Assembly (NCBI GenBank): GCA_024742875.1
Contig: JANSXP010000001.1
Location: 1 to 64,000, forward strand
Origin: Planctomycetaceae bacterium
Lineage (GTDB): Bacteria; Planctomycetota; Planctomycetia; Planctomycetales; Planctomycetaceae
Direction: 5' to 3'
Length of the DNA stretch: 64,000 nucleotides
Both the position numbers and the translations under genes were made by a program. Positions 1 through 64,000 of the stretch are shown piece after piece. The notes beneath the pieces are model-generated. The model worked only from the letters and a program-made list of their open reading frames with translations, searched no databases and was not told where the DNA came from. The first letter of the stretch is position 1. The number at the start of each line of letters is the position of its first letter.

Positions 1-2627
1 AGACGAACCCGCGCCAGCCACGGATTGGCGGCTGGAGTGCTCAGTACGTCGACAGCAAACGGACCCTGGTCGGGTCCCACAACAGGGGCGGTTGTGATTT
101 CCTGGGGCCAGCGAGGTGCTGTGCTGCGTTCGATGAGTCGCGGCAGATCGACCACATCCACCCGATCGGCTACCTGGTCGGCCAGCTCGTTGAGGCGTTC
201 GTTAGACAGATCGGCCGGCACGCTGGCCGTCCACACCACCAGGTCACGATCGGCCGGTGCGGCGTTCAGCTGCAGACACACGCGTTCGCCGTTGCGGATC
301 AGTTCACCGCGCTGATCGCCCAGCACGCCAACGAGCATCGCCTGCGGCGCTGTGCTGACTGCGTCACCGCTGACCACACGGGCGATGGCTGGCTGACGGC
401 CGGAGCCCGCAATCTTACCTTCTGTTGCGGACTTCAAATCCCAGTGACTGACGGGCTGGCCCGCGTTTTCTGCAAGTTGTTCCGGCGTGAGTTCCCGCCC
501 CCAGAAGGACACAGAAGTGATGTCCCCTTCAAAGGCCGATTTGCCCGGAAAATTGTCGGTCGTGTAACCGATCCGCGCGACCAGATCTTTGGTCACGTCC
601 GCAGGCCGCAGTGTGCCGCTGCCGCGTTTCTCACCATCGATGTAGAACGTGGCCACCCCGGATTTTCGATTCCAGGACAGCCCCACATCGTGCCACTGAT
701 CGTCATCCACGCGGCGTTTGGATCGCACCGCGCCCACCCAGCCGATGTCATAGCAAAGACGGCCGTCACGAATGAAAAACGTCTTGCCGTTGGGAATCCA
801 CGGGCCCGTTTTTGGACCTTTGGAGAAGATCGTGCCATCTCCCCGCGCCCGGATTCGGGCCGTGATGGTGAAATCGGACTGTGTCATATCGAACGGCTGA
901 CCGTTGTCGATCTGCAGCCAGGAACGGCCGCCAAACTGCGTTGTGGCGATCGGCTGACTGCCCGAGGGGCGAATCACGGCGAGCGTCTGACTCAGCGGAG
1001 TCAACGTGTCATCCTTCGGCACCGTGGCGACCAGCATTTGCTGACTCGACTGCGTGGGTCCCAGGTTGACAGTTCGGGAAAAGACGGTTGCCGGCTTGCT
1101 GTCCGTCGCATTGTCCGCAGACAGTTCATCCGCGCGATGGTGTTCGAGCACGCTCATGTCGCCCACCGTATAGGCCACCACGGAATGGGGACCAGCGGCA
1201 TACAGCCCGCGATATTGGGCCCAGTCGGTCGGCAGCGGACCGTACCTACGCCCATCCCGACCCGTCACGCGTGCGGTGTCGGCAAAGGAATCGGTGCCCG
1301 GTCGTGCCCAGCCAGGCCCCGTGGGGTTGGCCAGCTGTACGTCGCCAGAGATGCGAGGGTGTTTTCCGTGCCGGCCGTCAAAATGAATGCCCTGCCAGTT
1401 GATGAAACCCGAGGTCCGGGATCCTTCCGGTCGCACCCACGCGGCTGCGAGTCGGAGCGTATCGTGGTCGAACACCATCCACTGTTTCCCGCGTGCGATG
1501 CCGCCAGGTCCCGGATCCAGTCGGGAGGCGATCCCCTTGAAGGCGAAGTTCGAGCCATCGCTGCCGATCTCAAACGTATTCACCATCGTCGGGCCGTAGT
1601 CCATGTCGGACCACGGCGCGTATTCGACGGGTTCCGGACCGAACGTGTCTCCTGTGGGCAGCGAGGCCAGATAGTCGTCGGTCACCGCAACATACTGGTC
1701 CGCGTTGAGTGACCGGACGTACTTTTCACGGATGTAGTGCACCACGTCGTATTTCTGCTTTGGCACCATCCAGGTCTGCGGGACCATCAGCCCGAAACCA
1801 TGTGTCAGCGTTTTGTACATGGTGTGGGGATCGCCGCCGTGTTTGAATTTGCCCTCACCAAACCGCAGGGCTGTCGGCAGAGAACCGGGTCGATCTTTGG
1901 TGCCATGACAGTTCACGCACAACCGGTCATAAATCTGTTTGCCTCGCTGGAACGCGTCTTTGTCCAGCTTTTGAACCAGGCCCGCATGGTCCACGCGCTG
2001 CTCGTACTCCGGCAGTCGAAAGGCCACCAGCCCTGGCGGTGGCTGCAGCTTCCTGGCCGCCTCCGTACCCCCCGTCTGCAATTCCAGCACGTATCGCACC
2101 AGGTCCAGAAACTGCTGCCGACCCGTCATCTGATTGACGATCCCGGCCGGCATCACAGACACTTGAGAGTTGACCACTTCGTCAAGATCGGCTGTCGGCA
2201 CCAGCAGGCGATCTCCGCTGGCCGGATCTCGCAGCGTCACGCCTGCGTCCGTCTTGGTGACCAGCAGACCCGTGCGTGTGCGGCCGTCCGTCGTGACCAC
2301 AGACACAGTTTCGTAACCTTTGCGAATGCTGTCGGACGGCTTGAGAATTGATGTCACAATGTGCTGTCGCCAGTTGTCGGCGACATCGACACGTTTCGTC
2401 AGATCAGGCCCCAGAGCATTGCGACTGCCATCCACGGCGTGGCATTTGATGCAGCCGATATGCACCTGATGAAAGAGAATGGCGCCCTGCTGCGGATTAC
2501 CGGACTGCTGTGCTGCGCTGACCAGTGAGGCCGCCGATTCACCCTGCAGCCGGGTCTCCAGATTCTGGCCGCAGGCAGAGGAGACGCACAGCAGGACGGC
2601 AATGGCGGGAAAGCAGGATCGAATCAT
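1..2627 (-). CDS. Secreted two-heme c-type cytochrome with LamG-like domain (partial)
   Basis: The reverse-strand frame is open from ATG at 2627 to the window edge, so the 3' end is missing; at least 875 residues are visible. It starts with a signal peptide (MIRSCFPAIAVLLCVSSACG). A heme c motif CIKCH lies near residue 58 and a second, CVNCH, near 236, so two cytochrome c domains are predicted. Residues about 330-505 (around WSDMDYGP) resemble the planctomycete/verrucomicrobial region I recall as DUF6797; that name is from memory. Residues about 575-715 look like a LamG/concanavalin-like jelly roll (QWHDVGLSWN, ATFYIDGEK). Probably a periplasmic or surface redox protein; substrate unknown. 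It follows an FG-GAP protein gene on the same strand across a gap of about 100 bp, possibly one operon. Confidence 0.85.
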   Translation of the reverse strand, partial: MIRSCFPAIAVLLCVSSACGQNLETRLQGESAASLVSAAQQSGNPQQGAILFHQVHIGCIKCHAVDGSRNALGPDLTKRVDVADNWRQHIVTSILKPSDSIRKGYETVSVVTTDGRTRTGLLVTKTDAGVTLRDPASGDRLLVPTADLDEVVNSQVSVMPAGIVNQMTGRQQFLDLVRYVLELQTGGTEAARKLQPPPGLVAFRLPEYEQRVDHAGLVQKLDKDAFQRGKQIYDRLCVNCHGTKDRPGSLPTALRFGEGKFKHGGDPHTMYKTLTHGFGLMVPQTWMVPKQKYDVVHYIREKYVRSLNADQYVAVTDDYLASLPTGDTFGPEPVEYAPWSDMDYGPTMVNTFEIGSDGSNFAFKGIASRLDPGPGGIARGKQWMVFDHDTLRLAAAWVRPEGSRTSGFINWQGIHFDGRHGKHPRISGDVQLANPTGPGWARPGTDSFADTARVTGRDGRRYGPLPTDWAQYRGLYAAGPHSVVAYTVGDMSVLEHHRADELSADNATDSKPATVFSRTVNLGPTQSSQQMLVATVPKDDTLTPLSQTLAVIRPSGSQPIATTQFGGRSWLQIDNGQPFDMTQSDFTITARIRARGDGTIFSKGPKTGPWIPNGKTFFIRDGRLCYDIGWVGAVRSKRRVDDDQWHDVGLSWNRKSGVATFYIDGEKRGSGTLRPADVTKDLVARIGYTTDNFPGKSAFEGDITSVSFWGRELTPEQLAENAGQPVSHWDLKSATEGKIAGSGRQPAIARVVSGDAVSTAPQAMLVGVLGDQRGELIRNGERVCLQLNAAPADRDLVVWTASVPADLSNERLNELADQVADRVDVVDLPRLIERSTAPRWPQEITTAPVVGPDQGPFAVDVLSTPAANPWLARVR

Positions 2628-2730
2628 GGGATGTTCCGTCTTGTCTCAGAACAGGGGAAGGAAAACGGGCCGCGAACCCGGGGACAGCAGGCGGGGACCG
2701 GTGGAGTCACCGACATCGAGGGCTGCCGCT

Positions 2731-3945
2731 TTACTTCTGCAGCAGCACATTCACACCCTTCTTGTTGGACAGCACGATGTCCGGACGGCTGTCCCCATTC
2801 ATGTCCCGCACCTCGAACTGCGTGCCAATTCCTGTGCCGGAGCCGGCGGTAATGCGATGAGCGGTGAAGACCGGCGGTTGTCCGGGTGTCCGCTGAACCT
2901 CGTACCAGCACATCACCACTTCGTCGTTGCCACCCGGATCGTTGCCGTTGTGGGCAAAGAAGCGTTTGCCGGTGACGTAGTCCATCTGGCCGTCTCCGTT
3001 AATATCAGCTCGCTCCATGGCGTGCGTCTGCGAAAACGACTTGTCGATTTCGTGCAGCACCCATTGGTCTCCCCGATTTTCCGCCCACCAGACGCCATAC
3101 GCGTGGGCCGAACTGAAAATCAGATCCGCATCGCCATCGACGTCAAAATCGTCCGCATAGATGTTGGCACAGCCCGGCAGCGGCTGGCCGTCAACACGAA
3201 TGGGATGGAAGGTCCACACGTCCTTTGAGGCTGTGTTGCCAGGGGACTGCCACCAGCCGTGCGCAATGATGATGTCCTCGTGACCGTCGCCGTTGACATC
3301 ATCCACTCCCAGTCCGTGGTAGTATTTGAAGGTGCCGTTATCCAGTCCCCGGCGTTTGTCTTCTTTGCTCGGTTCACTGATCGGCTGAAAACCGGCTTGT
3401 GACTGTGTGATGTCCACAAAGCCCATTTGGGACTGCGGTTGAGAGCCAAAGACAAATTCCGGCGTGCCGTCGCCATTGAGGTCTTCGAATTCGGGTGACT
3501 CATTGCAGATGCTGGACCAGATGTTGTGTTCCTGCCACGGGCCTCCCTGAGCCCCTGGATTCTGATACCACGCAAACGGGTCTCCGGGAAAGCCAATGAT
3601 GACCACGTCCGGCCAGCCGTCGGCGTTCATGTCCCAGGTGGCATTGGCAAAACTGTTGCTGTAGCCTTTGCCCGCGACGAACTCGCCCGGCATGCGGATT
3701 TCGTTCATCGTCCACCGCGCGGCATCCGCATAGTCGCCCTCCGACGGCGCCTGATACCAGACGTCGCCGGCCGCCACGTCCAGCACGCCATCTTTGTTGT
3801 AGTCGCCGGCGGTCACACCCTCGGAGCGAAACCGTTCGTCCAGCTTGATTCTCACCCAGCTGGTATCGTCATCCGCCTGCAGGCAGGACAGGGCACAGCA
3901 CAACAGAAGACCAGCAGGACCAACACGTAAAGCACGCAGTTTCAT
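2731..3945 (-). CDS. Secreted FG-GAP/VCBS repeat beta-propeller protein
   Basis: This 404-residue protein begins with a signal peptide (MKLRALRVGPAGLLLCCALS). It carries about seven calcium-loop repeats of the D-x-N-x-D-G type: DYNKDGVLD, DMNADGWPD, DLNGDGTPE, DVNGDGHED, DFDVDGDAD, DINGDGQMD and DMNGDSRPD. Such repeats form an integrin-alpha-like beta-propeller that binds calcium outside the cytoplasm. No catalytic motif was recognised. It lies upstream of and on the same strand as the two-heme cytochrome gene, so co-expression is plausible. Its start faces the divergent arylsulfotransferase-like gene, with about 220 bp between the chosen starts. Role unknown; binding or scaffolding is inference. 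Confidence 0.85.
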   Translation of the reverse strand: MKLRALRVGPAGLLLCCALSCLQADDDTSWVRIKLDERFRSEGVTAGDYNKDGVLDVAAGDVWYQAPSEGDYADAARWTMNEIRMPGEFVAGKGYSNSFANATWDMNADGWPDVVIIGFPGDPFAWYQNPGAQGGPWQEHNIWSSICNESPEFEDLNGDGTPEFVFGSQPQSQMGFVDITQSQAGFQPISEPSKEDKRRGLDNGTFKYYHGLGVDDVNGDGHEDIIIAHGWWQSPGNTASKDVWTFHPIRVDGQPLPGCANIYADDFDVDGDADLIFSSAHAYGVWWAENRGDQWVLHEIDKSFSQTHAMERADINGDGQMDYVTGKRFFAHNGNDPGGNDEVVMCWYEVQRTPGQPPVFTAHRITAGSGTGIGTQFEVRDMNGDSRPDIVLSNKKGVNVLLQK

Positions 3946-4166
3946 CAGTGTTCTCGCAGGCAGGGATGGCGAAGGAGAGGAGGATCACGCTTTATCCTAG
4001 CCAGGTGCGGCACCAAAAAACGAGTGTGCGGGCCGCCCGTCCGGGTCAAACGGGTGGTCACAGCCGTCCGACACTCGACACGCCTGGGCACGCCGGACAG
4101 AATGGAGCGTTGCTGAACCAAGCGGAGCGTTCCGGCAGGGTGGCCACAGGCGTGTTTGAGGCGGGC

Positions 4167-5669
4167 ATGAAACGGTCACACATATTGTTGCTCTGGCTGC
4201 TGTGTGCAGCGGCCTGCGCTCAGGACAAACAGGAGCCTCTGCCACCGTTGCCGACGGTCGGTGTCACGCTGAAGGCCGCTGAAGCGACGCCCGGCTATAC
4301 GCTGATTTCTCCGCTGAGTACCAATCGCGTGTTTCTGCTGAATAACGATGGACTGGTGGTTCATTATTGGGACACCGATCGCAAGCCGGGACAGTCTGCC
4401 TATTTGCTGGAAGACGGGACGCTGGTGCGGGGCGGTAAGGTGCAGAACTTCTTTCAGTTTCCCTCGACCACCGGCAGTGGCGGCAGCATTCAGAAGTATG
4501 ACTGGGACAGCAACCTGCTGTGGAGTTTCGTCTCCAGTTCTCAGTTTCGCATGAGTCACCACGACATTGAACCTCTGCCCAATGGCAACATTCTGTGCAT
4601 CGTGTGGGAGTCCTATCTGAAGGAAGTGGCCGTCAAAGCGGGCCGCGATCCGGAACGACTGCAGGGCGAAGTGCTGTGGTTCGAAGCCATCTTTGAGCTG
4701 AAACCCAAAGGGGACAGTGAGGCGGACATCGTCTGGAAGTGGAGTCTGCTGGATCACGTGGTGCAGAACCTTGACGAAGACGCAGACAACTTCGGACAGC
4801 CAGCCGAACATCCGGAGCTGGTCGACATCAACTTTATGCATCGCCCCGTGGCCGACTGGATTCACATGAATTCCATCGACTACAACGAAAAGCTGGACCA
4901 AATTGTGGTGGGCTCGCGAACCTTCAGTGAGTTCTGGATCATTGATCACAGCACCACAACAGACGAGGCCAAAGGACACACGGGCGGACGCTATGGTCAC
5001 GGCGGAGATCTGCTGTATCGCTGGGGCAACCCGCGCGCCTGGGGCATGGGTGATTTCGACGATCGTCAGCTGTTCAATCAGCATGACGTGCACTGGATTC
5101 CCGAGGGCCTGCCGGGCGCCGGTCATATCCTGCTGTTCAATAACGGACTGCAGAACACCGAACAGAATTTTTCTTCCGCCGATGAACTGGTACTCCCTCA
5201 GAATGAGGATGGTACTTATCGTCGGGCTGACGGCCGCGCTTTTGGTCCGGAAAAAGTCTCGTGGACGTTCGAGGATCCAGGCAATCTGTTCTCCCCCCGG
5301 ATTTCCGGCGCACAAAGACTGCCCGGTGGCAATACGCTGATCTGCAGCGGCACCCAGCATCTGCTCGTGGAAGTGACGCCCAATGCGCGACCGGTGTGGT
5401 CTTACAAGAATCCACCCCGTTTTCGTCATCCGCCTCCTGTCAACCGCACCGGCCGACCGTCTGACTCTCAGCGCAAACCCAGCTTATCTGATGTGCCCGA
5501 AGAACGACTGAAGTCCATTCGCATCAAAGGGGGCGTGCCTCTGGAAGATGGCGGCACGATGTTTCGGGCAATCAAATACCCTGCCGATTATCCGGCGTTT
5601 GCTGGCAAAGATCTGAGCGTCAAAAACGTCCCGCGGCCGCAGCTGGAACTGCCACGCGTGAGTCAGTAG
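4167..5669 (+). CDS. Secreted arylsulfotransferase (ASST)-like protein
   Basis: I chose ATG 4167 because a signal peptide follows at once (MKRSHILLLWLLCAAACA); the frame is open upstream to 3948, but that stretch is Arg/Pro-rich and unlike a protein N-terminus. The mature part is a beta-propeller-like protein with ASST-family phrases: SHHDIEPLPNGNILCIVWES, HMNSIDYNEKLDQIVVGSR, QHDVHWIPEG and GAQRLPGGNTLICSG. About 500 residues. The family includes PQQ-independent aryl sulfate sulfotransferases, but planctomycete paralogues are largely uncharacterised, so sulfotransfer is a family-based guess. Gly-Asn-rich W-W propeller blades are clear. It converges with the NHL gene. Confidence 0.8.
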   Translation: MKRSHILLLWLLCAAACAQDKQEPLPPLPTVGVTLKAAEATPGYTLISPLSTNRVFLLNNDGLVVHYWDTDRKPGQSAYLLEDGTLVRGGKVQNFFQFPSTTGSGGSIQKYDWDSNLLWSFVSSSQFRMSHHDIEPLPNGNILCIVWESYLKEVAVKAGRDPERLQGEVLWFEAIFELKPKGDSEADIVWKWSLLDHVVQNLDEDADNFGQPAEHPELVDINFMHRPVADWIHMNSIDYNEKLDQIVVGSRTFSEFWIIDHSTTTDEAKGHTGGRYGHGGDLLYRWGNPRAWGMGDFDDRQLFNQHDVHWIPEGLPGAGHILLFNNGLQNTEQNFSSADELVLPQNEDGTYRRADGRAFGPEKVSWTFEDPGNLFSPRISGAQRLPGGNTLICSGTQHLLVEVTPNARPVWSYKNPPRFRHPPPVNRTGRPSDSQRKPSLSDVPEERLKSIRIKGGVPLEDGGTMFRAIKYPADYPAFAGKDLSVKNVPRPQLELPRVSQ

Positions 5670-5694
5670 TCGCGGCATTGCCGGACCGACCGCT

Positions 5695-5719
5695 TCACTT
5701 GAGGCCCCTCACTTGAGGC
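5695..5719. repeat. Short direct repeat in convergent intergenic spacer
   Basis: The 11-mer TCACTTGAGGC occurs twice (5695-5705 and 5709-5719) in the 65-bp spacer between the converging arylsulfotransferase-like and NHL genes. No T-run or hairpin is obvious. Function unknown. Confidence 0.6.
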
Positions 5720-5734
5720 TTTCATCTGACGGTC

Positions 5735-6820
5735 TCAGGGACGGGCCGCCGGTGTCAGTCGACGCACACAGTGGTTGTTGGTGTCGCCCACATAGACGCG
5801 GCCCTGCGCGTCGACACACACGCCGTGGGGTCGATCCAGCCGGCAGGTCTCCGGACGTCCGTCGGGACCGTTGCCTTTCTGACCGTTGCCAATCACCGTC
5901 TCCACCACGCCACTGTCTGATCGGATCACGCGGACCGTGTGGCTTTCGGTATCCGCAAAGTAGATGTCGCCGTCTGGTGACAGGGCCACGCCTTTGGGTC
6001 CGGACAGTCTGGCCAGCCGAGCGGGGCCACCATCTCCCGTGTACCCTTTCTGCCCCGTGCCGGCCAGGTGCTGGTAGGTGCCGGTCTGCAGGTCCATGCG
6101 GTAGATCGCGTTGCCTTCCCGCAGTGCCAGAATCAGCGCATGTCGGCCGTCAAAATCGAGCGCCCGCGGACCATTCACAGGAGTGCCGGCAATGGGCGCT
6201 CCGTCGGGTGTGGGACGTTTCTGCCCGGTGCCGGCAAACGTGCTGATGAGGCCCGTTTTCAGATTCACTCGTCGAATGCGATGGTTGCCGATATCGCAGA
6301 TGTAGAGGTGATGATCGTGCAGCGCAATGGAATGTGGACGATTCAACTGGGCGGCTGTGGCCGGTCCGCCGTCACCGGAAAATCCGGCCGTGCCGTTGCC
6401 AGCTACCAGGCGAATGGCGCCCGTTTTCTGATCGACGCAGCGAACGATGTGGTTTTTCATTTCCACAAAATACATGTCACCACTGGCCGCAAAGCGAACC
6501 TCGTAGGGCTCGTTCAGCCGGGCGGCCGCTGCAGGCCCGCCGTTGCCCGAGTAACCTTTTTCGCCACAACCGACCACCGTGCTGATGGTGCCAGTCGTTT
6601 GGTCGACTCGGCGAATCACGTGCGATCCCACTTCGCAAACGTAGAGCCCTTCATCCGGCCCGATGACCACACCAAATGTCTGGGCGATCCCCGCCTGCGT
6701 GGCCGGTCCACCGTCGCCAGACCACTCGTTTTTGTAGTTACCGGCGACTGTGGCCACAGTCTGGCCGCTGGCGGTTGCCGTGAGCAACACGGCGACGGGG
6801 AACATCAGCAGGATTTTCAT
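5735..6820 (-). CDS. Secreted NHL-repeat beta-propeller protein
   Basis: The start at 6820 is chosen because it gives a signal peptide (MKILLMFPVAVLLTATASG) and because its ATG overlaps the TGA of the preceding chelatase-like gene (ATGA), a sign of translational coupling. The 361-residue product has six or so NHL-type repeats with the recurring phrases GDGGPAT, GNGGPAA and GYTGDGGPA followed by L-x-x-P-x-x-V/I-A, and ladders such as SHVIRRVD, NHRIRRVN and ESHTVRVIR. NHL propellers usually bind proteins, RNA or sugars; with a signal peptide this one acts outside the cytoplasm. No enzymatic motif was seen. A longer in-frame start (6880) would overlap the upstream gene and hide the signal peptide. 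Confidence 0.85.
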   Translation of the reverse strand: MKILLMFPVAVLLTATASGQTVATVAGNYKNEWSGDGGPATQAGIAQTFGVVIGPDEGLYVCEVGSHVIRRVDQTTGTISTVVGCGEKGYSGNGGPAAAARLNEPYEVRFAASGDMYFVEMKNHIVRCVDQKTGAIRLVAGNGTAGFSGDGGPATAAQLNRPHSIALHDHHLYICDIGNHRIRRVNLKTGLISTFAGTGQKRPTPDGAPIAGTPVNGPRALDFDGRHALILALREGNAIYRMDLQTGTYQHLAGTGQKGYTGDGGPARLARLSGPKGVALSPDGDIYFADTESHTVRVIRSDSGVVETVIGNGQKGNGPDGRPETCRLDRPHGVCVDAQGRVYVGDTNNHCVRRLTPAARP

Positions 6821-7305
6821 ACTGTGGAATCTCCAGACAGTGGACCGGATTGCAGCTGACACTTTGACCCGTCTCCACACACATCACAACCGACGGGTGT
6901 TCCCTGGGCGTGATGCAGACACTGTGCAATGCGATCGTTGATGATGGCCGACATGCCGGCGTGCAGTCCGAACGGCGCCGTCACCAGCCACTCAACCTGC
7001 GGGAAGTCGGCGGCGGCCGCCTGCACCAGATTGGGAATGTCTTCGCTCCAGTGTCGGCCGGGCGACAAAAAGTAGGGAAACACGATGACCCGCTGGGCGC
7101 CTCGCTCCACACACCGCGCGAAGGCGGTGGCGATATCGGGTTGTGCCAGTTCCATGTGGGCCGGTTCCACAATGTCGAAATCGGACGCCTGCAGGAAGTT
7201 GTCGACGGCCACCAGCAGCATCTCATTGCTGGCCGCCCGTCGCGACCCATGGTCCACGATCACAATGCCTGTCGCGGGATCGTTCGAAGGCTGTTCGGAC
7301 ATCAT
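6817..7305 (-). CDS. CbiX/SirB-type sirohydrochlorin chelatase-like protein
   Basis: This 162-residue protein has the short chelatase architecture. An N-terminal strand carries the first metal-site histidine (IVIVDHGSR), the central FPYFLSPGRHWSEDIP carries the second, and MELAQPDIATAF is typical of CbiX/SirB. The family inserts cobalt or iron into sirohydrochlorin for cobalamin or siroheme. The C-terminus has a cysteine cluster, C-x2-C-x5-C (CDVCGDGSKC, about residues 140-149), which could bind a metal or Fe-S cluster. No other tetrapyrrole gene is in the window, so the metal cannot be assigned. Its stop overlaps the start of the NHL gene, and it follows a NUDIX gene by 25 bp, making a likely three-gene operon. 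Confidence 0.82.
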   Translation of the reverse strand: MMSEQPSNDPATGIVIVDHGSRRAASNEMLLVAVDNFLQASDFDIVEPAHMELAQPDIATAFARCVERGAQRVIVFPYFLSPGRHWSEDIPNLVQAAAADFPQVEWLVTAPFGLHAGMSAIINDRIAQCLHHAQGTPVGCDVCGDGSKCQLQSGPLSGDSTV

Positions 7306-7330
7306 TTTCCTGTCTCCTGCTGCCGGTGAA

Positions 7331-7735
7331 TCAGAGCCCGGAGGCTGGGGGCGCCAGCAGACGCAGGACTTCGCTGTTGGCTTCCGGGAATTTCAGCGAA
7401 TTCAGTGCAGACAGCGGGACCCACTGAAAACCGTTCCGCGCGGCGGCCCGATCGGGCAGATCGGGGCTCAGGACGCATCGCCAGAAGTGAATTTCCACTC
7501 GGGCATGCTCGTAGTCATGTGTTGTGGTGACAAGGTGTTCCCGAGGGACCACCACCAGTCCCGTTTCTTCGCGGCATTCTCGTACCGCACACGCTCGGGG
7601 GGGCTCATCGGACTCACATTTGCCACCTGGAAATTCGTGATAGCCGGCCAGATCGCCACCGTCCGGACGAACGCCCACCAGTGAATGACCGTCTGATTCC
7701 ACGACGGCAACCGCAATGCGACGTGTGTCTGTCAC
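7331..7735 (-). CDS. NUDIX hydrolase (MutT-like)
   Basis: A 134-residue single-domain NUDIX protein. The Nudix box reads GGKCESDEPPRACAVRECRE followed by ETGL, matching G-x5-E-x7-R-E-U-x-E-E-x-G-U with Cys at the U position. The box binds divalent metal and the pyrophosphate of the substrate. Length and the opening (RRIAVAVVESDGHSLVGVR) fit MutT-like enzymes that hydrolyse oxidised or damaged nucleoside triphosphates, but the substrate cannot be read from sequence. It is the first gene of the proposed NUDIX-chelatase-NHL operon and lies just beyond the terminator that ends fabI transcription, so it needs its own promoter. Confidence 0.88.
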   Translation of the reverse strand: MTDTRRIAVAVVESDGHSLVGVRPDGGDLAGYHEFPGGKCESDEPPRACAVRECREETGLVVVPREHLVTTTHDYEHARVEIHFWRCVLSPDLPDRAAARNGFQWVPLSALNSLKFPEANSEVLRLLAPPASGL

Positions 7736-7764
7736 AGCAACCCTTGCATCAAATCTGAGAGCAG

Positions 7765-7802
7765 AAAAAACGGCTTTCCGGATCAGAGATCGGGAAAGCC
7801 GG
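7765..7802 (-). terminator. Intrinsic terminator of fabI
   Basis: On the reverse strand, CGGCTTTCC and GGAAAGCCG form a 9-bp perfect stem followed immediately by six T residues. It sits about 30 bp after the fabI stop and before the NUDIX gene, so it separates the two transcription units. Confidence 0.88.
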
Positions 7803-7831
7803 CAGTCGTTCCGGGGGCATGGCGGCTGCGA

Positions 7832-8650
7832 TCAGCCTTTGACCGAGTCGGCAAAGTCGGCCGGCGGTGCGCCCATCTTGCTGAATCCACAGTCCACATG
7901 CACCACTTCGGCGCTGATTCCACTGGCCAGGTCACTCAGCAGAAACAGGCCCGATTTGCCCACTTCTTCGGCCGTTATGTTTCGTCGCATCGGAGCGACC
8001 GATTCGTAAAGCGACAGCATCTGATCGAAGTCACCCACGCCCTGAGCACTGACGGTCTTCACAGGACCGGCGCTGATGGCGTTCACACGCGTGCCACCTG
8101 GGCCCAGTTCGCTGGCCAGATAGCGGACGCCGCATTCCAGAGCGGCCTTGCAGATGCCCATCAGGTTGTAGCCTGGGATAACCTCTTCACCGCCAAAATA
8201 GGACAGCGTCAGAATGCTGGAGTCGTCGCTGAGGATGTCAGCTTTCTTTGCGGCACCGGCGACGGCCAGCAGACTGTAGGCGCTGATTTCCATCGCCAGA
8301 GTGAAGCCTTTGCGGCTGGCCGCGTAAGTGGGCCCGGTGAGATCTTCCGGTGGAGCGAATGCGACGCTGTGCAGGATGAAGTCAATCTGGCCGAACTCTT
8401 CTTTGGCTTTGGCCATCACGGCTTCGATGTGCGCATCGTCGGTGACGTCACAGGGCATCACAAACTTCGCGCCGATCGGCTCCACCAGTTTGCGGACCTT
8501 CTTTTCGTTCTTGGGACGCTCCCCGTCGGGCAGGTGGGTGAATCCCATTTCCGCACCCTGTTCGTGCAGTTTCTCGGTAATGGCCCACGCAATCGAGAAG
8601 TTGTTCGCGATGCCCAGGACCAGCCCTTTTTTGCCTTCAAGCAATCCCAT
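7832..8650 (-). CDS. fabI: Enoyl-[acyl-carrier-protein] reductase [NADH]
   Basis: Start at 8650 gives [20 protein letters not shown], the usual FabI N-terminus; the frame extends upstream to 8833 but without resemblance to the family. The 272-residue product reduces the enoyl-ACP double bond in the last step of type II fatty-acid elongation in the cytoplasm. It is a divergent short-chain dehydrogenase: an atypical nucleotide-binding segment ([12 protein letters not shown]), the CDVTDD segment, HSVAFAP, and the catalytic Tyr-x6-Lys as [20 protein letters not shown] is the conserved loop near the substrate site. A strong intrinsic terminator follows. The gene is monocistronic as far as can be seen, with a long 5' spacer holding a palindrome. 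Confidence 0.93.
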
Positions 8651-9016
8651 ATCAGTGTCTCGTGTATCAGTGTCCGATGGACCAGTTCGAGAAGTGCGGC
8701 GCGCCGTTGAGACGATCGGGACGTCCGGTCGTTTGGACGTTCGGTTGTCTGGCCATACGGTTGAATCGCCCTGCGCTCTTGCGACACAGCCCCGGCAACG
8801 CAACCTGCGTCCCAGCCCTGGCCGTAAGATCATCGCGATGTCACGCGAAACGCCGCCGCATGTTAAGCGGGAGATAATAGAACGAACGGCGAATTTCGTC
8901 GACGAATTCGTCCGCTATTCTGAAATCAAACGCGATTCCTGCCTCAGACAGCCGTCAGGGTTTCACCCTTCGTCAGACGCGGCCCCCGGGGCCCCATGAG
9001 CGGCCGATCGGTGGCC
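8651..9016. promoter_or_regulatory. fabI upstream spacer with perfect 12-bp palindrome
   Basis: No convincing gene lies in this 366-bp spacer between fabI and the YkuD-like gene, both on the reverse strand. It should hold the fabI promoter. A perfect palindrome TTCGTCGACGAA lies at 8895-8906, about 245 bp upstream of the fabI start, in a locally AT-richer stretch (GAATT flanks). It could be a regulator operator; this is inference. Confidence 0.4.
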
Positions 9017-10159
9017 TCAGCGATCCAGAATTTGCACGGTGGAGCCGGTTCCCAGCAGATTGTAGACGTCGGCCACATCCTGATTTCGCATGATGATCGA
9101 ACCCCTCGGATTCCAGCGACCAATGCGGGCCGGGTCGGTTGTTCCGTGGATGCCGATCTGATTGCCCAGACCAATCCAGTGTTCTCCCAGCGGATTGGCC
9201 GGGTCATCGGCGTCGATGCGACCGCCGCTGGGATTGTACCAAGTCGGGTTTGTCTCTTTTCCCTCCACTGTGAACCGCCCCAGGGGGGTGCCGCCGTCTT
9301 TCCCCAGACCGATACGGTAGTGATGGACGTACCAGCCATGAGCGTGAACCGTCAGTTCAAACCGTTTCAGGTCCACCACCGCTCCGAACGGCCCTTTGAG
9401 CACCTTCAAACGTGAACCAGCCTGCAGCGATTCGGGCGTCACGCCATTCAGCCGGGCCAGATAACCCCACGGCACGTTGTACTGGCCGGCAATCTGCTGC
9501 AGTGTCTGCCCGAACTCCACAAAGTGAGGCTCAGCAAAATGCCGATCCGGGTTGGCATAAATTTCCCGCGCCGTCATCTGCAAACGTTCGTGGAGAAACG
9601 GGCGGTGCTCGGGCATCGTCCAGTACAGACGCGACAATGCCGCGTGTGCTTCCAGCGTATCGCCAGCGGCAATCGCGGAATCCGCCTGCTTCAGGCCTGC
9701 CGCGATCTGTGCGGGGATGACAATCTCCGGTTCCGGAAACTCCAGGTCTGGCGGAGGGGGACCCTGGAAATCGACCTGCTGAATACCGAGCGGCGCATCT
9801 TCCGTGACCACAGGTGGTTCGGTCTGCTCGCCAAATTCGGGGAACACGTCTTCCAGCGACTCGGACGGCTCGGCCATGTCGGCCATTCCGGACAGCAGCG
9901 GGTCCGTTGCCATGTCAGGCGGCAGACTTTCACCGATGAGCTCCGCGTCCGGATCACCTCCGGCTTCCAGTAGCGCCAGAAAGTCGTCCTGTTCCATCTG
10001 TGGATCTGTCACGTCCACGTCCAGCGTGCCGCTGGACACTGGCGCGACTTCCGGAATCAGGTCAAAATACCAGATACCAAATGACGCCAGCGCAAGCACG
10101 ATCAGACCGGTGCGTCGCTGGTTTCCTGATCGTGATTGCTGATACGCGAAGGGTTCCAT
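9017..10159 (-). CDS. Membrane-anchored LysM/YkuD (L,D-transpeptidase-like) protein, catalytic Cys replaced by Ser
   Basis: The 380-residue protein has one N-terminal membrane segment (TGLIVLALASFGIWYF), an acidic Pro-rich linker to about residue 150, a helical segment, a LysM domain at about 210-255 (FGQTLQQIAGQYNVPWGYLA) and a C-terminal YkuD domain. YkuD enzymes cross-link peptidoglycan through Cys in S-x-G-C-[IV]-R. Here the aligned segment is NPRGSIIMRN: Ser354 (codon TCG) replaces the Cys, while the upstream IGIHGTTDP histidine motif is intact. Either Ser is the nucleophile or the domain only binds. A good ribosome binding site (GGGAGAA) precedes the start. Cell-wall location is expected. 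Confidence 0.87.
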   Translation of the reverse strand: MEPFAYQQSRSGNQRRTGLIVLALASFGIWYFDLIPEVAPVSSGTLDVDVTDPQMEQDDFLALLEAGGDPDAELIGESLPPDMATDPLLSGMADMAEPSESLEDVFPEFGEQTEPPVVTEDAPLGIQQVDFQGPPPPDLEFPEPEIVIPAQIAAGLKQADSAIAAGDTLEAHAALSRLYWTMPEHRPFLHERLQMTAREIYANPDRHFAEPHFVEFGQTLQQIAGQYNVPWGYLARLNGVTPESLQAGSRLKVLKGPFGAVVDLKRFELTVHAHGWYVHHYRIGLGKDGGTPLGRFTVEGKETNPTWYNPSGGRIDADDPANPLGEHWIGLGNQIGIHGTTDPARIGRWNPRGSIIMRNQDVADVYNLLGTGSTVQILDR

Positions 10160-10355
10160 CCCAAAATTCTCCCGGATCGTCCTGATACCGTGGCCCTGCC
10201 GCCGGGATTCTGACAGACACCTGCAAACAGAGCTATGCGAATTTGCAGTTCTGCCCGCCGACCGGGTTCAGGCGGCCAGGCCGACGCGTATACTGCCCGT
10301 CTGCGCCTGTGTTCTGTTCGGTGTGCCTCGGCCCGTTTTTGCCCAAAGTGACGTT

Positions 10356-10805
10356 ATGTCCGATCAACAAGTCCCTGTGTCCCCTGAAGTTAGGGCGACA
10401 GTTGCCCGCACCATCCTGGGGAGCCTGGAGACCCTGCTGGATGAAGCCAAAGCGGCCACGAAGCCTCTGGAAGTCGATCCATATCGGTCGCGGCTGTTCG
10501 AAATCTTCGTCACAGCCGACGGTGCCGGGTTGATCGGAGATGAACGCAGTACTTCCATCAACGAAGCTGACACGGATGAAACCAATCTGTCGGCCGATGG
10601 GCTGTGCCGCTCCTTGGCGCGACGCTGGGGGCTCGATATGGCGGCCCGGGATTCGGCCGCCCAGCAGACGAAACTGCCGCCCGATCAGCTGGAACGCATG
10701 CGACTGCTGTGGTCTTTGATGCGAATGTGGATGGAATGGAATTACGCCTGGTGCCGCTGGGACGAATTCCACAAGGACAACACGACCACGCAGCAGGTCG
10801 ACTGA
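10356..10805 (+). CDS. Conserved-looking hypothetical protein
   Basis: A 149-residue soluble protein not recognised. The start at ATG 10356 (MSDQQVPVSPEV) is preferred to a GTG at 10323. It is mostly helical by composition, with a C-terminal helical stretch rich in Trp and Met (LWSLMRMWMEWNYAWCRW). No signal peptide or membrane segment. Its stop lies one base from the stop of the converging glycosyltransferase gene. Coding bias is normal, supporting a real gene; function unknown. Confidence 0.65.
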   Translation: MSDQQVPVSPEVRATVARTILGSLETLLDEAKAATKPLEVDPYRSRLFEIFVTADGAGLIGDERSTSINEADTDETNLSADGLCRSLARRWGLDMAARDSAAQQTKLPPDQLERMRLLWSLMRMWMEWNYAWCRWDEFHKDNTTTQQVD

Positions 10806-10806
10806 G

Positions 10807-11943
10807 TCAGACGGGCCCCGTCGTACGGCCGACCACCGACCGCCAGAAATCGGCCAGTCGGGCAGCAGCGCCGCGAATATCGAACAGCTCACAAATCCGT
10901 TGCCGGGCGGCCATCGCCCTTGCCGCCGACGTGGCCGGATGCTGCAGCGCTTCGCTGATGGCGGCCTGCAGATGCTGTGGACTGTCAGGAGGGACCAGCC
11001 AGGCAGTCTGGCCGTCGATCAGAATTTCACCCGTGCCGCCCACATCGGTCGCCACAATCGGCAGTCCGCAGGCGGCCGCTTCCAGCAGCACGCGGCCCAG
11101 TGGTTCCTGTCGAGCTGTGTGCACCAGCAGGTCGGCCGCCCGCATCCACCGCGGCACATCCTCGCGATAACCCACGCAATGCAGGCGATCGGAGCGACCC
11201 GCCAGGTCAAAGACGTGACCGATGTTCTGTTCGTAGTCGACGCTCTCCTGTTTGGTCGAATGGCGTTCTCCCACCAGCACCAGATGCACGGGAGTCCGAT
11301 CGTCGGGCCAGGCGGCCACCACGCGGGCCAAATCGAGCTGTCCTTTGCGGAGACAAATCTGTCCCACGTTGAGGATCACGGCCGCGTCCGGGGGTACCGC
11401 CAGCAGGTCGCTGCGCAGCGACGGCTCAGGGCAGAATCTGTTGGTGTCGACACCATTGAACAGAACGTCGCAGTGCGGCCTGTGGAGTCCCTGAGCGACA
11501 TGAAAATCACGAGTGGCGGCCGATACGGCCACCAGCCGATCGCTGGCATTCAGATCGGCGATCACCTTTTTGTTGAGCTTGATGATGTCGCGCAGGTGGC
11601 CCGTGCGTTTGATGTCGCTGCGGGTCAACTGTCCCACCAGTCGCGCCATCGACAGGCTGTTGGCGTGCAGCAGATCAAGCGGCGGGTCGCAACGGCTGAC
11701 AGCCAGGTTCAACTGTTCCAGCAATTCTCCGGCCGGCCGTTTGCGGCCGTGTTCGTCACGCACGCAGAAAGCAGTCAGTGGGATTCCGGCGCTGCGCAGT
11801 TGGGCGGCCAGCGGTCCTGTGGCCTGAGCGAAAGCCGTGAATTGAATATCCGGATCGCCCGTGAGTCGCCGCAGCACCGCCAGCATCGACTGCTCACCGC
11901 CATTGAGTGTGGCGTATTCAAACAGCAGCCCGACGTGAATCAT
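10807..11943 (-). CDS. GT-B glycosyltransferase, family 4-like
   Basis: A 378-residue GT-B protein. The N-terminal Rossmann domain includes NGGEQSMLAVL; the C-terminal domain has the nucleotide-sugar motifs VILNVGQICLRKGQ, and EPLGRVLLEAAACGLPIVA, which contains the E-x7-E signature, followed by DVGGTGEIL. Family-4 retaining enzymes transfer sugars from NDP-sugars to lipids, glycans or small molecules. The substrate is unknown. Its ATG overlaps the TGA of the upstream esterase gene (ATGA), so translation is probably coupled. It is the only glycosyltransferase of this type here; no polysaccharide cluster surrounds it. Confidence 0.9.
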   Translation of the reverse strand: MIHVGLLFEYATLNGGEQSMLAVLRRLTGDPDIQFTAFAQATGPLAAQLRSAGIPLTAFCVRDEHGRKRPAGELLEQLNLAVSRCDPPLDLLHANSLSMARLVGQLTRSDIKRTGHLRDIIKLNKKVIADLNASDRLVAVSAATRDFHVAQGLHRPHCDVLFNGVDTNRFCPEPSLRSDLLAVPPDAAVILNVGQICLRKGQLDLARVVAAWPDDRTPVHLVLVGERHSTKQESVDYEQNIGHVFDLAGRSDRLHCVGYREDVPRWMRAADLLVHTARQEPLGRVLLEAAACGLPIVATDVGGTGEILIDGQTAWLVPPDSPQHLQAAISEALQHPATSAARAMAARQRICELFDIRGAAARLADFWRSVVGRTTGPV

Positions 11944-12857
11944 GAAGCGGGCTGTTTCTTCGCAGGCGGCTGTTTGGCAGAGCCTTTGGTCTTCTTCGAT
12001 TTTGACTCTGGTTTCGCCAGCGTCGGTTCGCCTTCCAGCCAGCCGAGTGAGCTCAGAAAGCGATCGCAGGCCACCACCGTTTTATAGTATGGCTGCCCGC
12101 CCTTCTTTCCGTAATTGAAAAACCCGTGTCCCTCACCGGGAAAAATCAGTGTCTCACAACGACCGCCGGCCGCTTTGACGTTCGCCGCGAATCGCTCCAG
12201 CGTGCTGACGGGAATCAGTGCGTCCTGATCACCGAGGAAGACGATGGAGGGGGGCGTGGCTGACGTCACATTGTGAGCGGGTGAGAATTCGGCCGTGCGG
12301 CCGCCCACACGTTTGGCGCCCCACTCTCCCGGGCCATTATCAAAGACCGGGTTGAACAGCAGCATGGCATTGGAATGCGTGGTGGTGGTGGTGTCTTCTC
12401 CTGGTTCATCGTGCTGATTGATGGTTCCCAAAGTGGCGGCAAGGTGGCCGCCGGCGGATCCCCCGGCGGAAGCGATGTGATCGGGATCGATGCCAAAGCG
12501 GTCGGCCTGTGATCGCACCCACCTCATGGCCGAGCGGGCATCACGAATACAGACTGTTGGCGGATCGTTTTTCTTTTTGTCCAGCAGGCGATACTGCGCC
12601 TGAAAGCACACGATTCCCCGCGAAGCAAAGTAGGTGCTGTGCTGGGTAAACTGACCCGGCGCTCCGCCCACCCAGCCACCACCGTGAAAGAACAAAATGG
12701 CGGGCCGCCGGTCACCCGGTTTCCAGTCATCCGGCTTGGTCACGTACATCGCCAGCGACCGGCCGTCCACCTGCTTGTAGTCAAACTTTTCACCGACCGG
12801 TGTTTCGGCGCAAACAAACGGACTGAGCACAACCGCACAAACCAGACTTCGAAGCAT
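11940..12857 (-). CDS. Secreted alpha/beta hydrolase (BD-FAE/acetyl esterase-like)
   Basis: Start at 12857 gives a signal peptide (MLRSLVCAVVLSPFVCA); the frame is open upstream to 13037 but without protein-like character. The 305-residue product has the HGGGW oxyanion motif, the nucleophile elbow GGSAGG, a DQDALIP acid motif and GEGHGF with the catalytic His. It therefore should hydrolyse esters, perhaps of acetylated or feruloylated polysaccharides, outside the cytoplasm. The C-terminus is a Lys/Pro/Ala-rich tail (SKKTKGSAKQPPAKKQPAS) absent from the core fold. Stop overlaps the start of the glycosyltransferase gene. Confidence 0.88.
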   Translation of the reverse strand: MLRSLVCAVVLSPFVCAETPVGEKFDYKQVDGRSLAMYVTKPDDWKPGDRRPAILFFHGGGWVGGAPGQFTQHSTYFASRGIVCFQAQYRLLDKKKNDPPTVCIRDARSAMRWVRSQADRFGIDPDHIASAGGSAGGHLAATLGTINQHDEPGEDTTTTTHSNAMLLFNPVFDNGPGEWGAKRVGGRTAEFSPAHNVTSATPPSIVFLGDQDALIPVSTLERFAANVKAAGGRCETLIFPGEGHGFFNYGKKGGQPYYKTVVACDRFLSSLGWLEGEPTLAKPESKSKKTKGSAKQPPAKKQPAS

Positions 12858-13067
12858 GGTCAACCTTTGCAAAACAGGACAGGGGACCACGCAGTTTAAC
12901 GTGCGGGGAGGGCGGGCGTTAGCCTCGCACAGGCGGATCGGACTCTTGTCTTCGCAGCAGCGTTTTGGCGGGGCGGCTGTCCCTTCACGGCAGGCCATTG
13001 CCAAAAGTCGCGCGGGCGAAGCCACCTGAAATGGCACCGTGTGGTTGCCGCGAATCCGCTGCGCTCG

Positions 13068-14147
13068 TTAGTGCAGCATCCAGTCGACCACCCGCCAGTC
13101 CATCCAGCGATTGTCGGGGTCTGCGCCGCGGCGACCCACGAAACCCAGATGACCTCCATGCGGCGTCATGCACACCGTCACGTTGGTGGGCACTTCCAGA
13201 TCGGTCCAGGGAGAGGAAGACACCATGGGGTCGTCTTCAGCAATCAGCACCGAGGTGTGCACGCGGATATTGGGGATGAAGGGCTTTGCCGAGGATTCAA
13301 AATAATAATGCTCGGCCGAACGAAAGCCCGAAGCGGGCGCCGTATACAGTTCGTCGAAACCGCGAATTGTGCGGGGCAGTCGCTTCACGCTCGCCAGCGG
13401 AACGTCATCTCGCCACAGCGGGGTGTCTACCAGTTGACCGACGAGCTGTCGGGCGAAATACCAATCATAGCGACGACCCATCGATGAGCGGCTCAGGTGC
13501 TCGACGCAGTGTTGCAGGTCTATCGGCGGGCAGATGGCCACGGCCCGATACAGACTCAGCGGCAGGGATTCGGGGTTGTCACCCAGAAATCGCAGCAGCA
13601 GGTTGGCACTCAGCGAAAATCCGGCTACGGAAACAGGAGAACCTGGACACAGTCGTTCCAGCATCCGAATCGCACTCTCCACATCACGAATCCGGCCGGC
13701 ATGATACGGTTGTCGTGCCATCCGTCGCGCGGCTCCGCAGCCGCGGTGATCCATGCGGAACACGCGCACGTTTCGGGACATCAGTTTGTCGGCCGTGCGG
13801 GCCATGTAGCCGCTCTGGTGACTGCCGGACAGACCATGCATCAGCAGGGCCACGTGGTCGCCCCGCTGCCACGAATCCGGTTTGTCGTCATGCAGTACGG
13901 CGAAGTCGCCATCCGCGAATCGCAGCTTCCGCTGCACGGTGTGGCGAAATTTTGGAGCGGCAGGCCGCAGCACGCCCCACACCGTCTGCAGATGGGGATT
14001 GGTCAGGCCACGTGCCGGCTGAAAGGCGGGCACACCGGGCGGAGTGTCCACTGGCAGGACGAAGGGAGTGGAGTCCGCAAGACTCCGTTTCTCCACTTCT
14101 CCGGCCGGAGAACGTGTCACGTCGGATTGGCTGTTTGACTCCGCCAT
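13068..14147 (-). CDS. Alpha/beta hydrolase, YheT-like
   Basis: Start at 14147 (MAESNSQSD) is preferred to a more distal ATG at 14219. The 359-residue protein resembles the YheT/EMB8 group: N-terminal GLTNPHLQTVWG, LMHGLSGSHQSGYM, MDHRGCG, nucleophile GFSLSAN, AEDDPMV (acid) and PHGGHLGFVG (catalytic His). YheT-type enzymes are poorly characterised esterases or hydrolases; no signal peptide was seen, so it is probably cytoplasmic. It lies upstream of the esterase gene, separated by a 210-bp spacer with no recognised feature. Confidence 0.88.
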   Translation of the reverse strand: MAESNSQSDVTRSPAGEVEKRSLADSTPFVLPVDTPPGVPAFQPARGLTNPHLQTVWGVLRPAAPKFRHTVQRKLRFADGDFAVLHDDKPDSWQRGDHVALLMHGLSGSHQSGYMARTADKLMSRNVRVFRMDHRGCGAARRMARQPYHAGRIRDVESAIRMLERLCPGSPVSVAGFSLSANLLLRFLGDNPESLPLSLYRAVAICPPIDLQHCVEHLSRSSMGRRYDWYFARQLVGQLVDTPLWRDDVPLASVKRLPRTIRGFDELYTAPASGFRSAEHYYFESSAKPFIPNIRVHTSVLIAEDDPMVSSSPWTDLEVPTNVTVCMTPHGGHLGFVGRRGADPDNRWMDWRVVDWMLH

Positions 14148-14352
14148 GGGCCCGGTACGATGAAAGTAAGCGGCTGCTGAAACATCACACTGACACCACG
14201 GATGGTGCCAAATCGACACTTAACCTGTCCAGTCGAAAAACTTCACTCTGTGGAAACATTCTGTACGCACAAACATGAGATCGCAGCGACTGACTAATTC
14301 GCCTGGTCAATTGTAGCCTGGCTGAAATTCCCCGACCGCAAATCCTCACAGG

Positions 14353-14397
14353 ATAATGTCGTCACGCACTCCGCAGTGCGGGCGACTCAGGCATTAT
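14353..14397 (-). repeat. Three-part hairpin at the 3' end of the dus gene
   Basis: Nested inverted repeats ATAATG/CATTAT, GTCG/CGAC and CGCACT/AGTGCG (tetraloop CCGC) close one stem that overlaps the dus stop codon. No T-run follows on the reverse strand, so it may be a processing or U-independent termination signal. Function is inference. Confidence 0.4.
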
Positions 14398-15491
14398 TCG
14401 TTCGGCGATGAGATTCCTTGTGACGCGGGTTGCTGGTTTTCCGCCACCATCCCCGTGTCCGGAGGTTTTGGTATTCCCGGCAAACTGGGGTAAGCACCGG
14501 CGGCGTCCTCGGCATACCACGTCTTCAAAACGTCCTGAAACGATGACTTGTTCTTAACACTAATGAAGGCCGCTCGAACCTTGGCGCCAGCAGGATGCCA
14601 GTCTGCGTACCGCATCCCGAATTTGCGCAACTGCCGTGTGGCCCGCTGCTCGGAGTAAACCTGTTCCGCGCAGGCCAGGTGCTGCTCAATGACGTCTCTT
14701 TGTTCAAAAACCGAAGGAGCGGGTGGCAAAGGTCGACCGGCTAACAATTCCCGCGCCTGCTGGAAGATCCAAGGATTGCCAATGGAGCCTCGCGCGGCTG
14801 TGACACCTCGGACTCCCGTTTCACGAATCATTCGCACGCAGTCCTCGGCACAAAACAGGTCCCCACTTCCCAAAATGGTCTCCTCAGGAAACATGGCCTG
14901 CACGCGGGTCAGAAAGTTCCAGTTGCTGGGTCCGACATACCGCTGCTGCACCGTGCGACCGTGAATGGTGACCGCCGCCAGGCCGCTGGCGAAGGCACCC
15001 TCCAGCACCTGGAAGAACTTGTCCTCACTCTCTGCCGTATCATCCACGCCGCGGCGCATCTTCAAAGTGACGGGACGATCGTCAGGCACAGCATCGCGAA
15101 CGCGGCGAATGATCTCCAGCGCGACATCCGGCTGTCCAAGATGAAACCCGCCTCGACAGCGGCCCAGCACTTTCTTCACCGGGCAGCCAAAATTGATGTC
15201 GATCACATCAAAGCCGGCGTCCACCAGTCGCCGTGCGGCCAGCGGAAATTCTTCCGGGTCGGCGCCCATCAGCTGCGCTCCGGCCGGGTGATCTTCATCT
15301 GTGACCAGCAGGAAGTGGCGCGTTCGCTCGCGCTCTTTAAGCGAATTGACAAACGTATCGATCATCACTTCGCAGATCGTGTACGGCGCGCCCAGACGCC
15401 TGGCGATGGCCCGCATGGGCCAGTCGCTGTAGCCACTGAGCGCCGCCTGAACGACGGGCAGATCCAGTTTCAGATGTCCAATACGCAGCAT
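14394..15491 (-). CDS. tRNA-dihydrouridine synthase (Dus family)
   Basis: A 365-residue FMN-dependent enzyme that reduces uridine in the tRNA D-loop. The TIM-barrel motifs are in order: QAALSGYSDWPMRAI, AGAQLMGADPEEF, DINFGCPVKKV with the catalytic Cys, VTLKMRRGVDD, TIHGRTVQQRYVG, GSGDLFCAED and AARGSIGNPWIF. The C-terminal helical domain (HLACAEQVY, LRKFGMRYADWHPAG) is the tRNA-binding part. The segment after the catalytic Cys (LGRCRGGFHL) differs from the usual G-x-G-S-A-L-L. Which D-loop position it modifies cannot be told. A hairpin overlaps its stop; the giant gene's terminator lies just upstream of its start. Confidence 0.92.
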   Translation of the reverse strand: MLRIGHLKLDLPVVQAALSGYSDWPMRAIARRLGAPYTICEVMIDTFVNSLKERERTRHFLLVTDEDHPAGAQLMGADPEEFPLAARRLVDAGFDVIDINFGCPVKKVLGRCRGGFHLGQPDVALEIIRRVRDAVPDDRPVTLKMRRGVDDTAESEDKFFQVLEGAFASGLAAVTIHGRTVQQRYVGPSNWNFLTRVQAMFPEETILGSGDLFCAEDCVRMIRETGVRGVTAARGSIGNPWIFQQARELLAGRPLPPAPSVFEQRDVIEQHLACAEQVYSEQRATRQLRKFGMRYADWHPAGAKVRAAFISVKNKSSFQDVLKTWYAEDAAGAYPSLPGIPKPPDTGMVAENQQPASQGISSPNE

Positions 15492-15541
15492 GGTGTTGGG
15501 GGTGGAACTCGGGAATTCAGAATAGGGGACACGCAGTAACG

Positions 15542-15577
15542 AAAACAGGTCGACCCGGGAACACCCGGATCGACCTG
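15542..15577 (-). terminator. Strong intrinsic terminator of the giant surface protein gene
   Basis: On the reverse strand, CAGGTCGA-T-CCGGG, loop TGTT, CCCGG-G-TCGACCTG forms a stem of about 14 bp with one T.G wobble, followed by TTTT. It is about 90 bp past the stop of the 10-kb gene and 50 bp before the dus start, isolating the two genes. Confidence 0.87.
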
Positions 15578-15669
15578 AAGTTTATCAAACGTCAAACGAT
15601 GCCGCGCTCGCACGAATGCTCACGCGACGTGCGAACAGGCCTCTCGACAGGCAGTGCCCGCCCGACAGG

Positions 15670-18600
15670 TCAGGCCCGTTCATCGTCTTTCTTTTTGCGT
15701 GTTGAGCGGGTCAGACCGCCCAGCATCAGACCCAGAGCGGCCGCACTGACGGGCGAACCGTTCTGTTCGCCGTTGACTGCCTCATCGCCCACAGGAGCAG
15801 CCGTGGCAAGGTCTTCGACCAGTTCCTCGACGGCTGATTCGGCGTCAGCCGCCGCCGCTTCGGTCAGATCCATGGCCCACCAGTCCGCTTCGGACAGCTC
15901 TTCCATCACAAAGTCGATGTCGACAGGGGCTGCCGCAGCGACCTGTTCGCCCGCTTCTTCGACCAGTTTGACGGTCTGCTGCACCTCGGGATTCATGGCG
16001 GCGACCACAGCCGCCGGATGAACGGTGATGCTGTTGAGTCGATCATCCCACTGCTCGGACGCAAGACCCGTCAGCATGACGGCGTTGTCTGATTCGCCGG
16101 CGAAGTCCTGTGGGCTGTCAGCGGAGGTCACAATGAAGTCCAGCGGCTGACTCCACGGGCCCGGTGAACCGTCCGTGTTCAGACCGCGAATCCACCAGCG
16201 GAAGGTGCCTGAAGACAGGTTGGTGGTGGTCTCGTGGGCCAGCTGATTGAATCCAAAGGCTGTGCCGGTGACGATCTCATTGAGCACCTCAGGCTGCCCG
16301 GTCGCCAGCAGGTTTTTCACGAGGATTTCATAAGAGACGGCCGTGGAAATTCCCTCCCAGACAAATGTGGGCGAGTTGTCGGCACCGGCAAACGTGTTAG
16401 TGGCCCGTGGAGCGTTGCCCACGTTGGCATCGATCGTGAAGTTGATCGGGTTGCTCCACTGCGACGCGTTGCCCACGACGTCAAACGCTCGAATCCACGC
16501 CCGGAATGAACCGTTTTCCAGTGGCAGATCTGAGGTAAAGCTCAGCTCGTCGCCTGGCAGGTTGGGTTCGTAAATCACGCGGGACACACCGGTGGTCAGG
16601 TTGTTGACCCACAGTTCGTAGCGAACGTACTCTTCAACGCCGGTCCACGTAAACGTGGGTGTCGTGGTGGAGACAACACCCAACGGCGAGGTCAGCACGG
16701 GTGACGGGATGAAGAACGACTCCCGGCTGCTCCAGCCTCCACTTTCGCCATCTTCGTTGAAGGCTCGAACCCACCAGTGGTAGACCGAGTTTCGCAGCAC
16801 GATCGAAGGATCGGTATACGTGATGGTCGCATCGCCTTCGACGTGAGGCACATTGGTGTCATGAATGACGCGGGCAATCGACTGTGTGGCATTGTTCACC
16901 CACAATTCGTAGTGCGTGGCTCCTTCCAGTGCCTGCCATTCGAAGACGGGTGTTCGGTCGGTTGTGACGGCTCCGCCAATTGGAGAAATCAGAGCAGGGC
17001 CCTGGCCGACGTTCTTGGTGAAGTTGTACTGCACACTCCACAATCCGGCCTCTCCGTCGTCTTTCAGCGGACGCACCCAGACGCGGAAGTCACCATTGCC
17101 CAGGGCAGTGGGCACCTGGAAAGACGTTCCGCCGACCACGGTGTTGTAAACAACGATGGGTGACGTCAGTGCGTTGCCAACCGGGTCCGTGCCATTCAGC
17201 TGTGTGACCCACAACTGATACTGATTCGCACCGACATCCGTCCACTCGATCACGGGCGTACTGTCAATTGTCAGGCCGTTGATCGAAGCCGGTCCGGTGA
17301 TCACAGGCCGCTCAATGGTGAACTGGCTGCCGGAGCTCCAGTCGCCGAAGTTGCCATTGGCTTCAATTGCTCTCACCCAGACGCGGTAGTAGCCTTCGCC
17401 CAGCTGTGTCGTGGGTTCGTAAACCGCCAGATCTGTCCCGGAGATGCGTGCGGAGGCGGCGTCGATAAACGAGTCGTTGATCACGACGGCTATCGTCTGC
17501 GAACGATCTTCGGAATCCAGCTGTGACACCCAGACCTGGTAGCGTTCTGCATCGGGAATGGCGGTGAACGTGATGGATGGCGTGGTGTCAAATTCGCGGT
17601 CAAAGTTCAGGGGATCAGTCAGGGCAATGCGAATCACGTTGAACGTGTACGGAGCACTGTCTGTCGAACCGCTGGCGTTGGTGGCCGTCACGACGGCCGT
17701 GTAGGCTCCCGGTGCCAGATTGCTGGTTGGTGTGAAGCTTGGTTCTGTCAGACCCGTTTCGTTGATGACGATGGCACCGTTTTCATCGGTGACCGTCAAA
17801 GCGAATTCGCCGTTGCCCGCATCCCATGCAATGGTGGGTGTCAGGTCACTGGTGCCTGCTGCCGTGGGCGCGATGATGGTCGGTGGAGCCGGAGCATCAA
17901 TCACCACTTCCACCGTACTCACATGCTGAGCACCATTGATGTCGGTCACTCGCAGAGCCACTGTGTTGCTGCCGATGGCATTGTAGGAGGTTGTTGTCGT
18001 GGAGCCGGTGCCATCCACATCGAACGTGATGCCGTCGTAGTCAAAGTCCCACTCAAATGTGGTGAGCAGGCTTAATCCGGGCACCAGGGTGTGTGTGGAC
18101 TGTGTGCCGTCCAGATTGACGGTTTCTGACACTCCCGCCGGATTGGGGGTGGCCACGATGTTGGCCACAGGCTGATTCACAAACCACTCGGCCGCTCCCA
18201 TGTCGATGGCCAGCGTGTCGTCCAGCGTGCCTTCCACCAGTCTCTCTGATCCCGACTGGTCTTTGGCAAACAGACTGGCGGTTGCCGAACGATCAAGTAC
18301 GTCCGCCAGTGTCAGTTCCAGCTGAGTCAGGTACAGATCCGTGCTGCCCGCATCCACAGCAAACGCGGCCACATCGACGGCGTTCGGTGGTGTTTCCAGC
18401 GTTTGATTCAGCTGATGGAGCAGCGTGCCATTGGCACTGGCCGCCAGCGGCAGCAGACCGGCTTCTGTCACCCCATCGGTCTCATTGGCCGGCACGTCGG
18501 TGCCGTCCAGCAGGGCCGAAACCGGATCTGCCACGAACCCGAAGAAGTTATATCCGAGTGAGTTGACGGAACCGCTGATATCGTCCGTCGCTCCGTTGCT

Positions 18601-21600
18601 GGGCAGCGTATCGCCGGCGGAGTTCCGATCGACAATGGAGTTACCCAGTGTAAAGCTGCCGCCGCCTTCCTGATCCAGGCCACCGCCACGGGCACCTGCG
18701 AAGTTGTAAGCGACGGTCGTGTTCAGACCGTAGAAGTTGCCCGAGGCTCGTGACGGGAAGATGGTCTGGTTGACGGACGAACTGTCGAATCGTTCGTTGT
18801 ACAGACCGCCACCACGAGAAACGGCCGTGTTGGTGGAGATGGTCGTGTTGATCGCACGCACATCACCGTGGTTGAAGAAACCACCACCACGAGAACCGGC
18901 CGCGTTACGGGAGATCGAAGAGCCGACCGCATTGACTGTTCCCAGGTTGTAAATACCGCCACCCTGGTTGAACGCTTCACTGTCAATCACGTTGACGTTG
19001 TTCAGGTTCACTGTTCCCGGTGTCGTGGCGACCGGTGGGGTGAGCGAAGTGGCGTCAAAGACCGCCACACCTTCCACAAAGATGCCGCCACCGTCGAACG
19101 CTTCCCCGTTCTGGATGGTCAGATCTTCCAGAGTCAGTGTTGCGCCCGGGAAGACGTGGAACACGCGGTCCAGAGTGGCCGCATCGATGATCGTCACGTC
19201 GGCTCCGCGTCCGCGGATGGTCAGGTCGTCATGGATGTCAAAGTCACCGGAGAATCCAGCATCCTCAAACTGATCATCCAGAGCGATTGTGTAGGTGGCT
19301 GCTTCCAGCTGAACGAAGTCATGCCCCGGAGAGGCATTGGCTTCATTGACGGCCGCTCGCAGTGAGCGGTTGCCGTTGCCGTCAGCCACAATCTGATCGC
19401 CGGGAATGTTGTCGATGGTGTCCAGCAGCGTGTCGATGGACGTATCGACCGTCCACGTGACGCTGTCATTCGCTCCGGTGATCAGCGGTCGATCGTCTGA
19501 GTCGATGATCTCAGATGTGGCCACGCTGACACTGAACACATAGGTGCCCGCTTCGCCCGTGACACTGCCAAGGCCGGAGACGACGTAGGTCTGGAAGTCG
19601 ACGAACGTCACGACCGCGTCTTCGGGCAGTGTGACGGCATTGCCATCTCGCGTCAGGCGGAAGTCCGTGATGTCCACTCCCGTCACGTCTTCACTGAACA
19701 GCACGGTCAGGCTGTCCGTGGATGTGCTGATGCTGCCAGGGTCGGTGATCGAATCCACAAAGGGATCGGCATCCGGAATGCTGGCCGGTGACAGGAAGCC
19801 CGGGCTGCTGCCGGAGACCAGTCCGCCGCCGGAGTTGGTGGCCGGGCCGTTGTCCTGTTTGACTGGTGGCAGTCCCACGGGAGCATCGATGTTCAGCGTG
19901 TAACTGCGGGTCGTTCCATAAACGAAAATCGTACCCCCGGTGGTGGCCGTATTGCCGTAATCACCCAGGTTGGAGGTTTCGGCACTGAGCACTTCGATGA
20001 TGTACTCGGTGTCCGGCTTGACGGTCACCTGCAGCGTGCCGGCTGCTCCGCCAGCGGTGGCCGTGCGGTACTGAGGCACGCCGTCCAGCGCCAGCATCGG
20101 ACGTTCTTCCACGTCGGTCTGCGGCGTGACTTCGTAAATCATGAACTGCACATCGTCGCCGTCGGCGTCCAGTGCACTCAGCTGAATGTCCAGCAGTCCG
20201 GTGGACAGTCCGGACTGGAATGCCTCGGATGTGCGGAAGCTGTAGTAGTCGCGGTCACCCTTGCGTTCAATGTTCAGGATGTTCGGCTGCAGCGAGGCGG
20301 CTGCCAGATCATTCACCAGGAAGCCGGGACCGGAAATGGTGCCGATGTCCGTGGCGCCAATGAAGCTGTCGTTTTCTTCCAGCCCGTCCGCCAGGATGAA
20401 GTCCTGACCGGCCTGCACGTTGAAGATGTCACCCTGAGCCAGTGAGAATGGCGTGTTGCCCGTGAACTGGCTGGTGTCCACTCCCGTGTCCCACTGGAAG
20501 GGAACGCCGAAGTTGGGCAGCGCGACGGAATCTGTGAACGTACTGAAGCCCTGCGTCGTGCTTGTCTGATTGAACTGATCGACGTCCCAGCCACGTTCCA
20601 CACGCCAGGTGGGCGTGCCATAGCCTTCATAGCTGAACAGATAAACGGCCGTGCCATCGATGCGGAACAGCTGTCCAATGCTTGGGAAGGCGCCCACCAC
20701 GTCGGTTGGCATACCCAGCGTTCGGGTGCTGTTTCGCGCTCGCAGGGTGGTGACTCCACGGAGATGGTCGCCCGGTGGATCCGTGTTGGCATGCGTGATC
20801 GTCTGCGGTGCAGTAATCGGGATACCCGTTTGACGCGACTTGAACTTGTGCTCGTCGTTATCCACAAACGCGAAGCCGTTGGTCACGTCCAGAGAGTTAC
20901 CGCTGTTGCCACGGAAGACAAGGTCCAGACGAGACAGTGGGTCGCGATAGCCCTGAGTCCAGATGGGGTCGGGCGCGGGCGTGTTGACAACATGGAACCG
21001 ACCCAGCGACTGTGGCGGAATCACGCTCACAAAGGAGTCCAGGAACACACTGGCACCAAAGTTACCGTTGAACGTATTGTCAACGACTTCCGCGTCAACT
21101 CCGGACAGACCCAGTTCAGCCGTTGTGCCGGGAAAGTTGGCTGTCAGGGCCGAGTTGTCTGGCGTAAACGTCGACAGTTCGTCGCCGAACGTGTCCGCGG
21201 TCCCTGCACGAATCACCAGGCCGCCGAGCGTACCCGTGACCGTCCCGAAATCGCTGATCCAGTCATCGTTGGCGATTCCGCTGGAATCGTTGGTGTCCGT
21301 CGAAAACTGCAGTGGCACGGTTGAACGACTGGACTGGTTGCCGTTGTCCAGAATGTTGTTGCCCTGCACACGCAGTTCGATATTCGGTGAGCGGAACCCC
21401 TGACCTCTGGTGACGGCAATTTCCGGCGTATCGATGGTGAATCCGCCAGTGACATCCAGCTCCCGATGCAGCGGGTCACTCGGGCTGCCCTGCAGCTGGA
21501 AGTGCGACACTGTGTTGACCACATACACGCCCGACCACGTGTTGCTCAGAATCTCGTTGTTGGTCAGCGTGATGCGGCTGTCTTCACTCACGCGGTTCAG

Positions 21601-24600
21601 AATATCGACACCCCGCTGGCCGTTGCCTTCGATGCGGGAGTTAGACACGTGCAGGGAAGAAATGTTGGTGGTGAGAATGTCCTGACCGGAACCGGTGGCT
21701 GCGAGCACGCGGTGCACACTGTCGGCCAGGTACTCGATGCCGTCACCCCCGTTGCCGCTGATGACCGCGTTGTTAATGGACACATCGATGTCACTGGCCA
21801 CCTCGTAACCATGCTCCACGTTGCCGCCTTCCAGCGAGGCATCGTGGCCAATGTCGATACCGTCACCCGTATTGTTGCGGAAGAAGTTGCCGTCGGCTTC
21901 GACCGAACGACGGCGACCCAGCTGCTGCAGCGTGGGGCCCAGGTCCTGAGTCAGTTTCAGGCCGTCTTCACCGTTGCTGTCAAACGTGTTGGTGAATTCC
22001 GACGTGGTGGAGCCGGTACCAAATACGGCCGAAACCGCCTGACCCAGCAGCACCCCGTTGCGACCATTGCTGTTGAACTGCCCGCCGATGGAGGTGAAGG
22101 AAATGTCGGCCCCCGCCACGCGAACGTTTTGCCGGGCGTCCTGCGTTTTGTCTTCGATGGCCACCACGCGAACGCCGTCCTCGCCGTTGCCGTTGACCTG
22201 CGTGCTGACAAAATCAAAGTCTGCGTAAACCGCACCATGGCTGCGGAAGCCGGTCAGCGAGTTGCTGTTGAGCTCCACATCAGTGAGGTTCAGATCGACG
22301 CGGACGGTGTCACGATAATCGAAGGCATCGATGCTGATGCCGTCACCCACGTTGCCGTTGATGCGGGAATCGACCGCGTTGAAGACAATCTCGACCTCTT
22401 CAAAGCCGAAAATGCCCACGCCGCCGGCGGCCCCTGAGTTGCCGCCAAACCCGCCTGAGGCGTCATCCGGGTGGAAGCCGTTGCCTCCCGCTGTGTGGCC
22501 GTTGCCCAGTACGTCGTTGGTGTCGAACGCCACTTCAATTCGAGCGGCCGCCTGCACGTCAATGCGGACACCATACTCAGCGTTGTTGTTGATGTCGTTT
22601 CGACGGATCTGGAAGTCCAGCCGGTCATCCACCGAGTTTTCCGCGTACAGGTCGAAGCCATCGCCCTGGTTGTTGGTGGACTCGTTGTCCTCAAAGACAA
22701 CAGCATTCAAAGAGCCGTTTTCGGTACGGACAAAGTGGAAGCCGTCGTCTCCGTTGTTGCCGAAGAAGTTTTTGACAACTTCCAGGTCCTGAATGCGAGT
22801 GCGCTGCGTGAGGGCAAAGTTCAGGCCGTGACCCGCGTTGCCCTGGCCGTCGACACCGATCAGGTTGTTTTCAATGACCGACTCAACCAGCAGGCTGTTG
22901 GCATCAACTGGAAACAGATCACTCTCCAGTGCCACATAGATGCCGTCACCGGCGCCAGGCGTGGTGTTGTCCTGGTCGTCTGTTGTGTTGGCAATCTTGT
23001 TGCCCTGAATTTCAAATGAGCCGGTGGCCAGATCGAGCGCCTCAATGGCGATGCCGGCCGAGCCGTTGTTATCAATGAAGTTGCCGTCCAGCGGAATGCT
23101 GTTGCTGCGGCTGATCGTGTTGGGGTCGCTGCTGATTTCTGTCACACCGCTGCCGATGTTGACGTCAAAACTGACGTCCTGTGGTTCCGGCAGAGCCAGC
23201 GGATCGGCGGGATTCAATGGCAGGCTGGAGCCTTCGCCATAGCTGTGAGATTCGATGTGCAGACCCACGGCAGCGTTACTCAGCAGCTGGTTGCGAAGGA
23301 TATCGCCTTCGAATGCGGTGCCGGTGCCCAGATTGACGTAGATGCCCGCACGGCCGTTGGCCGTGATGGTGTTGTCAGCCAGCTGCTGGATGAGATTGCG
23401 GCCCGTGCCGGAACCGGGAATTTCGGTGAACTCAGCCAGCGCCGTCCAGAAGCCGGTGGCCGGGACGTAGACGCCGTTGGAGACCACGCCCTGCAGGAGG
23501 AACGTGTCTGGCCCGTTCACCGTCACACGATGTGTGCCGTCGGCCGCCGTATTGCCACCGACTCCTTCAATGCGAATTTCGTCGCCAGTCCGCAGACCGT
23601 GTGCGACAGACGTAATCTGCAGGCTGCCGGTGACACCGTCATCGGTGGCGCCAGTGATTACGTTGGTTGTCCAGCGTGCCAGACCTTCGCTGCGATCATA
23701 TGGTCCAGCTGAGTTGGCGCCATCCAGTGAGAAGGTATTGGCGTCGATCACCGTCACCTTGTAATCGCCATCCAGCAGTGTGCCCGTCGCGCCGGTGATG
23801 CGAACACGATCGCCGGACGTCAGCCCGTGCTGAATGGAGGTCAGTTGCACATCGCCGCCACCACCAGGATTGACGATGTCTGTGATGCGACCCTCGGGCT
23901 CTTCGGCTTTGACGTCGATTCGGACCAGACCACGCGCGGGGCCCTGTGGCACACCGGCAATCACGCCGCCTTCAAAGTCTGGCACATACCAGGCACCGCC
24001 CGCTTTGTAATTGACGCCCGCCACCAGACCGCTGACCCCGTTCAAAGAGAACGTGTCATTGCCCAGTCGGGTCACCGTGTGGATGCCGTTGCCCGGGTGG
24101 TTGATGGTCGGATCCTGATTGGTCATGCCCTGGATGACAATGATGTCACCTGTCTGCAGACCGTGATTGGTGGATGTGATTGTGACGGGGTCGCCGTCGA
24201 ACGCCTCTTCAATCAGACCACTGCGGGACACAACCGGCTGGAAGTTAATTCCATGGCCGCTGTTGGCACCAATTTCGTTGCCAATGACGGCTCCGTCAAA
24301 GTTGCTGTCTGTCATCGCAAAGCGGATGCCGTCCTGGCCACTGGAGTTGATCGTGTTGTCGAACACGATACCCGTGACGTCACTTTGGTCTTTGGCATCA
24401 AACAGCAGTCCGTTGCCAGCCACACCAGTGATGATGTTTTCGAAAATCTCCACGTTGGACAGCGGAGAGTTGGTCAGGTTCAGATTGATGCCGTGCTGGC
24501 CGGTGGACGCTTCTTCGCCGCGGGCAAAAAACGCCGCATTGAAGATTTCCGGGTCACCCACCATGACGCCGGCCACCTGCTTGTCCTGGGTGCCCGTGTT

Positions 24601-25746
24601 GCCCGCATCAAAGTTAAACTGCACCTCGGCACCGATCAGATCGTTACCGAAAATGGGAGCGGCGATCGGCGTGCCACCGAGCGGATCGGGGGCAATGTCC
24701 ACGTCAATCACAAACAGCAGCGTTTCACCCGGCACGAAGTCGGTGAAATCCACCACAAGCACCTGATCATTGTTTGTCAGTGTGGCTGCGGTATCCGCCT
24801 GAGCGACGTCAGAGCCATTGGTGACGGTAAACGGCTGGCCGTCGGCGCCGGTGTCAAACACCAGTCCCAGAGGACGCAGGTCGAGGGTGAACTGCAGCAG
24901 CTGTTCCCCGTCCTGACCATTGTTGGTCAGCTGGAATGGCTGCACGAACGTGTCTCCAGTCGCTCGAAACAACACGTCCGCACCGGGTTCGTTACCGATC
25001 ACATTGTTGGCGATCCGCAGTCCGTCCGTCACGGTGCCACCCGCATCGGTCAGATTGATCTGCACCGCGTCCTTGTTCAGCGCCTGCAGATTGCGGTTGT
25101 TGGTGATATGAAAATCGTTGGCCGTGGAGCCCGCGTTGACATCCAGAATGAGGGCTTCCACATTGGCAGGAGCCGTCACTTCGCTGTCGGTGATGACACC
25201 GTGGGTGATGTCCGAGCCGTTGGTGGCGACCACATGAATCGACGGAGCAATCACGTCCTCAATGGTCACAGCCGTGGAGTCTGTGTTGTCGAGCGTCAGG
25301 TTGATGCCCTCTTCACCAGACTCGGCGCCCACGATGAGGATGTCCTCCAGCGAGATCGTGCGGTTACCCGTCACATTGGTCAGCGTGACGTTGATGGCCG
25401 AGCCGTTGAACGCCGTTACGTTGACGGTCTCAATCGCCAGACTCTCCAGGGCGATATTCTGGAGATTGATATTGATGCCTTCTCCGGTGGACGTCAGGTC
25501 CACCTGCTCAATGACCAGACTGTCATTGCTGCCAATATCGGTCACCGTCAGGGTTCCGGACGCATCCACAAAGCTGTCCAGGTTGGTGTTGTTGATGACC
25601 AGCGCTGTCAACAGAGAGCGGTTTTCGAGCACCTCAGATTCGACGACGCGTGGAGCGCTGCTGCGTCCCGTGCGGTTACCTCCTCGCTGAGAAGACGCAT
25701 TGAACAGGTGTCGTTTGGCTGCTGTTAACCAGGTATTGAGAAGCAT
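15670..25746 (-). CDS. Giant secreted beta-helix/PKD/Ig-like surface protein (3358 aa)
   Basis: Residues 1-50 carry a planctomycete-type export segment: MLLNTWLTAAKRHLF, a basic stretch, then VLENRSLLTA, similar to the N-terminal motif of many planctomycete extracellular proteins. Residues about 50-1700 are a long right-handed parallel beta-helix (ladders of D-N-x-G-x-G-I). Embedded at about 520-760 are three H-G-L-x-T/S-G-D repeats resembling FCCH-type modules. About 1990-2100 is a SwmB-like Ig domain; about 2115-2160 holds NRSLRAAVNEANAS, a CSLREA-type motif, followed by a second helix with GGGIFVEG, GGGIYNLG, GGGFFNHG and GGGLYNE. A PKD domain (WDFDYDG) is near 2525-2615, then six Ig/Fn3-like repeats of about 100 residues (YELWVNN). 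The end has a short hydrophobic stretch and the basic tail TRSTRKKKDDERA. Presumably a cell-surface adhesin or structural protein. Confidence 0.93.
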   Translation of the reverse strand: MLLNTWLTAAKRHLFNASSQRGGNRTGRSSAPRVVESEVLENRSLLTALVINNTNLDSFVDASGTLTVTDIGSNDSLVIEQVDLTSTGEGININLQNIALESLAIETVNVTAFNGSAINVTLTNVTGNRTISLEDILIVGAESGEEGINLTLDNTDSTAVTIEDVIAPSIHVVATNGSDITHGVITDSEVTAPANVEALILDVNAGSTANDFHITNNRNLQALNKDAVQINLTDAGGTVTDGLRIANNVIGNEPGADVLFRATGDTFVQPFQLTNNGQDGEQLLQFTLDLRPLGLVFDTGADGQPFTVTNGSDVAQADTAATLTNNDQVLVVDFTDFVPGETLLFVIDVDIAPDPLGGTPIAAPIFGNDLIGAEVQFNFDAGNTGTQDKQVAGVMVGDPEIFNAAFFARGEEASTGQHGINLNLTNSPLSNVEIFENIITGVAGNGLLFDAKDQSDVTGIVFDNTINSSGQDGIRFAMTDSNFDGAVIGNEIGANSGHGINFQPVVSRSGLIEEAFDGDPVTITSTNHGLQTGDIIVIQGMTNQDPTINHPGNGIHTVTRLGNDTFSLNGVSGLVAGVNYKAGGAWYVPDFEGGVIAGVPQGPARGLVRIDVKAEEPEGRITDIVNPGGGGDVQLTSIQHGLTSGDRVRITGATGTLLDGDYKVTVIDANTFSLDGANSAGPYDRSEGLARWTTNVITGATDDGVTGSLQITSVAHGLRTGDEIRIEGVGGNTAADGTHRVTVNGPDTFLLQGVVSNGVYVPATGFWTALAEFTEIPGSGTGRNLIQQLADNTITANGRAGIYVNLGTGTAFEGDILRNQLLSNAAVGLHIESHSYGEGSSLPLNPADPLALPEPQDVSFDVNIGSGVTEISSDPNTISRSNSIPLDGNFIDNNGSAGIAIEALDLATGSFEIQGNKIANTTDDQDNTTPGAGDGIYVALESDLFPVDANSLLVESVIENNLIGVDGQGNAGHGLNFALTQRTRIQDLEVVKNFFGNNGDDGFHFVRTENGSLNAVVFEDNESTNNQGDGFDLYAENSVDDRLDFQIRRNDINNNAEYGVRIDVQAAARIEVAFDTNDVLGNGHTAGGNGFHPDDASGGFGGNSGAAGGVGIFGFEEVEIVFNAVDSRINGNVGDGISIDAFDYRDTVRVDLNLTDVELNSNSLTGFRSHGAVYADFDFVSTQVNGNGEDGVRVVAIEDKTQDARQNVRVAGADISFTSIGGQFNSNGRNGVLLGQAVSAVFGTGSTTSEFTNTFDSNGEDGLKLTQDLGPTLQQLGRRRSVEADGNFFRNNTGDGIDIGHDASLEGGNVEHGYEVASDIDVSINNAVISGNGGDGIEYLADSVHRVLAATGSGQDILTTNISSLHVSNSRIEGNGQRGVDILNRVSEDSRITLTNNEILSNTWSGVYVVNTVSHFQLQGSPSDPLHRELDVTGGFTIDTPEIAVTRGQGFRSPNIELRVQGNNILDNGNQSSRSTVPLQFSTDTNDSSGIANDDWISDFGTVTGTLGGLVIRAGTADTFGDELSTFTPDNSALTANFPGTTAELGLSGVDAEVVDNTFNGNFGASVFLDSFVSVIPPQSLGRFHVVNTPAPDPIWTQGYRDPLSRLDLVFRGNSGNSLDVTNGFAFVDNDEHKFKSRQTGIPITAPQTITHANTDPPGDHLRGVTTLRARNSTRTLGMPTDVVGAFPSIGQLFRIDGTAVYLFSYEGYGTPTWRVERGWDVDQFNQTSTTQGFSTFTDSVALPNFGVPFQWDTGVDTSQFTGNTPFSLAQGDIFNVQAGQDFILADGLEENDSFIGATDIGTISGPGFLVNDLAAASLQPNILNIERKGDRDYYSFRTSEAFQSGLSTGLLDIQLSALDADGDDVQFMIYEVTPQTDVEERPMLALDGVPQYRTATAGGAAGTLQVTVKPDTEYIIEVLSAETSNLGDYGNTATTGGTIFVYGTTRSYTLNIDAPVGLPPVKQDNGPATNSGGGLVSGSSPGFLSPASIPDADPFVDSITDPGSISTSTDSLTVLFSEDVTGVDITDFRLTRDGNAVTLPEDAVVTFVDFQTYVVSGLGSVTGEAGTYVFSVSVATSEIIDSDDRPLITGANDSVTWTVDTSIDTLLDTIDNIPGDQIVADGNGNRSLRAAVNEANASPGHDFVQLEAATYTIALDDQFEDAGFSGDFDIHDDLTIRGRGADVTIIDAATLDRVFHVFPGATLTLEDLTIQNGEAFDGGGIFVEGVAVFDATSLTPPVATTPGTVNLNNVNVIDSEAFNQGGGIYNLGTVNAVGSSISRNAAGSRGGGFFNHGDVRAINTTISTNTAVSRGGGLYNERFDSSSVNQTIFPSRASGNFYGLNTTVAYNFAGARGGGLDQEGGGSFTLGNSIVDRNSAGDTLPSNGATDDISGSVNSLGYNFFGFVADPVSALLDGTDVPANETDGVTEAGLLPLAASANGTLLHQLNQTLETPPNAVDVAAFAVDAGSTDLYLTQLELTLADVLDRSATASLFAKDQSGSERLVEGTLDDTLAIDMGAAEWFVNQPVANIVATPNPAGVSETVNLDGTQSTHTLVPGLSLLTTFEWDFDYDGITFDVDGTGSTTTTSYNAIGSNTVALRVTDINGAQHVSTVEVVIDAPAPPTIIAPTAAGTSDLTPTIAWDAGNGEFALTVTDENGAIVINETGLTEPSFTPTSNLAPGAYTAVVTATNASGSTDSAPYTFNVIRIALTDPLNFDREFDTTPSITFTAIPDAERYQVWVSQLDSEDRSQTIAVVINDSFIDAASARISGTDLAVYEPTTQLGEGYYRVWVRAIEANGNFGDWSSGSQFTIERPVITGPASINGLTIDSTPVIEWTDVGANQYQLWVTQLNGTDPVGNALTSPIVVYNTVVGGTSFQVPTALGNGDFRVWVRPLKDDGEAGLWSVQYNFTKNVGQGPALISPIGGAVTTDRTPVFEWQALEGATHYELWVNNATQSIARVIHDTNVPHVEGDATITYTDPSIVLRNSVYHWWVRAFNEDGESGGWSSRESFFIPSPVLTSPLGVVSTTTPTFTWTGVEEYVRYELWVNNLTTGVSRVIYEPNLPGDELSFTSDLPLENGSFRAWIRAFDVVGNASQWSNPINFTIDANVGNAPRATNTFAGADNSPTFVWEGISTAVSYEILVKNLLATGQPEVLNEIVTGTAFGFNQLAHETTTNLSSGTFRWWIRGLNTDGSPGPWSQPLDFIVTSADSPQDFAGESDNAVMLTGLASEQWDDRLNSITVHPAAVVAAMNPEVQQTVKLVEEAGEQVAAAAPVDIDFVMEELSEADWWAMDLTEAAAADAESAVEELVEDLATAAPVGDEAVNGEQNGSPVSAAALGLMLGGLTRSTRKKKDDERA

Positions 25747-26427
25747 GCTTCAGTTCCAACAGTGGTGTCTGGACCGACAAACTTGGTGTGGCCGGATGGT
25801 CGTGGGACGGCCGTGAAGGCGCAATATGGCCCCAGTATGAGGCATCAACCTGTTTCTTACGTTCGGTTTGTGTCGCATTTTCTGTTTAGAAAATATGCAC
25901 CTTGCCGCCCGCATTCAAAGAAAGGCACTTGTCAGACGCCGGCCCTTCTTCTTTCCAACAATCCGTGCCCTGAATGCGACGCATCCTTCCCAGTCTCTCT
26001 GTGCCAACAGTTTTGGGTGATCCCTCTGGATCGCCCGCTTGAACGCCAGGTTATCGTCGTAACCCCCTAGGGAGCAACAATTTAAAACAAATGGATGGTT
26101 TGGGGCGTTTTTGGGGTCCGCTTGTGCCGTCTCGTTGCGATTGCCTTACTGAATCCGCCAGCCAGCCTGGCTGACAGACGGACCACTGCGAACAACGGGA
26201 CCGGCTAGTGCGGGGTGGGTTCGCCCATCAGATCAGCCAAAATTGCCGACTTTGGTCGACAGGACGGGCGAATTCTGAGCGAACTCACCCGCACGTTCCC
26301 CGCCGTCCCCTCACTCCACCTCTTGATCGGTTGTGAGGATTCTGCCGGTTCGCGTATTCCACTTTCCGATTTTGCCGGTTTTTGCTAAACCTCCCGAGCC
26401 GGCAGTGCCAGACACGGAAGTGGTACC
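25747..26427. promoter_or_regulatory. Divergent spacer upstream of giant gene and DUF11-like gene
   Basis: No gene is convincing in these 681 bp; a 102-codon forward frame inside (25762-26070) has no protein-like features. Around 25877-25894 is an AT-rich perfect inverted repeat ATTTTCT-GTTT-AGAAAAT, some 130 bp upstream of the giant gene start, standing out in GC-rich DNA. At 26015-26036, GGGTGATCC-CTCT-GGATCGCCC forms a 9-bp hairpin with one G.T. Either could be regulatory; neither is proven. Confidence 0.4.
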
Positions 26428-28053
26428 ATGAACTACACAATTATCTTTGTGTTCCTGCTCAGCCTGATGTTCCTCGCCATGATCTTCGGGGAGCGCCTCA
26501 GTCTGTTTGGAATGATCGACGGTCGCTGGTGGACGGCGCCGTTTGACCTCGTGAACTATCTTTGGCGGATGGTTTGCGAAGCGGCCGATCGGCTGTGGTG
26601 CTTTGTCTTCGATCATTTCTGGTGGGTGACGGCGACCGTCACCGGCTCGGTCGGCATTGTGCTGATTGCCGTCATGATGGTGGGTGGACTGTCCACCGAA
26701 GCTCGGGCCGTCAAACGTGACAGTGAAACCCGGCTCAACGCCGGCAGCGTTCTGGATGCCGTGCCTGAGATCGATACGCACGAGCCATTCGCTCCGGTCC
26801 TGAAGGAACGGCAATCGCTGGTGTCGCACGTCATGTGGCAGTTCCCATCCGACAACCGCTTCTTCGTACCCTCAATTGTCCGCCAGCCGATTGTCGAACA
26901 ACCTGTCTTCCACGCGCCCGTTCCCAATCGGCCACTCTATCCCGATCCGACCCCCGAGCCACGTGTTCCTGATTACTCCCGAGATCAGCTGAAGATCACT
27001 CTGGAGTCGTTTGTCGAGCGTGTGGGCCAGCCTGTTCGATCACGCCGCATGGAAGAGATGATTCAGCAGACGATGCTGTCGCTGCGTGACGACTGGCAGT
27101 CCGTCAGTCAGCAGGAACTGGAAGATCGTTATCGCGGTCCTGGCCTGCCGCTGCGTGAAGATCCTCAGTTTGTGCTGGACAATTTGTACGACGATGTTCG
27201 CGTGCTGCCGGGCGATTTTGTGTCCGAAAACAGCCTGCAGATCGAGAAGGAGGCGCCGTCCGGACCTCTTTCCGGTGAATTTGAGATCGTGATTCGCGTT
27301 CGCAACAGAGGGCTGGATCCCATCAGTGGGGTGGTGGTTCGCGAACTGCTGCCGACCGCATGGCTGCCCGTGGACTCTCGTCCCCGAGCCGTCTATCGGG
27401 ATTCCAGCGTGACATGGCTGCTGCCAGCCCTGAATTCCGGAGACGAGGCCGAAGTCCGTGTGCGTGTTCAGCCTCAGGAACTGGGCGCTTTTCAGTCGTT
27501 TACCGAGGTGTCAGCCACAGCCGCCGTCACAACGCCTTCTGAAGTCCAGCCCGAACGGCAGCCACTGCCTCGCGCACTGCCGGAACCGGATCCCATCCCC
27601 GCACAGGAGCCGGATCCCGTGATACCACGGACAGAGCGTCGGCCGCTTCCGCCTGTGGGGTATCCCCGGCTGCAACTAACGTTTGACGAACGGCCCAAGC
27701 GGACCCAGGTCGGTGACGAGGTGGAAGTTCGTTTTCGGATCGAAAACGTGGGCACCGAAGCGGCCACCGGAGTGCGACTGGCCATTGATGTGCCGTTGTC
27801 ACTGCGTCACAAAGACCTGTCGCCCGCCAACGTCAATCGTCGTCTGGAATCACTGGTGCGACGACTGGAACCGGGTGAAAGCCGGGAACGCATGCTGCGT
27901 GTGACGCCGGATGCGGCCGGACGCCACTTCCCCGTCGCCTTCCTGGTGCTCGATAACGTCCTGCTGGACAAACGCGAATTCGAAATCGTCGCCGAGGAAC
28001 CGCCGCGACGCGAAGATCCCATCTTGCCCCGCCCTGACCGAATCAGTCAGTAG
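26428..28053 (+). CDS. Membrane protein with DUF11/CARDB-like repeats
   Basis: A 541-residue protein. Two N-terminal hydrophobic segments are seen (IIFVFLLSLMFLAMIFG and VTGSVGIVLIAVMMVGG), joined by a Trp-rich loop (WWTAPFDLVNYLWRM). A Pro-rich linker follows (about 150-190), then two Ig-like domains of the DUF11/CARDB type: residues about 280-355 (FEIVIRVRNRG, VVVRELLPTAWLPVDSR) and 420-515 (VEVRFRIENVGTEAATGVRL). Another Pro-rich spacer (PEPDPIPAQEPDPVIPRTE) separates them. Such domains are extracytoplasmic structural modules. It is divergent from the giant surface-protein gene and could share its regulation; a physical partnership is only a suggestion. Confidence 0.8.
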   Translation: MNYTIIFVFLLSLMFLAMIFGERLSLFGMIDGRWWTAPFDLVNYLWRMVCEAADRLWCFVFDHFWWVTATVTGSVGIVLIAVMMVGGLSTEARAVKRDSETRLNAGSVLDAVPEIDTHEPFAPVLKERQSLVSHVMWQFPSDNRFFVPSIVRQPIVEQPVFHAPVPNRPLYPDPTPEPRVPDYSRDQLKITLESFVERVGQPVRSRRMEEMIQQTMLSLRDDWQSVSQQELEDRYRGPGLPLREDPQFVLDNLYDDVRVLPGDFVSENSLQIEKEAPSGPLSGEFEIVIRVRNRGLDPISGVVVRELLPTAWLPVDSRPRAVYRDSSVTWLLPALNSGDEAEVRVRVQPQELGAFQSFTEVSATAAVTTPSEVQPERQPLPRALPEPDPIPAQEPDPVIPRTERRPLPPVGYPRLQLTFDERPKRTQVGDEVEVRFRIENVGTEAATGVRLAIDVPLSLRHKDLSPANVNRRLESLVRRLEPGESRERMLRVTPDAAGRHFPVAFLVLDNVLLDKREFEIVAEEPPRREDPILPRPDRISQ

Positions 28054-28206
28054 TCGATCGATTCGGTCAGCAGCGACACGCCGCAGAATGTCCCTTTTGG
28101 CGAATTCGACGATTTCCTCCAGTTTGCGCGAAACCTCACTCAAACAGGCCGGTTGAAGAAACCTCAGGGTTTTCTTTTGTCGCCTGCTGCTCGGGGAGCC
28201 ATCGCG

Positions 28207-29988
28207 ATGCCGCGTTTTACTGCTGTTTGTCTGCTGCTGATTACTGCGCAATCCAGTGTGGCTCATTCAGCACAGCCGCCCAGTCCGGCAGACACAGCGG
28301 CCGCCATCGACCAGATGATTGCCTCCGCAGAAGACGACGCCATCGCGGTGGTGGACGACGCCACCTTTCTGCGGCGTGTGAGCCTGGACCTGATTGGTCG
28401 CCCGGCGTCGCTGGGTGAGATCACCATGTTCGGCCTCGACCCGTCTCCGGAAAAACGGTCGCGACTGGTGGCCAGACTGCTGGACTCAGAAGAATACGCG
28501 GCCAACTGGAGCCGCTACTGGAAAGAGTCCATCTTCAAACGCGCTACCAATGTCCGCGCCGGTCTGGTGGAGCCCGCCTTTGAGCAGTGGATGGCCGATA
28601 ACCTCCGGGACAACCGCGGCTGGGATGATGTGGTGACCGACCTGCTGACAGCCAGTGGTCCGGTCAACAATGATGGGTCCACTGCGCTGATCTTCGCTCA
28701 CGAAGGTCAGCCGGAAGAAATTGCGGCCGAAGCGTCCCGCCTGTTTCTGGGTGTGCAGATCCAGTGTGCCAACTGTCACGATCACCCGTGGGATCGCTGG
28801 AAGCGGGAACAGTTCCACGAACTGGTTGCCTTCTTTCCCCGCGTCAGCGTTCGTCGTGATCGTCAGTCGGACAATATGTTTGACTACGAAATCGTCTCGG
28901 TCGATCGTGCTCGCAACACCAACCGTCAGCTGTCTGCCTTCTTTTTGACCCGCCTGGACAAAAATCGCGACAGCTTCATCACCGAAAACGAAGCAGAGAA
29001 CACGCCGCTGGCTCGCGTATTCAACAGCCAGGCCCGCAGCTACATCGACAAAGACGGCGATGGCCGCATCTCCATTGAAGAAATCAAAACAGCCGAGCCC
29101 CCGCAGAATCGACCCGGCCAGGGCGCCACCGAACACTACATGCCCGACCTGTCCGATCCGTCTTCGCAGGGAACGCTCACCCACCCGGCCCTGTTCACCA
29201 GCGACCTGTCCATCCGTCAGGAGCAAACCGATCAGGTGCGACGCGCGTCGGCCGCGCGACTGTTCACGGCTCGCAGCAATCCGTGGTTCGCCAAAGCGTT
29301 CGTCAATCGCGTCTGGTCAGAACTCACATCAACCGCCTTCTACCTGCCCATCGATGATATGGGGCCCGACCGTTCCGCCGAACACGAAGCGGCCATCGAG
29401 CGACTGGCGAGCGATTTCACCAAAGCCGGCTACGACATCAAATGGCTGATGCAGGTCATCACACGCACACAGATCTACCAGCGGGCCATCAATGCCGACG
29501 CCGAAGGATTCGTGCGCCGCGAACCCACCCGCCTGCGAGCCGATCAACTGTACGATGCCGTTTGTCAGACACTTAACGTCACCGCGCTGCCGCTGCCGTT
29601 CACAGGTGGCCGTCAGGCTCCCGGCTCGCGTCGCGGTGATCAGGGACGTCGGCAGTTTTCCAACACCTTCGGCTTCGACCCCTCCACACCCCGTGAAGAT
29701 CTCACCGGCACGATTCCCGAAGCGCTGTTCCTGATGAACTCGCCTCAGCTGCACGCTTTCATTCGCGCCGAAAACGCCAGCAGCACCATCCGCCGAATTT
29801 CTGATCAGGTGCTCACGGATGAAGATGTGGTCAGCGAACTTTACCTGACAGCTCTCGGCCGGGAACCCAAACCGACCGAACTGAAGATCTGCATGCAGGC
29901 CATTGCGGACGCCCCCTCACGCAAAGAAGGACTGGAAGACATCCTCTGGGCGCTGCTCAATTCCAGCGAGTTTCAAAGTAAGAGTTAA
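28207..29988 (+). CDS. DUF1549/DUF1553 secreted protein with inserted EF-hands
   Basis: Start at 28207 gives a signal peptide (MPRFTAVCLLLITAQSSVAH). The 593-residue product has an N-terminal DUF1549 domain (FLRRVSLDLIGRPAS, QCANCHDHPWDRW, including a C-x-x-C-H motif) and a C-terminal DUF1553 domain (ARLFTARSNPWFAKAFVNRV, LRADQLYDAVCQ, MNSPQL). Between them at about 250-293 lie two canonical EF-hand loops: DKNRDSFITENE and DKDGDGRISIEE. DUF1549/1553 proteins are abundant in planctomycetes and are nearly always paired with DUF1501 proteins, as here; their biochemical role is not established. The EF-hand pair implies calcium binding. Confidence 0.9.
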   Translation: MPRFTAVCLLLITAQSSVAHSAQPPSPADTAAAIDQMIASAEDDAIAVVDDATFLRRVSLDLIGRPASLGEITMFGLDPSPEKRSRLVARLLDSEEYAANWSRYWKESIFKRATNVRAGLVEPAFEQWMADNLRDNRGWDDVVTDLLTASGPVNNDGSTALIFAHEGQPEEIAAEASRLFLGVQIQCANCHDHPWDRWKREQFHELVAFFPRVSVRRDRQSDNMFDYEIVSVDRARNTNRQLSAFFLTRLDKNRDSFITENEAENTPLARVFNSQARSYIDKDGDGRISIEEIKTAEPPQNRPGQGATEHYMPDLSDPSSQGTLTHPALFTSDLSIRQEQTDQVRRASAARLFTARSNPWFAKAFVNRVWSELTSTAFYLPIDDMGPDRSAEHEAAIERLASDFTKAGYDIKWLMQVITRTQIYQRAINADAEGFVRREPTRLRADQLYDAVCQTLNVTALPLPFTGGRQAPGSRRGDQGRRQFSNTFGFDPSTPREDLTGTIPEALFLMNSPQLHAFIRAENASSTIRRISDQVLTDEDVVSELYLTALGREPKPTELKICMQAIADAPSRKEGLEDILWALLNSSEFQSKS

Positions 29989-30040
29989 TGACAGAACACG
30001 ACCAACAAAACGTCGGTCGATCGTCTGTCTGACGGTGGAT

Positions 30041-30127
30041 GCACGTTGGTCGGGGTTGAGCGGAATCGGACTTCCGTTTTTTTTGCAGGCTTCGGTCGTT
30101 CGACCTGCTCAGCCCCGGCCAGCGTGC
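30041..30127 (+). ncRNA. Structured RNA candidate between DUF1549 and DUF1501 genes
   Basis: Two 21-nt arms (30041-30061 and 30107-30127) pair completely, with 18 Watson-Crick pairs and three U.G wobbles that form only in a forward-strand transcript. The 45-nt interior includes a small hairpin, CGGAA-6 nt-TTCCG, followed by eight T residues (30078-30085 approximately). It could be an attenuator or terminator between the two genes, a processing site, or the footprint of a small palindromic mobile element. No known riboswitch class was recognised. Confidence 0.5.
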
Positions 30128-30221
30128 ACCAGCCGAACACCCGATTACACCGATCCGCCGTCTCTGCAACAAGGTGAAACGCTTCACATTTGTTCACAGC
30201 CGCCAGCTTTGAGGAACCGTC

Positions 30222-31499
30222 ATGACCAGCCACATCCTTGATGACATTCAGGTCACCCGCCGCGGGGTCGCAAGACGCCGGTTCCTCAAATCCGTCTCGA
30301 CGGCCGCCATCGCCGGCGGCACACTCGGCTTTCGCGATCTAATGGCCGTGGAGGCCGAACGCCTTCGCAAACGCGGCAAGGCCATGATTCTGCTGTGGAT
30401 GCAGGGCGGGCCCAGCCAGTTCGAGACCTTCGATCCCAAACCCGGCATCGCCAACGGAGGTCCCACCGAAGCCATTCAAACCAGCGTCAATGGCATTCGC
30501 ATCGCCGACAACTTCCCCAAACTGGCCGCCTGCATGGACGACATTGCCATCGTCCGCTCCATGACCAACAAAGAAGGCAGCCACCCCCGCGCCACCTACC
30601 AGATGCACACCGGCTACGTTCCCTCCGGCAGCGTCAAGCACCCGTCTCTGGGTTCCGGCATCGTGCAGCAAATCGGCAACCCCGAGAGCGAACTGCCGTC
30701 CTTCGTCTCCATCGGCAATACCCAGGGCGCGGGCTTCCTTGGCATGGACTACGAGCCATTCGTCGTCAACAACCCCGGAGCCACACCGTCCAACGTCGCA
30801 CTCCCCGTCGCGCAGAACCGTTTCCGCCGTCGCATGGGCCTGCTCGATCAGCTCGAAACCCAGTACGCCTCGACCGGCGCCGAAGCCGTCGTGGACACTC
30901 ACAAGAGTCTCTACCGCAAGACATCACGTCTCGTCCTCAGCCCTGACGTGGAAACCTTTGACATCTCTGATGAGCCTGCGTCACTCAAGTCACAGTACGG
31001 TGACACCAACTTTGGCAAAGGCTGCCTGCTGGCCCGCCGCCTCATCGAGCAGGGCGTCACCTTTGTCGAAGTTCGCTCCAGCAGTTGGGACTCCCACCAG
31101 AACAACTTTGAGCAGTGCGCCACCCGCGCCGGCGAAACCGATCCCGCCACTGCCGCTCTGATCAACGATCTCAAAGATCGCGGCATGCTCGATGACACCC
31201 TCATCGTCTGGATGGGCGAATTTGGCCGCACGCCCAAAATCAACGCCCGCACGGGCCGCGACCACTACCCTCGCGTCTTCAACCTCGCCATGGCGGGCGG
31301 CGGCATCAAAGGCGGGCAGGTTTACGGCTCCTCCACCGCCGACGGCTCGGCCGTGGCCGATTCCCCCGTCACCGTGCAGGATCTGGTCCAGACCGTCTGC
31401 CAGTCTCTGGGTGTCAATCCTGACCACGAAAACCTCAGCCCCCTGGGCCGCCCTATGAAAATCGTCGAAGGTGGCTCCCCCATCCCCAACCTCATCTAA
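30222..31499 (+). CDS. DUF1501 protein with Tat signal
   Basis: A 425-residue protein with a twin-arginine signal (RRRFLKSVSTAAIAGG), so it is exported folded. The body is of the DUF1501 sulfatase/phosphatase-like fold: LLWMQGGPSQFETFDPKPG, SMTNKEGSHPRATYQMHTGY, WMGEFGRTPKINARTGRDHY and FNLAMAGGGIKGGQVYG. It follows the DUF1549/1553 gene across 233 bp and is its usual partner. Whether these proteins are enzymes is not established. A repeat array (31501-31731) starts right after its TAA stop. Confidence 0.92.
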   Translation: MTSHILDDIQVTRRGVARRRFLKSVSTAAIAGGTLGFRDLMAVEAERLRKRGKAMILLWMQGGPSQFETFDPKPGIANGGPTEAIQTSVNGIRIADNFPKLAACMDDIAIVRSMTNKEGSHPRATYQMHTGYVPSGSVKHPSLGSGIVQQIGNPESELPSFVSIGNTQGAGFLGMDYEPFVVNNPGATPSNVALPVAQNRFRRRMGLLDQLETQYASTGAEAVVDTHKSLYRKTSRLVLSPDVETFDISDEPASLKSQYGDTNFGKGCLLARRLIEQGVTFVEVRSSSWDSHQNNFEQCATRAGETDPATAALINDLKDRGMLDDTLIVWMGEFGRTPKINARTGRDHYPRVFNLAMAGGGIKGGQVYGSSTADGSAVADSPVTVQDLVQTVCQSLGVNPDHENLSPLGRPMKIVEGGSPIPNLI

Positions 31500-31500
31500 T

Positions 31501-31731
31501 GCCGGCCGCGAGTCGCGGCGGACGGAGGCGTTTTGGGGTCGACCAGCAGGTGACGTCTCTGCGCCGACTCGCGTCGCTGCGCTTACTCGTTGCTGCGCTG
31601 CGACAATCGAGCTGGCACCGCGCTTCACCGGCCGCTGGCCGAACGTTGCGGCGGACGGTGGCGATGTGGTGTCGAGACTTAGTTGTTGTCTCCGCGCCAA
31701 GCCGCGTCGCTTACTCGTCGCAGACGGGCGG
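31501..31731 (+). repeat. Repeat cluster R1 (two diverged units)
   Basis: It begins immediately after the DUF1501 stop and runs forward to the stop of the converging fusion gene. Conserved blocks match the other clusters: GCGGCGGACGGAGGCGT, GTCTCTGCGCCGACTCGC, and CTGCGACAATCGAGCTGGCA followed by CCGCGCTT. The second unit is more diverged. Orientation is the same as the gene it follows. Confidence 0.65.
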
Positions 31732-33480
31732 CTACGGATCGACCGTCGTGAGAAAGCCAATCATCATTTCCTGGAAGCTTTGATCGCCCCAACTGACAGG
31801 CAGTTCATGGCTGGCTTGCTCGTCCGTGGGAATCTCTTTGTTGAGGTCAGCAAGAGCCCGATTTCCCCGGGAGTTGTCGTACCACGCTTCGCAGAGGATC
31901 CGATCTCCTTTTTTCAGGAGAATGGGTTCGGCCAGTTTGTAGGACAACTGCCAGTTGAAGTCGTAGTTGGGAACATTCAGCAGGGTTTCTTTGGTGCCGT
32001 CGGTCCGAATAAGCGTGTATTGAAAGGCTTTACCCCGCAGGTGCATGTGAGGAGTGAGTTCCAGCAGCATCTGATCGACGGGAACTGTGATGGCCTCGGG
32101 GACTCGATAATTGGCTTCACCGGCCGGAATGGTGAATTCCGTATTGGCCACGGCCCAGCCGTTGAGCGTCTTTTTGACGTTCTTCTTATCCGTGTATTTC
32201 AGCCCGATATAGCTGCGGTCTTTCTGAGGCGAGCCATTGGGCGTGTAGTGCATCTCGAACAGCAGCTTGCTGCCGGCTTTCACACGAATGGCGGTTCCCT
32301 CGTCCAGCACCTGTGGCAGAGAGCCCGGTGCGTAGCCCACCAGCATTCGTCGTCGTCGGCGTTTCTTATCACCCGGTTCGATGATGTAAGCGATGATGTG
32401 GTGCACCACGGACGTGTTGTCCGGGCGAGCTTCCGCCGCAACCACGTACTTGTCTTCGGTCCAGCCGGGATCCACTTCAAAATACTGGTAATCGACGATT
32501 CCTTCGGCAGGCACCTCGAAGGCATCCTCGTCCGACTTGTAAACGTGGATCACATCGATGTCTTCTTCCCGCCCTTCCAGTCGCCAGCCGTCAGCAAACT
32601 GCGGTGGTGTCGGCAGGTCGGCCGGGTCTCCCTTTGGCATGCCATTGCTGACCCAGGTCTGCAGCAGGCGTTTATCCGTATCGGACAGTCGCGCATCGTT
32701 GCTGAAAGTTCCGTGCTGAGGATCGGCATACCACGGCGGCATGCGTCCCTGATCGATGACTTCCAGAATGGTCTCTTCCCAGCCCTGAATGTCTTCGTAG
32801 CTGGCCAGTGAGAACGGGGCAATCTGCCCGCTGCGGTGACACTCCAGGCAATTGGCGTTGATGATCGGAGCAATGTGTTTGGTGTAGGTGATCTCGCCCA
32901 GGGGCTTGGATTTCTTTAGCCGACCGATATAGCAGCCGACCGCTTTGGTGGTCGGAACGCTGACCGATTTGCCGCTCAGCCGCTCTGCCAGGGCTTCGGC
33001 CAGATCACGTCGGCGAAACGTACTGGCCGACAGTCCGGGCGCATACTGATCGTCGATCCGACCACGGTAGACGACGTTCTGCGCCGTATCCAGGACGATG
33101 ACTTCGGGTGTTCGTTCCGCTTCCAGCCTGTCGGCGAGTCGGTTTCCGACGTCCTTAAGCACGGGGAAGCGAATGCCGGCCGCTTCCACATAGAAGCCAA
33201 TCTCGGTGACGCTGTCCTGCTTGTTGGAATTGACGCCGACAAACGCCACCTTTTCACCAAACTCCTGATGCAGATCCTGCAGACGGGGACCGTACAGTTT
33301 GGCCAGCGGGCATTCCGTGCCCAGAAATGCTAACACCACAAGTTCTTTGTCGGCCGCCTCGGCCAGACTCCAGTCCTGACCTCGGTAAGTCTGCAGCTTC
33401 ATCTGCTCCAGCGGCGTGTCCGCCACAGTGGTGGTGGAAGAAGCCACAGCGGCGCACAGCGCCAGTACAAAACGACCCAT
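31732..33480 (-). CDS. Redoxin / cytochrome c / copper monooxygenase-like fusion protein
   Basis: Start at 33480 gives a signal peptide (MGRFVLALCAAVASSTTTVA); 582 residues. Residues about 30-150 form a thioredoxin/peroxiredoxin-like domain with one active-site Cys (LGTECPLAKLYGPRL). A heme c motif CLECH sits at about 210 (IINANCLECHRSGQIAPFS). The rest resembles the copper type II ascorbate-dependent monooxygenase (PHM) fold: VVHHIIAY (about 360), FEMHYTPNG (about 411), THMHLRGKAF (about 477) and QEMMIGF (about 573) would supply the His-His, His, His-x-His and Met copper ligands. A periplasmic copper-heme oxidoreductase is likely; substrate unknown. The sulfatase gene lies upstream on the same strand. 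Confidence 0.88.
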   Translation of the reverse strand: MGRFVLALCAAVASSTTTVADTPLEQMKLQTYRGQDWSLAEAADKELVVLAFLGTECPLAKLYGPRLQDLHQEFGEKVAFVGVNSNKQDSVTEIGFYVEAAGIRFPVLKDVGNRLADRLEAERTPEVIVLDTAQNVVYRGRIDDQYAPGLSASTFRRRDLAEALAERLSGKSVSVPTTKAVGCYIGRLKKSKPLGEITYTKHIAPIINANCLECHRSGQIAPFSLASYEDIQGWEETILEVIDQGRMPPWYADPQHGTFSNDARLSDTDKRLLQTWVSNGMPKGDPADLPTPPQFADGWRLEGREEDIDVIHVYKSDEDAFEVPAEGIVDYQYFEVDPGWTEDKYVVAAEARPDNTSVVHHIIAYIIEPGDKKRRRRRMLVGYAPGSLPQVLDEGTAIRVKAGSKLLFEMHYTPNGSPQKDRSYIGLKYTDKKNVKKTLNGWAVANTEFTIPAGEANYRVPEAITVPVDQMLLELTPHMHLRGKAFQYTLIRTDGTKETLLNVPNYDFNWQLSYKLAEPILLKKGDRILCEAWYDNSRGNRALADLNKEIPTDEQASHELPVSWGDQSFQEMMIGFLTTVDP

Positions 33481-33748
33481 GATTCTGCTTTCGATCGGCA
33501 AATCAGATAAAACGGACGACAGCGAAGCCAACAACTCCCGTCGGACCGCCCCAGCACAGCGGCTGTGGCGGTCGGCATTCTGCGCTCCGGACGCATTTCC
33601 ACCAAGACCAGCTCACGTCCAGCGTTTGAACGTGGTGATCGTGGTCAGAACGATTGTCCCGGAAACAGACGATAGCCGCCTGTTCGCACGGGACAGCGGC
33701 AGATTACGTAAATTTTTGTAACCACCCGCAGGCGCTGCCAAAACGTTC

Positions 33749-35617
33749 TTACCAGTTGTTGACCTCGGCAATCCGTCCCAAAATGCCGATGCCGTATTTG
33801 CCCTGGCGTTCGCCACCTTTGGCCACAAACTTTTTGATCATTGGATGGGCCGGCTCGCCGATCCAGTCCAGCACATTGTGCAGCATCAATTCGTTCATGG
33901 AGTCGCGCTGATCGAGGTTCAGCAGTTCTTCCAGGCACGCCAGGGCGTCATCCGGCTGGCCCGTTTTGATGAGTGTCCAGGCGGCCATCATGCGAATTTC
34001 GTGGGCGTCGTCCTGCATTGCGGCGGTCAGCGCGGCGGTGGCCGGTTTGGCCTGCTCCTCAAACAGATTCAGACCCACGATGGCCCACCATCGCAGACCT
34101 GGGTCGTCGCTGTTCAGCTGCTCCACAAAGTGACTCAGATTGGCCGTGTCACGTTCCAGTGCCAGATCGGCGGCATCCAGATAGGTTTCCAGGGGATACA
34201 GTTTTTTGTCGCGTACCATCTCGTAGATGGTCAGATTGTTGGCGGCTGCGCGCCGCTCGCGCATTTTTTCCGGCAGCAGGCCCGAATCAAACAGCTCCAG
34301 CTGCTTTTTTCGCAATGCGGCCTTCAGCTCGGCAATCATCGCCTGATGTTCTGGCGCGGCGATCAGATTGTTGACGTTATCGAAGTCGGCCGTGTTGTCA
34401 TAAAATTCTTCCGACACACGGGGCCGGAAGAAGCGACCTGTCACTTCGTCGGTTTTGCCTTCGCGATGGTGCTGCTCCCAGGCGGGCGTTAGTCGCGCTT
34501 TCCAAAGGTAAGCCAGGTGATGGCCAGCCGGAGCAAACGGATAGTAGTTCTTATGATACGAATACCGGGCGGTCCGCATGACGCGGACATGGTCGAGTCG
34601 TTCGTCGGCCCGCTCACGGAAGGACAGATGGTATTTGGGTTCAGGCTCCGTGTCTTTGCCCAGAAAAATGGTGCCCTGCAGCGTGTCGGGAATGTCTGCG
34701 CCGGCGAGACTTAGCCACGTTTTGGGCATGTCCACAAAACTGACCAGGCGATCCACCGTGGTACCCGGTTTGTCGGCCGGATACAGATGACTCCATTTGG
34801 CCGGGATGCGGACAATCAGCGGGCAGTGAATGCCGCTGGAATACAAAAACCGTTTACTGCGCGCCATCACGCCGCCGTGATCCGAGTTGTAGATAATGAC
34901 GGTGTCATCATAAAGGCCGTCCTTTTTCAGTTCGGCAATGGCGTCCGCCACTTTGCCGTCCATCCGTGACACGGCGTCCGCATACTTGGCATAGTTACGG
35001 CGAATCACGGGCAGATCCGGGTGATACGAAAACAGCGTCATCTGCGCCGGATCGTGGGAGACGTTGTCCACGCTGCCGTGCGCCCGGCTCTCGTGGCTGT
35101 CACCGATGTTCACGATGGAGAAAAACGGCTGACCCTCGGCCCGATACTTCCAGCCATACTGCGATTTCTTTTTGCCGCCCTTGTAGTCCCACGGCTCCTT
35201 GTCTTCCCGTCCGCCGATGTTGTAGTCCGTCTTGCTGGGGTTCGCCGTGTAGTAGCCGGCGTCATTGAGCAGGTCGGGGTAGTAGCGAATCACATCGTGG
35301 GGAATAAGGTTGCGACTGCGCATCGGCTGAGTGCCGTTGGAAATGGCGTACATGCCCGTAATCCAGCAGGACCGCGTGGGCGCACACACGGCGGCGTTGT
35401 CAAAGCAGTGCGTGTAACGAAAGCCCTCTGAGGCCAGCTGATCAATGGCAGGCGTCTGGACGTTGGTACCACCGTAGCAACTGACCCAACTGATGCCGTT
35501 GTCCTCGCTGACAATCCACAGAATGTTGGGCCGGTCGGCAGCGGTAACCGCTGAGGTCAGGCCCAGAGAGGCCGCCAGCAGAAAACAGCAAAGACGGGCA
35601 GTGAATGTTGGATTCAA
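33749..35617 (-). CDS. Secreted sulfatase (formylglycine type) with C-terminal HEAT-like repeats
   Basis: A 622-residue type I sulfatase. Signal peptide MNPTFTARLCCFLLAASLGL is followed by ILWIVSEDNGISWVSCYGG. The catalytic motif CAPTRSCWITG (C-x-P-x-R) carries the Cys converted to formylglycine by a maturase not in this window. NSDHGG supplies metal-site Asp/His. The last 120 residues (LNSDDPGLRWWAIVGLNL, HEIRMMAAWTLIKTG) look like HEAT-type helical repeats, unusual for a minimal sulfatase but common in planctomycete paralogues. It should desulfate sulfated glycans or related esters outside the cytoplasm. The substrate subfamily cannot be assigned by eye. Confidence 0.93.
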   Translation of the reverse strand: MNPTFTARLCCFLLAASLGLTSAVTAADRPNILWIVSEDNGISWVSCYGGTNVQTPAIDQLASEGFRYTHCFDNAAVCAPTRSCWITGMYAISNGTQPMRSRNLIPHDVIRYYPDLLNDAGYYTANPSKTDYNIGGREDKEPWDYKGGKKKSQYGWKYRAEGQPFFSIVNIGDSHESRAHGSVDNVSHDPAQMTLFSYHPDLPVIRRNYAKYADAVSRMDGKVADAIAELKKDGLYDDTVIIYNSDHGGVMARSKRFLYSSGIHCPLIVRIPAKWSHLYPADKPGTTVDRLVSFVDMPKTWLSLAGADIPDTLQGTIFLGKDTEPEPKYHLSFRERADERLDHVRVMRTARYSYHKNYYPFAPAGHHLAYLWKARLTPAWEQHHREGKTDEVTGRFFRPRVSEEFYDNTADFDNVNNLIAAPEHQAMIAELKAALRKKQLELFDSGLLPEKMRERRAAANNLTIYEMVRDKKLYPLETYLDAADLALERDTANLSHFVEQLNSDDPGLRWWAIVGLNLFEEQAKPATAALTAAMQDDAHEIRMMAAWTLIKTGQPDDALACLEELLNLDQRDSMNELMLHNVLDWIGEPAHPMIKKFVAKGGERQGKYGIGILGRIAEVNNW

Positions 35618-35950
35618 GAGAAGCTCCTGTGGCGGATGTCAGGTTGGACGGGTCAGAGCGGCCGGTCGAATGTGGGCAGGGACGGACGGTTCCCAGGGCA
35701 CTGTTTGCGGCCCCGGCAGGAACCAGTGTGCGGAAGGGCAGGGGGATCGTCAAGAAAGCGGGCCGCAATGCCTGCAGCGGCTGACGTTCGGCCCCTGTCC
35801 GGCTGTAGCGAATAAGCCGTCTGTAAAGATCCAGAAACGCGGGAACTTCGGGCAAGTTGCGTTTTGGAAACCTGTCGCAGGGGTTTGCGGGGCATGTTTC
35901 AGCGTGGCACTGGGTTTTTCCAGGCACCTCCTGCAGCGGAAACAGCGACG
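35618..35950. promoter_or_regulatory. Divergent spacer between sulfatase and GT-C-like gene
   Basis: These 333 bp should hold promoters for both genes. A short forward open frame extends from 35864 into the GT-C gene but reads as non-coding (METCRRGLRGMFQ). No clear operator, hairpin or repeat was seen. Confidence 0.35.
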
Positions 35951-37387
35951 ATGAAAAAGACGGCGGAACCTGTGAAATGGTGGATGTACGGTTCGATCGT
36001 GCTGGTCGGACTAATTGCCTTCTGGCCGTCCGTGTGGTTCGACTTCGTCAACTGGGACGATCCCGCCTACGTGATTGAAAATGATCTGATCAAAGGCTGG
36101 TCGGCTTCCAACCTGGCGGGAGTGGCCACTGAGACGGTCACGCGCAACTACGCGCCGCTTACCATCTTCTCTTTTCTCCTCGATCACACGTTGTGGGGCA
36201 CGAACCCCTGCGGCTATCACGCCACCAATGTGCTGCTGCATCTGATCAATGGTGTGCTGGTGATGCTGCTGGTGCGGCAGTTATCCGGCAGCAACTTTGT
36301 CGGCTGGATGACGGCCGCCCTGTTTCTCGTGCACCCGGTGCAGATTGAAACGGTCGCCTGGATTTCTTCCCGCAAGGGTCTGCTGTCGGCCACCTTTATG
36401 CTCGCCGCCCTGCTGGTGCGGCTGAAACCGACAGCCGATCAATCGCGAGACGGTCTGTACATCGTCTGGCTGATGGCCGCCCTGCTGTCCAAGGCTCTGG
36501 CTGTCGTCGTTCCGGCCGTGGTGCTGTGCTACGACGTGTGGGTGTATCGACGCAAATTCTCTGACGCCTTTGCCCGACAGATTATTCCCGGCTTTCTGTG
36601 TGTGATCCTGCTGTTGAAAACCATGGCTTCGCAAACCTCCGTCATGGGCGGACTGCGGGGGCATATGGATCTGAACCTGCTGCAGATTCTGGCCGTTGAT
36701 GCCACCATATTGTGGCGGTATATGGGCATGCTGCTGTGGCCTCAGAATCTGTGCGTGCTGTACGACGTGCCGACCGACGGGATCGGCGGGATGGTGGCGT
36801 TAGCGGTCGCCGGCTGGGCGGCAGTCGCATTCGCCGTTTGGCGCATTCAGAAGACAACACCTTCCGTGTTGTGGGCAGTGGCCACGTTTCTGCTGCTGCT
36901 GCTGCCGGTGCTGAACTTCTACAAAATCACCACACTGATGAATGATCGCTATTTGTATCTGCCATGCATCATCGTGTTCGGCCTGACGGCGGCTGCCGTG
37001 AATCGTCTGCTGGAGGTCAAAGCCGAATCTTCATTTGCACTGGCCGGTCTGACGGCTTCGCTGCGATGGGGGCTGGCCATGACGGCCGTGGGGTGTGCGG
37101 CCGTGGCCACGTCGCAACATCTGCCCGTGTGGCAGTCGCCGGAGACGCTGTGGGGTCACGCCATGAAACAGGTTCCGCAGCTGCCCGTGGTGCGGATTCA
37201 GATGGCGCTCACGCAGCACGATCGCGGCCAGCGGCGGGAAGCTTTAAGGACGCTGCAGTGGGCTTTGTTCAAAACCGAACCCGATGAACTGGATCGGCAG
37301 CGCATGACCCGCATGATTCGGGAATGGACGGCCGAACTGCAGGTTCGTAACGTGGCCAACAGACTGATCGAAACACCCTCACAATAG
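35951..37387 (+). CDS. Polytopic GT-C-like membrane protein (TMTC/DUF1736-like)
   Basis: Start at 35951 (MKKTAEPVKWWMYGS) places the first membrane helix near the N-terminus; 478 residues with roughly ten hydrophobic helices. The first loop holds FDFVNWDDPAYVIEND, the acidic W-D-D-x-x-Y motif seen in GT-C glycosyltransferase-like proteins. LFLVHPVQIETVAWISSRKG matches the F-x-L-H-P-x-x-x-E-S/T-V-A-W segment of TMTC-type proteins, which often end in TPRs; here only a short helical tail remains (LRTLQWALFKTEPDELD). TMTC relatives are O-mannosyltransferase-like using lipid-linked sugars, so protein or lipid glycosylation is a guess from family membership. Confidence 0.82.
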   Translation: MKKTAEPVKWWMYGSIVLVGLIAFWPSVWFDFVNWDDPAYVIENDLIKGWSASNLAGVATETVTRNYAPLTIFSFLLDHTLWGTNPCGYHATNVLLHLINGVLVMLLVRQLSGSNFVGWMTAALFLVHPVQIETVAWISSRKGLLSATFMLAALLVRLKPTADQSRDGLYIVWLMAALLSKALAVVVPAVVLCYDVWVYRRKFSDAFARQIIPGFLCVILLLKTMASQTSVMGGLRGHMDLNLLQILAVDATILWRYMGMLLWPQNLCVLYDVPTDGIGGMVALAVAGWAAVAFAVWRIQKTTPSVLWAVATFLLLLLPVLNFYKITTLMNDRYLYLPCIIVFGLTAAAVNRLLEVKAESSFALAGLTASLRWGLAMTAVGCAAVATSQHLPVWQSPETLWGHAMKQVPQLPVVRIQMALTQHDRGQRREALRTLQWALFKTEPDELDRQRMTRMIREWTAELQVRNVANRLIETPSQ

Positions 37388-37598
37388 GGCGCTCCAGGTC
37401 GACACGCATGCAGAACTCCTGATTGCCACCGCTTGCAGTGATCGGAATTCGTGGCATTTGCTGCCCGCCACGGTACAGTGAGGACATGCCTGCGGTGACC
37501 GGATCGACTGCTGTCCCAGGCGTACGAAAGCGAATGGAAGGGCCGATCTGATTTCCGTTTCGTCAGTACCACCCACACCCTCAACAGCACAGCCGCCC

Positions 37599-38639
37599 GT
37601 GCCGAATCAGCGTGCCGTCACACGACCGCGCGGATTCACGCTCGTGGAGCTGCTGGTCGTGATCGCTGTGATTGCCGTGCTGGTGAGTCTGCTGCTGCCC
37701 GCCATCCAGAATGCCCGGGAAGCCGCGAGGCGAACATCGTGCCGCAACAACCTGCGGCAGATCGGACTGGCCCTGCACAACTATGCGGATGTGCATCGCT
37801 ACTTTCCGCCGGCGTTCTGTGTCAGCCGGGAAGAACTACAAACGGAAACCGGGGCTTCCTGGTCGGTGCACGCCAGGCTGCTGCCGTATCTGGAACAGGC
37901 GGCCGCGTACGAAATGATTGATCTGGATGTTGACTGGCATGATCAGGTGGATACCGAAATCTCGTTCCTGAAGGTGCCCGTGTATCTGTGTCCGTCCGAA
38001 CCGGCCGACCATCATCGCACGCGGGACGGTCGGCCGTATGTCAGTCCCGTCAGCTATGCTTTCAACATGGGCACATGGCGAGTCTTTGATCCTGTTCGCC
38101 AGCAGCATGGCAGTGGGCTGTTTGGCGTGAACGGCAGCCTGTCGTTTGCCAGCATCGCGGATGGGTCGTCCAATACGCTGGCGGCTTCTGAAGTCCGCAC
38201 CTATCAGTCCTATATACGCAATACAGCCGATCCCGGGTCAACAGTGCCCGATCAGGCCGACGTGTTTGTGGGAGTCGCAGCCGATCTGAAGCTCAGCACA
38301 GACCCCAACCGCAACACGGGGCATACGGTGTGGCCGGATGGCCGCGTGCATCACACGGGTTTTACAACCACCTTCACGCCGATGACCCGCGTGCCGTATT
38401 ACCACGAGGGCCAGGAATACGACATCGATTACACGTCTCGCCAGGAAGGCAAGAGCGATTCGCAGATTACTTACGCGGCTGTGACTTCGCGCAGTTATCA
38501 CCCCGGCAGTGTGCACTCACTGCTCGCGGACGGCTCGGTTCGCACGGTGGCCCGAGAAATCGCCCTCCCGGTCTGGAGGGCGATGGGCACAGTGGCCAGT
38601 GGAGATCAGCAGACACTGCTGACAGGCGGCGCCCGGTGA
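37599..38639 (+). CDS. DUF1559 pseudopilin-like protein
   Basis: A 346-residue protein with a type IV pilin N-terminal methylation motif, [20 protein letters not shown]: cleavage after Gly, Glu at +5, then a hydrophobic helix. [20 protein letters not shown] and [14 protein letters not shown] are hallmarks of DUF1559, a family greatly expanded in planctomycetes. The C-terminus has [16 protein letters not shown], the usual closing H-x-G-G/S-x-N/H-x-x-x-A-D-G-S motif. Start is GTG 37599. No pilus assembly genes are nearby, as is usual. Role in a pseudopilus or surface fibre is inference. Confidence 0.9.
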
Positions 38640-38682
38640 CGGCCGCCACACGACGGCCTGATACGCTGGCCCGCCGCACCGA

Positions 38683-40161
38683 CTATCCCAGATTCATGGT
38701 GACCGTCTTGTGCTCGGTGTAGTTGGCCAGTGCCGCTTCACCCAGTTCCCGACCCAGGCCACTCTGCTTGAATCCGCCAAACGGTGCGGCGGCATCAAAC
38801 ACGTCGTAGCAGTTGACCCATACGGTTCCCGCTCGCAGCGAATGGGCCACGCGATGGGCCTTCTTCACGTCGCTCGTCCAGACGGCGGCCGCCAGACCGA
38901 ACGTGGTTTCATTCCCGCGTTTGATGACCTCTTCCACGTCGCTGAATTTCAGAATGCTCATGACAGGCCCAAAGATTTCTTCCTGAGCAATCTTCATGCT
39001 GTCGCTGACGTTGGTGAAGACGGTTGGTTCCACGTAAAAGCCGCGGTTGCCGCGGCGATGACCGCCCACCACACACTGAGCGCCTTCCTGCTGACCGCTC
39101 TCGATGTAGCCCATGATTTTTTCGAACTGTGTTTTATCAACCTGTGGGCCCTGGGTGGTTTCGCCGTCAAACGGGTTGCCCAGGACGCGCTGTCGGGCGC
39201 GAGCCACCACGCGTTCCACAAATTCTTCGTGGATGGCGTCTTCCACAAACAGGCGACTGCCCGCACAGCAGCACTGACCCTGATTGAAAAACAGGCCAAA
39301 TTCAGCGCCGGCAATGGCGGCTTCCAGATCCGCATCGGCAAACACAATGTTGGGAGACTTGCCGCCCAGTTCCAGCGTGATCCGCTTCATCGTGGCGGCC
39401 GCTTCCCGCATAATCAGCTGGCCGGTTTCTGTGGATCCGGTGAAGGCGATCTTGTCGACCAGCCGATGGTTGACCAGTGCTGCACCGGCAGTCGGACCAA
39501 AGCCAGGCACGATATTGATCACACCCGGCGGGAAGCCGGCCTCCAGCGCCAGTTCGCCCAGCCGCAGGCAGGTCAGCGGTGTTTGTTCGGCCGGCTTCAT
39601 CACGATCGTGTTGCCAGTGGCCAGCGCTGGCCCCCATTTCCAGGCCACCATGAGAATGGGAAAGTTCCAGGGGATGATCTGTCCGCACACGCCGACGGGC
39701 TCGCGGCGGGTGTAGCAGAAATAGTCGCCGCGGACCGGGATGGTGTCGCCATGCACTTTGTCGGCCCAGCCGGCGTAGTAACGCAGACAGTCGATCGCCA
39801 GCGGCAGGTCGGCCGCGCGGGCGTCGCTGATGGGCTTGCCGTTATCCAGTGTTTCCAGCGCGGCCAGCTCATCGAGGTTTTCTTCCATCAGATCGGCCAG
39901 CTTCAACAGCAGGCGGCCACGATCCCGCGCATCCATTTTTGACCAGGGACCTGACTCGAAAGCAGACCGCGCTGCGTGGACAGCCAGGTCCACATCTTCC
40001 GCGTCCCCTTCGGCCACCTCACAGATGACTTCTTCCGTGGCGGGGTTGATGGTCGAAAACGTTTTCCCGCTGACAGCGGGGCGCCATTCGTCACCAATCA
40101 GGATTCCTGTCTGACGAATTGCCGGTGCGGTGTAGGTGCCCGATTCGGTTGCCACTGACAT
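38683..40161 (-). CDS. NAD(P)+-dependent aldehyde dehydrogenase
   Basis: A 492-residue ALDH superfamily enzyme oxidising aldehydes to acids. Motifs in order: [32 protein letters not shown] (cofactor loop), [18 protein letters not shown] with the general-base Glu, [16 protein letters not shown] with the nucleophilic Cys, [10 protein letters not shown], and [15 protein letters not shown]. It most resembles the ALDH1/2 or betaine-aldehyde type; the specific substrate cannot be assigned. The Cys sits in a C-C-C run. It is divergent from the propeller gene at 40404 and converges with the DUF1559 gene, so it is probably monocistronic. Confidence 0.94.
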
Positions 40162-40403
40162 GTTGAATCTCCCGTTCAGAGGTTGTGAAACACGGCGCAG
40201 AAAGGATCTTTGCGTGAGCCGGCGCCGGCCGGAAGTCTTACGGATTCTCGCCCAGCCAACCGATCATTATGCCACCGCAACCCCCAAAATACGACCCTTT
40301 GCTTTTGAATCCCGTCGCAGCTGACTTGTGAAACGCACAGACACGCTGCAAGAATGGCGGCCCGCGGGTTTTTCCTTCCAGCTCCCCCCAGGCGATACCT
40401 CCC

Positions 40404-41363
40404 ATGAACCGTTTGCTCCTGTTTCCCACCTTGTGTGTCTTACTCATCACGCCGTCTGTCGCCGACGAAATCCGCAGCTTCATCACCGCCGACTCGTCAA
40501 AAAAACGCATCGCGATCATCGACGAACAAAACGAAATCGCCTGGGAACGAAAGATCGGTCCGCTGCATGATCTGCATGTGCTGCCCAGCGGTAACGTGCT
40601 GTTTCAGGATTCGTGGACACACGTGCTGGAAGTGGATCCCACCACGGACAAGACGATCTGGGAATACGAAGCGTCTACGGCGCCGGGGAACGCTGGCCGT
40701 CGCATTGAGATTCACGCGTTTCAGCGTCTGGATAACGGACACACAATGGTGGTGGAATCCGGCCGCTCTCGGATTCTTGAACTCGATCGAGACAACAACA
40801 TCGTCACCATGATCCCCTTGAAGGTCGAGAATCCCAGTCCGCATCGTGACACTCGACTGGTTCGCAAACTGGACAGTGGCAACTACCTCGTCTGTCATGA
40901 GGGAGACGGAGCCGTTCGGGAATATGGCCCCACTGGCAAAGTGGTGTGGGAATATCGGGTGCCACTGTTCGGCCGCCCCCGCGCGGGAGGTCATGGACTG
41001 GAAGCGTTTGGAAATCAGTGCTTCAGTGCTGTGCGGCTGAAAAATGGCAACACGCTGATTGGCACGGGCAACGGGCATGGCATCATTGAAGTCACACCAG
41101 CCGGCCAGGATGTCTGGAGCATCCATCAAAACGACCTGCCCGGTATCCAGCTGGCCTGGGTCACTTCACTGCAGGTCCTGCCGGGCGGCAACATTCTGAT
41201 TGGCAACTGCCACGCTGGGCCCGAGAATCCGCAGCTGATTGAAGTCAATCGACAGAAGCAGGTTGTCTGGACCTACAGGGACTTTGATCGTTTCGGCAAC
41301 GCCACAACCAACTCGCAGATTCTGTCAGTCAACGGCAGTCGCATCGCAGTCGGTCGTCGGTAA
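40404..41363 (+). CDS. Secreted PQQ/ASST-like beta-propeller protein
   Basis: A 319-residue protein with signal peptide MNRLLLFPTLCVLLITPSVA. It has about six short blades of the type W-E-x-K-I-G-P-L-H-D-L and LPSGNVLF, LDNGHTMVVESG, LDSGNYLVCHEGD, LKNGNTLIGTGNG and LPGGNILIGNCHA. The L-x-x-G-N-x-L repeat is shared with arylsulfotransferase-like and PQQ-binding-like propellers, but the catalytic residues of either family were not recognised. Probably a periplasmic binding or sensing protein. It converges on ribD across 70 bp. Confidence 0.8.
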   Translation: MNRLLLFPTLCVLLITPSVADEIRSFITADSSKKRIAIIDEQNEIAWERKIGPLHDLHVLPSGNVLFQDSWTHVLEVDPTTDKTIWEYEASTAPGNAGRRIEIHAFQRLDNGHTMVVESGRSRILELDRDNNIVTMIPLKVENPSPHRDTRLVRKLDSGNYLVCHEGDGAVREYGPTGKVVWEYRVPLFGRPRAGGHGLEAFGNQCFSAVRLKNGNTLIGTGNGHGIIEVTPAGQDVWSIHQNDLPGIQLAWVTSLQVLPGGNILIGNCHAGPENPQLIEVNRQKQVVWTYRDFDRFGNATTNSQILSVNGSRIAVGRR

Positions 41364-41433
41364 CCGCCACATCCTGACGGCGGCGGCACGCGAAACTTTG
41401 CCGGGTTGAGGAGAAGCAGCCGATCTGAGGCTG

Positions 41434-42582
41434 TCAATCAGGCCGTATTTCGTCCCGTCGCTGCATGCGACCGTGAATCAGGGTGTCTGTTCCAAACGGC
41501 TGCACGCGCACATCTTCAAGCGAGCTGAGCTCGGGAATGCGATCGCGGCCCACACCATCGATGGGTGATTTGGCGTCCGCCCCTCCCACCAGTTTGGGGG
41601 CCACAAAGGCGTGAACTTCGTCGATCACGCCCGCGTCCAGACAGGCACCCAGCAGTCCAGGTCCGGCTTCCAGCAGCACGTTGGTGCACTGCCGCCGCCC
41701 CAGTTCTTCCAGCAGGGACGCCACACGTGCTGTCCGGGTGTCGCCGGATGTGAAAAAGATTTCCACCCCCGCCTGCTCCAGTTGGCCGCGCATCTGATCT
41801 CCCAGAGCTGCCCGGTCGGCCGCCAGCAGCACGGGCGTTTGTCGAGCGGTCTGTACGAGGTGGCAATCGGCCGTCAGCGATTCGCCCGTGCGATCCAGCA
41901 CCACCCGCAGTGCCGTTCGCATGCCGGCTGGTCGGGCAGTCAGCTGAGGATTGTCGGCACGCACCGTTCCGGCGGCTGTGAGAATCGCGTCCATCCGACC
42001 TCTCAGCTGGTGCACATAGCCACGGGAATCGGCGTTGGAAATCCACTGACTGTGACCGCTGCGGGTGGCAATGCGGCCATCGAGCGTCATGGCCCATTTG
42101 GCGTGCACCCACGGCCGCCGTTCTGTCTGCACCATCCGAAACGGGGCGATCAATTCCTGCGCCAGCGTTTCGCACACGCCCACATCGACCACCATTCCGG
42201 TGTTCCGCAGCCGGGCGATACCGCGACCGGCCACATGCGGTGCCGGATCCTGACAGCCAATGACGGTTCGCTCAAAACCGGCGGCAATCACGGCATCCGC
42301 GCAGGGCGGCGTCTTGCCATGATGACTGCACGGTTCCAGCGTCACAAACAGCGTGGCGCCGGCGGGAATCGGGCCCGCCGCTTTGAGCGCGTTGACTTCC
42401 GCATGAGGACCACCAAATCGCTGATGCCAGCCTTCGGCAATGAGCCGACGCTGGCCATCGACAATGACGGCACCCACCATTGGATTGGGTTCCACCAGAC
42501 CCCGACCCCGACCGGCCAGTTCCAGCGCACGCTCCATCACACGTTCATCGCTGGAAAATGTGACAGCATCCGAATGGCTCAT
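41434..42582 (-). CDS. ribD: Bifunctional riboflavin deaminase/reductase RibD
   Basis: A 382-residue two-domain enzyme. Residues 1-150 are a cytidine-deaminase-like domain with the zinc site in HAEVNAL and PCSHHGKTPPC, deaminating the GTP-derived pyrimidine. Residues about 150-382 are the RibD_C dihydrofolate-reductase-like domain (HAKWAMTLDGRIATRSGHSQ, LRGRMDAILTAAGTVRADNP, LLEAGPGLLGACLDAGVIDE) that reduces the ribosyl side chain with NADPH. Together they do steps two and three of riboflavin synthesis in the cytoplasm. No FMN riboswitch was seen. It starts 17 bp after the stop of the SEC-C/TPR gene, so the two are probably co-transcribed; no other rib gene is nearby. Confidence 0.95.
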   Translation of the reverse strand: MSHSDAVTFSSDERVMERALELAGRGRGLVEPNPMVGAVIVDGQRRLIAEGWHQRFGGPHAEVNALKAAGPIPAGATLFVTLEPCSHHGKTPPCADAVIAAGFERTVIGCQDPAPHVAGRGIARLRNTGMVVDVGVCETLAQELIAPFRMVQTERRPWVHAKWAMTLDGRIATRSGHSQWISNADSRGYVHQLRGRMDAILTAAGTVRADNPQLTARPAGMRTALRVVLDRTGESLTADCHLVQTARQTPVLLAADRAALGDQMRGQLEQAGVEIFFTSGDTRTARVASLLEELGRRQCTNVLLEAGPGLLGACLDAGVIDEVHAFVAPKLVGGADAKSPIDGVGRDRIPELSSLEDVRVQPFGTDTLIHGRMQRRDEIRPD

Positions 42583-42599
42583 AACACCTCGGCCGCCGC

Positions 42600-44717
42600 T
42601 TAACTGTCACCCGGCATCCACAGTTTGCCGCCACCTTCGGCGGGCTCTGATTCGCCTTCCGGTGTCCACACACCGTCTTTGCTGGTCGCCGTGACGGGGG
42701 CCAGCTGGTCGAGCAGATGCACGCAGCCACTGTTCTCCAGCTCTTCCCGAATCACGTCTTCGATCTCCGGAATCTTCACGAAGTAGCGGTCGCGAATGCC
42801 TTCCAGCAGACCGGGCAGCTCTTCGTCATGAGGATTGTCCAGGCGACAGCTCAGCTCGCGGATATCCAGTTCCAGGCGAGTCCGGAATGCATCCGGGTCG
42901 TCGGCGATGGCGTTGCGAGCCGCCTCAAAACACTCGGAGGCCGTTTGCATGTCGTTCTTTTCACGCGCCACTGTGGCCCGCAAAAGATGCCCTCGCATGG
43001 GCGTGAATTGTTCCAGTGCGGCGGGCCGTTTGACGAGTTCTTCCACCGCCCGCTCCAGCAGTCGCAGATGGCGGACCAGCGTGATGCGGTTGGTGAATTC
43101 GATGACCTGCTCGTCGGTCAGGTCTGTTTCAGCCACCCGGCCAAACTGCAGCAGCGGCAGAGATGTAATGGACGAAGATTCGTCGATCGGCATCGGAGCC
43201 GGAGGCGTGACGCCCAGTTGTTCTCGCACGCCGGACAGGTCCGGGTCATAGCCCATGCGGTTGCAGATCACATCCAGCGTGAGCACGCTGCCACCTACCC
43301 TGACTTTGTTGTCGTCATCTTTGGCGGCATCGGCCGGGCTGGCATCGCCCAGAGCGGCCAGGGGTGACGAGAGCCAGTTCTGCAGAGCATTGGCCAGTCG
43401 CTCCTGGTCGAGCTCACGAAACCGGCTGCTGCCGATGCCGTCGGCATGGTGAATTTTCCAGTCGAACAGGCGGCACTGGCTGGGCATACGAGACAGTTGA
43501 TTGCGGGAGCCTTCTTCTGGCTCGGCCGCCAGATCTTCGGCCAGTTCGCGGAACGCGGAAATCGCCTTTTCAACATCATCTTCCAGCGCGACAATCAACG
43601 CTCGTGGTCCACCGCTGTTTTCATCGGAATCCAGAATCGTGATGTCTGCGATGACGTCCGGCAGCTGAGCGGGATCCGGTTTTTCAGCCGCTTCTTCGGT
43701 CAGGAATTCGAATTCTGCCGCGACCCGGCTGCCCTCGACCTGATCCTCATTGTTGCTGCTCTGGACGCGGGCAAAGCGGCCAGCGGCATCCATGCGGGTC
43801 AGCAGTTCTGAGACCGACGATACGTTCACTGTTTCCTGGACGATCGCGTAGTTGTCCTGGGAAATCTCCAGATCAATCAGCTGTGCGAGCGCCTCGGCTT
43901 CGACGGCCGAATCAAAATCCTCCAGCACAGATCCCGCTTTGTGGAGCGCCTCGGCGGCTTCTTTCAGTCGTCCATCCCACGCACGAAACAGGCCCAGGTT
44001 GTACCACAGCGCGCCGTTTTCCGGACACTTCTCCACCAGTCGCGAATACAAAATGGCGGCCGGCTCCCAACAGCCGATCTGACTGACCTTGCGGGCCCGC
44101 ACGTCCTCTTTTTGCAGTTGCGGGTCTTCCAGTTCCACAGGCAGCAGGGCGAATCGACCGCGGAACGGGTAGGGGATCGTGCGCTGAGATTCAAAATTGG
44201 CCAGCTGCATCAGCAGCGAATTGCGTCGATCGGGGGGCGACATGCGAACAGCCAGCGCGAGATGTTCGCGCACCGACATCGCACAGCCCGCCTGGGCCAT
44301 CTGTCCCGCGATACGTGAGGCCAGCATGGCCACACCGGCTGGAAACTGGCGAGCGCCCAGTTGAAACGCCCGGTGCACAATCCGTCGTGTGGCACCAAAG
44401 CCCTGCGTGGTGATGCACACATCGGCCAGCGCCAGCAGAGCCCGAGGTTCGTCCGGATGACGTTTCAGAAAATCCACAAGCTGTGTGCGGGCTTCTTCAA
44501 ACTCCCCTTTGCGGGTCAGAATGGAGGCCAGCTGCGTGACCAGCACTTCTTTGTCGTCATGCTTTTTCAGCAGCGATCGCAGCAGCTTTTCGGCGGCATC
44601 GGGCTGATTGTCGATCAGCTTTTCGATGCGGATCATGTCAGACAAAATGTCCTGACAGCAAAACTTTAACTTCTTCCCGTTGCCGCAGATGCACGGGGCG
44701 TAAGGGTCGTGAGCCAT
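42600..44717 (-). CDS. SEC-C zinc motif and TPR-like repeat protein
   Basis: A 705-residue soluble protein. The extreme N-terminus is a SEC-C zinc-binding motif, C-x-C-x8-C-C (PYAPCICGNGKKLKFCC), as found at the end of SecA. Helical TPR-like repeats follow (about 40-300): LRSLLKKHDDKEVLVTQLAS, LVDFLKRHPDEPRALLALAD and LWYNLGLFRAWDGRLKEAAE. The middle (330-500) is acidic; the end has another helical block (LLERAVEELVKRPAALEQF). No enzymatic motif. The SEC-C plus TPR layout suggests a protein-interaction scaffold, maybe near ribosomes or the translocon, but that is inference. Likely cotranscribed with ribD. Confidence 0.85.
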   Translation of the reverse strand: MAHDPYAPCICGNGKKLKFCCQDILSDMIRIEKLIDNQPDAAEKLLRSLLKKHDDKEVLVTQLASILTRKGEFEEARTQLVDFLKRHPDEPRALLALADVCITTQGFGATRRIVHRAFQLGARQFPAGVAMLASRIAGQMAQAGCAMSVREHLALAVRMSPPDRRNSLLMQLANFESQRTIPYPFRGRFALLPVELEDPQLQKEDVRARKVSQIGCWEPAAILYSRLVEKCPENGALWYNLGLFRAWDGRLKEAAEALHKAGSVLEDFDSAVEAEALAQLIDLEISQDNYAIVQETVNVSSVSELLTRMDAAGRFARVQSSNNEDQVEGSRVAAEFEFLTEEAAEKPDPAQLPDVIADITILDSDENSGGPRALIVALEDDVEKAISAFRELAEDLAAEPEEGSRNQLSRMPSQCRLFDWKIHHADGIGSSRFRELDQERLANALQNWLSSPLAALGDASPADAAKDDDNKVRVGGSVLTLDVICNRMGYDPDLSGVREQLGVTPPAPMPIDESSSITSLPLLQFGRVAETDLTDEQVIEFTNRITLVRHLRLLERAVEELVKRPAALEQFTPMRGHLLRATVAREKNDMQTASECFEAARNAIADDPDAFRTRLELDIRELSCRLDNPHDEELPGLLEGIRDRYFVKIPEIEDVIREELENSGCVHLLDQLAPVTATSKDGVWTPEGESEPAEGGGKLWMPGDS

Positions 44718-45066
44718 TGATTCGGCCTTGTGTTGTGGGCTGTGGCAGGCATTGCGGCCGGTTTGCAGTTGGGCGAGGCCAGTGGGTGTGTGGCGTCGAG
44801 GCGACCAGAAAGTAAACCGGCAGAAATTGCCGCAGTTGAAAGATTTGATTTCGTGAAAGGCGATTCTGCTGTTCGCCGGCCAGGCTAAGATCGAGCAGAA
44901 TGACGGAAAATGCTATCATTTTCGCGCGCCGACTTCACTCTGGTAGGCAACATCGCTGAAAACCCACCCCGAAACCACAAAAACCCGGTCGTCGATCGGC
45001 CATTGGGTCCTCACAACATACGCGAAGTTCCGCAAACTCACATCAAATCGCTCAAAGGATGGAGCT
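44718..45066. promoter_or_regulatory. Divergent spacer, SEC-C/TPR gene and methyltransferase gene
   Basis: No gene was seen in these 349 bp. An AT-richer patch at about 44900-44925 (AAAATGCTATCATTTTCG) could hold a -10 element (TATCAT), but no good -35 was found. A strong ribosome binding site (AAAGGATGGAG) lies directly before the methyltransferase ATG at 45067. Confidence 0.4.
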
Positions 45067-45978
45067 ATGTCTGACGCTGTGAAGCAAAACACGAGTGCCG
45101 ATGCGAGGATCCCGGACACCACCTGTCCGGCCTGCGGGGCCAGAAACACCAATGTGCGTTCCCTGCAGTTTGATTCCGGTCGCGGGCTGACGCCGTGGGC
45201 ACGGTGCACCAGCTGCAGTACCTATTTTGTGACGTCCTCCTGGGATCCCGCTTTCGAAACGGACCATAGTCGGGACATGGCCTGGGGCAACGAAGAGCAG
45301 GGGGCCGCCCTCAATCTGCGCAAACGGGACGGATTTGTCTCCGCACTGGATCGCATCGAAAAACTGGGCTACGGCGCATCGCGGATTCTGGACGTGGGCT
45401 GCTCCTTTGGCGGCATTCTGACGGAAGCAAAGAAGCGGGGCTTTGAGTGTGCGGGAACCGACATTGTTCCTGAAGCTGTCGAGTATGTCCGCATGCAGGG
45501 CTGCCGCGCCCAGGAGTGCGCCTCGCTGACGGACTGCACACTGTACGATGCCGAAAATCCGGCCGACGTCATCACCGTACTGGATGCACACATCTACTGG
45601 CCCGATCAGCCCGGAGAACTTCGCGCCGCCTGGAACCTGCTGCGTGATGACGGACTGCTGGTGATTCGTGCGGTAACGAAGTCCGCCTTTGTCACCGCCG
45701 GCCGCTACGTGGGAGCTGTGGCACCATCCATCAGTCGCAGGCTCATCCGCCGCGCCATTGCCGATCATCGGTTTTCCATGCCGTTAAAGAGCCTCGTGAA
45801 AACGGTGGAGCAGTCCGGATTTGAAGTGCTGGACGCCACGCCGCGCGGCGCACAGCACACCAATGAAATGCCGCTGGGAGCCCGAGCGGCTTACCGTGTG
45901 GGCACGATGCTGTGGCACAGCCTGGGCGTTTCCATTGCACCCACGACCCTGGTGTTTGCCAGAAAAAAAGCCGCATAA
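45067..45978 (+). CDS. SAM-dependent methyltransferase with N-terminal zinc ribbon
   Basis: A 303-residue class I methyltransferase. The N-terminus has a zinc-ribbon-like C-x2-C (CPACG) then C-x2-C (CTSC), typical of sugar or natural-product C-methyltransferases. The Rossmann part has motif I ILDVGCSFGGILTEAKKRGF, motif II CAGTDIVPEAVEYVR, and ADVITVLDAHIYWPDQPGE. A C-terminal helical segment follows (LVKTVEQSGFEVLDATPRG). A good Shine-Dalgarno precedes ATG. It lies 21 bp upstream of the DegT-like gene, so the pair is probably an operon that modifies one substrate; the substrate is unknown. Confidence 0.88.
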   Translation: MSDAVKQNTSADARIPDTTCPACGARNTNVRSLQFDSGRGLTPWARCTSCSTYFVTSSWDPAFETDHSRDMAWGNEEQGAALNLRKRDGFVSALDRIEKLGYGASRILDVGCSFGGILTEAKKRGFECAGTDIVPEAVEYVRMQGCRAQECASLTDCTLYDAENPADVITVLDAHIYWPDQPGELRAAWNLLRDDGLLVIRAVTKSAFVTAGRYVGAVAPSISRRLIRRAIADHRFSMPLKSLVKTVEQSGFEVLDATPRGAQHTNEMPLGARAAYRVGTMLWHSLGVSIAPTTLVFARKKAA

Positions 45979-45999
45979 ACGCTGGCAGGAATTTGTCCC

Positions 46000-47205
46000 A
46001 TGATAGCCCGTCACCGCCCCCCCCAGCGTTTGCGCTCGCTCATGGGGGCTCTCGTAACCGGCAAAGGGCTGCGGCGATCAATGGAGCGAATCGAGGCACG
46101 CTATGCGCGGCTGTGGAACGTGGAACACGTGGTGTGGATTCCCTCGGCGAGATTCGGCATCACCCACGCCATTCGACAACACACCCGCAATCTGAAGACT
46201 GTTTACTCGGCGGCCTTCAACTGTGGCGCCGTGTTTCATGCGGCAAGGGAAACGGGCCGTGACGTTCACTACGTTGACACCCAGCCAGGCTCGTTTCTGA
46301 TGGACACGGGCCGCTCTCCGGGCCCGGACGCAGCCGTGATCCTTTCGGAAATGTTTGGGCAGCGATTCTCCGCCGTTCAGCGAAGCCAGCCCCTCGCTGA
46401 TGACGCTGCACAGAGAATCTTCGACATGGCGATGAGCATCCCGGAAGCCCCCGACTTCGCCCATCTGCGAGATCAGGATGTGGCGGTTGCCAGCTTTGGT
46501 CTGGGCAAATCGCTGTACGCTGGCTGGGGCGGGCTGGCTGTGACATCCTCCGCCGCTATGGCCAGCAGGCTGCGAGCAGAGCGGATCGACAGCCTGTCCG
46601 CTGCCGGTCGGCTCACATCCCTGACGCACGACATCAAAGTGCTGGCCCGCATGGCCGCTCACCTGCCGCTGATCTACGGACCGCTGCGGCAGCGAAAAGG
46701 CGTATCGGCGGCACCTGCCACCTTCATCGATCAGCCGTTCTCTCGTCAAACGCATGAATGGCAGCGCAGTGTGTCCCCACTGCACGCGCTACTGGCGCTG
46801 GACAATGCCGATCGCGCTCAAAGCTGGGCCGCGCAGCGGCGTACACTGACAGAACGCTATCGAACGGCTTTTGCCGACGCACTGACGCCCGAACACCTGC
46901 CCGCAGAAACCAATGACGCACTGAGTCACTTCAGCCTTCGTGTTCCCGCTGTCTCACGCTCCGCCATCCGTCAGCAGCTTTGGCAGCGGGGGATCGACGC
47001 GGCCACCCTGTTCCCCACACCCATCGATCTGTGCCCGGCGGCTCAGTTTCCTCACGCCCATGCGGCCGGCGCATCTGTGCTGAATCTGCCCCTGTCCACT
47101 CAGCTGACGGAAGCCCACATCGACCGAATTGTCCGCGCCGTACGGACGGCCGTTCTTTCTGTCGATAAATGCGGGCGTGCTGCGGCCGAGCGGCGCGCCG
47201 CCTAA
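46000..47205 (+). CDS. DegT/DnrJ/EryC1-like PLP-dependent enzyme
   Basis: A 401-residue fold-type I PLP protein resembling sugar aminotransferases of the DegT/DnrJ/EryC1 group: VVWIPSARFGITHAI, SEMFGQRF, FDMAMSIPE (Asp for the pyridine N), VASFGLGKSLYAGWGG with the likely Schiff-base Lys, and the closing NLPLSTQLTEAHIDRIVRAV. It differs from standard members in the Lys segment (usually S-F-x-x-x-K-x-L-x-x-G-E-G-G), so activity is probable but not certain. Together with the upstream methyltransferase, 21 bp away, it may modify a nucleotide-sugar or amino-alcohol. It converges on the kinase gene. Confidence 0.75.
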   Translation: MIARHRPPQRLRSLMGALVTGKGLRRSMERIEARYARLWNVEHVVWIPSARFGITHAIRQHTRNLKTVYSAAFNCGAVFHAARETGRDVHYVDTQPGSFLMDTGRSPGPDAAVILSEMFGQRFSAVQRSQPLADDAAQRIFDMAMSIPEAPDFAHLRDQDVAVASFGLGKSLYAGWGGLAVTSSAAMASRLRAERIDSLSAAGRLTSLTHDIKVLARMAAHLPLIYGPLRQRKGVSAAPATFIDQPFSRQTHEWQRSVSPLHALLALDNADRAQSWAAQRRTLTERYRTAFADALTPEHLPAETNDALSHFSLRVPAVSRSAIRQQLWQRGIDAATLFPTPIDLCPAAQFPHAHAAGASVLNLPLSTQLTEAHIDRIVRAVRTAVLSVDKCGRAAAERRAA

Positions 47206-47318
47206 GGCGGCCAACACGAGGGCAGGAAATTGAGGCCACCGAGTGCAGGTTCCAGAGTGCCACGCATCCCTCGGATTCCGGTGGACGAAGGCCGTGTCGT
47301 TGTCCTCGCCTGCTTTGG

Positions 47319-49616
47319 CTAAATCCAGCGCCGGGATGGCGCAGCGGTGGCCACAGAGGTCAATACATCCAGATCCAGCTGCAGCGAACGGGACAGTCGC
47401 AGGATAAAAGCGAACCCCACGGCTCCGAGGATGCTCAGAATCTTCAGCGTCAGCGAAAGATGGGGATCGTTGGCCTCCTGAGTGGTCAGCAGAATCATGA
47501 TTCCGGCGGCCGGAACGCCACCAGCCAGATACAGTGACCAGGCCGACTGCGTCGACAGACGTTCAAGTTGCGCGGCGTCCTGCTCCGTCATGCGAGCGTC
47601 ATCCATCAGTGGTGGCAGGAAGGCCCGCAGACTCAGCGTGGTGGTCAGAAAAAATGGATAAGCGGCCGCCAGCAGGCCACAAATCAGCAGCGATGCAAAA
47701 AAGTGCACGTACCACTGTGCATCGAGACTCCCCAAAATTCCGTGCATCGCGGCGGGATACGCCACACCGGCGATGACCCATTCGGTGATGCCCAGAATTG
47801 TCACAAACCGGCCCAGCTGAAAAGCGCGCGTCCGCGCCGCTCGGCAGTCGTTTGCTGACAGCAGGCGTCGCCGCAGCGCCAGCACAATTGGGCGGCAGTA
47901 CCAGATGCAGCAGGCAATGCCAATGGGAAAGGCGATGGCGTTGATCGTCAGCACAACCGACATGAATTTCTTTTTCAGCACTTCAGTGGACGCCTCGTCC
48001 GCGCTTTGCTGTTCCAGTTCGGCAATGATGGCCTGGTCGTTGTAAAACAGGTTGAAGGCGGCCCCCAGTATGTGGGGCGAGATCGCGGCAATCAGAAACG
48101 CGACGGTCGGCCAGACGGCCGCGCGTTTTTTCCAGCCCGACCGACTGTTCTGACGCAGCTGAGTCACCCGCGGCTGCAGACACAAACCCAGCGCCTGAGC
48201 CAGCTGGGAAGCGCTCGTGAACCGCGCACCCGGCTCGGGGGCGAGGCATTTCTCGAGGATCTCGTGCAACTGTAACTCGACGGCGGCCGTCAGCCGCCGG
48301 GGCGGCTCTCCCACTCCCCGTCGCCGCAGCGCGGCCATGGCGGTCACCGTTTCCGTCCAGTCTCCCGTGATGTCGTCGTCCGCAAAGGGCCGTTGTCCAT
48401 AACACAGCTCCCAGAGCACGACACCCAGTGAATAAATGTCGCTGCGACCATCCAGATCCGTCGGCGCTGTGGGACTGTTGACGTTGCAGGCATCCAGCTG
48501 TTCGGGCGACATATACGCCAGGCTGCCGCCGAAATTTTCCGCCGCATTGGCGTCTTCCACTTCCGAACTAAAACTGATGTTGAAGTCCGCCAGTTTGGCC
48601 CGCCCATGGGCGTCCAGCAAAACGTTGGCCGGCTTCACATCCCGATGCAGCGTCTTTTCGCCATGCGCATAATGCAGCGCTTCGGCCAGTTCACCGCCCA
48701 GCTGGCACACGGCTTCCGGCCATGATTTCTCCGCCAGGCCGCCGTCGAGCGCGATGTTGTCGGACGTCAGCACGCCCGTGCGATCGACCGCTTCGGCCAC
48801 ACATTCCATGACCAGCCGACCCGTTTTCTGCGGCCGACTTCTGCCCGTCTTAATCACCGACTGCAGTGTCCCGCCGGGAGCAAACTGCATGTACAGCAGA
48901 CGCAGGTTCTGATCGGGCAGTCGATGCTGATCATACACACGGACTATGTGAGGATGATCGAGCCTTGCCAGCGTTTGCGCCTCTTCTCCTTTGTCACTGG
49001 AGATCTTCAGCGCCACCATTCGCTGCATGGAAATCTGCCGCGCCAAAAACACGCTGCCAAAAGCACCCGCTCCGAGTGCCGACATCAAATAGAAGTCGTC
49101 AATCTGTTCGCCCGTCTGAAATGTCTCTGAGAGCCTGTCTCCCGACATCGACATCGTGCTGGTGGCTTCCAGCTGAAACACACGATTGATGTCCGCCAGT
49201 CGATCGGGGAAACGCGCCAGACAGTCGGCCACGTCCACGTCGTCACCCGCGTTCTTACGGACATGGTACTCTTCGTAGATCAGCTCCGCCGGCACGCCAT
49301 CCGGCTGACCGAGCTCGGGAATCTCTTCCAGGTAATCTTCCAGTCGGAGCACGGGCACGTCGGCCCCATGACGATACTCCAGGTCTACCTTGATCAGTTC
49401 CACCAGCACCATACGTCGCAGATCAGCGTCCGCCTCAGGCAGATGGTCCACCAGACGCGGCCCGAAACCGTTCGCCTCCCACTCACCCAGAAACGATTCC
49501 AGGTGGCTCATCACCACTTCAAAGCGGGCGTCCGCAGTATCCTGCTGCAGGGACGAATGCTGGTGGGTTTCCTGATCTGTCTGCGATCTTTGCTCGGGTT
49601 CGTTCATCCGACCCAT
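47319..49616 (-). CDS. Membrane Ser/Thr protein kinase (DFN variant)
   Basis: A 765-residue kinase. Residues 1-150 resemble the N-terminal segment of planctomycete kinases linked to ECF sigma factors (VELIKVDLEYRHGADVPVLR, LEDYLEEIPELG). The kinase domain (about 170-470) has GAGAFGSVFLAR, VALKI (ATP Lys), HRDVKPANVLLD near 322 and DFNIS near 343, where DFG is expected, then YMSPEQL and DIYSLGVVLWELCYG. Five or six hydrophobic helices follow (about 490-760: VAFLIAAISPHILGAAFNLF, FASLLICGLLAAAYPFFL, ILSILGAVGFAFILRL), placing the kinase in the cytoplasm. Start is ATG 49616 or 49607; neither has a clear ribosome binding site. It is divergent from an ECF sigma gene 150 bp away. Confidence 0.9.
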   Translation of the reverse strand: MGRMNEPEQRSQTDQETHQHSSLQQDTADARFEVVMSHLESFLGEWEANGFGPRLVDHLPEADADLRRMVLVELIKVDLEYRHGADVPVLRLEDYLEEIPELGQPDGVPAELIYEEYHVRKNAGDDVDVADCLARFPDRLADINRVFQLEATSTMSMSGDRLSETFQTGEQIDDFYLMSALGAGAFGSVFLARQISMQRMVALKISSDKGEEAQTLARLDHPHIVRVYDQHRLPDQNLRLLYMQFAPGGTLQSVIKTGRSRPQKTGRLVMECVAEAVDRTGVLTSDNIALDGGLAEKSWPEAVCQLGGELAEALHYAHGEKTLHRDVKPANVLLDAHGRAKLADFNISFSSEVEDANAAENFGGSLAYMSPEQLDACNVNSPTAPTDLDGRSDIYSLGVVLWELCYGQRPFADDDITGDWTETVTAMAALRRRGVGEPPRRLTAAVELQLHEILEKCLAPEPGARFTSASQLAQALGLCLQPRVTQLRQNSRSGWKKRAAVWPTVAFLIAAISPHILGAAFNLFYNDQAIIAELEQQSADEASTEVLKKKFMSVVLTINAIAFPIGIACCIWYCRPIVLALRRRLLSANDCRAARTRAFQLGRFVTILGITEWVIAGVAYPAAMHGILGSLDAQWYVHFFASLLICGLLAAAYPFFLTTTLSLRAFLPPLMDDARMTEQDAAQLERLSTQSAWSLYLAGGVPAAGIMILLTTQEANDPHLSLTLKILSILGAVGFAFILRLSRSLQLDLDVLTSVATAAPSRRWI

Positions 49617-49765
49617 ACGCTTTGGCGTGCCTGTGCGACTTAACGTGCCCTGTGCGCCGGAAAGATGGTCGCCTGCTTCGCTGGTGCCGGTCGCTCACCA
49701 GTGGATGTTGCCTGCCGCCATGGTACCATACGGCCTCCGGAATACGATTCTTTAAAGAGTGGGAA

Positions 49766-50383
49766 ATGAGCGAATACGAAGACGATCCGGTCCTCAAGCA
49801 GGGGATCCGTGAGGGCAGCGTGGATTCTCTGGCCGCTTTTATCGAGGCGACACGCAAACCGCTGATCGCGTTTATCAACCGCCGCCTCGGAGACGCACTT
49901 CGCTCCAAAGTGGAAGTCGATGACATCTTTCAGGAAGTCAGTGCCGAAGCCATTCGCTCCATTACCCCGGAGTTCCCCGGCGAACGCGAACCGTTCTCCT
50001 GGCTGTGTCACATCGCCGAACGCAAGATCGTCGACGCACACCGACATCACTTCGAAGCCAAAAAACGAGATGCCGGCAAAGAACGCGTTCTGGACGCTGG
50101 CCCCGGCAAAGGGGGCGATGGCGGCGGTGGACTGGTCAACATGCTTGTCAAAAGCATGACCACCCCCAGCGCCGCCTTCTCCCGCAATGCCCGCGAAGCG
50201 CGCCTGCACGAAGCCATCGGACGCCTCAGCGAAGATCAGCAGTCCGCCATCCGCATGAAATACATCGAAAACAAACCGTCCAAAGAAATCGCTGAAGCCA
50301 TCGGCAAATCAGACGCCGCCGTCCGCGTCATGCTTACCCGCACCATGAAACAACTCCACGAAATCCTCGACGCACAGGAATAG
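49766..50383 (+). CDS. ECF-type sigma factor
   Basis: Start at 49766 (MSEYEDDPVLKQ) has a purine-rich RBS (AAAGAGTGGG); the frame extends upstream but is not sigma-like. 205 residues: region 2 (FINRRLGDALRSKVEVDDIF followed by QEV, then FSWLCHIAERKIVDAHRHHF) binds core RNA polymerase and the -10; region 4 (LSEDQQSAIRMKYIENKPSK, then a helix-turn-helix with AVRVMLTRTMKQLHE) binds the -35. It belongs to the planctomycete ECF sigma factors that accompany Ser/Thr kinases, and the divergent kinase is its likely regulator. No anti-sigma gene is adjacent. A repeat array starts at the base after its stop codon. Confidence 0.92.
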   Translation: MSEYEDDPVLKQGIREGSVDSLAAFIEATRKPLIAFINRRLGDALRSKVEVDDIFQEVSAEAIRSITPEFPGEREPFSWLCHIAERKIVDAHRHHFEAKKRDAGKERVLDAGPGKGGDGGGGLVNMLVKSMTTPSAAFSRNAREARLHEAIGRLSEDQQSAIRMKYIENKPSKEIAEAIGKSDAAVRVMLTRTMKQLHEILDAQE

Positions 50384-50707
50384 CCGGGATGCCCCGGCGG
50401 GCGGTGGCGTGGGGTGGTCGATGAAAATGGCAAGTCTCTGCGCCGGGTCGCTCTCTTCGTTCGCTGCGACAGTTGGGGTGGTACCGCGCCTGACCGGGAT
50501 GCCTGGCGGACGGTGGCGTGGATGGCCGATGAAAATGGTGAGTCGCTGCGCCAGGCTAATCTCTTTGTTCGCTGCGACAATCGAAGTGGCACCGCGTTTG
50601 AGCGGGGACGCCCCGGATGGGTGGTCGTGTGAATCGGTCGACAAAAATGGGAAATTGCTGCGATAGCTGTTCGCTGCGCGAATCGAAGTGTCGCCACGTG
50701 TGACTGG
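50384..50707 (+). repeat. Repeat cluster R2 (three units, about 110 bp each)
   Basis: Direct repeats start at 50384, 50494 and about 50603, the first immediately after the sigma factor stop. Blocks shared by units: CCGGGATGCCCCGGCGGGCG, GGTCGATGAAAATGG, TCTCTGCGCCGGGTCGC and TTCGCTGCGAC. The third unit is diverged. Frames inside (such as LFVRCDNRSGTAF) are considered non-coding. Confidence 0.85.
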
Positions 50708-50782
50708 AAATGATGGTCCGGCGTGCAGGACAATCCTGGCGGCACGTTGATCGCTGCCAGCACAAAAAGGATACGACTGACA

Positions 50783-51055
50783 ATGAACAACAAGACCGTG
50801 ATGTTTATTTACGCCATTGGCGGACTGGCCACGGGCAGCATGATTGAGCCGTGGCTGAAAAATAAGAACCCCATCACGCGCAATGCCCAGTTGGCGATCA
50901 GCGGCGTGGCCATCGTGCTGATCGTCGGTCTCGTCTGGATGTTTTTGAAAGCCGCGCGGGGAGCGAAAAACGGGCAGTCGGCGATGACCGCCTACACACT
51001 GCCGGTGGTGTCTGCCGCCCTGTTTCTGTTTGGCATCGGCCTGCTGCTGTTTTGA
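50783..51055 (+). CDS. Small membrane protein, unknown function
   Basis: Ninety residues, starting with MNNKTVMFIYAIGGLATGSM and a purine-rich RBS (AAAAAGGA). Three hydrophobic segments are seen (MFIYAIGGLATGSMI, LAISGVAIVLIVGLVWMFL, VVSAALFLFGIGLLLF) with polar loops. Not recognised. It is isolated between two repeat arrays of opposite orientation (R2 and R3). Composition and hydrophobic pattern support a real gene rather than a shadow. Confidence 0.75.
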   Translation: MNNKTVMFIYAIGGLATGSMIEPWLKNKNPITRNAQLAISGVAIVLIVGLVWMFLKAARGAKNGQSAMTAYTLPVVSAALFLFGIGLLLF

Positions 51056-51094
51056 ATCGATGCCCGTCCGTTCCGCGAATTGTCAGATCCCCAA

Positions 51095-51534
51095 AGGCTC
51101 TCGGCCCTGAAGTTCAGAGAGATCAAAGAGATCGGCTTAGCGCAGCGACTCGCCATTCATTCGGCCATCCACACCACCGTCCGCCTGGGTATCCTGGCCG
51201 GAAGCGCGGTACGACCCCAACTGTCTTAGCGAACGAAGAGAGCGGCTCGGCGCAGCGACTTTGCCCTTTCGTCGACCGACCCACGCCACCGCCCGCCGGG
51301 GCTTCCCGGCCGCAAGCGCGGTGCCACCTGGGTTGTCTTAGCGAACGAAGAGAGCGACTCGGCGCAGGGACTTAGGCTTTTCGTCGATTGACCCACACCA
51401 CCGCCCGCCGGGGCTTCCCGGCCTGAAGCGCGGTGCCACCTGGGTTGTCTTAGCGAACGAAGAGAGCGACTCGGCGCAGAGACATGCCATTTTAGTCGAC
51501 TGACCCACGCCACTGCCCGCCGGGGCTTCCCGGC
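51095..51534 (-). repeat. Repeat cluster R3 (four units, reverse orientation)
   Basis: Four head-to-tail units with a period of about 110 bp, reading on the reverse strand. Conserved blocks (reverse strand): GGCCGGGAAGCCCCGGCGGG, GGTGGCGTGGGTCGGTCGAC, CGCTCTCTTCGTTCGCTAAG, ACAACCCAGGTGGCACCGCG. The first unit encodes the last codons of the upstream gene. The distal unit (about 51095-51200) is most diverged. Confidence 0.88.
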
Positions 51535-52388
51535 CTGAAGTCGGTATGAAAGCGTGTCAGGAGTGCTTTTTCGTTGGCGGGGACCAGGTACAGTTTGCCG
51601 CGGATGGTTTTGGTTTCTCCGGGGTTGAGCCCGCCGATGCGGAAGTCGTTGTGCAGGCAGGTGATGACGCCCTGAAAGATCTCCTGATAGGGTTCCCAGG
51701 CGACGGCGAGGATCATTGATTCGTCTTTGCTGTAGCAGCCGGTCAGGGAGTGAGAGGGTCGCAGGGGGCTGAGGGGTCTGGGATTGACGTCATTCAGATC
51801 GACTCCGGGGGCGGCGTAGACCTGTCCTGGGATGTAGCGGGCCGTGGTGGTCCACGGCTGGGTGGGCAGCCGCCGGATTTTGCCATCCAGCAGCAGAAAG
51901 CATTTGCGGATGTAGGGCGGATAGGTTTCGCGGGCGTCTTTGTTGTCCGTGCCGGTGAAGCCATCGATCCGCATGCAGGGCTGGGCCCAGTGCGCCTGCG
52001 AGACGGTATCCGTGGGATTGTGGGCGGTGACGGTGAAGGTGACGCTGTCGTGATCGGAGGTGATCAGATGTTTGACGATGACGCCGTCATGGAGCCGATC
52101 TTCGATTTCGAGACGCTGATCCGTGGCGGAGATCAGCTGACTGTCGTGCGGGATGACGGTTTCTTTCCAGTCCCGATCGGTGGAGCCAGGACGGCAATAG
52201 GCTTCCAGATAGTGCGTGCGAATAGGGCCGCCGGGAATGTCCTCACCGTGCACTTCGAGATATCGATCTTTCCAGGTGATGGTCAGGGGAGCGGGATCAT
52301 CAGCGTGCACACAGGCGGACAGCAGCAGGGCGGGGAACGTGAATCGCAGGAGGCTGATTCGGTGCGGAAAACTGAGAAGACGCATCAA
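51492..52388 (-). CDS. Secreted protein of unknown function, C-terminus within repeat
   Basis: A 298-residue protein with an N-terminal signal segment (ISLLRFTFPALLLSACVHA; the Cys may be a lipobox). The body is beta-rich (LTITWKDRYLEVHGEDIPGG, THYLEAYCRPGSTDRDW, VTFTVTAHNPTDTVSQAHW, MILAVAWEPYQEIFQGV). It is not recognised; similar sequences appear in planctomycetes to my memory, but I cannot name a family. The last residues (about RPGSPGGQWRGSVD) come from repeat unit 1 of cluster R3, which also supplies the TAA stop: in that unit GTCGACTAA replaces the usual GTCGACGAA. Confidence 0.75.
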   Translation of the reverse strand: MMRLLSFPHRISLLRFTFPALLLSACVHADDPAPLTITWKDRYLEVHGEDIPGGPIRTHYLEAYCRPGSTDRDWKETVIPHDSQLISATDQRLEIEDRLHDGVIVKHLITSDHDSVTFTVTAHNPTDTVSQAHWAQPCMRIDGFTGTDNKDARETYPPYIRKCFLLLDGKIRRLPTQPWTTTARYIPGQVYAAPGVDLNDVNPRPLSPLRPSHSLTGCYSKDESMILAVAWEPYQEIFQGVITCLHNDFRIGGLNPGETKTIRGKLYLVPANEKALLTRFHTDFRPGSPGGQWRGSVD

Positions 52389-52522
52389 TTCACTCCCCTT
52401 CGCTGGCGACAGTATGTGGCAGACAGCCGGTTAGCACCGTAATCGCAACCAACGGCTTCGTCGAGTGTTTCGCTTTTGTTCTGGTATGTGCGGCTCAGAG
52501 TCGCGTTCCCGCGGATCGCCCA

Positions 52523-52813
52523 GGCGCAGTGCTATGTTTGTCGTAGCGAACAACGGCTAAGCAGAGCGACGCGGTCCAGCGCAGCGACTTTGCCTTTTCG
52601 TCGACTGACCCACGCCACCGCCCGCCGGGGCATCCCGGTCAGGCGCGGTGCCATTCTGGTTGTCGTAGCGAACAACGAGAGCGGCTCGGCGCAGCGACTT
52701 TGCCTTTTCGTCGACTGACCCACGCCACCGCCCGCCGGGGCGTCCCGGCTCGGCGCAGCGACGTACCATTTTCATCAACCATCCACGTCACCGCCCGCCG
52801 GGGCGTCCCGGCC
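52523..52813 (-). repeat. Repeat cluster R4 (three units, one shortened)
   Basis: Reverse-strand units of the same family. Two are about 110 bp; the one nearest the gene is shortened to roughly 60 bp, lacking the second half. They share GGGACGCCCCGGCGGGCGGT, GGCGTGGGTCAGTCGACGAA and GTTCGCTACGACAACCAGAA. The first unit encodes the last codons and stop of the YaiI-family gene. The adjoining 52389-52522 holds no recognised feature. Confidence 0.86.
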
Positions 52814-53260
52814 CCGGCCGATGGCTGAGATGAGTTTGTCGATTTGGTTGGCGAATTTTTGTTTGTCTTTGGGGGAGTAGGGGGGTGGGCCGCCGAGTTG
52901 GGCGCCGGCGGCGCGGAACTCTTCGAGGAAGTTGCGGGTGGCCAGGCGGGAGCCGATGTTGTTTTTGTCGAGCAGATCGCCGCGGGGTTCGACCACGTAG
53001 GCGCCTTTGGCGATGACGTCGCTGGCGAGGGGGATGTCGGCCGTGATGACCAGATCACCGGGGTGAACCTGTTCGGCGATTTTCTGGTCGGCCACGTTGG
53101 CGCCGGCTTTGACCAGTTGAAAACGGATGACGTCCGAGCGGGGAATGTGGACGGGTGAGTTGGCCACGAGCGTGAGGGGGATGCCCGTGCGGCGGGCGAC
53201 GTTGAACATCACGTCTTTGACGTCGGACGGGCAGGCGTCTGCATCGATCCACATCTGCAT
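52775..53260 (-). CDS. YaiI/YqxD-family (DUF188) protein
   Basis: Start at 53260 (MQMWIDADACPSDVKDVMFN) matches the family's conserved N-terminus; the longer open frame to 53917 is a shadow of the esterase gene. 161 residues. The acidic DADACP motif, the central LVANSPVHIPRSDVIRFQLV, VVTADIPLASD-like segment (LVITADIPLASD) and FLEEFRAAGAQLGGPPPYSP are all typical of UPF0178/YaiI proteins, a PIN-domain-like fold of unproven function. The last ten residues (DAPAGGDVDG) are encoded by repeat cluster R4. It follows the esterase gene by 14 bp, so they are probably cotranscribed. Confidence 0.92.
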   Translation of the reverse strand: MQMWIDADACPSDVKDVMFNVARRTGIPLTLVANSPVHIPRSDVIRFQLVKAGANVADQKIAEQVHPGDLVITADIPLASDVIAKGAYVVEPRGDLLDKNNIGSRLATRNFLEEFRAAGAQLGGPPPYSPKDKQKFANQIDKLISAIGRGRDAPAGGDVDG

Positions 53261-53274
53261 GGGGAGAGTCCGAT

Positions 53275-54165
53275 TTACGGGGCAGGCTGCAGAAAGTCGT
53301 TGGCCTTCAGCCAGTCCGCCAGACGATTGGGCCATGTGCCCAGGACCGGGTCGGATTGTGCCAGTCCGACGCCGTGGCGCCCTTTCTGATAAACGTGCAG
53401 TTCGCAGTTGATGTTGTGCTGGCGGAGGGCCGTGTAGAAGGCCAGTGCGTTTTCGACGGGGACCGCTTTGTCTTCGGTGGTGTGAAACAGAAAGGTGGGC
53501 GGTGTGTCGGCCGTGACTCTTTTTTCGTTGGACAGCAGTGCCACCAGGTCCGCGTTGTCGTAGCGATCTTTGCCGAGCAGGTTGCGGCGAGATCCTTTGT
53601 GGGTGAAGGCTTCGTCCATGGTGATGACGGGATAGCAGAGGATGGCAAAATCCGGCCGGCTGCTGAGCTGGTCGATGGGGTCCGGAGCGGACGGGTTGCC
53701 GGCGTCGAAATGTGTGGCGGCGGTGGAGGCCAGATGGCCGCCGGCGGAAAAGCCCCAGATGCCGATGCGGGCAGGATCGACGCCTGCGGTACCCGCCTGG
53801 TGGCGGACCGTGCGAATGGCGCGGAGGACATCGCCTTTTTGAATGGGGTGATGGTAGTTGGCGGAGCCCAGGCGATAGCGGAGGATCCAGGCGCTGATGC
53901 CGCGTTTGTTCAGCCACGCGGCGATCTGTGCGCCTTCATGATCCATGGCCAGGCCGCCGTAGCCGCCGCCCGGGCAGACCACCACGCCGCAGCCGTTGGC
54001 TGTGGCTTTGTCGGCCGGGTGAAACTGCAGGGCGGGGGTGTCGCGATCGGACGTTCCATGAGCCCCGGGAGCCCCGTTGGGCCACAGCGGTTTCCAGTCA
54101 GCCGCCGGCAGAGGGACTGCCAGCAGGGTGAGCAGACAGACAGTCAGAGGCAGGACCGTTTTCAT
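53275..54165 (-). CDS. Secreted alpha/beta hydrolase (acetylxylan esterase-like)
   Basis: A 296-residue protein with signal peptide MKTVLPLTVCLLTLLAVPLP. Hydrolase motifs: CPGGGYGGLAMDHEG (oxyanion region), GIWGFSAGGHLAS (nucleophile Ser), HTTEDKAVPVENA (acid) and YQKGRHGVGLA (catalytic His). The arrangement matches the BD-FAE/acetyl-xylan-esterase-like group common in planctomycetes. It probably removes ester groups from polysaccharides in the periplasm. The gene lies between the parvulin gene and the YaiI gene on the same strand. Confidence 0.9.
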   Translation of the reverse strand: MKTVLPLTVCLLTLLAVPLPAADWKPLWPNGAPGAHGTSDRDTPALQFHPADKATANGCGVVVCPGGGYGGLAMDHEGAQIAAWLNKRGISAWILRYRLGSANYHHPIQKGDVLRAIRTVRHQAGTAGVDPARIGIWGFSAGGHLASTAATHFDAGNPSAPDPIDQLSSRPDFAILCYPVITMDEAFTHKGSRRNLLGKDRYDNADLVALLSNEKRVTADTPPTFLFHTTEDKAVPVENALAFYTALRQHNINCELHVYQKGRHGVGLAQSDPVLGTWPNRLADWLKANDFLQPAP

Positions 54166-54239
54166 GGCAGTGGCTTCGCTGGACGGGGCGGGGGTGGCAG
54201 GAACAAGCCGTGTTGGCAGGCGTGGCCGAATGCTGACGG

Positions 54240-54521
54240 CTACTCGGATCGGGCGGTGACTTCCAGCAGGTGATAGCCGAACTGAGTTTTGACAGGGCCG
54301 TGCACGGTATTCAGGGCGTCGTTGAAGACGACGGTGTCAAATTCGGGCACCATCTGGCCTTTGGAAAACGTTCCCAGGTCGCCGCCTTTGGCGCCGGAGG
54401 GGCACTGGCTGTGTTCTTTGGCCAGTTCAGCGAAGTCGGCACCGCCTTCAATCTGTGTTTTCAGGTCCTGACACTGGGCTTCTTCAGGAACAAGGATGTG
54501 GCGTGCAGATGCGGTTGGCAT
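54240..54521 (-). CDS. Single-domain parvulin peptidyl-prolyl isomerase
   Basis: Ninety-three residues, the same size as PpiC of E. coli, and no signal peptide, so cytoplasmic. Family motifs: ARHILVPEEAQCQDL, FAELAKEHSQCPSGAKGGDL, GTFSKGQMVPEFDTVVF and FGYHLLEV. Two His residues (ARHILV and FGYHLL) are the usual active-site pair and Cys41-like residue is present in HSQCPSG. It catalyses cis/trans isomerisation of prolyl peptide bonds. A GGAAAG ribosome binding site precedes ATG. It may lead the parvulin-esterase-YaiI set (74-bp gap). Confidence 0.92.
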   Translation of the reverse strand: MPTASARHILVPEEAQCQDLKTQIEGGADFAELAKEHSQCPSGAKGGDLGTFSKGQMVPEFDTVVFNDALNTVHGPVKTQFGYHLLEVTARSE

Positions 54522-54819
54522 GATGGTCTTTCCATGCAGAGGGTTTCAAAGTGAACCTGACAGGCTAACAGGCCCTTTGCTCATCAGCGACCCAGGCACG
54601 TCATTCCTCCATTTTTGGGACGAAGTGTGCCCGCAGGCCGGCACGAATCTGGTCACAGCGGCGGACCAGGCGATTTCGCGTTTAATCCACCGGCAGCCGG
54701 CGGAAATCAGACAGTCATTTGGTTTACTTCTGAGACCGACTGCCTATCTTTCTGCACAGCCGTCGACGCCGGCTGTGCTGCTGTGATTCGCCCTTTATCC
54801 AACTGACGAAAACGATTCC

Positions 54820-56211
54820 ATGCCATTGAAACGTATTGCCGCTCTGCTGAAGGACGCTCAGCCGGAAGAATCTGTGGTCATCAAGGGCTGGGTGAGGACA
54901 CGTCGTGACTCCAAGAACGGATTCTCCTTCGTGGAAGTCAACGACGGCAGTTGCATGAGCAACATTCAGATCGTGGTGGACGCGGAGGTTCCCGGCTACG
55001 AAGACACGATTAAGTCGGTGACCACTGGCGCCAGCGTGGCCATCAACGGGACGGTGAAGGAATCTCCCGGCAAGGGGCAGCGGATTGAGATTCACGCCAC
55101 GTCACTGGAGGTGCTGGGATTGGCGGATCCGGCCAGTTTCCCACTGCAGAAAAAGGGGCACAGCTTTGAGTTTCTGCGTGAGATCGCTCACCTGAGACCG
55201 CGGTCGAATTCGTTTGGCGCAGTGGCTCGTGTCCGCAACTGCATCAGTCGGTCGATCCACAACTTCTTTCAGTCCCGCGGCTTTGTGTATGTCAACACGC
55301 CGATTATCACGACCAGCGACTGCGAAGGTGCGGGTGAGATGTTTCAGGTGACCACGCTTAACCTGGAACGCATTGCCGAAGTGCAGACCAAAATCGACTG
55401 GAAGCAGGACTTCTTTGGCAAGCCGGCGTCGCTGACGGTGAGCGGTCAGCTGGAAGCGGAAACCTACGCCACGTCGGTGGGCGACTGCTACACGTTTGGC
55501 CCCACGTTTCGCGCGGAAAACAGCAACACGACGCGCCATCTGGCCGAATTCTGGATGGTGGAACCGGAGATGCCGTTTTACGAACTCGATGACAACATGG
55601 ATCTGGCCGAAGCGTTCATCAAGCAGATGGTGAACGACTGTCTGGACGAGTGTCCTGAAGACATGGAGTTCTTCAACAAGCGGATCGACAAGACGGTTCT
55701 GGAAACGCTGGAGAACATTCGCAGCAACGAGTTCATCCGTCTGCCCTACACGGAAGCCGTGGAGCTGCTGCAAAGCTGCGGGAAGAAGTTTGAGTATCCG
55801 GTGGAGTGGGGCACGGACCTGCAGAGCGAGCACGAACGCTACCTCACCGAAGAGCACTTCAAACAGCCCGTGATCCTGTACAACTACCCGCGCAGCATTA
55901 AGCCGTTCTACATGCGGTGTAATGACGACGGCAAGACGGTGCGTGCGATGGACGTGCTGGTGCCTCGAGTGGGTGAGATCATCGGCGGCAGTCAGCGTGA
56001 AGAACGGCTGGATGTGCTGCTGTCCCGCATCGAAGAGTGCGGTATGGATCCGGAAGAGTACTGGTGGTATGTCGACCTGCGACGCTTCGGCTCTGTTCCT
56101 CACAGCGGCTTTGGGCTGGGTCTGGAGCGTGCCGTGCAGCTGATTACCGGGATGACCAACATTCGCGACGTCATTCCCTTTCCGCGGACGCCAGGCCACG
56201 CCGAATTCTAA
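54820..56211 (+). CDS. asnS: Asparaginyl-tRNA synthetase
   Basis: A 463-residue class IIb synthetase charging tRNA-Asn. The N-terminal OB-fold anticodon-binding domain ([25 protein letters not shown]) precedes the catalytic core: [20 protein letters not shown], motif 2 [20 protein letters not shown], and motif 3 [20 protein letters not shown] followed by [14 protein letters not shown]. The residues GAGEMFQV and SGQLEAE, and ending in PFPRTPG, separate AsnS from AspS. Length is normal for the family. It stands alone, divergent from the parvulin gene, with no T-box or other leader recognised. Confidence 0.96.
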
Positions 56212-56406
56212 CCGTCTGAGCTGCTTACGCCGGTCGCCATGCACCGCTCTTTCAGCCTCGCCTTTGCGGACCACCGCTGGGTGTCGATGTGCCACCCTCC
56301 TGCCAGCGAGCTGCCACAGCCGACCGATTTTCGCAGGCCCGCCACCCCGGCGGTGTGGTAGAGTTAGACGGCGAGCTGTGTGGTGAGGTAGGCCGAGGCG
56401 GTGGCG

Positions 56407-57003
56407 ATGAGTGTGCAATTTCGAATTTTCTGTGTTGTGTCGGTTTTGACGCTGGGATGTCAGGATCAGGCGGCCCTGCTGCCGGCCGATTCGCCCGGGC
56501 ACTCGTTTTCGGAACAGGCCGTGACATCGTCTGGCGACTCGTCGGACGATCCTTCCACTGACGGGGTCACCGAGTCAGCCGTGGCCCAAACGCAGGAGTC
56601 GACGCAAACGGCCGAACGGGCGGAGCAGGAGCCACTGGCCCCGCTGACGTGGCTGCAGACTGGGATTGTGGATGCCGGCTACGAGTTGTCACTCGGCTAT
56701 CGGGCCGAGACGATTGTGCCCGACGGACTGCTGGAGCCTGTTGTGATCGTCCAGCAGAACGGCGATGTGGTGGCCGACAGTCGTCTGATTGTCTGCCTGC
56801 TGAGTGCCGATGGCGAAGTGCTGCTGGAGTCTGAGCCGGCTGTCACCATGGAGGAATCGGCGGCTCACGCGGCCCATCAGACTGTCAAAGGTGTGCGGCT
56901 GCCGGAAGAGGTGGCTGACCTGACGCTGCGTTATCGCATTCAGTTGCCCGGCAGCGAGACCGAATCGTGGTATGACGTACGGCTGACCGCTTCCTCGCCG
57001 TAG
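56407..57003 (+). CDS. Putative lipoprotein of unknown function
   Basis: 198 residues from ATG 56407 (a GTG at 56401 is an alternative). The N-terminus is a lipoprotein signal, FRIFCVVSVLTLGC, with the lipobox L-T-L-G-C and cleavage before Cys. A low-complexity Ser/Thr/Glu-rich linker follows (about 35-80), then a beta-rich domain (YELSLGYRAETIVPDGLL, VVIVQQNGDVVADSRLIVC, LTLRYRIQLPGS). No family recognised. Probably an outer-membrane- or periplasm-facing anchored protein. Confidence 0.7.
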   Translation: MSVQFRIFCVVSVLTLGCQDQAALLPADSPGHSFSEQAVTSSGDSSDDPSTDGVTESAVAQTQESTQTAERAEQEPLAPLTWLQTGIVDAGYELSLGYRAETIVPDGLLEPVVIVQQNGDVVADSRLIVCLLSADGEVLLESEPAVTMEESAAHAAHQTVKGVRLPEEVADLTLRYRIQLPGSETESWYDVRLTASSP

Positions 57004-57177
57004 CCGGTTCTCTCAACGGCCGCTTTGGTGCTCAGTACCGGCGTGTGCGCAGACTGTTCGTTTGCCGGTAAGCGTGAGTTGACGCACTTCTGACGACCGG
57101 ACAGCCGCGACGCGGCGCGGCCGTGTCAGTATGATCCGGGCGTTCGTTTTCCTGACCACGTTTGCGGGTGAAGTGTG

Positions 57178-58455
57178 ATGAAGTGTTTTCCGGTTGTGGC
57201 CTGTCTGGCGGTGTGTGCTGTGGGTGTCGCCGATGACTGGCCGCAGTGGGGCGGCCCACAGGGCGATATTGTCTGGCGGGAAGAGGGGATCGTTGATCAG
57301 CTGCCGGCTGCTGGTTCAGATGGACTGCTGCCCCGGGTGTGGTCCGTGCCGGTGGGTGAGGGATACTCAGGACCGGCCGTGGCAAACGGCCGCGTGTATC
57401 TGACTGATCGCCAGGCGGGTCCGCGAACCGAACGTGTGCTGTGCGTGGATGCTGAGACGGGCAAAGAAGTGTGGAAGACTGAGTACCCTTCGCGCTACAC
57501 CATCAGCTATCCGGCCGGTCCCCGCGCCACGCCCGTCGTGCATGACGGTTTGGTGTATACGATTGGCGCGGTGGGACAAATGCTGTGCCTGAATGCAGAA
57601 ACGGGTGAGGAAGTCTGGAAAAAAGACTTTCAAACCGACTACGGCACCAAACTTCCCATCTGGGGGATGGCGGCCGCACCGCTGGTGGACGGCGATCGCC
57701 TGATCACGCTCGTGGGTGGTGCGGACGGTGCGCTGATGGTGGCCTTTGACCGGACCACCGGCAAAGAGGTTTGGCGAGCACTGGACGATCCGGCGATCGG
57801 CTACGCACCTCCGGTCATCTATGAGTTTGGCGGCAGGCGGCAGTTGATCGTCTGGCATCCTTCTGCCGTCTCCGCGCTGGATCCGGAAAGCGGGAAAATT
57901 ATCTGGGAACATCGCTGGGCCATTCGCTCCGGGCTCAGTATTCCGATGCCCCGCAAGTCGGGCGATCATTTGTTCTGCACGGCCTTTTACAACGGACCGC
58001 TCATGCTCAGAGTGGGGGCTGATGGTGCGGAGCAGGTATGGAAAGGCAGCAGCAACAGCGAACGCAACACGGACGGTCTGCACTCCATTATGCCTACGCC
58101 CTGGGTAAGCGATTCGCACATTTTTGGGGTTTGCAGCTATGGACAGCTCCGAGGCCTGAATGCCAAAACGGGCGAACGTTTGTGGGAAACGCTGGACGCC
58201 ACCGGCAGCGGTCGCTGGTGGAATGCCTTCATTATTCCACATGAAGATCGCTTCTTTCTGCATAACGAGCAGGGCGACCTTATCATTGCCCATCTGACGG
58301 CCGACGGTTACGAACAGCTCAGTCGCGCCAAACTGGTGGAGCCCACACGACGCGTGCAGCGACGGATGACGATCTGGTCTCACCCGGCGTTTGCCATGAA
58401 GAGCGTGTTTGCTCGTAACGACAAAGAACTGGTGCGTGTCAGTCTGGCAAAATGA
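57178..58455 (+). CDS. Secreted PQQ-binding-like beta-propeller protein
   Basis: Start ATG 57178 gives a signal peptide (MKCFPVVACLAVCAVGVA); 425 residues. It begins with the planctomycete-type DDWPQWGGPQGD and then shows PQQ-like blades with alternating DAETGKEVWK, NAETGEEVWKKDF, DRTTGKEVWR, DPESGKIIWEH and NAKTGERLWETL. These W-containing blades form an eight-bladed propeller; members range from PQQ dehydrogenases to BamB-like scaffolds. The catalytic Asp/Cys residues of PQQ alcohol dehydrogenases were not recognised, so it may be non-enzymatic. It lies upstream of the dGTPase gene across about 50 bp. Confidence 0.88.
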   Translation: MKCFPVVACLAVCAVGVADDWPQWGGPQGDIVWREEGIVDQLPAAGSDGLLPRVWSVPVGEGYSGPAVANGRVYLTDRQAGPRTERVLCVDAETGKEVWKTEYPSRYTISYPAGPRATPVVHDGLVYTIGAVGQMLCLNAETGEEVWKKDFQTDYGTKLPIWGMAAAPLVDGDRLITLVGGADGALMVAFDRTTGKEVWRALDDPAIGYAPPVIYEFGGRRQLIVWHPSAVSALDPESGKIIWEHRWAIRSGLSIPMPRKSGDHLFCTAFYNGPLMLRVGADGAEQVWKGSSNSERNTDGLHSIMPTPWVSDSHIFGVCSYGQLRGLNAKTGERLWETLDATGSGRWWNAFIIPHEDRFFLHNEQGDLIIAHLTADGYEQLSRAKLVEPTRRVQRRMTIWSHPAFAMKSVFARNDKELVRVSLAK

Positions 58456-58507
58456 AGCTGGCCGACTGGCGCCCGCCCCGATGATGTGACGGACTGTGTG
58501 ACGGACT

Positions 58508-59824
58508 ATGTGGGAACGCTTTCTTTCCAGCAAACGCATCGGTTCCTCACGGCCAGCGGCCCCTGGCGGTGAGACGCTCCGTTCGGAATTTCATAAAGAC
58601 TACGACCGCATCATTTTCAGCAGCGCGTTTCGGCGGCTCAGTGACAAGACGCAGGTCGTTCCGTTCCCGCAGTCTGACTACACCCGACAGCGTCTGACTC
58701 ACAGCCTGGAAGTGTCGTGTGTTGGTCGCTCACTGGCCACCAGTGTGTACGCGATGGTGCGTGAGCAGGTGGAGCCGTGGGCCTCACAGGGGGATTTCGA
58801 AGCCATTGTGGCGGCCGCCTGCCTGGCCCACGACATTGGCAATCCTCCCTTTGGCCATTTTGGCGAACGGGCGATTCAGGACTGGGCGACCGGCCTGCTG
58901 GTCGATTCTTCATTTGATGCTCTGACCTCCCGCCAGAAGCAGGATCTCACGCGTTTTGAAGGCAATGCTCAGAGTTTCCGCGTGGTGACCCGTCTGCAGA
59001 TGAGCAACCGCCCCGGTGGCATGCGTCTGACGGCCGCGACGCTCGGCGCACTGATTAAGTATCCCTGCTGCAGTGATGCGACGGGCGATCGATACAAGAA
59101 ACATGGCTGCTTTGATGACGATGCACGGCTGTTCGGGGACGTGTTCTCCACAGCCGGACGCGCGGCCGACGATCACGGTCAATATGCCCGCCATCCTCTG
59201 GCACTGCTGTCAGAAGCCGCTGATGATATCTGTTATGCCATTATTGATCTGGAAGACGGCTGCCGTGCGGGACTGATTTCCGTCGCTGATGGCCTCGGTC
59301 TTTTGGAGGAAATCTGCGCTGGAGCGACTGGTTCGGCCGAGATGCCGGATGCCGAGCGACTGTCTATGGGACGTGCCATGGTCATTGGTGGGCTGGTCAG
59401 TCAGTGTGTGGACGTCTTTCGACAGCACACAGGCAGTATTCTCGATGGCACCTTTCGGGGTGCGCTGATTGATCAGGTGCCAGCTGCGGCCGCCTATCGC
59501 GCGACGAAGAAAATTTCCTTTGAGCGCGTCTTCAACAGCGAACGCGTGCTGGAGCTGGAAGCCGCCGGTTACAAGGCCATCCAGGGGCTGCTGCAGATTC
59601 TGACGGCCGCGGCTCTGACCGACTCTCCCAACAGTTTCGACGGTCACGTCCGCAAGCTCACGCAGCTTTCTTTGTCGGAAGATGCCACCATCTACCAGCG
59701 TCTGCTCGCCTGCACGGACATTGTCAGCGGCATGACCGACCGCCACTGCATCGACCTGTTCCGCCGTCTCACGGGTCTGCCGGTGGCCGCGGACGGCCGT
59801 GATTCCGGGACGTCGAAAAGATGA
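58508..59824 (+). CDS. dNTP triphosphohydrolase (dGTPase-like, HD domain)
   Basis: A 438-residue HD-domain enzyme that splits deoxynucleoside triphosphates into nucleoside and tripolyphosphate. The metal site is assembled from H in QRLTHSLEVS, H-D in AHDIGNPPFGHFGE, and D in EAADDICYAIIDLEDG. The N-terminal R-S-E-F-H-K-D-Y-D-R and SSAFRRLSDKTQVVPF segments are characteristic of dGTPase-like proteins. It regulates nucleotide pools in the cytoplasm; substrate preference is not readable by eye. It ends 76 bp before the converging hydantoinase-like gene. Confidence 0.92.
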   Translation: MWERFLSSKRIGSSRPAAPGGETLRSEFHKDYDRIIFSSAFRRLSDKTQVVPFPQSDYTRQRLTHSLEVSCVGRSLATSVYAMVREQVEPWASQGDFEAIVAAACLAHDIGNPPFGHFGERAIQDWATGLLVDSSFDALTSRQKQDLTRFEGNAQSFRVVTRLQMSNRPGGMRLTAATLGALIKYPCCSDATGDRYKKHGCFDDDARLFGDVFSTAGRAADDHGQYARHPLALLSEAADDICYAIIDLEDGCRAGLISVADGLGLLEEICAGATGSAEMPDAERLSMGRAMVIGGLVSQCVDVFRQHTGSILDGTFRGALIDQVPAAAAYRATKKISFERVFNSERVLELEAAGYKAIQGLLQILTAAALTDSPNSFDGHVRKLTQLSLSEDATIYQRLLACTDIVSGMTDRHCIDLFRRLTGLPVAADGRDSGTSKR

Positions 59825-59900
59825 GGTGCCGTTGTCGTTGTCGTTGGTGCAGGTGATCGTCGTATCGTCGTGAACGATTGCCCCGACGATGTCTGCCTGT

Positions 59901-62063
59901 TCAGGCCTGATCACCGTGCTGTGCGTCTTGGTTCGCCGGCGTGGCCACCACGTGGAAATGGGGATCAATGGTGCATGTGCTGTGCGGGCCGATGATGACG
60001 GTCGATTCGCGTTCTTCGATGATGGCAGGTCCGGCGAACGTGTGTCCGGGCCGAAGCTGGTAGCGATCGTAGATGGGGGTCGCGGTGAAGCCGCCGGTTT
60101 CCGGGAACCAGGCGGGGCGCAGCGCTTTGGGTGTGGGGGCAGCTGCCGATTCAGACGCGCGGTGATCCGGCCGTTTGAGCTGCAGATCCGGGCGGGGGCC
60201 CGAACAGGTCAGTCGCCAGTTGGTGATCTCCACAGGCACGGGCGGTCCAGGGTGCTCGTAGAGGGCCATATAGCGCTGGCCGAATGCCGTCAGCAGAGCG
60301 TCCGCATGGCCCAGCGATGTCAGTGGCAGCGGAACGCGGATTTCGTGTCCCTGCCCAACATAGCGCATGTCGACTTCGAGGGTGTGCTGAATGTCGGCGA
60401 TCGGGATGCCGGAATCTGTCAGCAGCTGACGGCCTTCGGTCTGCATTTCGGCCACGAGCTGTCGGGCGTGCGTCCAGTCGAGTGTGTCCAGTTCGCCTGA
60501 CCAGGACCGCACAAAATCAAAAGCGATGGGGGCGGTGAGAAAGCCGACCGTACTCATGACACCCGCGCCCAGCGGGGCGATCAGCTGAGGGCTGCCCAGC
60601 GACCGCGCGATTCGCCAGGCCTGCATGGGGCCACCGCCGCCAAAAGCGAACAGCGGAAAGCGGCGAGGGTCTTTGCCGCGTTCGAGCGCGTGAACGCGGG
60701 CCGCACTGGCCATGTTTTCGTTGGCAATCTGGTAGATGCCCCAGGCGGCGTCTTCGACGGACAGATTGAGTGGCGTGGCAATGTGGGCGTCGATGGCCTG
60801 TCGTGCGGCGTCGACGTCCAGTCGCATGCGGCCACCGAGAAAATAGTCCGCGTCCAGATAGCCGAGGACGAGATTCGCATCGGTCAGCGTGGGCTGAGTG
60901 CCTCCCAGGCCGTAGCACGCGGGTCCAGGATCGGCCGCAGCGGAGTCCGGACCCACCTTCAGCAGACCGAGGCTGTCCACACGGGCGATGGAACCGCCGC
61001 CGGTGCCGATTTCAATCAGTTCGATCACCGGCAGCTTGATGGGCAGTCCGCTGCCTCTTTTGAAGCGGTAGACGCGGTCCACCTCAAATTCATGGGCCAG
61101 CAGCGGCTGCCCGTCACTGATGACACAGATTTTTGCCGTGGTGCCGCCCATGTCAAAACTGAGCAGATCATCGTAGCCTGCCGTTTCACCGCACGACTGC
61201 GCGGCCAGTGCGCCGGCCGCCGGTCCGGATTCCAGCAGCCGCACGGGATAGCGGACGGCGGTATCAACGGTTGCCAGCCCACCGCTGGAAAGCATGAGGT
61301 AGAACTGTCCCCGCATTCCCAGATGGACCAGCCTGTGTTCCAGCTTCGCCAGGTATCGCTCCACCAGGTCCTGCACATACACGTTGGCGATCGTGGTGGA
61401 CGCGCGTTCAAACTCGCGGATTTCGGGAATCACATCGGAGCTGATCGAGACCCGCAGTTCCGGCGCGGTTTCGCTGATGATTCGGGCGGCCGCCTGTTCG
61501 TCGGCCGGATTGGTGAAGCTGTGCAAAAAGCACACGGCGACCGCTTCGATGCCCTTGTTTGACAGCTCGCGAGCCAGGCGTGCGATATGGTCGGTATCAA
61601 GTGCGGTTTGCGTGCTGCCGTCAGCCAGTGTTCGCTGCGGGATATCGAAACGCAGATAGCGGGGGACCAGTGGCTGCGGCTGCTGCAGCATCAGATCGTA
61701 CAGGTCGTAGCGCGTTTCACGACCAATCTCAATGGAGTCGCGAAAGCCGGCAGTGGTCAGCAGCGCTGTGCGTGCGCCCTTGCGTTCGATGAGCGCATTG
61801 GTGACCAGCGTGGTGCCGTGGATCAGGTGCTGAATGTCGGCTGGCCGCACACCGGGGAACAGGCCCAGCGTTTCTTCCAGTCCCGTCTGAACCGCGCGGG
61901 AGGGATCGTCAGGTGTGGTGAGCGTTTTGCCAATGCGGAAATCGCCGCTGACGCGATCCACCACAATCAGATCTGTGAAGGTGCCGCCAATGTCCGCGCC
62001 TACGCGAAAGCGGGGGCAATTGTCTGTCGCCGTCGAGCCTTTGTCCGCGTTCATGCCATCCAT
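59901..62063 (-). CDS. Hydantoinase/oxoprolinase A-subunit family protein
   Basis: A 720-residue ATP-dependent hydrolase subunit. The ASKHA-type N-terminal motif VGADIGGTFTDLIVVD is followed by VTNALIERKGARTALLTTAG, VYVQDLVERYLAKLE, LLSFDMGGTTAKICVI (second nucleotide-binding segment), TGGGSIARVD and the C-terminal VPVEITNWRLTCSGPRPDL. Known relatives hydrolyse N-methylhydantoin, 5-oxoproline or carboxylate acetone. The B subunit was not found in this window; some relatives act alone. The start is 62063 (62054 is an alternative). It lies 75 bp after a cytochrome c'-like gene on the same strand. Confidence 0.9.
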   Translation of the reverse strand: MDGMNADKGSTATDNCPRFRVGADIGGTFTDLIVVDRVSGDFRIGKTLTTPDDPSRAVQTGLEETLGLFPGVRPADIQHLIHGTTLVTNALIERKGARTALLTTAGFRDSIEIGRETRYDLYDLMLQQPQPLVPRYLRFDIPQRTLADGSTQTALDTDHIARLARELSNKGIEAVAVCFLHSFTNPADEQAAARIISETAPELRVSISSDVIPEIREFERASTTIANVYVQDLVERYLAKLEHRLVHLGMRGQFYLMLSSGGLATVDTAVRYPVRLLESGPAAGALAAQSCGETAGYDDLLSFDMGGTTAKICVISDGQPLLAHEFEVDRVYRFKRGSGLPIKLPVIELIEIGTGGGSIARVDSLGLLKVGPDSAAADPGPACYGLGGTQPTLTDANLVLGYLDADYFLGGRMRLDVDAARQAIDAHIATPLNLSVEDAAWGIYQIANENMASAARVHALERGKDPRRFPLFAFGGGGPMQAWRIARSLGSPQLIAPLGAGVMSTVGFLTAPIAFDFVRSWSGELDTLDWTHARQLVAEMQTEGRQLLTDSGIPIADIQHTLEVDMRYVGQGHEIRVPLPLTSLGHADALLTAFGQRYMALYEHPGPPVPVEITNWRLTCSGPRPDLQLKRPDHRASESAAAPTPKALRPAWFPETGGFTATPIYDRYQLRPGHTFAGPAIIEERESTVIIGPHSTCTIDPHFHVVATPANQDAQHGDQA

Positions 62064-62138
62064 CCAGCGCGTCCTGCCAATTCAGGACGCGGTCCCACAA
62101 GCCGTGTCGCGTCGTCAGCACGACACGTGAAGCACTGC

Positions 62139-62621
62139 TTATGGTGACAGAATGTGACGACCGTTTTCAAACTGACGGTGGCAGGCGTTGCAGCTTTCCA
62201 GCATGGACTTGTAAGAGGAGGTGGCCGCATCGAAGTCCTGCTTGCGGGCTGCCTGATAGAGAGCAGCGCCCTGAACGCGCGAACTGACGGCATACTTGTT
62301 CCAGTCAGACGCTCCTTCTTCTGGCGTGCGCGCAAACAGTAAATTGCAACTTTCGGCCAGGATCAGTGCGTCCGATTTGATGGCCTTCCAGCCGGCTTTC
62401 GCTTCCGGCTTTGCTGCCATGCTGACCTTCAGTCGCTTGTATGTGGGCTGAAACACATACTCCATGAACTCGTGCATGTTGTCTTCGACCACTTCCGGGC
62501 CATCGGTGATGGTGGTACGAGCCGTCATGGCGCTGACGGTGGCGCGCGACTCGGTGTCAATCAGCACGGCCACCACGGCGAACAGTGTGAGCAGAATGCT
62601 GCCAATAATGCGTTGATTCAT
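62139..62621 (-). CDS. Cytochrome c'-like heme protein
   Basis: Start at 62621 (MNQRIIGSILLTLFAVVAVL) gives a signal peptide and has a clear AAGGAAA ribosome binding site. 160 residues, all-helical, with heme motif CNACH at about 144-148 and little after it, the class II (cytochrome c'/c-556) layout of a four-helix bundle with C-terminal heme. Cytochrome c' binds NO or CO; c-556 forms transfer electrons; the sixth ligand cannot be decided. It lies between the DUF2314-like and hydantoinase-like genes on one strand. Confidence 0.86.
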   Translation of the reverse strand: MNQRIIGSILLTLFAVVAVLIDTESRATVSAMTARTTITDGPEVVEDNMHEFMEYVFQPTYKRLKVSMAAKPEAKAGWKAIKSDALILAESCNLLFARTPEEGASDWNKYAVSSRVQGAALYQAARKQDFDAATSSYKSMLESCNACHRQFENGRHILSP

Positions 62622-62924
62622 GGAGTTTCCTTGCAATCCCGGACTGCAGGCCAGCCCCTTCAGCAGACGACACGCCGGAAAACGTGCGTCGGTGATCCTG
62701 CAAAACGTGACGCTCAGCCGGCGGGCGAGCGGATTGGGCCTCGAGTGCCCCAGGGGGTGGACCTGACCGATTGTGACGATTGCCGATCGCCTTCTCCCGG
62801 CCGCCCATCCTGAATGTCCAAATCGGCTCGATTTAGTACTTTTCGGCCGTCAATTCTTACCAAAACACCCCGTTTGTCAGTCGCAATGGCCGCAAAATGC
62901 GGTTGCTGTGGCCGTGCGCCGGCG

Positions 62925-63551
62925 TCATTCGACCGCCATAATGTGCAGCGGATGAAACGTCAGACGGTCGCCGTGACGGAGCACGTCGCTGTGATGCGGG
63001 TCGTTGGCGACAGTGCCTGTGTAGAGTCCGGTCTCCGGATCGGCCGACGTGATTTCCACCCACATGCGTTCAACCCCGTGATCCTGTCGTTCGGCCTGTT
63101 CGGCTTCAAACCGAAACACGAGCTGCACGAACGAGCCCGTCGACATGTTCTCCCGAACCTCGTCGGGTGGCGGATTGATATCGTCTCGGTACTGCGACAG
63201 CCACACGGCGTCTTCCAGGTAGTAGCCGTCGTCCTCGAATGTTGGAAACGGGTGGTTCTTTTCGCGCTGCCAGGGTTCGCCGGCCTGTTTGCGGTAGGCA
63301 CACCAGCCATAGGGCAGGTCGTGAAGCTGCTTCAATGAGGCGTCCTGCTCCACCATGCAGCCCAGGCCCACCAGCACCGGTTCCGTTTCATCACTGGCGT
63401 CTGTCGGGCCATGAAACTGCCAGTCGCCATCGTAATCATGAGTGACATACAGAATGGGTGCGCCGTCCAGCACTTCCTGCGTGGTGAAGGTGCCGAGGTT
63501 GGTGGGATCCTGGAACGGCCAGTCGGGGAGTTCCGCAGAGTCAGAGGCCAT
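62925..63551 (-). CDS. DUF2314-like protein
   Basis: 208 residues, no signal peptide. The N-terminal part has FTTQEVLDGAPILYVTHDYD and LGCMVEQDASLKQLHDLPYG, then WCAYRKQAGEPWQ. The C-terminus (VERMWVEITSADPETGLYTG, then TVANDPHHSDVLRHGDRLTF) resembles DUF2314, in which a W-V-x-V-x-x-x-x-x-G-x-x-x-G-x-L-x-N-x-P pattern precedes a G-D-x-V-x-F strand. Some DUF2314-type proteins are thought to be immunity-like, but nothing here supports a toxin partner. Family call is by eye. Confidence 0.65.
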   Translation of the reverse strand: MASDSAELPDWPFQDPTNLGTFTTQEVLDGAPILYVTHDYDGDWQFHGPTDASDETEPVLVGLGCMVEQDASLKQLHDLPYGWCAYRKQAGEPWQREKNHPFPTFEDDGYYLEDAVWLSQYRDDINPPPDEVRENMSTGSFVQLVFRFEAEQAERQDHGVERMWVEITSADPETGLYTGTVANDPHHSDVLRHGDRLTFHPLHIMAVE

Positions 63552-63688
63552 GGTGTGTCGTCGATCAATTCAGAATGGGAAGTCGCCCGGGCGGACGTCT
63601 ATGATGGTGAGACAAATATCGATGCGCGTCCGGGCGGCTGTTCGGTCCCCGCCATCGTTGCGACTTTGGGAGCGATGGAAACAAGCGC

Positions 63689-64000
63689 ATGGCAGACTGC
63701 ACCCCGTTTCGATTGTACGTTGGCGATCAGCTGCCCGACATTATCAGGCTGATGTATTCCGAGATGGGTCGCAAGGGAGCGCGGGTGGCTGGCAATGAGC
63801 AGGGCGGCACGTTTTCCATTGCGCTGCCCCTTGGTGGATCGCTGGCTGGTTCGTTTGAAGTCAGCGGCAAATCACTCGTGGTGAATGTGGACAGCCGACC
63901 GGCGCTGCTCAGTTGCGGCAAAATCGAAACCAAAATGCAGGACCTGATTCTGGATGCCAAAGCGGAACTGCGGAATCAGCAAAAGCAAAATGGGAAATAG
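63689..64000 (+). CDS. Hypothetical protein at window edge
   Basis: 103 residues from ATG 63689 to a TAG that ends on the last base of the window, so it is complete. A small soluble alpha/beta protein (FRLYVGDQLPDIIRLMYSEM, GSFEVSGKSLVVNVDSRPAL) ending in a charged helix. Not recognised. It is divergent from the DUF2314-like gene across 137 bp. Confidence 0.6.
   Translation: MADCTPFRLYVGDQLPDIIRLMYSEMGRKGARVAGNEQGGTFSIALPLGGSLAGSFEVSGKSLVVNVDSRPALLSCGKIETKMQDLILDAKAELRNQQKQNGK

Follow-up and report, generated by a model that had tools for sequence, protein, structure and literature searches.

In the window analysed here, a single stretch of 64,000 nucleotides, two genes end inside copies of a dispersed repeat that supplies their last codons and their stop codons. 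The repeat probably represents a genus-restricted, REP-like family that has dispersed to gene 3' ends, nearly always running in the direction of the gene and capping or tailing the encoded protein. The genome from which the window comes is called G000 below and its siblings in the same genus G001 to G007; L numbers denote extracted loci. All four arrays of the window lie at gene ends (Table 1); those at 50384 and 31506 abut the end of the gene, or nearly so, and the other two give rise to tails.

Table 1. Repeat arrays of the window, the genes next to them and the tails that they encode
Feature	Position	Strand	Basis
Array D, two copies; same-strand gene ends with TAA 6 nt upstream	31506..31711	+	nhmmer, array list
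Sigma-70 family (ECF-like) gene, start codon uncertain	49766..50383	+	PF08281, PF04542
Array A, three copies, directly after the TAG of the sigma-factor gene	50384..50699	+	nhmmer, array list
Array B, four head-to-tail copies, the last partial, after the secreted-protein gene	51108..51533	-	nhmmer, array list
Uncharacterised, probably secreted protein gene, 298 aa	51492..52388	-	ORF list
Repeat-encoded tail PGSPGGQWRGSVD and stop TAA of the secreted protein	51492..51533	-	
Array C, three copies, the first shortened to ~65 nt, after the YaiI gene	52522..52811	-	nhmmer, sequence split
YaiI/YqxD (DUF188) gene, 161 aa	52775..53260	-	PF02639, NCBIfam NF001095
Repeat-encoded tail GRDAPAGGDVDG and stop TGA of YaiI	52775..52811	-	

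The first of the two tailed proteins, which matches nothing in Pfam at E 0.001 or in NCBIfam at E 0.01, has its final 13 residues and its stop inside the repeat, the C-terminus reading DF followed by RPGSPGGQWRGSVD and the stop (translation of 51492-51560, minus strand: LTRFHTDFRPGSPGGQWRGSVD and stop). In the YaiI protein the final 11-12 residues and the stop are encoded in the same way, AIGR being followed by GRDAPAGGDVDG (52775-52840, minus strand: DKLISAIGRGRDAPAGGDVDG and stop). The repeat heads were placed by nhmmer at 51533 and 52811, both on the minus strand, and relative to these starts the stops finish at +42 and +37, which places the two readings of the head in different frames. This had been proposed in the initial annotation of the window, and the translations of both minus-strand ends agree with it. 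The change from GAA to TAA to which that annotation had traced the first stop is likewise present, the copy at 51533 reading GAC-TAA and the next two copies of the array GAC-GAA. Orthologues that lack the repeat yet end in the same residues had been set as the refuting observation; repeat residues were found at the C-terminus of none of the 18 repeat-free orthologues of the secreted protein and none of the 26 of YaiI. The head pattern was absent from the loci of these orthologues and of the 60 described below, as searched with strict regular expressions that recovered 5 of the window's heads. The secreted-protein orthologue in G004 stops two residues beyond DF (DFAK and stop), and the YaiI orthologues of G001, G002, G003 and G007 stop at residue 151, the repeat junction lying at residue 150. 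At array A, the G003 orthologue of the sigma-factor gene stops at the identical residue. Between the facing arrays A and B there is a plus-strand ORF of 110 aa at 50723-51055.

The repeat unit and its arrays

The 43 nt that had been named as the repeat are indeed part of it, but the true unit is ~110 nt long and has sharp ends. A profile made from the window copies detected 180 copies in 412,015 bases of G000 (the window and 48 loci), grouped into 92 arrays, each on one strand and of 1-5 copies. In 56 of the 92 arrays there are 2-5 copies arranged head to tail. Of the 83 arrays with 60 nt of sequence beyond, 72 have a final copy that extends to model position 107-110 of 110, which marks a sharp 3' boundary. 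The unit opens with a hairpin, CCGGGAYGCCCCGG or compensated forms of it, and closes with ...GCACCGCGCYT. Among 83 copies one pair of the head stem is GC in 46, CG in 32 and broken in 5, while a second stem pairs the head with the middle of the unit (97.1% of cells pair); the covariation score for these copies was reached by 0 of 500 shuffles. In sibling genomes the equivalent stem reads CCGAG..CTCGG. Folded singly as RNA, four stretches of the window showed no unusual stability in comparison with shuffles (z +0.76, -0.20, -1.82 and -0.91), and the run of U/T that characterises an intrinsic terminator was found 3' of the head hairpin neither in the window arrays nor in the alignment. The idea that the repeat is designed to terminate every frame was rejected, since the inner copies are poor in stops, with 61-73% of frames open against 41-46% in mononucleotide shuffles.

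Some units carry an extra palindrome, of the GGCCGCGTTGC-ACGCGG or CCGCTGCTGCG-CAGCTG type, in a constant place (alignment A1, ~columns 36-55; for example L050:152-281 and L065:4003-4141), as if a second small hairpin had been plugged into the loop. Many arrays lie at contig ends, among them those of L048, L054, L057, L066, L069 and L103. The repeat has therefore probably interrupted the assembly, which would make the copy count an underestimate.

Head-only duplications, mosaic units and partial heads beside full ones occur in the arrays and, together with tandem growth, are consistent with a family that spreads without a transposase, by recombination or gene conversion between arrays and short look-alikes at gene ends. 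Recombination at random points would not give the sharp ends that are shared by the single-unit arrays (36/92), and spread by this route is considered unlikely. Most likely the repeat is a non-autonomous mobile unit that would be copied by some enzyme and enter gene ends in one direction, tandem copies then arising by local duplication.

Arrays, stop codons and protein tails

Enough upstream sequence was available to assess 79 arrays, a hexamer coding score above 75 being taken as a gene; the score was trained on 218 long ORFs of these sequences, the neighbours of the arrays included. A same-strand coding gene precedes 64 of the 79 (binomial p 2e-8 against one half), and 60 of the 79 begin at the 3' end of such a gene, its stop lying -20 to +61 nt from the head. 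Of the 64, 42 have the stop at -20 to +1 nt and abut the gene; in 18 the stop is inside the array at +5 to +61, and 16 of these are real tails; the remaining four arrays lie farther off, 63-276 nt downstream of the stop. Read-through was dropped at L105, a GcvH gene whose stop coincides with that of its orthologues, and at L058, where the stop falls 5 nt into a truncated head. The recurrent creation of C-terminal tails that had been suggested from the two window genes is thus borne out, the 16 arrays adding 5-20 residues each, but the tail is not the usual outcome, a head within 20 nt after the stop being the commoner case. At L049 (4478-5396), L052 (4524-5648) and L053 (4090-4561) two arrays lie tail to tail between converging genes, each oriented like its own gene.

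A recognisable same-strand gene was missing before 15 of the 79 arrays, and none of these showed strong-scoring read-through. Scans of the 12 loci that hold them showed no RNA gene ahead of them, with no tRNA and no Rfam match at the gathering score. In the window itself (49000-55000) Rfam gave one chance-level match, outside the arrays, at 20.9 bits against a cut-off of 60.

The comparison with orthologues covered 60 ends from sibling species, found among the matches listed for 25 of 30 queried genes; for the other five genes there was no orthologue among the matches listed. In the abutting class (14 genes, 28 orthologues) the end difference is 0 in 19 orthologues and -2 to +4 in the rest. 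In the tailed class, GcvH excluded (10 genes, 29 orthologues), the orthologue ends 0 to +10 residues past the junction in 26 cases; the three others are orthologues of a tailed sodium:solute symporter and extend +23 to +27 past it. The difference is negative in 0 of the 29. With the two window genes, 12 of the 16 tailed genes have been compared in this way. In both classes, therefore, the junction falls where the gene natively ends, before or after the stop. Insertion near the stop with loss of the original terminator had been proposed for the window genes. The orthologue ends, which lie near the junctions, support this, but no displaced native end was found downstream of six arrays (the peptides are short and one stretch is only 15 nt), so plain insertion and replacement are not separated.

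These positions can be read as two outcomes of one process. A unit joined at or just after the native stop would leave the protein unchanged. One joined a few codons earlier would remove the native end and its stop, and the ribosome would be expected to enter the head and to add a tail of 5-20 residues; such tails are probably a by-product that selection trims. The arrival of the unit by transposition, or by a related form of copying, is the presumed starting point in both cases.

The genes that carry tails include, by Pfam, those for LeuA (L094), a class-V aminotransferase (L051), a class-III aminotransferase (L062), a DEAD helicase (L104), a sigma-54 activator (L060) and YaiI. The frame that gives GRDAPAGGG-like peptides (offset mod 3 = 1) is used by 10 of the 18 stops inside arrays. 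The LeuA-type gene (L094:13757-15019) ends in three successive head-derived pieces, GRDAPTG-GRDAPTG-GRDAPAGEGVE. In all 16 tailed arrays the frame of the gene meets a stop within the first 62 nt; of the two remaining frames in these units, 4 of 32 do (Fisher 2e-9), a comparison that depends on the tailed class having been defined by stops up to +200 nt; in abutting arrays, all frames taken together, 31 of 126 close within this distance. When read-through beyond +200 nt was looked for, the single candidate was ambiguous: at L063 the frame, scoring 29, stays open to +458, and the opposite strand scores 59. A quick in-frame stop is thus far commoner than chance, and long tails are probably selected against. 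The GAA to TAA change of the window is one example of a private stop in a tailed gene.

With 16 tailed arrays in part of one genome, the family offers a countable and replicated case of a spreading repeat that alters protein ends. Because a single unit has landed at many genes, it amounts to a natural experiment in which position, frame and choice of stop can be set side by side and selection for an early in-frame stop can be measured. There is also a warning for annotation, since in this genus the repeat is the source of C-termini such as GRDAPAGGGVDG.

The contact between gene and repeat is close. In 22 of the 42 abutting arrays it is at 0 to -2 nt (stops at -2 to +1), which leads us to lean towards targeting of the ORF end over later selection. 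The stops of the 42 abutting genes are TAG in 24, TAA in 15 and TGA in 3, those of 151 background genes TGA in 71, TAG in 44 and TAA in 36; TAG or TAA is therefore used by 39/42 as against 80/151 (Fisher p 6e-7 for TGA). The subtypes of the head lean to different stops, CCGGGAn heads following 13 TAG, 1 TAA and 2 TGA and CCGGGGG heads 5 TAA, 2 TAG and 1 TGA. Both the deficit of TGA and this leaning would fit a copying machinery that recognises the ORF end, either as a TAR stop in its context or as the 3' end of the transcript, and homes to it one way. This is offered as a tentative suggestion with the odds against it; if it were true, the stop codon would either belong to the target or be brought in by the element.

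The same positions bear on a doubtful, if serious, alternative, namely that the arrays are working parts of the 3'-UTR which end transcription, protect the 3' end of the mRNA or slow the ribosome at the stop, that selection placed them there and that the tails are side effects. The fixed direction with respect to the gene, the hairpin directly after the stop and the covariation in the head and in the second stem all speak for such a role, as does the lowering of translation by E. coli REPs at 15 nt or less from stop codons, given in passages of PMC12306157 with reference to an earlier study. Selection alone need require neither contact at 0 to -2 nt nor tolerance of 16 tails, and the presence of the repeat is not conserved, the head being absent, by the strict pattern, at 60 orthologous gene ends. 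The ordinary stability of the single-sequence folds and the missing U run also argue against a role of this kind. Placement of a mobile unit at gene ends remains the preferred reading.

Distribution in the genus and candidate mobilisers

Matches to the repeat were found by blastn in 7 of 8 genomes of the genus and in 0 of 50 others. The exact head pattern has 49 sites in G000 and 6 in G004, and none in 78 genomes of the family outside the genus. A covariance-model search that scored 150 candidates per genome, so that its copy numbers are lower bounds, accepted 147 of the 150 in G000, 28 in G004, 22 in G003, 10 in G005, 4 in G001, 2 each in G002 and G007 and 0 in G006. Seven identical matches in G004 (from 1102789 on) overlap Y2 transposase genes and are probably not members, so the figure of 28 is too high.

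The position at gene ends was also seen in the siblings, where 26 first heads were judged. A same-strand gene scoring above 60 precedes 14 of them (from G001, G003, G004, G005 and G007), of which 10 abut the stop (TAG 7, TGA 3), 2 are tailed and 2 lie farther away. Two more, in G002 and G007, are at positions 0 and -2 behind genes scoring 47 and 56. The score is below 40 for 10 of the 26, including three copies inside an IS91-type element. This element of 2.9 kb (L130, G004:C1:1864000-1870000, at 1367-4270; also L149 and L150) has a Y2 transposase beside a second long minus-strand ORF and is present in G004 in three near-identical copies; the repeat heads, one per copy, look like passengers. 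At L117 (G001) and L122 (G007) each head is preceded by an open frame of 480 aa; the two frames have similar final bases and an identical TAG, perhaps reflecting one old insertion common to the two species.

No positive link was obtained with any of three candidate mobilisers. For a Y2/IS91 transposase (PF04986) there is no match in G000, 19 rows in G004 and 2 rows in G005, and without PF04986 in G000 the family did not qualify as a non-autonomous IS91-type element. Reverse transcriptase is represented in G000 by 4 RVT_1 rows, one of them under the cut-off. The third candidate, a RAYT (Y1 HUH transposase), belongs to a further explanation, namely that the repeats are genuine GTAG REPs mobilised in trans by a RAYT since lost from G000. 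Such a history would account for a hairpin beside TAG and a position after genes, GTAG REPs being reported often to provide the TAG stop (passages of PMC3733652), and Y1_Tnp (PF01797) matches do occur in 6 of the 8 genus genomes. No match was found in G000, which is richest in copies, or in G007, and in 20 sibling Y1 loci, of 30 matches listed, the head motif was absent by the strict pattern, so that no RAYT flanked by the repeat was seen. In the 22 visible abutting TAG cases of G000 the base before TAG is C in 15, A in 7 and G in 0, a single GTAG occurring in sibling locus L136, and the inner copies are without the TAG tag. The explanation is accordingly regarded as improbable.

Comparison with other repeats at gene ends

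Repeats that supply stop codons are already known in the form of REPs. In passages of PMC3733652, GTAG/CGTC REPs are described as dispersed palindromes found mostly after genes, some at the ends of coding regions, and conv-REPs as lying less than 20 bp from 3' ends. Like these REPs and BIMEs, the present repeats are palindromic and lie near gene 3' ends. This family differs from GTAG REPs in its unit of ~110 nt, its one-way head-to-tail order, the want of an invariant GTAG and a host genome, G000, without a Y1 transposase, and on these grounds it has not been filed as a REP. The palindrome of a GTAG REP measures 20-40 bp; the covarying head hairpin here is ~14-16 nt and sits within the longer, sharply ended unit. 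In place of the opposite-orientation pairs of BIMEs, the copies group on the same strand. E. coli REPs close to stop codons share with this family a hairpin directly after the stop, the sequence being different. About 11% of E. coli REPs lie within 15 nt (passages of PMC12306157), whereas here 42 of the 64 arrays that follow a same-strand gene lie within 20 nt. No earlier description of the present repeat family was found in the open-access papers searched.

The mycobacterial interspersed repetitive units (MIRU) are likewise directional tandem units that sit on the stop and start codons of adjoining genes; they probably differ in sequence, occur within operons and re-establish coupling with the gene that follows. 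Unlike MIRU so described, many of the present arrays are found between convergent genes or ahead of a gene that has its own spacer. The addition of residues to proteins is shared with the RPE of Rickettsia, mobile palindromic repeats which, according to passages of PMC3733652, do so within ORFs and at N-termini; in the present family the additions are C-terminal and come with a new stop.
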